Shown: piece by piece, positions 1 to 35,015 of the stretch
Position numbering within the stretch: position 1 is the first letter of the stretch
Layout of the letters: the number at the start of each line of letters is the position of its first letter
Assembly (NCBI GenBank): GCA_026418935.1
Contig: JAOAAJ010000008.1
Coordinates: forward strand, 1 to 35,015
Source of the DNA: Caloramator sp.
GTDB lineage: Bacteria; Bacillota; Clostridia; Clostridiales; Caloramatoraceae
Length of the DNA stretch: 35,015 nucleotides
Reading direction: 5' to 3'
Made by a program: the position numbers and the translations under genes
The notes under the pieces: generated by a model
Databases searched by the model: none
Told to the model about the DNA's origin: nothing
The model's input: the letters and a program-made list of their open reading frames with translations, nothing else

Positions 1-660
1 ATAAATGCTATGATTTTAAATGAGATTAATGTTCCGCTTGGAATTTTTCCTTATGGAACAGCAAATGACTTTGCATCACATTTAGGAATACCAAGGAAAA
101 TTACGGAAGCCTGTGATGTAATTGCAAAGGGTAAACTTAGTGAATTTGATTTAGGAAAGATAAATGATAGGTATTTTATAAATGTTGCAGCAGGAGGGCT
201 TTTAACTGACGTATCACAAAAAATAGACATAAATATGAAAAATACACTTGGAAAAGTAGCATATTATTTAAAGGGAATAGAGCAACTTCCAAATTTTAGA
301 GCTTTTCCAATTAAAATAAGCTGTGATGGAAAAACTATTGAGGAAAATATATATTTATTTGTTATATTAAATGGATCAAGTGCAGGAGGATTTAAACTTG
401 CACCAGATTCAACAGCAAATGATGAGACACTAAATTTAATTGCAATAAAGCAGTGTAATCTTGTTGAACTATTTAACCTTTTCTTAAAAATGTTAAAGGG
501 AGAACATTTAGAGAGTAGTAATGTAATATACTTAAAAAGCAGTGAATTTAAAATAGAATGTAGTGAAAACATAGAGACAGACATAGATGGAGAAGTAGGT
601 CCTGATTTTCCACTTAACGTAAGAATATCCTCTAAAAAGATAAAAATATTTACACCTTGA
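1..660 (+). CDS. YegS/BmrU-like lipid (diacylglycerol) kinase, 5' end missing
   Basis: The frame is open from base 1 with no stop upstream of the first in-window ATG at 10, so the gene is cut by the window edge. The visible part resembles the DAGK catalytic family. The partial 'IN' that normally follows the GGDGT nucleotide-binding motif is present at the edge. It is followed by PLGIFPYGTANDFASHLGIP, the family's PxGTxNDFA block. Near the C-terminus DTDIDGE-like residues (ETDIDGE, about residue 195 of the visible part) match the acidic metal/phosphate site. These enzymes phosphorylate diacylglycerol or related lipids in phospholipid turnover at the cytoplasmic face of the membrane. The GGDGT loop itself lies outside the window. 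The exact lipid substrate cannot be told. Confidence 0.88.
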   Translation: MNAMILNEINVPLGIFPYGTANDFASHLGIPRKITEACDVIAKGKLSEFDLGKINDRYFINVAAGGLLTDVSQKIDINMKNTLGKVAYYLKGIEQLPNFRAFPIKISCDGKTIEENIYLFVILNGSSAGGFKLAPDSTANDETLNLIAIKQCNLVELFNLFLKMLKGEHLESSNVIYLKSSEFKIECSENIETDIDGEVGPDFPLNVRISSKKIKIFTP

Positions 661-722
661 GGTAATAAATAAAAAAATTCATTAATATTAATTAATTAGT
701 AGCAATCTAAAAGAGGTAAAAG

Positions 723-1355
723 GTGAAGACTTTATTATCATTAATTTTTATATGCTGGGTTTTGTGTTTATTTAACTTTTACATTTTATTAAAGAAAAAA
801 CAAAAGTATAGCATTATATTAGGTTTATTATTTTTAATATCATCCTTTAGGTATATTTTAATTTATCTATTTTTAAATGTTAAAAAGTTGAATAGTTTGT
901 TTTACTTAGGCAAGTTTACTCTAATTCCAGTTATACTTTTTACAATAGTTATATACTATATATATATTTTAAATAGAAAATCGACAATTGGATTAATAGA
1001 CAAATTACTTATTTTAGTGTTTTTAATATTAGAAACATATATAATTTATATTACACCAAATAATTTTATAAAATATAACGGTGGATTTAAGTTTATATGC
1101 AGTGGTGATTACAAAAATTACTTAATACTCTTGATATCATTTTTTGCATTGTTATTTATTTTTATCTCTTCAAATTATTTTAGAGTAACTAATTCAGTCT
1201 ATTTTAAAACTGTTAATATAATCTATATTATTGGATTTTTATTGTTTTTAATTCAAGTTATTTCAATTTTTGTAGGAATGGAATTAAAAACCATGACACT
1301 AATCCCAGAGGCAATTTTACTTTTAGGGGTATTTTTAGATAACTGTTTAACTTAA
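723..1355 (+). CDS. Multi-pass membrane protein of unknown function
   Basis: This is a 210-residue, almost wholly hydrophobic protein with about seven predicted membrane segments (roughly residues 3-22, 28-50, 60-82, 90-110, 133-152, 165-185 and 190-207). The start is GTG, with AGAGGT about seven bases upstream. I do not recognise the family. The seven-helix layout resembles the membrane sensor part of some histidine kinases, but no kinase or other signalling domain follows. It sits 62 bases behind the lipid kinase gene on the same strand and may be cotranscribed with it. A strong hairpin ends the unit. Confidence 0.6.
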   Translation: MKTLLSLIFICWVLCLFNFYILLKKKQKYSIILGLLFLISSFRYILIYLFLNVKKLNSLFYLGKFTLIPVILFTIVIYYIYILNRKSTIGLIDKLLILVFLILETYIIYITPNNFIKYNGGFKFICSGDYKNYLILLISFFALLFIFISSNYFRVTNSVYFKTVNIIYIIGFLLFLIQVISIFVGMELKTMTLIPEAILLLGVFLDNCLT

Positions 1356-1397
1356 TAAATATATATGCTACTAAATTTTATAGTTGAAGTTTAATAA

Positions 1398-1458
1398 AGC
1401 CCCATGAAAGGATTTAATTAGGCTTTATAACGAACATCTTAAAATCCTTCATGGGGCT
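1398..1458. terminator. Bidirectional terminator hairpin between convergent genes
   Basis: The arms AGCCCCATGAAAGGATT (from 1398) and AATCCTTCATGGGGCT (to 1458) pair with a single bulged base around a loop of about 26 bases. A T-rich run follows on the plus strand. It lies between the membrane protein gene and dedA, which converge. The stem is closely related to the one at 32653-32701. Confidence 0.75.
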
Positions 1459-1470
1459 AAATATTTTTGC

Positions 1471-2100
1471 TTATTTACTTAATTTCCTATATAATTTTAT
1501 CCTACTTCTTATTACAAAATAAAGTAATGATATTATAAAGGTTATTCCTACAATTAGTCTATAATACTCCTTTATAGATGATTTTATTATTTCCATATTA
1601 TCTCCTGTAAGTGCTCCAGCAGAAAACAGCATTGTGTTATGTAAAACATTAGCTAATAAAATAGATATAGTAGCAGGTATTAGTGGAAGTTTAAAAATAC
1701 CTGCTGCTATAAAGGTAAGAGAGCCAAGTCCTGGTATAAACTTATTTATAAGAATAAAAAACACACCATATTTTCTAAACCAATCCTCTAACTTATGAAG
1801 TTTATCAAGATTAAAAAATTTAATCATAAACCTATTGCTTAATATAGTATCTGATTTTTTATAGCTTAAGTAGTATAGAAGCATACTACTTAAGAAGGAA
1901 CCAGAGATAGTAGAAAGGAGCATTAAATATTTATTAAATCCCATCCTATAGGTTATGTACCCTTGAAAAATAGTTATTGTATCTCCAGGGTATGGAGGGA
2001 AGAGTATTTGTAAACAGGAATTTAAAAAGAAAAATAAATATGTTCCTAATAAACTTTTATCCACTAATGATTTAACTACAATAAGAATCTGCCTTTCCAT
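1471..2100 (-). CDS. DedA family membrane protein
   Basis: The protein has 209 residues with the DedA/SNARE-associated layout. It has an N-terminal re-entrant hydrophobic stretch ending in PPYPGD (about residue 35). A central amphipathic part (WFRKYGVFFILINKFIPG) is followed by TFIAAGIFKLP, equivalent to the family's R-x-IPG-x-R...AG block, and the C-terminus is hydrophobic. The usual arginine after the IPG motif is not obvious here. DedA proteins affect membrane-potential maintenance and lipid-carrier or phospholipid flipping. ATG follows the ygiQ-like stop by three bases, so the two genes form an operon. Confidence 0.85.
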   Translation of the reverse strand: MERQILIVVKSLVDKSLLGTYLFFFLNSCLQILFPPYPGDTITIFQGYITYRMGFNKYLMLLSTISGSFLSSMLLYYLSYKKSDTILSNRFMIKFFNLDKLHKLEDWFRKYGVFFILINKFIPGLGSLTFIAAGIFKLPLIPATISILLANVLHNTMLFSAGALTGDNMEIIKSSIKEYYRLIVGITFIISLLYFVIRSRIKLYRKLSK

Positions 2101-2103
2101 TTA

Positions 2104-3918
2104 TCATCTACCCTTTTTAACCTTAGATTTCTTAGGTGGAATCAAGCATTTTTTACCATATCCAATTAAATCCTGTCTTCCTGCTTTTATAAGGGCCTTA
2201 TATACTAAATCATAGTTTTTAGGGTCTCTAAACTGTAAAAGAGCTCTTTGCATTTCCTTTTCCTCTTTAGTTTTAGGTACATATACCTTTTCACCTGTAA
2301 AAGGATTAATTTCTGTGTAATACATTGTTGTTGATAAACTTCCTGGTGTTGGGTAAAAATCCTGTACCTGCTCTGGGTTATATCCCATATCCCTTATATA
2401 TTCTGCAAGCTCTATTGCACTTTTTAATGTACTTCCAGGATGGCTTGACATTAGATATGGTACCAAAAATTGATTTAATTTAAATTTTCTATTCTTCTCA
2501 AAATATTTTTTTACAAAGGCGTCATATACTTTTCTATTTGGTTTTCCCATAAGGTTTAATACTTCATTGGAAATATGTTCAGGTGCAACCTTTAATTGAC
2601 CACTTATATGGTGCTTAATAAGCTCATCAAAAAACGCCTCATTTTTATCAAGCATAAGGTAGTCGTATCTTATACCAGAACGTATAAATACTTTCTTTAC
2701 ACCTTTAATTTTTCTAATTCTTCTTAGCATATTTAAGTATTCGGAGTGGTCAACTTCTAAGTTTTTACAAGGGGTTGGAAAAAGACACTGCCTATTTTTA
2801 CATATTCCCTGTTCAATTTGTTTTTTACAGGAGAGTTTTCTAAAGTTAGCAGTAGGACCTCCTACATCGTGGATATAACCCTTAAAATTAGGAAGCTTTG
2901 TTAATGCTTCAGCCTCCTTTATTATTGATTCTTCACTTCTTGACTGTATTACCCTTCCTTGATGAAAATTCAATGCACAGAAGGAGCATCCGCCAAAACA
3001 TCCCCTATGGGATGTTATACTAAATTCAACCTCCTTCAATGCGGGTATACCACCCTGTGATTTATATATTGGATGGTATGTTCTATTATATGGAAGAGAA
3101 TATACAAAATCCATTTCATCCTTAGAAAGTGGTAGGGAAGGTGGATTTTGTACTACATACTTGTTGTCGTGTTTTTGAATTAGCGTTTTTCCCTTTATCG
3201 CGTCCTGTTCTTCATATTGTATCTTAAAGGCCTTTGCATATTCTTTTTTATTTGTAGATACTTCTTCGAAGCTTGGAAGTATTATATAATCTTTTAAATC
3301 GTTAATTTCAGAAGTTAAATAACAGGTTCCCCTTATATCCTTTATATCTTTAATATTTTTCCCAAATTGAACAAGGTTAAGTATTTCCATTAAAGGTTTT
3401 TCTCCCATACCATATATAAGTAGGTCTGCACTACTATCTACAAGTATGGAATTTCTAACTTTATCATCCCAGTAGTCATAGTGGGCAAATCTTCTAAGAC
3501 TTGCCTCAATTCCACCAATTATTATAGGTACATCTTTATATGCTTCTCTTAATCTGTTACAGTAAACAATTACTGCTCTATCAGGCCTATATCCTGCCTT
3601 ACCACCAGGTGAGTAGGCGTCGTCATTCCTTCTTTTTTTATGTGCTGTATAGTGATTTACCATAGAGTCTATATTACCAGATGATACAAGAAAAGCAATT
3701 TTTGGCTTTCCAAGCCTCATAAAATCCTCTTTACTCTTCCAGCTTGGTTGAGGTATTATTCCGACTGTAAAGCCATAGTGTTCAATAATTCTTGTAATTA
3801 TAGCGTGACCAAAGGAAGGATGATCAACGTATGCATCACCAGATATATATATAAAATCAAGTTGGTCTATGTTTCTCTTCTTCATATCTTCTCTGCTTAT
3901 GGGTAAAAAATCTGCCAT
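2104..3918 (-). CDS. YgiQ family radical SAM protein
   Basis: The protein has 604 residues and is full length for the Gram-positive form. The N-terminal part (about 1-290) has the family's opening [11 protein letters not shown] and [12 protein letters not shown] and resembles a cobalamin-binding-like fold. The radical SAM core follows with C307-x3-C311-x2-C314 (CFGGCSFC), which ligates the [4Fe-4S] cluster. The distal part holds VAPEHIS and PGS blocks and a YTPTPGS-like segment (DFYPTPGS). The substrate of the family is unknown. The start is supported by AGAGGTGAT seven bases before the ATG, and an extended -10 lies upstream. dedA follows directly. Confidence 0.93.
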
Positions 3919-3947
3919 AAAATCACCTCTTTTTGTATTGTTTTAGT

Positions 3948-3956
3948 ATTATAACA
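3948..3956 (-). promoter_or_regulatory. Extended -10 promoter for ygiQ-like/dedA operon
   Basis: On the minus strand TGTTATAAT is a perfect extended -10, 30 bases before the ygiQ-like start codon. The -35 region is only T-rich. It faces away from the promoter-like element at 4002-4010, so the short gap holds divergent promoters. Confidence 0.6.
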
Positions 3957-4001
3957 CAAAAATAATAATATAAAAAGAAAATAGGTATTTTAAGCAAAAT
4001 G

Positions 4002-4010
4002 TGATAAAAT
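4002..4010 (+). promoter_or_regulatory. Extended -10 element for the anchored protein gene
   Basis: TGATAAAAT matches an extended sigma-A -10, with no clear -35. It overlaps the in-frame ATG at 4009, so that ATG would not be transcribed. This favours the TTG start at 4039. Confidence 0.45.
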
Positions 4011-4038
4011 GTTAAGAGAAGTTAAAAGGGGTGGTATA

Positions 4039-5076
4039 TTGAAAAAAATAACAATTGTTTTATCTATACTTTTAGTATTTATGTTTGTGTATTATATTTA
4101 TGATGTGGATATTAAGGAGAAAAGTAATAATATAATAGAAAATATAAAATGGTGTCCAGATAACAAAAAGGTTGCTTTAAAATATGAAAATGAATATAAA
4201 ATAGTTGATTTAAGTGGAAGATTACTGTATACAGTAGAGGAGAGTGGAATTAAATATAAAAATTATAATTGGATTTTATTAAATGGCAATTGGAATTTTA
4301 CAGAGTTTAAAGTCGATGAAATACCAAAGAATTTAAAACTTACGAAAAATAAGATAAGAGGGGAATTATATGATCCAGTATACAATATATCAGGAAATAT
4401 TATGATAACTAAAACGATATCAAATTCAACTTTATATTTAATTGCTGTTGATAAAAATACAGGGGAATATAATACTATATTAAATTTAGAAGACGCACAG
4501 AAGATAGATGTTAAATATATAGATAAGTATAGAACTGTAGTTAAGGTTACAGAAAATAATATAGATAGACTTTATTTAATGGATATAGAAAAAGACTATG
4601 TTGTTTATAATTTATCCGAACTAAAAAATATAGATTTAGCTTTAAAAGTTTTAAATTTAAAGGAGGATTCTATAACAACCATAACAAACTACAGATACAA
4701 TGATATATACATAAATTATTTGGATATAAAAAAATTAAAGCTTGTATATAATGATTTGAATACAAAGGATTATTATTATATAGATTATAAAAACAGATTC
4801 AAGATAGAGCTATCAGATATATATTCTGTTGCAATAGACGATGATTATTTATATTTGGTATGTAGAACAGGAGATACATTTAAAATATTTCAGGTTGATA
4901 TAAAGAATAATGTTTATAATAACATATATAAAAGTAATAACTTAATTGAAGATATTAGACTGGTAAATGGCGAGTTGTATTTTACAGAGCTTAATGTTGT
5001 AAACAACATTAGTGCCTATAAACTTTTTAAATACTCAAATGGTAAGCTTAAGCAGATATGTGAAAATAGCAGATAG
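4039..5076 (+). CDS. Membrane-anchored extracytoplasmic protein, unknown family
   Basis: The protein has 345 residues from a TTG start, chosen because AAGGGGTGG sits just upstream and the in-frame ATG at 4009 overlaps a likely -10 element. It has one N-terminal membrane segment (about residues 3-20) after LKK, then an extracytoplasmic region of about 320 residues. That region is rich in short beta-strand-like repeats (patterns such as 'IKWCPDNKKVALKYEN', 'YLMDIEKDYVVYN' and 'LYLVCRTGDTFKIFQVD'), suggestive of a beta-propeller. I do not recognise a specific family and there are no obvious catalytic residues. It is flanked by its own promoter-like site and a terminator, so it is probably monocistronic. 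Confidence 0.65.
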   Translation: MKKITIVLSILLVFMFVYYIYDVDIKEKSNNIIENIKWCPDNKKVALKYENEYKIVDLSGRLLYTVEESGIKYKNYNWILLNGNWNFTEFKVDEIPKNLKLTKNKIRGELYDPVYNISGNIMITKTISNSTLYLIAVDKNTGEYNTILNLEDAQKIDVKYIDKYRTVVKVTENNIDRLYLMDIEKDYVVYNLSELKNIDLALKVLNLKEDSITTITNYRYNDIYINYLDIKKLKLVYNDLNTKDYYYIDYKNRFKIELSDIYSVAIDDDYLYLVCRTGDTFKIFQVDIKNNVYNNIYKSNNLIEDIRLVNGELYFTELNVVNNISAYKLFKYSNGKLKQICENSR

Positions 5077-5081
5077 AAATT

Positions 5082-5120
5082 AAAACTATGATAGTTGGTA
5101 ACGTAATCTATCATAGTTTT
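5082..5120 (+). terminator. Rho-independent terminator
   Basis: The arms AAAACTATGATAG and CTATCATAGTTTT form a perfect 13-bp stem with a loop of 13 bases and a following T run. It ends the anchored-protein gene. Confidence 0.85.
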
Positions 5121-5208
5121 TTCATTTTATCAATTAAAATTAAGGAGTTTTTGTAATAATTTATAATGTTTTTTGGAAATAATAAGATAATGAAGGAGGG
5201 GATGTAAT

Positions 5209-5880
5209 TTGAAAAAGGCATTTTTAGTTTCTTGGGTAGCATTTATGATGTATTTTGCATATTTTATTACTATAAGTGTTATTAATGCCCAAACCTATTC
5301 CTATGGTTCAAGAGGAGATGTTGTTAAAGAAATTCAAACAAGATTAAAAAGGTGGGGCTATTATAATGGAGCAATAGACGGTATATATGGATACCAGACC
5401 TATACAGCAGTTAAAAACTTTCAAAGAAAGAATGGCCTTAATCCAGATGGAGTTGCAGGGCCTAAGACATTAGCAGCACTTGGAATAAATGTTTCACAAA
5501 ATAAAACTCAAAGTACTGCAGGCTCAGGCTCTCAAAACTTAGATTTACTTACAAGAGTTATAAATGGTGAGGCAAGAGGAGAGCCCTATATAGGTCAGGT
5601 TGCAGTAGGAGGAGTTGTTTTAAATAGAGTTAGAGACCCAAGATTTCCATCAACAATACCAGGTGTAGTTTATCAGCCTGGTGCCTTTACAGCAGTTGTA
5701 GATGGTCAAATAAACGCAGGAGTTGTTGATAGTTCAAAAAAGGCAGCAATAGATGCGTTGAACGGCTGGGATCCATCAGGAGGAGCAATTTATTATTATA
5801 ATCCAGAAAAAACAACAAATAAGTGGATATTATCAAGACCTGTCATAAAGGTTATTGGTAAACATATATTTTGTAAATAA
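5209..5880 (+). CDS. sleB: Spore cortex-lytic enzyme SleB
   Basis: The protein has 223 residues. It has an N-terminal signal/membrane segment (about 1-27, ending near INAQ), a peptidoglycan-binding type 1 domain (about 32-90, with YGSRGDVVKEIQTRL and DGVAGPKT), and a C-terminal SleB/CwlJ hydrolase domain (about 112-223). The hydrolase domain carries NGEARGEP, whose first Glu is the expected catalytic residue, plus GAFTAV and AIYYYNP. In the family this is a lytic transglycosylase that degrades cortex muramic-delta-lactam peptidoglycan during germination. TTG is the start, seven bases after AAGGAGGGG. A ypeB gene, the common partner, is not next to it. Expression would be expected in the forespore, but I could not identify a convincing sigma-G promoter. 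Confidence 0.93.
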   Translation: MKKAFLVSWVAFMMYFAYFITISVINAQTYSYGSRGDVVKEIQTRLKRWGYYNGAIDGIYGYQTYTAVKNFQRKNGLNPDGVAGPKTLAALGINVSQNKTQSTAGSGSQNLDLLTRVINGEARGEPYIGQVAVGGVVLNRVRDPRFPSTIPGVVYQPGAFTAVVDGQINAGVVDSSKKAAIDALNGWDPSGGAIYYYNPEKTTNKWILSRPVIKVIGKHIFCK

Positions 5881-5908
5881 AATACATAAAAAAATTTAAA
5901 AATATTTA

Positions 5909-5937
5909 TTGATTTTTTTAATAGATTTGCATATAAT
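5909..5937 (+). promoter_or_regulatory. Sigma-A promoter of the T-box/cysK/cysE unit
   Basis: TTGATT and TATAAT are separated by 17 bases. The expected start near 5944 lies just before the T-box leader. Confidence 0.7.
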
Positions 5938-5943
5938 ATAAAT

Positions 5944-6233
5944 AAGAAATCCGAGTAAATTAATAGGAATTAAACACTGTGAAGAGGGAAAGTAGATTAT
6001 ATAACGCTTTACAGAGAGGAACCCCTTGGCTGAGAGAGTTCTAAGCAGAGTATAATTGAAGTGCCCCTTGGAGTGTTGAGCCGAACATACAAGTAGGCTT
6101 CTACGGGAGCTCCCGTTAAAGAGATAGGGCATGTTAGTGCCTGAAGATGAGATAGGCTTTTTATAGCCTAAACAGAGTGGAACCGCGGAAGTAAACCTTC
6201 TGCCTCTGTATATACAGGGGTAGAAGGTTTTTA
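5944..6233 (+). promoter_or_regulatory. T-box leader, probably tRNA-Cys responsive
   Basis: The leader has the full set of T-box parts. These are a stem I with the AGTAG loop-E block near 5991, the GGCTGAGAG segment near 6028, and a GAA block at 6058-6060 next to the specifier region. The 15-base T-box sequence AGAGTGGAACCGCGG is at 6174-6188. It is followed by a terminator with arms AAACCTTCT and AGAAGGTTT plus T tract (6193-6232). UGC, a Cys codon, is at 6062-6064 just after GAAG and fits the downstream cysK-cysE genes. Reading one base earlier would give GUG (Val), so the Cys call leans on gene context. Uncharged tRNA-Cys would stabilise the antiterminator and switch on cysteine synthesis. 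Confidence 0.9.
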
Positions 6234-6267
6234 ATTTGTAAAAAAATGTATAGTTGTGCAAACAAAA

Positions 6268-6280
6268 GGTGCCAGGTACC
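6268..6280 (+). repeat. GGTGCC-type short repeat
   Basis: GGTGCCAGGTACC lies between the T-box terminator and the cysK ribosome binding site. The same GGTGCC/GGCACC word forms the terminator stem at 27969-28001. Whether it belongs to a dispersed repeat family needs a genome-wide count. Confidence 0.3.
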
Positions 6281-6322
6281 AAAATTTGTATTAAGATTTC
6301 AATTATTTTAGGAGGGGTTAAT

Positions 6323-7240
6323 ATGATTTTAAATAATATCTATGAAGCAATAGGAAAAACACCAATAGTTAAGTTAAACAATATGGTAGATGAAAATAGT
6401 GCAGAGGTTTATGTTAAGGTAGAGTTCTTTAATCCAGGGGGGAGCGTAAAGGATAGAATTGCTCTCTCTATGATTGAAGAGGCTGAAAAAAGAGGTCTTA
6501 TTAAAAAAGGAGATACCATAATAGAACCTACAAGTGGAAATACAGGCATAGGGCTTGCAATGGTTGCAGCAGCAAAGGGATATAGATTGATTTTGGTTAT
6601 GCCTGAAACAATGAGTATAGAAAGAAGAAAGATACTTAAGGCATATGGTGCAGATATAATATTGACTGAAGGTTCTAAGGGAATGAAGGGAGCAGTTGAA
6701 AAGGCAAATGAACTTTCAAAGGAAAATGGATATTTTATGCCAATGCAGTTTGAAAATATATATAATCCAAAGGCACATATGAATACAACTGCTTTAGAAA
6801 TACTTGATGATATGAAGGGTAAAATTGATATGTTTGTAGCAGGAGTAGGTACTGGAGGAACTATAACTGGAGTTGGAGAAGTTTTAAAGGAAAGAGTAGA
6901 AAATATTAAAATTGTAGCAGTAGAACCAAAGGATTCTCCAGTATTATCAGGAGGTAATCCAGGACCACATAAAATACAAGGTATTGGAGCAGGATTTATC
7001 CCAAAGATTTTAAAAAGAGAAGTAATTGATGAAATAGTTACTGTCTCAAATGAAGATGCAATGAGATATGCAAGGGAAATTGCTAAAAAAGAGGGTATAT
7101 TAGTTGGAATATCATCAGGTGCAGCATTATATGCAGCACTTCTTAAGGCAAAGGAACTTGGAAAAGGTAAAAAAATAGTGGTTCTGCTTCCTGATACAGG
7201 GGAGAGATATTTATCAACAGAATTGTTTAATGAGGAGTGA
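6323..7240 (+). CDS. cysK: Cysteine synthase A (O-acetylserine sulfhydrylase)
   Basis: The protein has 305 residues and is a PLP-dependent fold type II enzyme. It converts O-acetylserine plus sulfide to cysteine. Lys43 in NPGGSVKDR is the Schiff-base lysine. PTSGNTG (about 68-74) is the substrate/PLP loop, GTGGTITG (about 176-183) is the PLP phosphate loop, and GISSGAA lies near the C-terminus. ATG is 6 bases after AGGAGGGG; the same frame is open further upstream but that extension overlaps the T-box terminator side. It is followed by cysE with a 5-base gap, so both reaction steps are made together under T-box control. Confidence 0.96.
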
Positions 7241-7245
7241 TTATT

Positions 7246-7797
7246 ATGTTTAGAACTTTATATAGAGAAGCAAAAAATATTATGGAAAAGGACCCAGCTG
7301 CAAAGAATATGCTGGAGGTAATACTTTGTTATCCAGGACTTTATGCAGTTCTTTTCTACAGACTATCCCACAAACTTTATAAGAGAAGAATGTTTGTGTT
7401 GGCAAGAGTTATATCACAAATTGCAAGAAACCTAACAGGAATAGAGATACACCCAGGTGCCAAAATAGGAAAAGGACTTTTTATAGACCACGGTATGGGA
7501 GTTGTTATTGGAGAGACTGCTGAAGTTGGAGATAATGTAACCATCTATCACGGTGTTACTCTTGGTGGAACAGGAAAAGATAAGGGAAAAAGACATCCAA
7601 CAATAGGAAATAACGTAGTTATAGGAGCAGGAGCAAAGGTTTTAGGTCCAATTACTGTTGGGGATAATGTAAAGATTGGTGCAAATGCAGTTGTATTAAA
7701 GAACATTCCACCTAATGTAACTGTAGTTGGAATTCCTGCAAAGATTGTAAGGACTAAAGAGGAAAATGTAGTGTATTTAGAGGATTATGTAATATAA
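7246..7797 (+). CDS. cysE: Serine O-acetyltransferase
   Basis: The protein has 183 residues. An N-terminal helical part (about 1-60) is followed by a left-handed beta-helix of hexapeptide repeats (about 64-170). Signature blocks are [31 protein letters not shown] and the trailing GIPAK. The catalytic His/Asp pair is expected in the IDHG region and the YHGVTLGG region supplies the acetyl-CoA site. It makes O-acetylserine for the adjacent CysK. It is the short type without the long N-terminal extension of enterobacterial CysE. ATG at 7246 has GAGGAG nine bases upstream; an in-frame GTG at 7237 is too close to it. Confidence 0.95.
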
Positions 7798-7822
7798 AAT
7801 AAGCCTGTGAGTCAGGCTTATT
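7798..7822. terminator. Bidirectional terminator
   Basis: AATAAGCCTG and CAGGCTTATT form a perfect 10-bp stem around TGAGT. It lies between the stop codons of cysE (plus) and the DUF503 gene (minus) and serves both. Confidence 0.85.
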
Positions 7823-8104
7823 TTATATTGTATTCACCACTACATCCACAATTTCCGCTCTACCGTCCTTTTCGATTAAACTTATTACTGAATTAATTTG
7901 AGTATCAACTATCTTTTTATCATTAGAAACAGTTGCAATACCTATCTGTGCAAGTTGCCACTTATCGTTAAGGTCAACCTCTGCACAGGATACATTAAGA
8001 GTAGTTCTAATTTTAGTGATTAAACTCTTTATTATCTGTCTCTTTTCTTTAAGTGAAGTTGGAGAGTAGAGCATTAAAGTTATTGAAGCATATCCTATAA
8101 TCAT
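7823..8104 (-). CDS. DUF503 family protein (YlxP-like)
   Basis: The protein has 93 residues and is typical in size for DUF503. It shows the family's opening (IGYASITLMLY), the SLKEKRQIIKSLITKIR block, and NVSCAEVDLNDKWQLAQIGIATVSND. Members form a small ferredoxin-like fold; in other Firmicutes one is encoded between infB and rbfA. The function is not established. Here the gene lies instead behind queG and the YvlD-like gene, 12 bases downstream of the latter, so it is the last gene of that operon. Confidence 0.88.
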   Translation of the reverse strand: MIIGYASITLMLYSPTSLKEKRQIIKSLITKIRTTLNVSCAEVDLNDKWQLAQIGIATVSNDKKIVDTQINSVISLIEKDGRAEIVDVVVNTI

Positions 8105-8116
8105 AATTATTCTCCT

Positions 8117-8461
8117 TTATTCAACAAATAAGAAGTTCAGTATAGCACTTACTATTGATATTATAATAGATGCAACTATTGCAGAACCAAAATTAGAAAC
8201 ATAAAAACCTTGTGTAACTGATGCAGCAATAGAGAGCATCAATCCGTTTATTACAAATGTAAAAAGTCCAAGAGTCATTAAATTAATAGGTAGCGAGAAA
8301 AGTAAAAAAATAGGTCTAATAAGGGCGTTTACAAGTCCAAGTATAATTGCAGCAACAATAGCAGCTAAGAAATCTCTAATTTCTACTCCCTTTACAACTG
8401 AAGCTGTAATATATATAGATGCTGCGTTTAAAATTATTTTTGTTAAAATTCCCTTTTTCAT
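8117..8461 (-). CDS. YvlD-like phage-holin-family membrane protein (PF04020 type)
   Basis: The protein has 114 residues with four hydrophobic segments (about 5-24, 30-50, 58-80 and 90-112). The family block NALIRPIFLLFSLPINLMTLGLFTFVINGLML is present and is diagnostic of the 'mycobacterial 4 TMS phage holin' family. Despite the name these are usually housekeeping chromosomal membrane proteins, and no phage genes are nearby. Its ATG overlaps the queG stop by four bases (ATGA), so the two are translationally coupled. Confidence 0.85.
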   Translation of the reverse strand: MKKGILTKIILNAASIYITASVVKGVEIRDFLAAIVAAIILGLVNALIRPIFLLFSLPINLMTLGLFTFVINGLMLSIAASVTQGFYVSNFGSAIVASIIISIVSAILNFLFVE

Positions 8462-9459
8462 TCCTTCACCTCCAGTTTTTTAATTGCATTTTTTATGTAT
8501 TTTTCAAGATATTCATTTTGATTTAGACTTTTTAATATATCTAAATATATACTTTTTTTAGAGTTTCCCATGGCTATTACTAAGTTTCTTTGAAGTACTT
8601 TTTTTCCTCTCCATCCTGCAGATGTGGTTTTAAAGGTTTTGTTAAATTCGCTATTAGATAAATTCATAAAAACCTCTTCATTAATATTAATATTCCAATC
8701 TTCAGGTAAAAAGTCTACTATATTTGAAATTTGAACTCCCTTATTAAACGGGCAAACATCCTGACAGGTGTCACAGCCATATATTCTAAGTCCTAATTGT
8801 TCTTGTTCTTCTTCTGATAAATCATCCTTTTTTTGAGTAATATAAGATAAACATTTATTTGCATCAATATAATAATCTTCTTTTATTGCACCTACAGGAC
8901 AGGCTGTAATACATTTATTACATTGTCCACAAAGTGAAGGTTTTGGAGTTGAAGGTTCAATATATAAATTTGTAAGTATTTCACCTAAGAAAACATAGGA
9001 ACCATATTTTTCAGTTATAAGTGTAGAGTTTTTGCCATAAAATCCTATTCCACTCATGTATGCAATTTCTCTATCGTGCATAGGACTTGTATCAACAAAG
9101 GATATAGTTTTTGCATTGTAATTATTTTGTAAGAAGTTTTCAATTAGTTTTAATTTATTTTTTACTACAATGTGATAATCTTTCCCTAATGAAGATTTTG
9201 AAAAATAAGGTTTAGTTTTGTTTATTTCAATAGTTTTATATGGAAGGGCTATTGAAATAAATGTTTTGGCATCCTTCATATATTCTTTAATATTTATTCT
9301 TTTTTTGATTTCAGTAGTTTGAAATTCACAGTTATAATTATGTAGATAACTGTAATTTAATCTTTTAATAAAATCTTCTGTGTATTCTGCCCCGCAAAAA
9401 CCAATATATTCAATTCCTATAGACTTAGAAAATTGGATTATTTCATTTTTAATAGACAA
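8458..9459 (-). CDS. queG: Epoxyqueuosine reductase QueG
   Basis: The protein has about 333 residues. It has the N-terminal cobalamin-binding DUF1730-like region with the FVDTSPMHDREIAYMSGIGFYGKNS block (about 120-145), whose Asp is the expected catalytic acid. Two ferredoxin-type cluster motifs follow: CGQCNKCITACP and CDTCQDVCP. It reduces epoxyqueuosine to queuosine in tRNA. A TTG start at 9459 has AAGGACGGTG at good spacing, while the in-frame GTG at 9468 is only about three bases from that site; either is possible. The C-terminal HEAT-like part is short. The gene diverges from nth. Confidence 0.92.
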   Translation of the reverse strand: MSIKNEIIQFSKSIGIEYIGFCGAEYTEDFIKRLNYSYLHNYNCEFQTTEIKKRINIKEYMKDAKTFISIALPYKTIEINKTKPYFSKSSLGKDYHIVVKNKLKLIENFLQNNYNAKTISFVDTSPMHDREIAYMSGIGFYGKNSTLITEKYGSYVFLGEILTNLYIEPSTPKPSLCGQCNKCITACPVGAIKEDYYIDANKCLSYITQKKDDLSEEEQEQLGLRIYGCDTCQDVCPFNKGVQISNIVDFLPEDWNININEEVFMNLSNSEFNKTFKTTSAGWRGKKVLQRNLVIAMGNSKKSIYLDILKSLNQNEYLEKYIKNAIKKLEVKE

Positions 9460-9486
9460 ATTATACACCGTCCTTAAAAGTGTTTG

Positions 9487-9514
9487 TTGAAAAAAATAAC
9501 TATTATGTTAAAAT
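9487..9514 (+). promoter_or_regulatory. Promoter for nth
   Basis: TTGAAA and TAAAAT are separated by 16 bases, and the -10 is extended (TGT just before it). It lies 34 bases upstream of the nth start. Confidence 0.6.
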
Positions 9515-9547
9515 ATTTTTGATATAAAAATATTTTAGGTGATTATA

Positions 9548-10186
9548 ATGGAAAAGACAAGAGTAATTAAGATACTTCAAATTTTAAGTGAGCTTTATGG
9601 ACATTTAGGATGTGCACTTAAATTTAGAACTCCCTTTGAATTGCTTGTAGCAACTATGCTGTCAGCACAAACAACAGATGTTACTGTAAATAAAGCAACA
9701 GATATTCTTTTTAAAAAGTATAATAAGCCACAGGATTTTGTAAATATACCACAGAGTGAGCTTGAGAAATACATAAGGACTTGTGGATTTTATAAAAATA
9801 AAGCAAAGAATATAATAGCTGCAAGTAGAATGATAGTTGAAGAATATAACGGAAAAGTTCCTGACTCATTAGAGGAGCTTACCAAACTTCCTGGGGTAGG
9901 GAGAAAAACTGCAAATGTTGTTTTATCAAATGCCTTTGGTAAAGATGCAATTGCAGTAGATACCCATGTATTTAGGGTTTCCAACAGAATAGGCCTTGCA
10001 AAATCAGAGGATGTACTTAAAACTGAAGAACAGCTTATGGAAAACATTCCAAAGAATATGTGGTCAAGTGCTCATCACCTGCTTATATGGCACGGAAGAA
10101 ATATATGTACTGCAAGAAATCCAAAATGTTTAGAGTGCCCAATAAATGAACTTTGCGATTATTATATTAAAAATAAAAAGTCTTAA
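9548..10186 (+). CDS. nth: Endonuclease III
   Basis: The protein has 212 residues, the usual size. It is a DNA glycosylase/AP lyase that removes oxidised pyrimidines in base-excision repair. The helix-hairpin-helix is at LPGVGRKTANVV, whose Lys is the Schiff-base nucleophile. The catalytic Asp is in VDTHVFRVSNR. The [4Fe-4S] loop has C187, C194, C197 and C203 with the correct C-x6-C-x2-C-x5-C spacing. ATG follows AGGTGAT; an upstream in-frame GTG at 9539 lies within that ribosome binding site. The VanW-like gene follows after 23 bases and may be cotranscribed. Confidence 0.96.
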   Translation: MEKTRVIKILQILSELYGHLGCALKFRTPFELLVATMLSAQTTDVTVNKATDILFKKYNKPQDFVNIPQSELEKYIRTCGFYKNKAKNIIAASRMIVEEYNGKVPDSLEELTKLPGVGRKTANVVLSNAFGKDAIAVDTHVFRVSNRIGLAKSEDVLKTEEQLMENIPKNMWSSAHHLLIWHGRNICTARNPKCLECPINELCDYYIKNKKS

Positions 10187-10209
10187 AAAGTGCATAAGGG
10201 GGTAATTAG

Positions 10210-11640
10210 GTGAAAAAGGGATTAAGAAATGGGCTTATAATATTTTTTTCTTTATCAATTCTTTTTATTGTTTCATCAGTTATATTTTTATTAAACAGTA
10301 CAAGTAAAGCATCAAACAAAATATTTGAGGGTATCTACATTAACAATGAGTATGTTGGAGGTATGACTAAAGAGGAAGCAAAAAAAATACTTAATGAAAA
10401 GTTTAATAGTAAATTACAAAACAGAAAAATAGATATGTTTTATGGTGATAAGAAATACTCAATAGACTTTAAGAAATTAAAGGCACATTATGATGTAGAA
10501 AAGGCTGTTGAAGAAGCCTATACTTTTGGGAAAACAGGAAATATTATAGAAAAAACAATACAAAGATATAGATTAAAGAAAAATCCACATAATATACCTT
10601 TAAACTTTGTTGCAGATAATTCAATAGTACAAGGAGAAGTTAAAAAAATTGCAAAGGATATAAATAAAGAACCAATAGATGCAAAAATTAATAGAGTTTC
10701 AGGTAAATTTATAATAACACCTGAAAAGTCAGGAATTGCTGTTGATGAGCCAAAGCTTATAGAACTTATTAATAATGAGATAAAGCCAGAGGGAGAAATA
10801 AATAGAATAGAGGTGCCAACAAAGGTAGTTGAAGCAAAGGTAAAGGCAGAGGCATTATCTAATATAACAACAAAGATATCGTCATTTACAACATCCTTTA
10901 AGCCTTCAGATGTTAACAGATCAGGAAATATAAAAATAGCTGCAAATTATTTAACAGGAACAGTGATTATGCCTGGGGATATATTTTCTATGATAAAGGT
11001 TTTAGGACCAAGAAATGAAAAGCAAGGATATAAAGAGGCACCTGTTATTATAAATGGTAAGTTGGAACCAGGACTTGCAGGTGGAATATGTCAGGTTTCA
11101 ACAACTATGTATAATGCGGCACTGCTTGGTAATTTTGAAATAGTAAAAAGAAGGGCCCACGGACTTGCTGTTGCCTACGTTGCACCTGGCAGAGATGCTA
11201 CAATTGCAGGAGACGCTATAGATTTTCAATTCAAAAATAATTACAACAATCCTATATTTATTGAGGCTGTAGTTGAAACTTCAAAAATAACAATTAATAT
11301 ATATGGTGCAGATGAAAGACCAGGGCAATATGTAGAGATTATATCTGAAGTTTATCAAAGAACAGAACCAAAGGTAGAATATATAAATGATCCAACCTTG
11401 CCAGAGGGGCAAAAGGTAGTTGAGATAAAACCTATTGCTGGAATGAAGGTTAGAACCTATAGAAAGGTTTATCAAAATGGAAAGCTTGTAAAGACTGAAA
11501 AGCTTGGAGATGACACATATAAAGTATTAAACGGTAAAATAAGAGTAGGAACTAAAAAGGTAATACAAAATACACAGACACAAAATGATACAATAAATGA
11601 ACAACCAGTCAATTCAGATGGGGCAGATAATGCTAATTAA
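10210..11640 (+). CDS. VanW family protein with G5 domain, membrane anchored
   Basis: The protein has 476 residues. One N-terminal membrane segment (about 8-30) places the rest outside. A putative peptidoglycan-binding region (about 40-200) is followed by the VanW domain (about 235-355; PGDIFSM, GGICQVSTTMYNAAL, RRAHG, AGRDATI-like) and a G5 domain (about 380-455; VEYINDPTLPEGQK, TYRKVYQNGK). The C-terminus is Asn/Gln-rich. VanW domain function is unknown; G5 domains bind cell-wall sugars. The start is GTG, with AAGGGGG about 7 bases upstream. It is close behind nth and ends at a strong hairpin. Confidence 0.9.
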   Translation: MKKGLRNGLIIFFSLSILFIVSSVIFLLNSTSKASNKIFEGIYINNEYVGGMTKEEAKKILNEKFNSKLQNRKIDMFYGDKKYSIDFKKLKAHYDVEKAVEEAYTFGKTGNIIEKTIQRYRLKKNPHNIPLNFVADNSIVQGEVKKIAKDINKEPIDAKINRVSGKFIITPEKSGIAVDEPKLIELINNEIKPEGEINRIEVPTKVVEAKVKAEALSNITTKISSFTTSFKPSDVNRSGNIKIAANYLTGTVIMPGDIFSMIKVLGPRNEKQGYKEAPVIINGKLEPGLAGGICQVSTTMYNAALLGNFEIVKRRAHGLAVAYVAPGRDATIAGDAIDFQFKNNYNNPIFIEAVVETSKITINIYGADERPGQYVEIISEVYQRTEPKVEYINDPTLPEGQKVVEIKPIAGMKVRTYRKVYQNGKLVKTEKLGDDTYKVLNGKIRVGTKKVIQNTQTQNDTINEQPVNSDGADNAN

Positions 11641-11641
11641 A

Positions 11642-11678
11642 AATTTCCATTTTGGTGCATTGCACCAAAATGGAAATT
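11642..11678 (+). terminator. Terminator, perfect 18-bp inverted repeat
   Basis: AATTTCCATTTTGGTGCA is mirrored exactly by TGCACCAAAATGGAAATT around a single central base. A weak T-rich stretch follows. It separates the VanW gene from the moxR operon. Confidence 0.75.
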
Positions 11679-11737
11679 AATTTAAATCTTATAAGTAAAA
11701 TATTTCATTTAATGTAAAAATGTATAGGAGGGTTATA

Positions 11738-12685
11738 ATGGGTTATAGGAAAAAAATAAATGATATTATAGAAAATGTTGGAGAGGTAATTGTAGGTAAG
11801 AAGGATGTAGTAGAAAAGGTTTTAATAGCCTTATTTGCAGGGGGGAATGCACTATTAGAGGATGTTCCAGGTGTAGGTAAAACAATGCTTGTAAAGGCGT
11901 TAGCTAAATCTATTGGTTGTGATTTTAGTAGAATACAGTTTACTCCAGACCTTCTCCCATCAGATATTACAGGAGTTAATATAATTAACCCCAAAACAGG
12001 AGAGTTTGAATTTAAGTTTGGACCAATAATGAGTAATGTGGTATTAGCAGATGAAATAAATAGAACATCTCCAAAAACCCAGTCAAGTTTACTTGAGGCA
12101 ATGGAGGAAAAACAGGTTACGGTTGACAATAAAACATATAAACTTCAGGAACCCTTCATTGTACTTGCAACTCAAAACCCAATCGAATACGAAGGAACCT
12201 TTCCACTTTTAGAGGCACAGCTTGACAGATTTATGATGAAGATAAGTATTGGCTATCCAGATGAAGATGAAGAAATATTGATATTAAGAAGGTTTAAGAA
12301 CAAAAATCCTTTAGAGGATTTAAAAGAGGTAGTTAAAAAGGAAGAAATTTTAAAGATGCAAAGTGAAGTAAAAGAGGTATATGTAGATGATAAAATTGAA
12401 AGATATATAGTATCTTTAGTATCAAGAACAAGAAATAGAGAAGAAATAATAATAGGGGCAAGTCCAAGGGCTACCATTCATCTATTAAAGGCAAGTCAAG
12501 CAAAGGCATATATAAATAATAGGGACTATGTTACCCCAGATGATGTAAAGCAAGTTTTTATTGAAGTCATATCCCATAGGATAGCGATAAAACCAGAAGT
12601 TAAACTTAGAGGTTTTTCTGAGGTAAAAGTACTTGAAGAAATACTAAGCCATGTAGAAGTACCTGGGGCTAAGGTATATGTATAA
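11738..12685 (+). CDS. MoxR family AAA+ ATPase
   Basis: The protein has 315 residues. Walker A is GVGKT (about 46-50) and Walker B is VVLADEIN (about 100-107), followed by RTSPKTQSSLLEAMEEKQVTV, the MoxR signature. Sensor 1 is LATQNP and an arginine-finger region (LDRFMMK) follows. The C-terminal lid carries SPRATIHLLKASQAKAY. MoxR ATPases act as chaperone-like maturation factors, often for VWA or cell-surface partners. ATG at 11738 directly follows AGGAGGG; an upstream ATG in frame at 11720 precedes that site. It is the first of three overlapping genes. Confidence 0.93.
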   Translation: MGYRKKINDIIENVGEVIVGKKDVVEKVLIALFAGGNALLEDVPGVGKTMLVKALAKSIGCDFSRIQFTPDLLPSDITGVNIINPKTGEFEFKFGPIMSNVVLADEINRTSPKTQSSLLEAMEEKQVTVDNKTYKLQEPFIVLATQNPIEYEGTFPLLEAQLDRFMMKISIGYPDEDEEILILRRFKNKNPLEDLKEVVKKEEILKMQSEVKEVYVDDKIERYIVSLVSRTRNREEIIIGASPRATIHLLKASQAKAYINNRDYVTPDDVKQVFIEVISHRIAIKPEVKLRGFSEVKVLEEILSHVEVPGAKVYV

Positions 12686-13808
12686 AATAAATAAATCCTC
12701 CATAATAATTTTAATTATATCTATCTGGTTAGTCGCAACTATTGGGAGTGAAGTTTTTTATAGGATATTTTATTTAATTTTTTTCAGCCTGTTTTTTTCA
12801 ATTCTTTGGTGTATTATTAGCAAGAAAAATATAACTGCAAATCAGGATGTAGATAAAATATACTGCACCACAAATGAAGAAATCAATCTACAGACTACTG
12901 TAGAAAATAAATCGGTTTTACCTATACCTTATGTAGAGGTAGATAAAATATTTATCATAGAAGATAATTTTAAAAAGGATTATTTTTCATTGATGCCACT
13001 TGAAAAGGTTACTTTAAACAATAAAATAAATTTTAAATATAGGGGAATCTACAATTTAGGACCTATTGATATTAAGTTATGGGATGCATTTGGGATAATT
13101 TGTTTTAAAAAAAGAATAGACATAGGGAAAAAAATATATGTCTATCCTAAAATTCATTATATAGATAATTTAAAGCTACCAAATTATAGACCTCTTGGGA
13201 CGCACAAGGCCAAGAGTTCAACTAATGAGGACTACACAAGTATAAGAAATATAAGAGGATATGTTGTAGGAGATAATTTAAAAAGGGTTCATTGGAAGCT
13301 TTCTGCAAAGCGTGGAGAACTACAGATAAAAGAATATGATATATCAGGAACAAATGCTGTAAATATTGTACTTGATATGACAGAGGTTTATAAAAATATG
13401 GATTTAGAGGAAACAGCAGCAGAGGTATGTATTTCTATTGTGGAGTATTTATTGAGGAATAAAATAGAGACAACACTTTATGTAGTGTCAAATAAACTAT
13501 ATTTTGCAGATGGAAAAAATATTAATGACTTTAAAAAGATGAGCAATTTAATTGCAACTGTAAGGGCTAAGGGGGATTTAGATGCCATTGATGTAGTAAA
13601 GGACAGAATAAAATTAAATAAAAACTCTACAATTTTATATATAACAGGCAGGATTTTAAGTGGGAAGATAAATAGACTAAATAAAATAAAGGAATATGTA
13701 AATAATTTTTATATAGTAAGCTGTGATGATGAAGAGGAAAAACAAAGCAACGTAATTTATATAACAAATTCTATTGATATAAAGGGGGGATTTATATATG
13801 AAAAATAA
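12678..13808 (+). CDS. DUF58 domain protein
   Basis: The protein has 376 residues. Two N-terminal membrane segments (about 7-40) precede a beta-rich region and the DUF58 block (about 170-220). That block contains STNEDYTSIRNIRGYVVGD and RVHWKLSAKRGELQIKEYD, with a VWA-like tail (VLDMTE). It is the standard partner of MoxR ATPases. Its start overlaps the moxR end by 8 bases and its end overlaps the transglutaminase start by 11 bases, so the three are strongly coupled. Confidence 0.92.
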   Translation: MYKINKSSIIILIISIWLVATIGSEVFYRIFYLIFFSLFFSILWCIISKKNITANQDVDKIYCTTNEEINLQTTVENKSVLPIPYVEVDKIFIIEDNFKKDYFSLMPLEKVTLNNKINFKYRGIYNLGPIDIKLWDAFGIICFKKRIDIGKKIYVYPKIHYIDNLKLPNYRPLGTHKAKSSTNEDYTSIRNIRGYVVGDNLKRVHWKLSAKRGELQIKEYDISGTNAVNIVLDMTEVYKNMDLEETAAEVCISIVEYLLRNKIETTLYVVSNKLYFADGKNINDFKKMSNLIATVRAKGDLDAIDVVKDRIKLNKNSTILYITGRILSGKINRLNKIKEYVNNFYIVSCDDEEEKQSNVIYITNSIDIKGGFIYEK

Positions 13809-16014
13809 ACCCCTTGAGTTTGTATGGTACAATTTAATACAAACTATACTTTTTGTTATAATAGTTTTTAACCTTCAAGACCTATTTAAAGTCAAGCTTT
13901 TTTCTAATTTATTGTTTTTTATCTATATTTTTATACTTATTTGCTTATTTGTTTCAAGTAGGTATAAAATTTTTAATTTAGCCATTTTGCTACTATTTAT
14001 ACACCCAGAAATTAAGAGCAGAGTTATTGAATTGTATATAGGTGCTGTTCCCTTTGTACAAAGTTTAATAGAAAACGGTGGACTTTTAGAAACCTACAAT
14101 AGTTATTTTATAAGCCTTGTAACAATATTATTTATTCCAACCTATTTGATAGTTTACTATTTAATAAAAAGTAAAAAAAGCTCAATATTCTTATTTATAA
14201 TAGGTTTGTTTGTTTTCTATGGGTTATATTACTATGATTTAGTAAATATCAATAGAGTAGTAATATATTTTACAGTCCTTTTAATGTTATATGGATACAA
14301 TAATTTCAGTAAAAATACAAAATACATAGACAGCAACTTTAAAGTTCAAAAGGGATATTTTGTAAGATGGATAACCCTTATAACTATCTTCATTATGGCG
14401 ACAAATTTATTTATTAAACTGCTTCCCTTTAAAAACGAACCATATGTATATATAGATGAATTAGACTTTGAATCAGGTTCAATTATAAATAGGGTTATAA
14501 ACTATGAACCAAAGGTCTTTTCTCTATCTATGACAGGATATCAAAGAGATGATAAAAAATTAGGAGGACCAATAGAGGATGACAATTCAAAGGCCTTTAT
14601 TGTAAAATCACCCACTACCTTAGGAGAAGTTCATTTAAGGGGTACAGTAAAGAATATCTATAATGGAAGTATGTGGACTAAACCAGAGACTAATAAATTA
14701 GAGATAACAAATGAAGTACCAGATGTTAATGATTTAAGAGAAATATATATTTTTGATAGGGATAAGCTAAAAACTATAAGTCTTGAGATAAAACCTAAAT
14801 ATATAAATACAGAAACTGTATTTACACCACTTTATCTACAAAATATTAATTTAAGCACAAATAAACAGTTATTTATTGATGGCGAATGGGAAGTATTCTC
14901 AAATAAAAATTTATTTTCAAAGGATACATATAATATAGTTTCTATTTACTATGACTATAACAATATAGAATATTTCTTAAAGAATAAATTAAATAAAAAA
15001 TATAGCTTAAGCCAGTTTGATGTTTACCTAAATGTTCCAAATTCTGTTCCACAAAGGGTATACAGTTTAACAGAGCAAATTATTAAACAGCACAAAAACA
15101 AGAGCAATCTTGTAAAGGCAGCATTAATAGAAAGATATTTAAAATCAAATTTCAGGTATGATAAAAATGTAAGTGTTGTACCTAATGATAGAGATTTTGT
15201 AGATTACTTTTTATTTGACGAGAAGAGGGGATATTGCACCTACTATGCAAGTGCTATGGCAATAATGTGTAGAATTGCGAATATACCTACAAGATATGTA
15301 GAGGGTTTTACGGTAAATGTAACTGAGGGAGAAAATGTTGTTTACAATAAAAATGCACACGCTTGGGTTGAGGTGTACACAGAGGAATTAGGTTGGGTTA
15401 CATATGATGCAACGCCAGGTCATATAAGTATATCAGACTACCTCCCACAATCTCTCTTTTTAATAGAAGAGCAGAAGGAAACTGAAAAGGAGCAAAAAGA
15501 ACCTGAGCCTACAGAACAAAAGGATAAAATTAAGGAGAAGGAAGAGACTAAAGATAGGGAACAAAAGGAGAAGGAAGAGGAGGCAAAAATAAAATTAAAT
15601 ATCCCAAGGTATGTGTATTTTATATCTGTTATTCTTTTACTATATTTAGTTGTATATATGTTTGTTTCTACAAAAATAGATAGGCTGAATAAAATAGTTA
15701 ATAAAATTGTATTCTACGGAAAGCTAAACAAAATAAAATATTCAAAGGATATGACAATAAGGGAATATATTGAAAAAATAGAAAAAGAGCTTCAAGTTGA
15801 TTTGAACAAGGTCAAGGATATTCTTGACGCATATTATTATGGTGGACGAAAAATAAGTGAACACGATTTTAACCTTTTAAAGAGAAAGGAAAAGTTAATT
15901 TCAAAAATGACAAAGGAAAGGGTTAAAATAAAATATTATTTAAGAAAGACTATTTATATTTTAGCAAGACCGTTTTATTATATATTTGCATATATTAGAA
16001 AAAATGTAATATAA
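13798..16014 (+). CDS. Transglutaminase-like membrane protein (TgpA type)
   Basis: The protein has 738 residues. Six or seven N-terminal membrane helices (about 10-215) are followed by an extracytoplasmic region with a transglutaminase-like cysteine-protease fold (about 430-545). The triad is visible as Cys480 (RGYCTYYASAMAIM), His521 (AHAWVEVY) and Asp537 (TYDATPG). An E/K-rich linker (about 558-600), a further membrane segment (about 604-623) and a charged cytoplasmic tail resembling DUF4129 follow. The family, with MoxR and DUF58 partners, probably acts on cell-surface proteins or peptidoglycan; the substrate is not known. GATATATG-style context with GGGGGG supplies the ribosome binding site inside the upstream gene. 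Confidence 0.92.
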   Translation: MKNKPLEFVWYNLIQTILFVIIVFNLQDLFKVKLFSNLLFFIYIFILICLFVSSRYKIFNLAILLLFIHPEIKSRVIELYIGAVPFVQSLIENGGLLETYNSYFISLVTILFIPTYLIVYYLIKSKKSSIFLFIIGLFVFYGLYYYDLVNINRVVIYFTVLLMLYGYNNFSKNTKYIDSNFKVQKGYFVRWITLITIFIMATNLFIKLLPFKNEPYVYIDELDFESGSIINRVINYEPKVFSLSMTGYQRDDKKLGGPIEDDNSKAFIVKSPTTLGEVHLRGTVKNIYNGSMWTKPETNKLEITNEVPDVNDLREIYIFDRDKLKTISLEIKPKYINTETVFTPLYLQNINLSTNKQLFIDGEWEVFSNKNLFSKDTYNIVSIYYDYNNIEYFLKNKLNKKYSLSQFDVYLNVPNSVPQRVYSLTEQIIKQHKNKSNLVKAALIERYLKSNFRYDKNVSVVPNDRDFVDYFLFDEKRGYCTYYASAMAIMCRIANIPTRYVEGFTVNVTEGENVVYNKNAHAWVEVYTEELGWVTYDATPGHISISDYLPQSLFLIEEQKETEKEQKEPEPTEQKDKIKEKEETKDREQKEKEEEAKIKLNIPRYVYFISVILLLYLVVYMFVSTKIDRLNKIVNKIVFYGKLNKIKYSKDMTIREYIEKIEKELQVDLNKVKDILDAYYYGGRKISEHDFNLLKRKEKLISKMTKERVKIKYYLRKTIYILARPFYYIFAYIRKNVI

Positions 16015-16047
16015 TATTTATAGAGTTTTAAATCTATTATATTAAAG

Positions 16048-16132
16048 GCGGGTGTGGCGAAATTGGCAGACGCACTGGATTCAGGTTCCAGCGTTTTATA
16101 ACGTGCAGGTTCGAGTCCTGTCACCCGCACCA
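16048..16132 (+). tRNA. tRNA-Leu (anticodon CAG), CCA encoded
   Basis: The acceptor arms GCGGGTG and CACCCGC pair perfectly, and a discriminator A is followed by CCA. The anticodon stem CTGGA/TCCAG encloses TTCAGGT, giving anticodon CAG. The long variable arm (GCGTTTTATAACGT) marks a class II tRNA, and the T arm has GGTTCGAGTCC. Confidence 0.97.
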
Positions 16133-16142
16133 AAAAGTATTT

Positions 16143-16174
16143 ATGCTATGAAAAAACTTTTCATAGCATTTTTT
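16143..16174 (+). terminator. tRNA-Leu terminator
   Basis: ATGCTATGAAAA and TTTTCATAGCAT form a 12-bp stem around AAC, followed by a T run. Confidence 0.85.
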
Positions 16175-16230
16175 ATTCGACAAATTAACCAAAATTAATA
16201 TATGTTTTAATACACGAAAAAATGAATTTT

Positions 16231-16239
16231 TGATATAAT
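16231..16239 (+). promoter_or_regulatory. Extended -10 for trmB-hprK
   Basis: TGATATAAT is a perfect extended -10, about 40 bases upstream of the trmB start; the -35 is weak. Confidence 0.55.
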
Positions 16240-16279
16240 AAAGATGCATATTTTAACTACATAAATATAGGAGGACTAT

Positions 16280-16933
16280 ATGAGATTAAGAAAGAAACCT
16301 TGGGCAAGACCTGAACTTGAGGCTTGCAGCTTTGTAGTAACAAATCCATCTCAACATAAAGGTAAATGGAAGGACTTTTTTAATAATGATAATGATATAT
16401 ATTTAGAGTTAGGATGTGGACGTGGAAAGTTCATAGCTGAAAATGCAGTAAAGAATAAGGATAAAAATTTCATAGGAATAGACATAAAGGATGAAGTACT
16501 TGTATATGCAAAAAGAAGGGTTGAAGAAGTATTCAAAGAAAATAACAAAGAGATAGACAATGTAGCACTAATTCCAATGGAAATTGCCTTTATTGAAAAT
16601 GTCTTTGACAAGGATGAGGTATCAAGAATATATTTGAATTTTTCAACTCCATGGCCTAAAAAAAGACATAACAAGAGAAGACTAACTTATGTAACTTTTC
16701 TTGAAAGATATAAGAAGTTTTTAAAGAAGGAAAGTGAGATATGGTTTAAGACAGACCAAGAGGACTTTTTTAATGATTCTATTGAATATTTTAAAGAGGC
16801 TGGATTTGAGATTAAATATCTAACTTATGATTTACATAGTAGTGATTTTAAAGAAAATATTATGACAGAATATGAAACAAAATTTTCTTTAATGGGAATG
16901 AAGATAATGTTTTTAATAGCAAAATTGAAATAG
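16280..16933 (+). CDS. trmB: tRNA (guanine-N7-)-methyltransferase TrmB
   Basis: The protein has 217 residues, full length. The SAM site is [10 protein letters not shown] (about 43-52) and the acidic ribose-binding residue is in IGIDIKDEV. The family-specific [17 protein letters not shown] (about 120-136) binds tRNA and the catalytic site. A TDQEDFF block lies near the C-terminus. It makes m7G46 in tRNA. ATG follows AGGAGG. hprK begins ten bases after the stop, so they probably share a transcript, and a tRNA gene lies upstream. Confidence 0.96.
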
Positions 16934-16943
16934 GAGGATTACT

Positions 16944-17861
16944 ATGTCAATTACAATAAAGAAGTTTATTGAGGATTTAAATTTAGAGGTATTGGTGGAG
17001 GGAAATGAGGATAGAGAGATAAACTGCAACGATATAATAAGACCAGGTCTACAGTTTGTTGGATACTATGACTATTTTGTAAATACAAGAATACAAATTG
17101 TAGGAAATGCAGAGTGGCACTATTTAAACAATCTTGAGCCTCAAGTCAGGAGAGAGCGATTAGTAAAATACTTTCAATATGATTTGCCTTGTATAATATT
17201 TGCAAGAAACCTACAGCCTCACAGGGAATTCATGGAGCTTGCAAGAGAAAAACAAATATGGGTTTTAAGAAGTACAAGGGTAACAACAAGGCTTGTTAAT
17301 AAGGTAATAAACTACTTAGATAGAGCACTTGCTAAAACAACTACAATGCATGGAGTTTTAGTGGATGTTTACGGGATAGGGATTTTAATAACAGGTGAAA
17401 GTGGAATAGGTAAGAGTGAGGCAGCACTTGAATTAATTAAAAGAGGACATATGCTTATAAGTGATGATGCAGTTGAGATTAAATTAGTTGATGGAGTTTT
17501 ATATGGAAAGAGCCCCTATATAACATCAGGAATGCTTGAAGTTAGGGGGCTTGGAATAATAAATATACAGTCTTTATATGGGCTAAGTTCAATTTTAGAG
17601 GAAAAAACAGTTGATTTAGTTATACACTTAGAAAAGTGGAGAGATGAGGATGATTTTGATAGGATTGGAACACCTGAATATATTAATATTTTAAATATAC
17701 CAGTAAGAAGACTTAGAATGCCAGTTAAGCCTGGTAGAAATTTAGCAGTTATAATAGAGGCAGCAGCTGCAAACTTTAGATATGGAAGAATGATGTTGGA
17801 GGCACCTATAGATACTATAAATAGAAGAATAGATGATGTTATGAAGGGAAAAATGGAATAA
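16944..17861 (+). CDS. hprK: HPr kinase/phosphorylase
   Basis: The protein has 305 residues. The catalytic C-terminal domain holds His136 (MHG), Walker A GESGIGKS (151-158), the SDDAVEI metal-binding block and the signature LEVRGLGIINI (about 200-210). The N-terminal regulatory domain (about 1-125) is present. It phosphorylates and dephosphorylates HPr at Ser46 and is the sensor of carbon catabolite repression. No ptsH or lgt is nearby. A hairpin directly overlaps its stop codon, so it ends the trmB-hprK unit. Confidence 0.96.
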   Translation: MSITIKKFIEDLNLEVLVEGNEDREINCNDIIRPGLQFVGYYDYFVNTRIQIVGNAEWHYLNNLEPQVRRERLVKYFQYDLPCIIFARNLQPHREFMELAREKQIWVLRSTRVTTRLVNKVINYLDRALAKTTTMHGVLVDVYGIGILITGESGIGKSEAALELIKRGHMLISDDAVEIKLVDGVLYGKSPYITSGMLEVRGLGIINIQSLYGLSSILEEKTVDLVIHLEKWRDEDDFDRIGTPEYINILNIPVRRLRMPVKPGRNLAVIIEAAAANFRYGRMMLEAPIDTINRRIDDVMKGKME

Positions 17862-17891
17862 AACTATGAAGGCTATGGTCTTCATAGTTTT
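17860..17891 (+). terminator. Rho-independent terminator after hprK
   Basis: AAAACTATGAAG and CTTCATAGTTTT form a perfect 12-bp stem. The T-rich tail follows, and the stem starts inside the hprK stop codon. Confidence 0.85.
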
Positions 17892-17977
17892 TAATTTTTT
17901 AGATTTTAGCAGGAGTTTTTATCAGATTATAGAATATATTAAATATAATTATAGTTAATTTAAGGGGGATTACTAAC

Positions 17978-19612
17978 TTGAAAAGGCTATTTAAGGGTCT
18001 AATCATAGGAGTTCTTTTATTAAGTATAATAACTACCTTTTATAGATATGGGCAGAAGGTTTTAGAGAGAAAAAATACATACATAGATTTAAAGGAAAAT
18101 TGGCAGGTTACATTTGATGGTATAAACTATTTTACTCAGGATATACATTTAAGAAGTGTTTTAGGTGAAAAGGATAAACAAGATAAAATTGTTAAGTTTA
18201 AAAGAAGCTTTTATTTGACAGATAGTTTAAAAAGTGAAAATATAGCATTATCAATAGGAGGTATACACTTAGGTCATAGGGTCTACATTAATGGTCATTT
18301 AATAGGAGAGTCTCCCTTTGATGACTTTATCTATAATGATTGGAATACAAGATATACCTATTTTATCCCAAAAGAATTTGTTAATGTTGAAGGAAAAAAT
18401 GAAATAGAGATTGAAATGAAGTCATCCTATGAATATGGTTCGAGTCAGGATATATATATTGGTCCTTTAAAGGATTTAGCTAAAAAGGATAAGTTTATAA
18501 ATAGCTATTTTATGTCAATATATTTTTCTCTGGCAATTATTAATTTTATATTAGCAGCATATTTTGTTAATATGTATAGGTTAAATAAATTTAATAGGAA
18601 ATATCTTTATTTTTCACTTACTCTTATTTGTATTTCTTCATACTATTCTAATTATTTTATTATAAGTAGTATATTGGGATATTTAGGATTTCAAAAGATT
18701 ATATTTTCTTCAGTTTATTTAGCAATTTTATCCTTTATTTTATTTTTAAGAAAAAACTATGGAATAGAGGATACAAAATTGAGTAAGTACTTATTTTCTT
18801 TATATGCTATAGCGGTTTTTGTTATAATGGCTATTTCAAATGATGTTTATACATTAACTTTGTTAAGAAAAAAGTTTAATATAGTTGTTATAGCTGCACT
18901 TATTTATATAATTTACATTACAATTTATGTATTTAAAAAGTATGTAAAAAACAAATTGCTCTATTTAATTGTTTATACTCTTTCTACTCTTATGATATTA
19001 AGGGATGTACTTGTTGATTTGTCTATTTTGAAATCATATAATGCCTTTCACTATAATAGTTATGCCATTATGATAATTCTTTTTTATATGGCCTATGAAC
19101 TTTCATCAGAACAAAATATAATTTATTTAAATTCTATTAAGGACCCACTTACAGGTCTATATAATAGACGTTTTTTAGATAGTTATGTTTGCAATGCCTT
19201 AAACAAAAAAGGTTATTATACTCTTTTCATAATAGACTTTGATAATTTCAAAAATATAAACGACAAATATGGCCATATTGTAGGGGATGTGGTTTTAAAA
19301 AATGCAGCAGATATCATAAATAAAAGACTTCCTGAAAATTGCATAGCGGCAAGATATGGAGGAGAAGAATTTATAGTTTTTTGCCAAAAATCGAAAGCCT
19401 TTTCTATTAGTTTGGCAGAAAATATAAGACGTGATATAGAGAGATTTAACTGGTCAAAGGAAATTAAAGATAAGGATATAAAGGTTACAGTAAGTATAGG
19501 TGCAGTTGAGTTTGATTATAGAGATGAGTTTATAAATGCACTAAAGCTTGCAGACTCAGCGTTATATAGAGCAAAAAGTAATGGAAAAAATAGAGTTGAG
19601 TGGATAACATAG
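17978..19612 (+). CDS. 7TM diguanylate cyclase with jelly-roll-like ectodomain
   Basis: The protein has 544 residues. After one N-terminal membrane segment there is an extracytoplasmic region (about 30-165) resembling a glycoside-hydrolase-2-type sugar-binding jelly roll (HRVYINGHLIGESPF, GKNEIEIEM). Seven or eight membrane helices (about 175-375) follow, then a GGDEF domain (about 383-542) with DPLTGLYNRRFLD, the active-site loop GGEEF, and FKNINDKYGH. The catalytic residues are intact, so c-di-GMP synthesis is expected. The RxxD inhibitory site is absent at its usual place. The layout matches 7TMR-DISM receptors. TTG is the start, after AAGGGGGAT. Confidence 0.9.
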   Translation: MKRLFKGLIIGVLLLSIITTFYRYGQKVLERKNTYIDLKENWQVTFDGINYFTQDIHLRSVLGEKDKQDKIVKFKRSFYLTDSLKSENIALSIGGIHLGHRVYINGHLIGESPFDDFIYNDWNTRYTYFIPKEFVNVEGKNEIEIEMKSSYEYGSSQDIYIGPLKDLAKKDKFINSYFMSIYFSLAIINFILAAYFVNMYRLNKFNRKYLYFSLTLICISSYYSNYFIISSILGYLGFQKIIFSSVYLAILSFILFLRKNYGIEDTKLSKYLFSLYAIAVFVIMAISNDVYTLTLLRKKFNIVVIAALIYIIYITIYVFKKYVKNKLLYLIVYTLSTLMILRDVLVDLSILKSYNAFHYNSYAIMIILFYMAYELSSEQNIIYLNSIKDPLTGLYNRRFLDSYVCNALNKKGYYTLFIIDFDNFKNINDKYGHIVGDVVLKNAADIINKRLPENCIAARYGGEEFIVFCQKSKAFSISLAENIRRDIERFNWSKEIKDKDIKVTVSIGAVEFDYRDEFINALKLADSALYRAKSNGKNRVEWIT

Positions 19613-19637
19613 GGGCTTAAAAAAGCCCCTATGTTAT
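19604..19637. terminator. Bidirectional terminator over both stop codons
   Basis: ATAACATAGGGGCTT and AAGCCCCTATGTTAT form a perfect 15-bp stem around AAAA. The stop codons of the cyclase (plus) and the BON gene (minus) both lie inside the arms. Confidence 0.85.
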
Positions 19638-20278
19638 CTTCTTGTTTTTAATAGGTTCCTTACCTTTTTTACTCCCTCAATATCCTCTATTATTTCTATT
19701 GCCATTTCTATTTCACTTCTACCATTTACAAAGCCTGAAAGTCTAACATATCCATTATCCACAGAAATATTAAGGTCGTTATTACTTATACCGTGATTTC
19801 TAAGTTCCTCAACTATTTTATTAGTTAATGTTATATCGTCAATTTTGCCTTCATCCTTAACCTTCATATTTGAAACAACGTCTTTAACACCAAAGGCTTC
19901 CTTGGCAGTTTCCATAGCCTGTCTTTTTACCTTTGCTGTATCAACAGTTCCCATAAGTATTGCTGTTCCACCCTCAACCTTAACACCTACAGAATTAAGG
20001 TCTGGGTTATTCTTTAGCTTATTTATAACTTCAAATTCTGCTTCCTTGTCTGTAAATGTTCCATCTGTTGATATAGTAAGGGAATTTTCAAGTTTTTTAA
20101 TACCATCTATTCTTCTTACAAGTTCTTCAATTTTAACTTTTTCTGAAAGAGTGTCTACTATACCAGAAATTGTTACGTGTCCATCAACACACCTTACCTT
20201 TATATCGTAGGATAGTTCCTGAAGTTCATCCTCTAATAGATTTCTTATTCTTTCAACTATTTCAGAATCATTGTACAT
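19634..20278 (-). CDS. Triple BON-domain protein
   Basis: The protein has 214 residues made of three consecutive BON domains (about 3-70, 75-142 and 146-212). Each has the VxVxxGxVxLxGxVxxxxE core (CVDGHVTISGIVD, VEGGTAILMGTVD, VDNGYVRLSGFVN). No signal peptide or membrane segment is visible, so it is probably cytoplasmic, whereas many BON proteins are secreted. BON domains bind phospholipid or peptidoglycan in other proteins; the function here is unknown. ATG follows AGGGGTGAT. It diverges from the germinant receptor operon. Confidence 0.85.
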   Translation of the reverse strand: MYNDSEIVERIRNLLEDELQELSYDIKVRCVDGHVTISGIVDTLSEKVKIEELVRRIDGIKKLENSLTISTDGTFTDKEAEFEVINKLKNNPDLNSVGVKVEGGTAILMGTVDTAKVKRQAMETAKEAFGVKDVVSNMKVKDEGKIDDITLTNKIVEELRNHGISNNDLNISVDNGYVRLSGFVNGRSEIEMAIEIIEDIEGVKKVRNLLKTRR

Positions 20279-20386
20279 AATATCACCCCTTTATAATATT
20301 TTTAGCATTCATAAAATTTTAATTCGTACTTCTTTCTATGGTATTATTTTGAAATTAGTTGGAAAAATAAAAATAGAGGTGATATT

Positions 20387-21859
20387 ATGATTGAACAGGT
20401 TTTGGTTGAGGACTTTAATAAAAATTTAACCTTAATTTCTAATTTTGTTGCACAAAATAGCAATTTTATAAAAAAAGAAATACTAATAAATGGTAAAGTT
20501 AGTGCCTATGTTCTTTTTATAGATGGACTTGCAGATAAAAACTATGTTGAAGAAGCAATAATAAAACCTTTTTTATATAAGGTGGATATAGATATAACAA
20601 AGGAAGAAGATTTATATGAAGTATCTAAAAAATATCTATTTGTAAGTAGTTTCAGGCTAAATAATAACGCAAAGGATGTTGGTGCAGAACTACTTAGTGG
20701 AAAAACTGTAATTATTGTTAATGGAATAAAAAGTGCAATGATTTTAGATACAATAAATCCAAAATACAGAGATATACAGGAATCTACATCAGAAAAGTCT
20801 ATATTAGGAACAAGAGAGAGCTTTACCGAAAATATAAACTTAAATTTAACATTAATACAGAGAAAAATAAAAAGCCCAAGCCTTAAAATAGAAAGATTTG
20901 TTGTAGGTGAAAAGACAAGAACAGAATGTGCTCTTGTATATTTAGAGGATGTAATAGATAAAGAGCTTCTAAATACAATAAAATCAAGAGTTTTGACAGT
21001 AAAGGCACCAGCAATGTTAACAACTGGTGTATTTGAACAGTTTATTGAAAGAAGGCCCTTTAATTTATTTCCACAGGCAAAAAATACAGAAAGGCCAGAT
21101 AAGGTTGTTTTTGACCTTTTAGAGGGAAAGGCAGCAATATTTATAGCAGAATCCCCTTCTGTGCTTGTTGTTCCAGCATCTTTTATAGAATTTTTTCAAG
21201 GCTTTGAGGATTATTCAGAGAGGATTATAATATCAAATTTCTCAAGAATAACAAGATTTTTGGCAGTAATTACAGTTTTAATATTAGGACCTATATATCT
21301 AACCCTTCTTTTGTATAATGCAGAGCTTTTCCCATATCAACTTATGAAGGTAATTATTGATTCAAGAAAGGGTATTCCACTTCCTCCATTTTTAGAGATA
21401 CTTGCGATGGAACTTTGTATTGAAATATTAAGAGAAGGAGGAGTAAGGCTTCCAAACCCAGTTGGAACAACCCTTGCAATAGTAGGTGGTATTGTTATAG
21501 GGGATGCAGCAACAAAAGCAAATATTGTAAGCCACGCAACACTTTTTGTGGTCGCAATAACAGTTGTTTCAACATTTTTGATTCCTAACTATCAAATGGC
21601 TTTAAGCATTAGATTTTTAAGATTTCCTATGCTTATCCTTGCACAGATGTTTGGATTTTATGGAATTTTAATTGGCTTTTATATTTTACTTGTGGCACTT
21701 GTTAAGCTTGATTCCTTTGGAATACCATATTTTTCACCTATGGCTCCATCAAGATTTAAGGACTTTGGAGATGTATTTGTAAGGTCAAATATAAGAAAGG
21801 TATTTAATGAGCCTGTTAGCTTAAAACCTAGTTTATCTAGGAGGAATAAAAATGAATAA
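20387..21859 (+). CDS. GerA family germinant receptor, A subunit
   Basis: The protein has 490 residues. A large N-terminal cytoplasmic region (about 1-285) with the family blocks TNPKYRDIQE-like, FTEN and RRPFNLFPQ is followed by four or five membrane segments (about 290-460) and a short tail. It is one of three subunits of the ligand-gated spore germination receptor in the inner spore membrane. ATG follows GAGGTGAT. The next gene overlaps by 8 bases, so A, B and C are coupled. Confidence 0.95.
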   Translation: MIEQVLVEDFNKNLTLISNFVAQNSNFIKKEILINGKVSAYVLFIDGLADKNYVEEAIIKPFLYKVDIDITKEEDLYEVSKKYLFVSSFRLNNNAKDVGAELLSGKTVIIVNGIKSAMILDTINPKYRDIQESTSEKSILGTRESFTENINLNLTLIQRKIKSPSLKIERFVVGEKTRTECALVYLEDVIDKELLNTIKSRVLTVKAPAMLTTGVFEQFIERRPFNLFPQAKNTERPDKVVFDLLEGKAAIFIAESPSVLVVPASFIEFFQGFEDYSERIIISNFSRITRFLAVITVLILGPIYLTLLLYNAELFPYQLMKVIIDSRKGIPLPPFLEILAMELCIEILREGGVRLPNPVGTTLAIVGGIVIGDAATKANIVSHATLFVVAITVVSTFLIPNYQMALSIRFLRFPMLILAQMFGFYGILIGFYILLVALVKLDSFGIPYFSPMAPSRFKDFGDVFVRSNIRKVFNEPVSLKPSLSRRNKNE

Positions 21860-22931
21860 GAATAATACAATAACAAGAAATCAATACTTCTTTGTAATTC
21901 AAAGTGCAATGATAGGAATAGGAGTAATTAGTTTAGCAGCAGGTGTTACAAAAAAAGCACAGCAATCTGGTTGGATTGCTATAATAATTGCAGGAATATA
22001 TCCTATTCTTTGTGTTATTTTAAGCTATGAAATTTATAAAAACTTAAATTTTATAGAATATACTCAAGCAAGTGAACAGCTATTTGGAAAGTTTTTAACT
22101 AAAATATTTACAGTTTTATTTTCTATAAACTTTTTATTTCTTGAAGGAGCAGTAATATCAGGACTTGCAAATGAACTTACATTTTCAACAATAAAGTTTT
22201 TATCACCCTATGTGGTAGTATTTTTAACATCTCTTTTAATCTACTATAATTCAGTAGATGGTCTTAAAATAGTTGCAAGGCTAAGTGAACTTGTATTTTA
22301 TTTGACTATATTTATATTTTTAATTCCTATTTATTTTATAAACAAGGGAGATGTTACAAATATTCTTCCTGTTGTAAATAACTACGGTTCATTGTTTACT
22401 GCTATACCAACAACCTTTTTTGCATATTCAGGTGTTGAATTATCAATAGCAATAGTACCTTTGATTACAAATAAAATGGGAGCAAAGGGGGCAGGAATTG
22501 CAGCCTGTATCTTTACAACAATTCTTTATACCTTCATTACATTGGTTACTATACTTTATATGGGATGGAAACTAACCTCCCAGTTACAATATCCTTTTTT
22601 ATACCTTGTTGCTACAACAGAAATTGCAGTTATCTCAAATTTTGAACCTTTATTCATATTTATATGGGGAAACAAGATTTTTCAGACAGCAGCTTGTATG
22701 CACTTTGGGGCAACTTACTTTTTTTCAGAGGCAACCAAGATACCCTATAAAAAATCCTGTATTATATCATCAATAATTGTTGCAGTAGTTGGAATATTTA
22801 TGATTCCTGAATATAAAAGAAGTAGCTTAACTGATAAAGTAATGCCTTATTTAGTAGGATATATATTTATATGGCTTATTGCTGCTTATATTTTAAGCCT
22901 GTACAAGAAGGTGAAAAAGAATGAAAAGTAG
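21852..22931 (+). CDS. GerAB/spore permease family germinant receptor, B subunit
   Basis: The protein has 359 residues with about ten membrane helices, of the amino-acid/polyamine permease-like Spore_permease family. It has the family's opening (RNQYFFVIQSAMIGIGVISLAAGV). In characterised receptors the B subunit holds the germinant-binding site. ATG follows AGGAGGAAT inside the A gene. The C gene overlaps its end by 11 bases. Confidence 0.94.
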   Translation: MNKNNTITRNQYFFVIQSAMIGIGVISLAAGVTKKAQQSGWIAIIIAGIYPILCVILSYEIYKNLNFIEYTQASEQLFGKFLTKIFTVLFSINFLFLEGAVISGLANELTFSTIKFLSPYVVVFLTSLLIYYNSVDGLKIVARLSELVFYLTIFIFLIPIYFINKGDVTNILPVVNNYGSLFTAIPTTFFAYSGVELSIAIVPLITNKMGAKGAGIAACIFTTILYTFITLVTILYMGWKLTSQLQYPFLYLVATTEIAVISNFEPLFIFIWGNKIFQTAACMHFGATYFFSEATKIPYKKSCIISSIIVAVVGIFMIPEYKRSSLTDKVMPYLVGYIFIWLIAAYILSLYKKVKKNEK

Positions 22932-24015
22932 AAGATTAATTCTATTACTGATATTTATTTTGTTTTTTACAGGTTGCTATAATAGAGTGTCTATTGAAAA
23001 GCTCTCTGTTATTGTGGGAATAGGATTTGATGTTGGTAAAGACAAGAAGGAGATAGAGAACGTTGCAGAATATCTAATTTTTAGAGGTCAAAGGGAAATA
23101 GATAGGGGTGTTAGCTTAGAGGTAGGAAAAACTATAAATGAAGCAAACAGTAATAGGCAGCTAAACTTAAAGAAGAACTACTTATTAGGTACAGTTAGAG
23201 CTTATGTTATAAGTGAAGAAAGGGCTAAACTTGGTATTAAAGACATTATAGACACCTGTATTAGAGATCAAGAGAGAAATTTAAATACAATTATAGTTGT
23301 ATCAAAGGGGAGCTGTAAGGATATTTTTGAGCAGACTCCAAAGGAAGAAAGTACAATGGCAGATGAAGTCAAAGAGCTTATAGAGGCATCATATAGTTCA
23401 AACTTTTTTACAAATAATGCAGGTGTAAAGGATTTAGCTAATATGTATTATCAAGAGGGAAGAAATATCGTTATACCTGCAATTGAGAAAAAAGATTCAA
23501 CAATAAGGATAGCAGGAATAGCTGTGTTTGATAAGGATAAACTTAAAAAGATAATTCCTATTGAAGAAGCAATTTATGTAAATTTGCTTAGAAATTATGA
23601 TGTGAAGGGAAATATAGCTTTAGTTATGGAGGATTATAAAAAAGCTGTAGATGTTGAATGTATATCAAAAAGGAAGGTTTATGTTGATAAGGTAGATGGA
23701 AAATTAAAATATACTATAAAATTAAATATTGAAGGAGAAATTAAACTAAATACATATAACTTTGATGAAGAGAATAATGTACAAAAAATATTAGATGATA
23801 TAAAAATACAACTAACAAATAATTTGAATGAAAATCTAAATAAAATAATTGAAAGAGCAAAGAATGATTACGAAATAGATGTTTTTGATATACAAAAGTA
23901 TGCAGTAGCAAAATATGGGCGTGAAAATGAAGAGAGTATAAGGGAGTCCTTTAAGGATTGTGAAATTGAGGTTATGGTTAATACAAAGATTAGTTCAACA
24001 GGAAGGTATAAATAG
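22921..24015 (+). CDS. Ger(x)C family germinant receptor lipoprotein, C subunit
   Basis: The protein has 364 residues. An N-terminal lipoprotein signal (about 1-18) ends in the lipobox FTGC. The following region shows the family's GIGFDVGKD block near 38. The remaining three-domain beta/alpha fold is typical. It anchors to the outer face of the inner spore membrane with A and B. It completes the A-B-C order, and the hairpin at 24020 ends the operon. Confidence 0.93.
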   Translation: MKSRRLILLLIFILFFTGCYNRVSIEKLSVIVGIGFDVGKDKKEIENVAEYLIFRGQREIDRGVSLEVGKTINEANSNRQLNLKKNYLLGTVRAYVISEERAKLGIKDIIDTCIRDQERNLNTIIVVSKGSCKDIFEQTPKEESTMADEVKELIEASYSSNFFTNNAGVKDLANMYYQEGRNIVIPAIEKKDSTIRIAGIAVFDKDKLKKIIPIEEAIYVNLLRNYDVKGNIALVMEDYKKAVDVECISKRKVYVDKVDGKLKYTIKLNIEGEIKLNTYNFDEENNVQKILDDIKIQLTNNLNENLNKIIERAKNDYEIDVFDIQKYAVAKYGRENEESIRESFKDCEIEVMVNTKISSTGRYK

Positions 24016-24019
24016 AAAG

Positions 24020-24037
24020 AGCGGCATTATTGCCGCT
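24020..24037. terminator. Terminator between ger operon and Cys-rich gene
   Basis: AGCGGCA and TGCCGCT form a 7-bp stem around TTAT, with an A-rich left flank and T-containing right flank. It lies just before the converging Cys-rich gene. Confidence 0.7.
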
Positions 24038-24043
24038 TATAAG

Positions 24044-24298
24044 TTATTTAAGGAAAGCACCTAAAACCTTTCTACAGTCAGTGATTACCTCACATATACA
24101 GTGGATATCAACAAACTTAACTGGGCAACCACATCCTGCGATTTCGCATACTAATATATTATCACATACTGTTAAACATTTTACACATTCAGCTCTACCA
24201 CTCTTTAATACTATAATACAGGTTTGACCTCTTAACATCTCAAGTATATTTTTAATAGAGCAGCAAGGATTATAGTTGAAATCACAGCAGTTGTTCAT
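24044..24298 (-). CDS. Small cysteine-rich protein
   Basis: The protein has 84 residues, of which 14 are Cys, with CC pairs at 4-5 and 12-13, C-x2-C at 38-41 and CGC at 56-58. The rest is hydrophobic with few charges. I do not recognise the family. Small Cys-rich proteins next to germination genes are often spore coat or coat-assembly proteins, but that is inference. ATG at 24298 is chosen because AAAGGTGGTG stands upstream at good spacing; the frame opens earlier at a GTG within that site. It converges with the germinant receptor operon. The complementary plus-strand frame is a shadow. Confidence 0.7.
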   Translation of the reverse strand: MNNCCDFNYNPCCSIKNILEMLRGQTCIIVLKSGRAECVKCLTVCDNILVCEIAGCGCPVKFVDIHCICEVITDCRKVLGAFLK

Positions 24299-24445
24299 AC
24301 TGTTCACCACCTTTCTTTTAGCTATGTTCTATTAGTAATTTTTTAGTTTATTACTTTTTCCTACTACATATTATTCTTACATTGTGTTTTTGACACATAA
24401 TTCGACATATTTTTGTGAATAAATGGTTAAAAATATATACTCATC

Positions 24446-24474
24446 ATTACAAAAATTATTAAAATTGTTATAAT
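24446..24474 (+). promoter_or_regulatory. Promoter for patatin-like gene
   Basis: ATTACA and TATAAT are separated by 17 bases, and the -10 is extended (TGT before it). It lies about 30 bases before the start codon. The rest of the gap from 24299 holds no other clear gene. Confidence 0.55.
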
Positions 24475-24503
24475 AAAATTAATATTGGTGGGGGTGATAT
24501 AAA

Positions 24504-25268
24504 ATGAGATGTGGTTTATGTTTAACAGGTGGTGGGGCAAAGGGTGCTTACCAAGCGGGAATATTAAAATACTTTAAAGAAAATAATATGAACTTTTCTG
24601 TAATTACAGGAACTTCAATAGGTGCAGTAAACGGATATTTTATGTTAAAGGGTGCCTATGAACAAATGAACAATTTTTGGCTAAGTATGCAGCAAAATAA
24701 ATATTTTGATTCACTAAATATGGTTGTAGAAAATAGGCTTGTTATAGAGGAACTTAAAGGACTTGAGGGGATAGACGAAAATATAGACTCTTTCTATGTA
24801 AACTATGTTGAAGTAAAGGGTTGCAGTATTAATGAAGTTATTATAGATATAAAGAATATGCCCAAAGAAGAAGCACTTTTGTCTATAAAGGCAAGTTCGC
24901 TTTTACCCTATAACTACAATGGCGATCCAACTAAGGTTAGTGCAAAACTGCTTTTTGAACAGTTTAAAATAGACCTGCAAGAGGGAAAATATGATGGTTA
25001 TAAACTTGATGGAGGAATACTAAATAATTGCTTATTGCAACCATTTATAAAGGATAAGGTTGATAAGATTTTTATAATTTCACTATCTAATGATTTTCAA
25101 GTGCCAGAATATATTTATGAATATTATAAACGGGATGATATAAAAGTCTTAGAGCCTAATTTTGAAGTAAAGCCAGAGGATACAGTAAACTTTAGTAGTG
25201 AGTTTTGTACAAAGCTTTTCAATTTAGGTTACAAATATGCTGAGGAAATATTTAAGGGGCTAATTTAG
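24504..25268 (+). CDS. Patatin-like phospholipase
   Basis: The protein has 254 residues. The oxyanion-hole motif is GGGAKGAYQAG (about 9-18). The nucleophile elbow GTSIG has Ser38, and the second catalytic residue is Asp169 in DGG. It is a serine-type acyl hydrolase of the RssA/YlbK-like soluble group, with no signal peptide. The substrate is not known. ATG follows GGGGGTGAT. It converges with rsgI and shares a terminator. Confidence 0.92.
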   Translation: MRCGLCLTGGGAKGAYQAGILKYFKENNMNFSVITGTSIGAVNGYFMLKGAYEQMNNFWLSMQQNKYFDSLNMVVENRLVIEELKGLEGIDENIDSFYVNYVEVKGCSINEVIIDIKNMPKEEALLSIKASSLLPYNYNGDPTKVSAKLLFEQFKIDLQEGKYDGYKLDGGILNNCLLQPFIKDKVDKIFIISLSNDFQVPEYIYEYYKRDDIKVLEPNFEVKPEDTVNFSSEFCTKLFNLGYKYAEEIFKGLI

Positions 25269-25274
25269 CCCCTT
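25254..25274. terminator. Bidirectional terminator over both stop codons
   Basis: AAGGGGCTA and TAGCCCCTT form a 9-bp stem around ATT. The stops of the patatin gene and rsgI both lie within it. Confidence 0.8.
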
Positions 25275-26126
25275 TTGCTTCTTTATTTGATTGTCCTTTT
25301 CATTCAATGGCGGTGAAGTATTTTCATCTGAATCTTTACGATTTTGCCTTAACCTATTTTCTATTCTTGGCAGAATTTTATCCTCTTGATTCTTTTTGTT
25401 TTTTACATTTTCTTCAATCTTATTTTTAAATTCTTCTCTTATTCTGTTTGATTCATTTTTATCCTTTAAATTTTCTTTTTTATTAACATTATTCTTATCT
25501 TCTTTTGGTATTTGTTTTTCGGTTTGTTTATCCTTTTCCTGCAATTTTTCTTTAATTATCTCACGATTTTTAGCTTTCTCTTGAATATTTTGTATTTTAG
25601 CATATACCTTTTCAAAATTTAATTTTTGTTTTTTCATTTCAGATGTAAATTTATTTAATTTAACATCGCCTTTATCTATTTTAATATCAATCTTTTTAGC
25701 TTTATTGTTATAGTATTCATCTGTTATATACTTTTTTTCCTTTGCCTTTTTTACAATAAGTATAAGTCCATCATCGATGTTTTTGTTTTTAATTTTAACT
25801 GAACTTAGTACATTTTCGGCGTCTTTGTTTAGAGGTACAACATTTATAATTCTATTAAATCTATTTATATCTATTTTAAATTGAGGGTTTATTGAAACAG
25901 TCATAGAGGCATAAACTTGATTGTACATTGTTATAAATGAACCAAGTAGTATGCATAAAAGCAAGGAAGCAGCTATTAAAAAGGGCTTAAAATCTGGCTT
26001 TTTATATGAATATTCTTGTCCTATTTGAAGTTTTTCATTAGACTTAAATTTTATAAATTCTCCTGTTTGAGTAAATAGGATGGCTTCCTTACCATCAACC
26101 TCAACAATAATTCCTTTTTTAATCAT
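25260..26126 (-). CDS. rsgI: RsgI-like anti-sigma factor
   Basis: The protein has 288 residues. An N-terminal RsgI_N domain (about 1-40; GIIVEVDGKEAILFTQTGEFIKF) would bind SigI in the cytoplasm. One membrane segment (about 47-66) follows. The extracytoplasmic part opens with MTVSINPQF, where Asn80-Pro81 matches the self-cleaving site described for the SEAL domain of RsgI proteins. The C-terminal 120 residues or so are extremely Lys/Glu/Asn-rich and look disordered or coiled; no carbohydrate-binding module, as in thermocellum RsgI proteins, is seen. ATG at 26126 has AAGGTAGGTG upstream. It overlaps the sigI end by 8 bases. Confidence 0.9.
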   Translation of the reverse strand: MIKKGIIVEVDGKEAILFTQTGEFIKFKSNEKLQIGQEYSYKKPDFKPFLIAASLLLCILLGSFITMYNQVYASMTVSINPQFKIDINRFNRIINVVPLNKDAENVLSSVKIKNKNIDDGLILIVKKAKEKKYITDEYYNNKAKKIDIKIDKGDVKLNKFTSEMKKQKLNFEKVYAKIQNIQEKAKNREIIKEKLQEKDKQTEKQIPKEDKNNVNKKENLKDKNESNRIREEFKNKIEENVKNKKNQEDKILPRIENRLRQNRKDSDENTSPPLNEKDNQIKKQKGLN

Positions 26127-26778
26127 CTTTTTCACCTACCTTTATATTGAGGTATGATTTAATATACATTAAGTCACTATCTGTTAAGATCAAAATAAGG
26201 GCTATTAGATACCTTCTCCATTTTTCAATAAACTTTTCACTCTTTGCTGTTAATAGGCATATCTGCTTTATAGGTAGTTGTTTTGTTTTAATTAGCCTTT
26301 CAACTATTTGATTTTCACGAGAAACTAAAAATGCAACATTTATTAGCTCTTCTCTGGTATCCTTGTGTTTTGGTGAATTGTTAACTAAGTCAGAGAAACT
26401 GATTCCATATTCCTTTAGCTTTAGTGTAAAATATGCGATCTCCTGTGCCCTAATTTTGTTTTCTTCTTCTATTTCATACTTTTCCATCGAATTTTTGGTT
26501 TCAAATGTAATGAGTTCTTCATCTCCAAGATAAACGCTAATGTTTTTTGTGCTTTTTCTAAAATAATCTATAAGTGAATTTTTAATTATCACCTTTGCGT
26601 AGGAGAAGAAATTGCCCTTTTTGTTATCATAGGTTTCAATAGATTTATTAAATGCAATAAGTGCAATACTTAATTCATCATCATTTTCCCAAGAGAGCCT
26701 TCTTTTACATATACTTGATGCAATTTTATATACAAAATTTTTGTTTTCTTCTATAAATTTTTCTCTGTCATTAAGCAT
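26119..26778 (-). CDS. sigI: RNA polymerase sigma factor SigI
   Basis: The protein has 219 residues. The N-terminal region 2 carries ENDDELSIALIAFNKSIETYD and FFSYAKVIIKNSLIDYFRKS, the SigI-type sigma-2 signature. The C-terminal half (about 100-210) has the SigI-specific domain. SigI is released when its partner RsgI is cleaved, and it directs envelope-stress or polysaccharide-response genes. The start lies after AAGGGGGAAGAGG. Upstream is a SigI-like promoter motif, suggesting autoregulation. Confidence 0.93.
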   Translation of the reverse strand: MLNDREKFIEENKNFVYKIASSICKRRLSWENDDELSIALIAFNKSIETYDNKKGNFFSYAKVIIKNSLIDYFRKSTKNISVYLGDEELITFETKNSMEKYEIEEENKIRAQEIAYFTLKLKEYGISFSDLVNNSPKHKDTREELINVAFLVSRENQIVERLIKTKQLPIKQICLLTAKSEKFIEKWRRYLIALILILTDSDLMYIKSYLNIKVGEKDD

Positions 26779-26802
26779 CCTCTTCCCCCTTTCATAAAAT
26801 AA

Positions 26803-26831
26803 TACGAATAAAAAGTAAATTTTTATAGGGT
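26803..26831 (-). promoter_or_regulatory. Putative SigI promoter for sigI-rsgI
   Basis: On the minus strand ACCC (26828-26831), within ACCCTA, is followed 19 bases later by CGTATTA (CGTA at 26803-26806). SigI promoters have a C-rich -35 and a CGnA -10. The -10 is identical in its first seven bases to that on the other strand (26874-26880). Confidence 0.5.
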
Positions 26832-26848
26832 AAAAAAATTTTTTATTT

Positions 26849-26877
26849 GCCCCCCTAAAAAAATAAAAAAGGACGTA
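26849..26877 (+). promoter_or_regulatory. Putative SigI promoter for the DUF5667 gene
   Basis: CCCCCC (26850-26855) and CGTA (26874-26877), within CGTATTA, are separated by 18 bases. It lies 38 bases before the start codon. The C-run is conspicuous in an otherwise AT-rich gap, and no sigma-A -10 is seen. Confidence 0.55.
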
Positions 26878-26915
26878 TTAATAGGTGAAAACAAAAAATT
26901 AGGGAGGGATTTAAA

Positions 26916-27962
26916 GTGAAAAAATATTTAGCTTTATCAACAGCACTATTACTTATGTTCAATATTACAATAGCAAAGGCAGATGTTCAAGGTGCAGATG
27001 CTGGAATAACTCCAGATAGTATACTTTATCCAGTAGATAAGCTTATTGATGAAGTAAAGATTTCACTAACCTTTGATGAAGAAAAGAAGGCAGAAGTTAC
27101 AGCAGATGTAGCAGAGGAGAGACTTGCAGAGGCAGAGGTTATGGCAGAAGAAGGTAAAGAGGAACTTGTAAAACCTGCGGTAGAGGAATATCAACAAAAG
27201 ATGGATACAGCACAGGAGACAGTACAAAAGATAGTCTCTGAAGAGCCAAAGGATGAGACAGTTACTGAAGAGGCTGTAAATAAGGTTAATGAGTTAAAAA
27301 ACAGAATAGAAAATAGATATAAAAATTCAATTGAGGTTTTAAATAAAATACAAGAGAAGGTATCTGAAAATGCAAAGCCTACTATACAGAAGGTTATTGA
27401 ACTTCAAACACAAAAGAAGCAGACAGTATTAAGTCTAATTGATAAAAAACAGGAGATGTATAATACAAGAAAACAAGCTGTTGAAGCAAGAAAGGCATTA
27501 GAAAAGGCGAAGGAATCAAATAATGAAGAAGAAATAAAAAAGGCAGAAGAAGCATTAAAACAAGCACAAGAAGCACTTGAGGCTAAAAAGCAGGAGATGA
27601 AACAGATAAGAGAACAGGCAAGGGAAGTTGTAAAGACAAGAAATGAATTAAGAAAGCAAACAAGGGAAGTTTTAAAGGAAGAAGTAAAGAATGGGACAAT
27701 AACAAAGGAAGAGGCAAAGCAGGTTGAAAGGGAAATAAACCACAGCCTTCTTAAGAAGGATGAAATAAAAGATGTTAATAAAGAGATTAAGAAGGAAATA
27801 AAGAAAGAAGAAATAAAGCAAAAGGTAGAAGAGAAGAGAGAAAAAATTAAAGAAAAAATTAGAGAGAGAAAGAACAAAAAAGATAATAATAAAACAGAAG
27901 ATGGTAAAATAGATTCAGAACAAAACAATTCTACTAACAACGATGAAGTTAAAGAAAACTAA
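26916..27962 (+). CDS. Secreted DUF5667 coiled-coil protein
   Basis: The protein has 348 residues. A signal peptide (about 1-22, ending near AKA) is followed by a DUF5667 block (about 30-130; GITPDSILYPVDKLIDEVKISLTFDEEKKAE, then AEERLAEAE). Long Lys/Glu/Gln-rich helices, probably coiled coil, run from about 130 to 330, and the tail is Asn/Glu-rich. No catalytic motif is visible. The start is GTG, with AGGGAGGGAT upstream. It is read from the putative SigI promoter and is the likely SigI target. A minus-strand frame across it is a composition shadow. Confidence 0.82.
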   Translation: MKKYLALSTALLLMFNITIAKADVQGADAGITPDSILYPVDKLIDEVKISLTFDEEKKAEVTADVAEERLAEAEVMAEEGKEELVKPAVEEYQQKMDTAQETVQKIVSEEPKDETVTEEAVNKVNELKNRIENRYKNSIEVLNKIQEKVSENAKPTIQKVIELQTQKKQTVLSLIDKKQEMYNTRKQAVEARKALEKAKESNNEEEIKKAEEALKQAQEALEAKKQEMKQIREQAREVVKTRNELRKQTREVLKEEVKNGTITKEEAKQVEREINHSLLKKDEIKDVNKEIKKEIKKEEIKQKVEEKREKIKEKIRERKNKKDNNKTEDGKIDSEQNNSTNNDEVKEN

Positions 27963-27968
27963 TAAATT

Positions 27969-28001
27969 ATAGGTGCCAGACATTATAGTTTTGGCACCTA
28001 T
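27969..28001 (+). terminator. Terminator after DUF5667 gene
   Basis: ATAGGTGCCA and TGGCACCTAT form a perfect 10-bp stem with a 13-base loop and a T run after it. Confidence 0.85.
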
Positions 28002-28069
28002 TTTTATACAGATGTCTATTAACTGAAAGATTGTATTAATAAAAAATCTATAAAAATTGAAAAATAATG

Positions 28070-28098
28070 TTGACAAAACTTTCAATTGTTTATATAAT
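28070..28098 (+). promoter_or_regulatory. Consensus sigma-A promoter of met operon
   Basis: TTGACA and TATAAT are both perfect and separated by exactly 17 bases. It stands 25 bases before the first riboswitch. No second promoter is seen between the two riboswitches. Confidence 0.85.
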
Positions 28099-28122
28099 CT
28101 TAATCAAGAATTAAATAAAACG

Positions 28123-28251
28123 CTCTTATCAAGAGAGGTGGAGGGACTGGCCCGATGAAGCCCGGCAACCTGCGAAAGGCAAGGTGCCAAATCCTGCAGC
28201 GAAAGCTGGGAGATGAGAGAGGAGTGCCTCTTTCATCAAAGAGGTTTTTTT
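28123..28251 (+). ncRNA. SAM-I (S-box) riboswitch, copy 1
   Basis: P1 arms are CTCTTATC and GATGAGAG. The S-box core AGGTGGAGGGACTGGCCCGATGAAGCC-type blocks, GGCAACC and the AAGGTGCCAAATCC block are all in order. The P4 hairpin has loop GAAA. An intrinsic terminator CCTCTTT/AAAGAGG with T tract (28227-28251) follows. SAM binding would favour this terminator. It is followed by a second near-identical copy. Confidence 0.97.
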
Positions 28252-28298
28252 ATTGTCTATTTAGGAAAATTATATATATTGTACAAAATAATAACAGG

Positions 28299-28427
28299 CT
28301 CTTATCAAGAGAGGTGGAGGGACTGGCCCGATGAAGCCCGGCAACCTGCGAAAGGCAAGGTGCCAAATCCTGCAGCAAAGGCTGGGAGATGAGAGAGGAG
28401 TGCCTCTTTCATCAAAGAGGATTTTTT
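28299..28427 (+). ncRNA. SAM-I (S-box) riboswitch, copy 2
   Basis: It is the same structure as copy 1, 176 bases downstream. It differs by two bases in the P4 loop (AAAG instead of GAAA) and by one at the terminator tail. Its own terminator (28403-28427) is complete. metN begins about 80 bases on. Confidence 0.97.
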
Positions 28428-28507
28428 ATTAATTCTTTAGGAAAATAATATAATATAATCAATAAAATAACATAATTGTGTGTAAATTTTTAAAAAGGGG
28501 TGTTAAT

Positions 28508-29284
28508 GTGATCCAAATTAAAAATCTAAAAAAGAGCTATCTTATTAACGGTAAGAAGACCGATGCACTTAAGGGAATCAATTTAAGAATAGAAAAGGGA
28601 CAGGTATTTGGAATAATAGGAAAAAGTGGTGCAGGAAAGTCAACTCTTTTAAGATGCCTAAACTTGCTTGAAACACCAGATGACGGAGAAATTATAGTTG
28701 AAGGTAGGGATATAACTAAATTTAATAAAAGGGAGCTTAGAGACTATAGAAAAAATGTTAGTATGATATTCCAACATTTTAATCTACTTTCAAATTCAAA
28801 TGTATATAAGAATGTTGCATTCCCTCTTGAAATAGCAGGACACAAAAAGGATTATATTGAAAAAAGAGTTAGGGAACTTTTAAAGATTGTAGGATTAGAA
28901 GATAAAGAAAACGAATATCCTTCAAATCTATCCGGTGGTCAAAAACAGAGGGTAGCAATAGCAAGGGCACTTGCAAATAACCCTAAAATACTTCTATGTG
29001 ATGAGGCAACATCAGCCTTAGATCCTCTTACAACAAAACAAATTTTAGACCTTTTATTAGAACTGAATAAGACATTAGGTTTAACAATTGTTCTAATTAC
29101 CCACGAGATGGATGTGGTAGAGAGAATTTGCAGTAATGTTGCGGTTATGGAAAAGGGAGAAATTGTTGAAGAGGGAATAAAGGAGGAGGTATTTAAAAGT
29201 CCAAAGTCAAAGACTTTAAAACAGTTTCTGCAAAGTGAAAAAGGTGGAGTTATATACTTAGACTTTAAAGAAAGAGCAATATAA
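28508..29284 (+). CDS. metN: Methionine ABC transporter ATP-binding protein, no NIL domain
   Basis: The protein has 258 residues. Walker A is GKSGAGKST, the Q-loop lies in MIFQHFNLL, the ABC signature is LSGGQKQR, Walker B is LLCDEATSALD and the switch His is THEMD. The usual MetN is about 340 residues with a C-terminal NIL (ACT-like) domain that senses methionine. Here the protein stops about 15 residues after the ABC core's end, so that domain is missing. GTG at 28508 is chosen for AAAAGGGG upstream. It is the first gene of metN-metI-metQ. Confidence 0.93.
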   Translation: MIQIKNLKKSYLINGKKTDALKGINLRIEKGQVFGIIGKSGAGKSTLLRCLNLLETPDDGEIIVEGRDITKFNKRELRDYRKNVSMIFQHFNLLSNSNVYKNVAFPLEIAGHKKDYIEKRVRELLKIVGLEDKENEYPSNLSGGQKQRVAIARALANNPKILLCDEATSALDPLTTKQILDLLLELNKTLGLTIVLITHEMDVVERICSNVAVMEKGEIVEEGIKEEVFKSPKSKTLKQFLQSEKGGVIYLDFKERAI

Positions 29285-29297
29285 GGAGGTGGATAAT

Positions 29298-29948
29298 ATG
29301 AATGAAATATTAAAATTAGTTTTTCCATCATTTTTAGATACACTATATATGGTCTTTTTCTCAACACTATTTTCTATTATTTTGGGTGCTCCACTTGGAA
29401 TATTCTTAGTTCTTACTGATAAAGAGGGACTACTTAAAATGCCAAACCTAAATTCTATAATAGGTTCATTAATTAATATAACAAGGTCAATACCATTTAT
29501 TATATTAATTATTATACTTTTTCCCCTTTCAAGAGTCATTGTTGGTACAACGATAGGAAAAGAAGCTGCAGTGGTGCCACTATCCATTGCAGCAGCTCCC
29601 TTCGTTGCAAGAGTGGTGGAATCTGCTTTAAAGGAGGTAAATAAAGGGGTAATAGAGGCGGCAGTATCCTTGGGAGCTTCTACACCTCAAATAGTTTTAA
29701 AGGTTTTAATAAAGGAGGCTCTTCCAAGTTTAATATTAGGTATTACATTAACAATTGTAAATATTATAGGATATTCTGCAATGGCAGGTGTTATAGGAGG
29801 TGGTGGAATAGGGGATTTGGCAGTAAGATATGGGTATCAAAGATTTAGAACAGATGTACTTATAGTTACTGTTATAATTTTGATACTACTTGTTGAAATA
29901 ACACAGAGAACAGGAAATTATTTTGCAAAAAAAATTGACAGGAGGTAA
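29298..29948 (+). CDS. metI: Methionine ABC transporter permease
   Basis: The protein has 216 residues with about five membrane helices. The ABC-permease EAA motif is at EAAVSLGASTPQIVLKVLIKEALPSLILG. GGGGIGDLAVRYGYQRF is the MetI-type C-terminal block. ATG is 10 bases after AAGGAGG. It forms the membrane pore with MetN and MetQ. Confidence 0.95.
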   Translation: MNEILKLVFPSFLDTLYMVFFSTLFSIILGAPLGIFLVLTDKEGLLKMPNLNSIIGSLINITRSIPFIILIIILFPLSRVIVGTTIGKEAAVVPLSIAAAPFVARVVESALKEVNKGVIEAAVSLGASTPQIVLKVLIKEALPSLILGITLTIVNIIGYSAMAGVIGGGGIGDLAVRYGYQRFRTDVLIVTVIILILLVEITQRTGNYFAKKIDRR

Positions 29949-29953
29949 TAACT

Positions 29954-30760
29954 ATGAAGTTAAGAAAATTTACAGTAGCAATATTATGTGTATCACTACT
30001 ATTAACAGGAGTTACAGGTTGTTCTAAGAAGGAGGCAACAAATACAAAGAAGATTGTAGTTGGTGCGACACCTCTTCCTCATGCAGAGATATTAAATTAC
30101 ATAAAACCAAAGCTTCAAGAAAAGGGTATTGAACTTGAAGTTAAAGAGTTTACAGATTATGTTACACCTAATACTGCATTAAATGATAAGCAAATAGATG
30201 CAAACTTTTTTCAACATATTCCATATCTTGATGAGTTTAATAAGGAAAAGGGATTAAATCTTGTATCGGTTGCAAAGGTACACGTTGAGCCAATGGGGGC
30301 TTATTCAGAAAAAATAAAGAGCAAGGATGAAATTAAGGATGGAGCAGTAGTTGCAATACCAAACGATGCAACAAACGAAGGTAGAGCACTTCTACTTTTA
30401 CAAAAACAGGGTTTAATAAAGCTAAAGGATAACAGTTTAACACAAACTCCAAAGGACATAGTTGAAAATCCAAAGAATCTACAATTTAAAGAGTTAGAAG
30501 CAGCACAGCTTCCAAGAGTTTTAAAGGATGTTGATTTTGCAGTAATAAACACAAACTACGCACTTGAAGCAAAATTAAATCCAGTAAAGGATAGTATTTT
30601 TATTGAAGATAAGGATTCACCATATGCAAATGTTTTAGTTACAAGACAAGATAATAAGGATAATGAACTTATTAAGGAACTTATCAACATACTTCAATCA
30701 GAGGATGTTAAAAAGTTTTTAGAAGAAAAGTACCAAGGTGCAGTTGTCCCAGCATTCTAA
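29954..30760 (+). CDS. metQ: Methionine-binding lipoprotein MetQ
   Basis: The protein has 268 residues. The lipoprotein signal ends at the lipobox TGVTGC (about residue 23). The NlpA-type core follows with VGATPLPHAEIL, DANFFQHIPYLDEFN, AIPNDATNEGRALLLLQ and the C-terminal VKKFLEEKYQGAVVPAF. It captures methionine for MetNI. ATG is 7 bases after GGAGGT, and metI ends five bases before it. A long hairpin ends the operon. Confidence 0.95.
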   Translation: MKLRKFTVAILCVSLLLTGVTGCSKKEATNTKKIVVGATPLPHAEILNYIKPKLQEKGIELEVKEFTDYVTPNTALNDKQIDANFFQHIPYLDEFNKEKGLNLVSVAKVHVEPMGAYSEKIKSKDEIKDGAVVAIPNDATNEGRALLLLQKQGLIKLKDNSLTQTPKDIVENPKNLQFKELEAAQLPRVLKDVDFAVINTNYALEAKLNPVKDSIFIEDKDSPYANVLVTRQDNKDNELIKELINILQSEDVKKFLEEKYQGAVVPAF

Positions 30761-30804
30761 TTAAGAATAAAAGGTGCAGAGTTTACTGCACCTTTTATTC
30801 TTAA
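30761..30804. terminator. Bidirectional terminator, perfect 19-bp stem
   Basis: TTAAGAATAAAAGGTGCAG and CTGCACCTTTTATTCTTAA pair around AGTTTA. The arm includes the stop codon of the converging ligase gene. Confidence 0.85.
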
Positions 30805-32537
30805 ATTTCCTTATTTAATATTTTTAAATTTAAACCAGCTAAAGCCCAAAACAAGGGGGCAACATAAACAACGCTATCGTTAAAAATTCCAGCAATTAAG
30901 TATGATATAAGAGCAAAAAATATTGAGATAGATACCAACTTATTAAAATTTTCTTCTATAGTGGTAATTTTTCTAAGGCTAAAAATTAGATAAGAGATTA
31001 TGAATAATAAAAATGCTAAAGTTCCAATAACTCCAATGTTTAATGCATTTTGTAAATACATATTATGAGGCTTGTCTACTAAGATATTTGGAGTACCTAA
31101 AAATAAGAATTTACCTATGTAATCATATTGAGGGAAATATAATGCATAGGTGTCGGGGCCATATCCTAAAAATAAAGTGTTTTTTATTAATGGAATAGAC
31201 CTTGACCATATATATACTCTTCCAGAACCAAGTCTTTCTTTTCCATTTACATTTAACTTATCTACAGAGCTTATGTTGTTGATTTTTCCGCTGTAATTTA
31301 ATATTTTAAATCCTTCAGAAGTTTTAATTATATTTAAGTCATCATAACCATTATTTATAGTTAGTACAGGGATATTGTTATAATTATTAATAAAATATTT
31401 GATTTGAGAATAGGTTGGATTATTAAAGAGAAACTCTTTTTTATCAGCATCAAATTTAAAGGGAACTTTTTTGTTATTTTCATCTACAACATAAATCCTA
31501 TCATTATCTATTATAAAATTTAATTTAGATTGGTTAAAATCAATAGAAATTACGTTGTCTTTTATTCTAATATCCTTTAAATTATAAGACGTAGTAGAAG
31601 TAATGCTTTTATTTATATCAACAAAAAGACTCTCTATTTTATTTCCAATATAGCTGCTTGATAAAGAATTTATAATGGTATATACAAGAAAATAAATGAT
31701 TATAATAGGTATAACATATTTTATATTTTTTAATACTTCTTTGTATTTATAAATTACAAAAAATATAACTGCAACAATAACTCCTAATATTCCAGCTCTG
31801 GAATGACAGGCTATTAGGCTAAAAAACATAATAACAGAAAGTATTCCATAAATTATTCTCTTTTTTTCGCTGTATAGCACATATAGAATAAATGTAATCA
31901 AGAATGATATAGCCATAAAGCTTCCTACATAATTTGAGTTATATAATGTTGCATATACATATCTTGGTCCAGGATTAAATTTTATATACACTTTTCCTAA
32001 ATATTCTAATTGGAATTGATGAAGCCTACCTACAATATAATTTTTTATAAAATCTAAATTAAAAAACTGAAGTATGGAAATTGTTCCTACTAAAGTTGAA
32101 GAAATTAAAAAGGAATTTAATAAAAATTTTACGTCTTTAACTTTAGGCACAATAGCAAAAATAAAAAATATAATTATGTATGCAAAAAGAACTATTGCCC
32201 CTTCATATCTATCAGGGAATCCCCAAAGAGAAATGTCTTTGTATTTAGAAAACACTGTTGATAGAATAATAAAGAATAAGTAAATAAAAAGAGGAATGTA
32301 CATTTTAGAACCTTTAACATTAATATCATCTTTTCTTAACCTGTAAAGTAGAGAAATTAATGAGAATAATACTAATATTAATAATACTTTACTTTTGTAG
32401 TAGGAAAAATAATCAAAGTTTACTCCTGCAATCCAAAAATTCTTAAGATGGTCAGGTAATATTATTATTTTTTCATAAACAATTAAAGGAACAAAAAAAA
32501 TAAGACATAGTGGTAATAAATATATTTTTTTCAACAT
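30801..32537 (-). CDS. O-antigen ligase-like (Wzy_C) membrane protein
   Basis: The protein has 578 residues. About ten membrane helices are split by an extracytoplasmic insert (about residues 287-435) of beta-strand character, with repeated VxVVDENN-like and LTINNGYDDL segments. The Wzy_C-type region follows, with SGRVYIWSRSIPLIKNTLFLGYGPDTY and the HNMYLQNALNIGVIG block (the His of the ligase family). The proteins transfer or polymerise glycan units outside the membrane; in this Gram-positive host the acceptor may be a cell-wall glycan or protein. ATG follows GGAGGGGT. The role is unproved. Confidence 0.85.
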   Translation of the reverse strand: MLKKIYLLPLCLIFFVPLIVYEKIIILPDHLKNFWIAGVNFDYFSYYKSKVLLILVLFSLISLLYRLRKDDINVKGSKMYIPLFIYLFFIILSTVFSKYKDISLWGFPDRYEGAIVLFAYIIIFFIFAIVPKVKDVKFLLNSFLISSTLVGTISILQFFNLDFIKNYIVGRLHQFQLEYLGKVYIKFNPGPRYVYATLYNSNYVGSFMAISFLITFILYVLYSEKKRIIYGILSVIMFFSLIACHSRAGILGVIVAVIFFVIYKYKEVLKNIKYVIPIIIIYFLVYTIINSLSSSYIGNKIESLFVDINKSITSTTSYNLKDIRIKDNVISIDFNQSKLNFIIDNDRIYVVDENNKKVPFKFDADKKEFLFNNPTYSQIKYFINNYNNIPVLTINNGYDDLNIIKTSEGFKILNYSGKINNISSVDKLNVNGKERLGSGRVYIWSRSIPLIKNTLFLGYGPDTYALYFPQYDYIGKFLFLGTPNILVDKPHNMYLQNALNIGVIGTLAFLLFIISYLIFSLRKITTIEENFNKLVSISIFFALISYLIAGIFNDSVVYVAPLFWALAGLNLKILNKEI

Positions 32538-32557
32538 AACCCCTCCTTTATTTGTAA

Positions 32558-32586
32558 ATTATAACAAAAAATTAATTGTGAGTCCA
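32558..32586 (-). promoter_or_regulatory. Promoter for the ligase gene
   Basis: On the minus strand TGGACT and TATAAT are separated by 17 bases, and the -10 is extended (TGT before it). Confidence 0.55.
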
Positions 32587-32652
32587 TTAATATAAAAAAT
32601 AATTATTTTATTAAATAAAGTTTGTATCTAAATTATTTTATAAGTATATCTA

Positions 32653-32701
32653 AAAAGCCCTATGATGGATTAAGAAATTAAAATCCATTCATAGGGCTTT
32701 T
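32653..32701 (-). terminator. Terminator/inverted repeat after DUF4153 gene
   Basis: AAAAGCCCTATGATGGATT and AATCCATTCATAGGGCTTTT pair with one bulged base. The minus strand ends in a T run. It is a close relative of the hairpin at 1398-1458. Confidence 0.8.
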
Positions 32702-32763
32702 CGAAACTAATTGCCTTATTTATTAATATTTAAAGTTTAATTTTAACTATATATTAGTCTTTT

Positions 32764-34491
32764 TTATTGCTTTTCATTAAACATTATAAAGAAATCACAT
32801 CCATCAATGCTTATATTTTCGCTGTCATCAATCCTTCCTGAAACATTATTTAATATAATTCTAACCCTTATATTTTCATTTTCATCATTTAAAGATAACT
32901 CTTCAATTTTAAGTTCCATATCTGGCTTGATTGAGCCATATTTTTTATAGGCATTTTGAATAATCTCTTTAATATTTTTTCTATAGACTTCTTTATCTTT
33001 TTTAAATATAACTAATTCTGATTTGGAATTGTAGTACTTAAAACTAAAATCCTTTGAGTTTTGTACTTCTTGATTATATGAATTTAGCTGTATAAAGTAT
33101 TCATATCCTTTAATATCTATTAGGCTGTTTGGAGCAATTCTAAAGTAAAAATACTGTTCCTTTGGATAATAAGGTGTTTCGAAGTTAAATCCTAAAACAT
33201 CCTTCATTTTTGATGAGTTAAAATCTTTTGGTACATATTTTAATTTATCTATACCCTGTCTTGTTTCAAAATAAGAAATTATGCTGCTTATTTTTCTCTG
33301 ATCATCTATACTTACATTTGGATTTTTTTGTATTTTTCCATCCTTCAGCATATTGTTTTTAATTAATAGATTTTCAAAACGCTTGTTTTGACTATATCTT
33401 GAAATACTGAAGCTGGAAATTGGAGTAAATAGCGAAATAAAAATTGTTAATGCAAGGGTAAAAGGTATTAATGTGTTTTTAGGCTGTTTATTTATATTCC
33501 AGTATATAAATACAAATAAAATCCATATTCCTGCAATGATTACATAATATCGTGGTTCAGTTACACCGTATGCATTTATTCTTATTCCCATAGAGAAAAA
33601 CATCATTATAATTAAAGGTATGATAATTTTAGTTATTATTTTTGTAAAGTAGTATGCAATTGGCACATCCTTATTAATTGGATAAACAAAGAATATTACC
33701 AATATAGTTATAAAGGAATACCAAAGTACAAGGTGAGAAACAAGTCCTTTTGGCCAATTTTGAGTTACTATTATCTTGAAAAAGTAGATATATAAAATAA
33801 CTGTATAGGCACTTAAAAGTGGAATAACTATATAGTTTAAAAGTATATTAAAGGCTCTTGGAAAATCAAATTTTGTAAAAGTGTCTTCCTTCTTGGGTAC
33901 AAGGGATAGGAAATAGTTTACTGCAAAGATAAGGAGGCATATAAACCAAGTTTCTATATATGTTTCTGATTCAACTTTTATTCCAAGTAGGCTATCGATT
34001 GTAAACAATATCGCACTTAAACCCAAGAAGAGAACTGCTGTGTATATTGCTGTAATAAAAAATCCTGTAAATATTTTAATTGAATACATTTCAAAATTTT
34101 CTCTGCTTAAAAAGTAGGGTACAAATAGAAATACCAAGTAAAATATTAAATTTGTTCCAACAAATCTTGATGTACTTATATAGTCCAATTTGTTAAGGAA
34201 AATAAAGTAGTATCCGATAATTAAAATAATGGAGGTTAAATAGTAAAGGAGAAGTTGTTTCAAATCTTTACTTCTTCTTTCCCAAAGGAGTTTAAAACTT
34301 AATGTTATTGGTATGGATAATGCGAAAATCATAGCCAATCTTTGTAGTGTTAAAGAAGGTTCCCTTTTTTGCTCAATCATAATGATTATGGTGAGGCATG
34401 TTGCAAAGGCTGATAAAAAAGTTAAAGGAAAACGCCTTATGCTCTTTTCAAATGCTTTAGTAACTTTTAATGTCAAGTTTGAAATTCTCAT
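32764..34491 (-). CDS. DUF4153-family membrane protein
   Basis: The protein has 575 residues. It has about ten to twelve N-terminal membrane helices (to about residue 375) and a soluble C-terminal part of about 200 residues. It has the family's opening RRFPLTFLSAFATCL, and SISRYSQNKRFENLLIKNNMLKDGK, which ends the membrane part. The function is unknown. ATG follows AAGGGAG. The promoter-like site at 34523-34528 lies just upstream. Confidence 0.75.
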   Translation of the reverse strand: MRISNLTLKVTKAFEKSIRRFPLTFLSAFATCLTIIIMIEQKREPSLTLQRLAMIFALSIPITLSFKLLWERRSKDLKQLLLYYLTSIILIIGYYFIFLNKLDYISTSRFVGTNLIFYLVFLFVPYFLSRENFEMYSIKIFTGFFITAIYTAVLFLGLSAILFTIDSLLGIKVESETYIETWFICLLIFAVNYFLSLVPKKEDTFTKFDFPRAFNILLNYIVIPLLSAYTVILYIYFFKIIVTQNWPKGLVSHLVLWYSFITILVIFFVYPINKDVPIAYYFTKIITKIIIPLIIMMFFSMGIRINAYGVTEPRYYVIIAGIWILFVFIYWNINKQPKNTLIPFTLALTIFISLFTPISSFSISRYSQNKRFENLLIKNNMLKDGKIQKNPNVSIDDQRKISSIISYFETRQGIDKLKYVPKDFNSSKMKDVLGFNFETPYYPKEQYFYFRIAPNSLIDIKGYEYFIQLNSYNQEVQNSKDFSFKYYNSKSELVIFKKDKEVYRKNIKEIIQNAYKKYGSIKPDMELKIEELSLNDENENIRVRIILNNVSGRIDDSENISIDGCDFFIMFNEKQ

Positions 34492-34522
34492 AAAAATTCT
34501 CCCTTCAAAGCTTATTACTAAT

Positions 34523-34528
34523 ATTATA
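34523..34528 (-). promoter_or_regulatory. -10 element for DUF4153 gene
   Basis: On the minus strand TATAAT stands about 31 bases before the start codon, with a T-rich, weak -35. The remaining gap to 34714 is AT-rich and has no clear gene. Confidence 0.45.
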
Positions 34529-34714
34529 CTACAATAATTTATAAAAAAATTAAAAAATGGTATAAATTTTTAGAATTTATTTTTTATCAAATTTTAATTT
34601 TTAGATAAGAGTTAACATATAAAATAATGTTATATGAATAGGTCATTAAAGGAATTTGTATTTAAATGTAGAATTATAAATTAAGAAGGCTTAAATGTTT
34701 TGGAGGAAACATAG

Positions 34715-35015
34715 ATGAAGAAAAGTATGTTGGTGTCTATAATTGTTGTTTATATATTGGCACTTGGGGCTGGAGTGGCTATTGGTAAGCTATATGCAAG
34801 TAATCGAATAGATAATGCAATGGCAGAACAGATTAAAAGGGATGATGTAAATAAAAACTTGAATAAAGCTGAGAAAAAATCAAAGGAAAATAGTGGAGAT
34901 TTAATTGATAAAAACGTACAAAAAAATGAATCAAATAAAAAAGATAGTAATATTAGTAATAATGATGATAAAAATAAGAATAATCAACAAAAGGAACAAA
35001 CAAAAATTGTAAGTA
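34715..35015 (+). CDS. Membrane-anchored Asn/Lys-rich protein, 3' end missing
   Basis: ATG at 34715 is preceded by TGGAGG. The frame stays open to the end of the window (100 codons), so the gene is truncated. It codes for one membrane segment (about 5-24; ends IGKLYASNR), then a low-complexity extracytoplasmic stretch rich in Asn, Lys and Asp. The family cannot be recognised from this part. It is probably a linker before a folded domain beyond the edge. Confidence 0.75.
   Translation, partial: MKKSMLVSIIVVYILALGAGVAIGKLYASNRIDNAMAEQIKRDDVNKNLNKAEKKSKENSGDLIDKNVQKNESNKKDSNISNNDDKNKNNQQKEQTKIVS

Follow-up and report, generated by a model that had tools for sequence, protein, structure and literature searches.

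The locus described here raises the question of whether one SigI-type sigma factor transcribes both its own operon and the divergent gene beside it. It lies in a contig of Caloramator sp. (GenBank assembly GCA_026418935.1, contig JAOAAJ010000008.1, positions 1 to 35,015), and this whole stretch of 35,015 nucleotides is called the window. The sigI product scored 193.5 bits against TIGR02895 (cut-off 185) and 42.6 bits against Sigma70_r2, and it matched the solved C. thermocellum SigI6 and SigI1; against the subfamily model NF006175 it reached 224.9 bits, below the cut-off of 244. One SigI of this kind was found in the window's genome. The rsgI gene lies on the strand of sigI and its start overlaps the sigI 3' end, so that an RsgI partner adjoins sigI; the rsgI product carried RsgI_N (44.5 bits) and RsgI_M (54.7 bits) matches, both above the Pfam cut-off. 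A SINP stretch seen by eye in RsgI is presumably the self-cleavage site in the outside domain. The product of the divergent gene scored 95.5 bits against PF18915 (cut-off 27). Its DUF5667 domain is N-terminal and is accompanied by long charged helices; the start was signal-peptide-like by eye, the sequence was rich in Lys and Glu, and the predicted structure was all-helical (mean pLDDT 65, pTM 0.50), so it is probably a secreted Lys/Glu-rich helical protein. Comparison of this model with the PDB gave no match at E <= 0.001. The top PDB rows were generic helical bundles and the model pLDDT was 65; no function was drawn from the fold. Beyond the DUF5667 gene, at 28070-28395, stood a perfect TTGACA-17-TATAAT promoter followed by two very similar tandem SAM riboswitches and then an ABC transporter set. 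The coordinates of the locus are collected in Table 1.

Table 1. Genes and predicted promoter elements of the sigI/DUF5667 locus in the window.
Feature	Coordinates	Strand	Basis
sigI, alternative sigma factor, 219 aa	26119..26778	-	TIGR02895 and Sigma70_r2 profile matches
rsgI, anti-sigma factor, 291 aa as listed	25260..26135	-	RsgI_N and RsgI_M matches
DUF5667 gene, 348 aa, GTG start	26916..27962	+	PF18915 match
Intergenic gap, sigI / DUF5667 gene	26779-26915		
-35 CCC, predicted sigI promoter	26828..26830	-	-24 to -22 from C of CGTA
A-tract, predicted sigI promoter	26820..26824	-	read in sequence
-10 CGTA, predicted sigI promoter	26803..26806	-	pattern and motif model
-35 C-run, predicted DUF5667 promoter	26850..26855	+	read in sequence, pattern
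A-tract, predicted DUF5667 promoter	26857..26863	+	read in sequence
-10 CGTA, predicted DUF5667 promoter	26874..26877	+	pattern and motif model

A preliminary description of this DNA had placed two divergent motifs in the gap, and these proved real. The pattern CCC-N21-CGTATTA occurred exactly twice in the window, at 26830-26800 on the minus strand and 26850-26880 on the plus strand, and was absent from 100 dinucleotide shuffles of the window, giving a chance expectation near zero. In each copy the CCC began 24 bases before CGTATTA, with an A-tract between them. The spacing of 18-19 bases first given for the C-rich -35 held if the minus hexamer was taken as ACCCTA and the plus distance was measured from the last C of the six-C run, giving 18; counted from the CCC triplet, the minus distance was 21. 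The claim that no sigma-A -10 is present was borne out insofar as a consensus scan found no sigma-A -35/-10 pair in the gap, including at either motif, but it was slightly too strong, since TATTAT (5/6 to TATAAT) lies inside the minus motif.

Comparison with published promoters agreed with the assignment to SigI. The SigI3 promoters of C. thermocellum are given as CCCYYAAA / CGWA with 13-14 bases from AAA to CGWA in the available passages of PMC10575876, PMC6056542 and PMC4711584. Both strands of the gap had an A-tract in the -35 region and a CGTA -10, with 14 bases separating the AAA at -17 to -15 from the latter. On the plus strand CCCCTAAA also fitted the SigI3-type CCCYYAAA with its C-rich -35; minus-strand CCCTATAAA gave no exact fit to it, and the minus site fitted the A-tract, CGWA and C-rich -35 of the SigI pattern. 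The motifs are almost certainly SigI-type promoters as judged by their sequence. By the -14 numbering in the consulted part of PMC10575876, the sigI transcript would start near 26792 with a leader of about 14 nt; the DUF5667 transcript would start near 26888 with a leader of about 28 nt. Another alternative sigma factor might read the motifs and the link to SigI be incidental, given that the -10 step read by ECF sigmas is X-G-T-Y (the same passages of PMC10575876) and a -GT- type -10 would be compatible with them. This is very unlikely: a -35 made of a C-tract and an A-tract is the SigI pattern, and both the distribution of the site and a joint change in site and sigma, described below, speak against an ECF factor.

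Both sites were conserved among relatives. A family search covered 17 genomes, with sigI matches of E 2.2e-46 or better, and sigI and DUF5667 were found in the same 11 of them; the sigI copy in G015 was broken by stops. Comparing the gap with those of relatives, as had been proposed, showed both sites, on both strands, in 10/10 family gaps read (9 relatives and the window). The DUF5667 site was CGAA in L012, the most distant of these gaps, and both sites were present in L010, where the sigI copy lies at a contig edge. A position model was built from 17 distinct family sites and then applied to loci outside the training set, with a pass threshold of 8.7 bits (the 99% point of dinucleotide shuffles). 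It placed 63/67 sigI and 62/72 DUF5667 regions above threshold, or 61/65 and 60/70 without the two genomes that were counted twice (G431/L138 and G398/L147), recognised as duplicates because their contigs had identical lengths. Among the passing DUF5667 regions, the best site in G385 and G386 was AATA rather than CGWA and is doubtful. Four sigI regions (G489, G315, G446, G443) and ten DUF5667 regions (L252, L206, L242, L247, L203, L246, L237, L259, L125, L250) fell below threshold. A second null drew 4000 windows at random from these loci; its 99% point was 6.7 bits and its tail reached 23.4 bits, showing that weak single matches are not proof; the tail perhaps came from other true sites among these windows. 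Across 139 distinct sites, C stood at -24, -23 and -22 in 129, 128 and 128, and A at -17, -16 and -15 in 132, 139 and 126.

The two -35 positions lay between 3 and 826 bases apart, with a median of 30 (52 rows, two genomes counted twice), and the idea that the promoters keep a fixed arrangement was therefore dropped. In two rows, G385 and G386, the distance was negative because the DUF5667 site there is the doubtful AATA one. The -10 elements were only 51 bases apart in three genomes, so that simultaneous occupancy of both would hardly be possible.

The bare consensus alone was not enriched in the five genomes of the genus. In these, CCC-N21-CGTAWNA gave 24 matches versus 71 for the reversed control, and a looser pattern gave 29 versus 29. 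The gap pair was distinguished from other genome matches by score and position. Five matches to CCC-N21-CGTAWNA occurred in the window's own genome; the gap pair scored 38.3 and 38.5 bits under the motif model, high by construction as both are training sites, and the other three scored -4.9, 5.1 and 5.1 bits and lay inside open frames of 459-596 codons, with AAA in register in two. The 16 matches outside sigI/DUF5667 gaps in the genus reached at most 15.0 bits (L347 in the congeneric G015). The fixed-pattern pair was found in 4/5 genus genomes; in the fifth, G015, the spacing was slightly different and both sites were matched by the looser pattern. Neither pattern revealed another convincing site elsewhere in the window's own genome.

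SigI and DUF5667 occurred together well beyond the family. In a class sample of 293 genomes, all 13 above the DUF5667 cut-off had SigI (E 1e-15 or better), compared with 78/293 overall; two weaker DUF5667 matches below the cut-off were both in genomes without SigI. Among 225 genomes of the order, 68 had DUF5667, 73 had this SigI (E 1e-60 or better) and 65 had both, leaving eight SigI genomes without DUF5667 and three DUF5667 genomes without this SigI. Counted by genus, this SigI was present in 26/28 DUF5667 genera (Fisher p ~2e-9, shared ancestry ignored). That the site and this SigI subfamily co-occur argues against reading by an ECF factor. The divergent layout within 4 kb was kept in 55/65 genomes with both genes. 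One SigI genome, G196, kept the sigI site and had no DUF5667 match, suggesting that the sigma factor does not need DUF5667.

Genes separated from sigI were informative as to whether the plus-strand motif has a function of its own. Of the ten genomes in which DUF5667 was not found beside sigI, several of them drafts with the two genes on separate contigs, eight had a site before DUF5667 (weak in G507, CGAA) and two (G379, G011) had none. Twelve extra DUF5667 copies were found, and 8 of the 11 scored had a site; C. ljungdahlii and C. ragsdalei were among the genomes with a site before an unlinked or second-copy gene. Its presence before 8/10 unlinked genes shows that the DUF5667 site is not explained as a side effect of an adjacent sigI promoter. 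It could still be supposed that only the sigI promoter works, that the DUF5667 gene is served by a housekeeping promoter and that the plus motif is a remnant left by sharing the intergenic region, as some DUF5667 genes elsewhere lack such a site and some are preceded by a riboswitch. We regard this as extremely unlikely in view of the motif at unlinked genes and second copies and the lack of a sigma-A pair in the gap by consensus scan.

Other arrangements were seen around these genes. In G232 (L123 1732-4235) a DUF5667 frame came directly after sigI, at the expected place of rsgI. A second short RsgI-like protein followed rsgI in some Clostridium (L137 696-1283, L144 403-978, L113 6025-6603); the L137 copy had both RsgI domains, and those of L144 and L113 were judged by eye. 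DUF5667 relatives also occurred in archaeal and other uncultured genomes (L148-L152). In Caloramator sp. mosi_1 (L136), both sigI and the DUF5667 gene were interrupted by several stops and frameshifts, which may reflect an assembly problem. A c-di-GMP-I riboswitch stood upstream of DUF5667 genes at L121, L125 and L259, and ahead of the upstream gene at L122; none of these four DUF5667 genes was divergently paired with sigI. The C. ragsdalei DUF5667 gene adjoined MotA/MotB-like genes by eye. We read the riboswitches and MotA/MotB-like neighbours as signs of a surface-related role for DUF5667.

The site and the sigma factor had changed together in C. tetanomorphum (G411; L141, L258). TGTA replaced CGTA at 3/3 examined sites, which precede sigI, the linked DUF5667 gene and a second, distant DUF5667 gene, and it occurred in 0/143 other sites above threshold. 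The SigI of this species had Asn for Asp at position 72, alone of 77 aligned sequences (two genomes counted twice). At position 75 it had Lys for Arg, as did five further sequences, none of which goes with TGTA. By alignments, allowing a one-residue offset in chain numbering, positions 72 and 75 correspond to Asp101 and Arg104 of SigI6, both of which appear among the four residues that interact with C:G(-14) and G:C(-13) according to the part of PMC10575876 consulted. Replacing an Asp that would accept a hydrogen bond from C by an Asn that would donate one to T is chemically sensible in this one genome. The joint change in the sites and a SigI contact residue ties the sites to this sigma, which argues against an ECF factor, and supports one sigma reading both promoters. 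C. tetanomorphum represents a natural experiment in which sigma and promoters seem to have shifted specificity together while the circuit was kept, and it yields a one-residue, one-base prediction. No paper on SigI in C. tetanomorphum was found in the open-licence literature.

The wider regulon is the weakest part of the case. The strict pattern CCCNNWAAAN{13,15}CGTAWATA was searched in 218 genomes and matched in 54, with 89 matches (some overlapping) versus 79 for the reversed control. It was barely above control overall and stood out in SigI genomes only: 72 matches versus 31 controls in 69 genomes with this SigI, and 17 versus 48 in 149 genomes without it. Twenty unlinked sites were inspected, 19 from SigI genomes. 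Four preceded small related lipoprotein-like genes (L311, L314, L324, L326) and three preceded protein kinase domains (L312, L321, L325, the last partial). A common downstream gene lay about 400 bases from L319 and L320, the latter in a genome without this SigI. Seven of the remaining 13 sites had no downstream gene found by script, including L309 and L327, which lie inside long frames, and no common downstream gene was seen for the rest. Sites before lipoprotein-like and kinase genes in some Clostridium were not found in the open-licence literature searched.

Taken as comparative evidence, the published promoter pattern, the sites at unlinked DUF5667 genes and the joint change in C. tetanomorphum bear out the initial proposal of a SigI unit that would read its own and the DUF5667 promoter. 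Sequence evidence supports the existence of the two promoters, their conservation and their reading by SigI, and we put at about 0.92 the probability that back-to-back SigI promoters drive sigI-rsgI and the secreted DUF5667 protein, with released SigI amplifying its own production. In C. thermocellum, RsgI holds SigI until stepwise cleavage by self-cleavage outside, RseP and a ClpP-type protease, according to portions of PMC12203970. Studied SigI/RsgI pairs of this sort are the source of both the proteolysis step and the positive loop proposed here: on a cell-surface signal, RsgI would be degraded and SigI set free. SigI would then bring RNA polymerase to both gap promoters, and the switch would amplify itself while making the secreted DUF5667 protein; signal, activation and amplification in the window's system are all to be read in this conditional sense. 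As a guess, envelope stress may induce the DUF5667 protein, which would be helical and either located at the surface or associated with the cell wall. A broader proposal, which we consider doubtful, makes this secreted protein the ancestral core SigI output in Clostridiales; outside the cell it would give feedback on RsgI by binding either the charged RsgI tail or the wall that RsgI monitors. The same proposal holds that a natural Asp to Asn exchange, as in C. tetanomorphum, allows SigI and its promoters to shift the base at -14. The DUF5667 family gains a regulatory context from these data, and its gene is likely a main SigI target in many clostridia other than the well-studied cellulosome producers. 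The open-licence literature yielded no paper on DUF5667 or PF18915, and the part searched described neither a conserved role of DUF5667 as SigI target nor the change in specificity.

A similar gene arrangement is familiar from cpxP / cpxRA, a divergent envelope-stress pair in which the regulator operon stands back to back with the secreted-protein gene that it controls. The window shares the regulator operon divergent from a secreted-protein gene; however, cpxRA is a two-component system and the window's regulator is a sigma factor. CpxP itself acts as an inhibitor, and the resemblance of the DUF5667 protein to it is one of gene layout. Bacillales SigI (ACCCCC / CGAA) resembles the window in having a C-rich -35 followed by conserved As upstream of sigI, but its -10 is CGAA instead of CGTA, and the available text of PMC4711584 mentions no divergent DUF5667 partner. 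SigI autoregulation is already known, including that of C. thermocellum SigI factors (the same text of PMC4711584). C. thermocellum SigI3, as described in excerpts, resembles the window in promoter sequence, since its promoters also combine a C-rich -35, an A-tract and a CGTA-type -10. In those excerpts SigI3 serves mainly pectin-degradation genes, whereas the recurrent target of the window-type SigI is the DUF5667 gene, and the window's genome has a single SigI of this kind.
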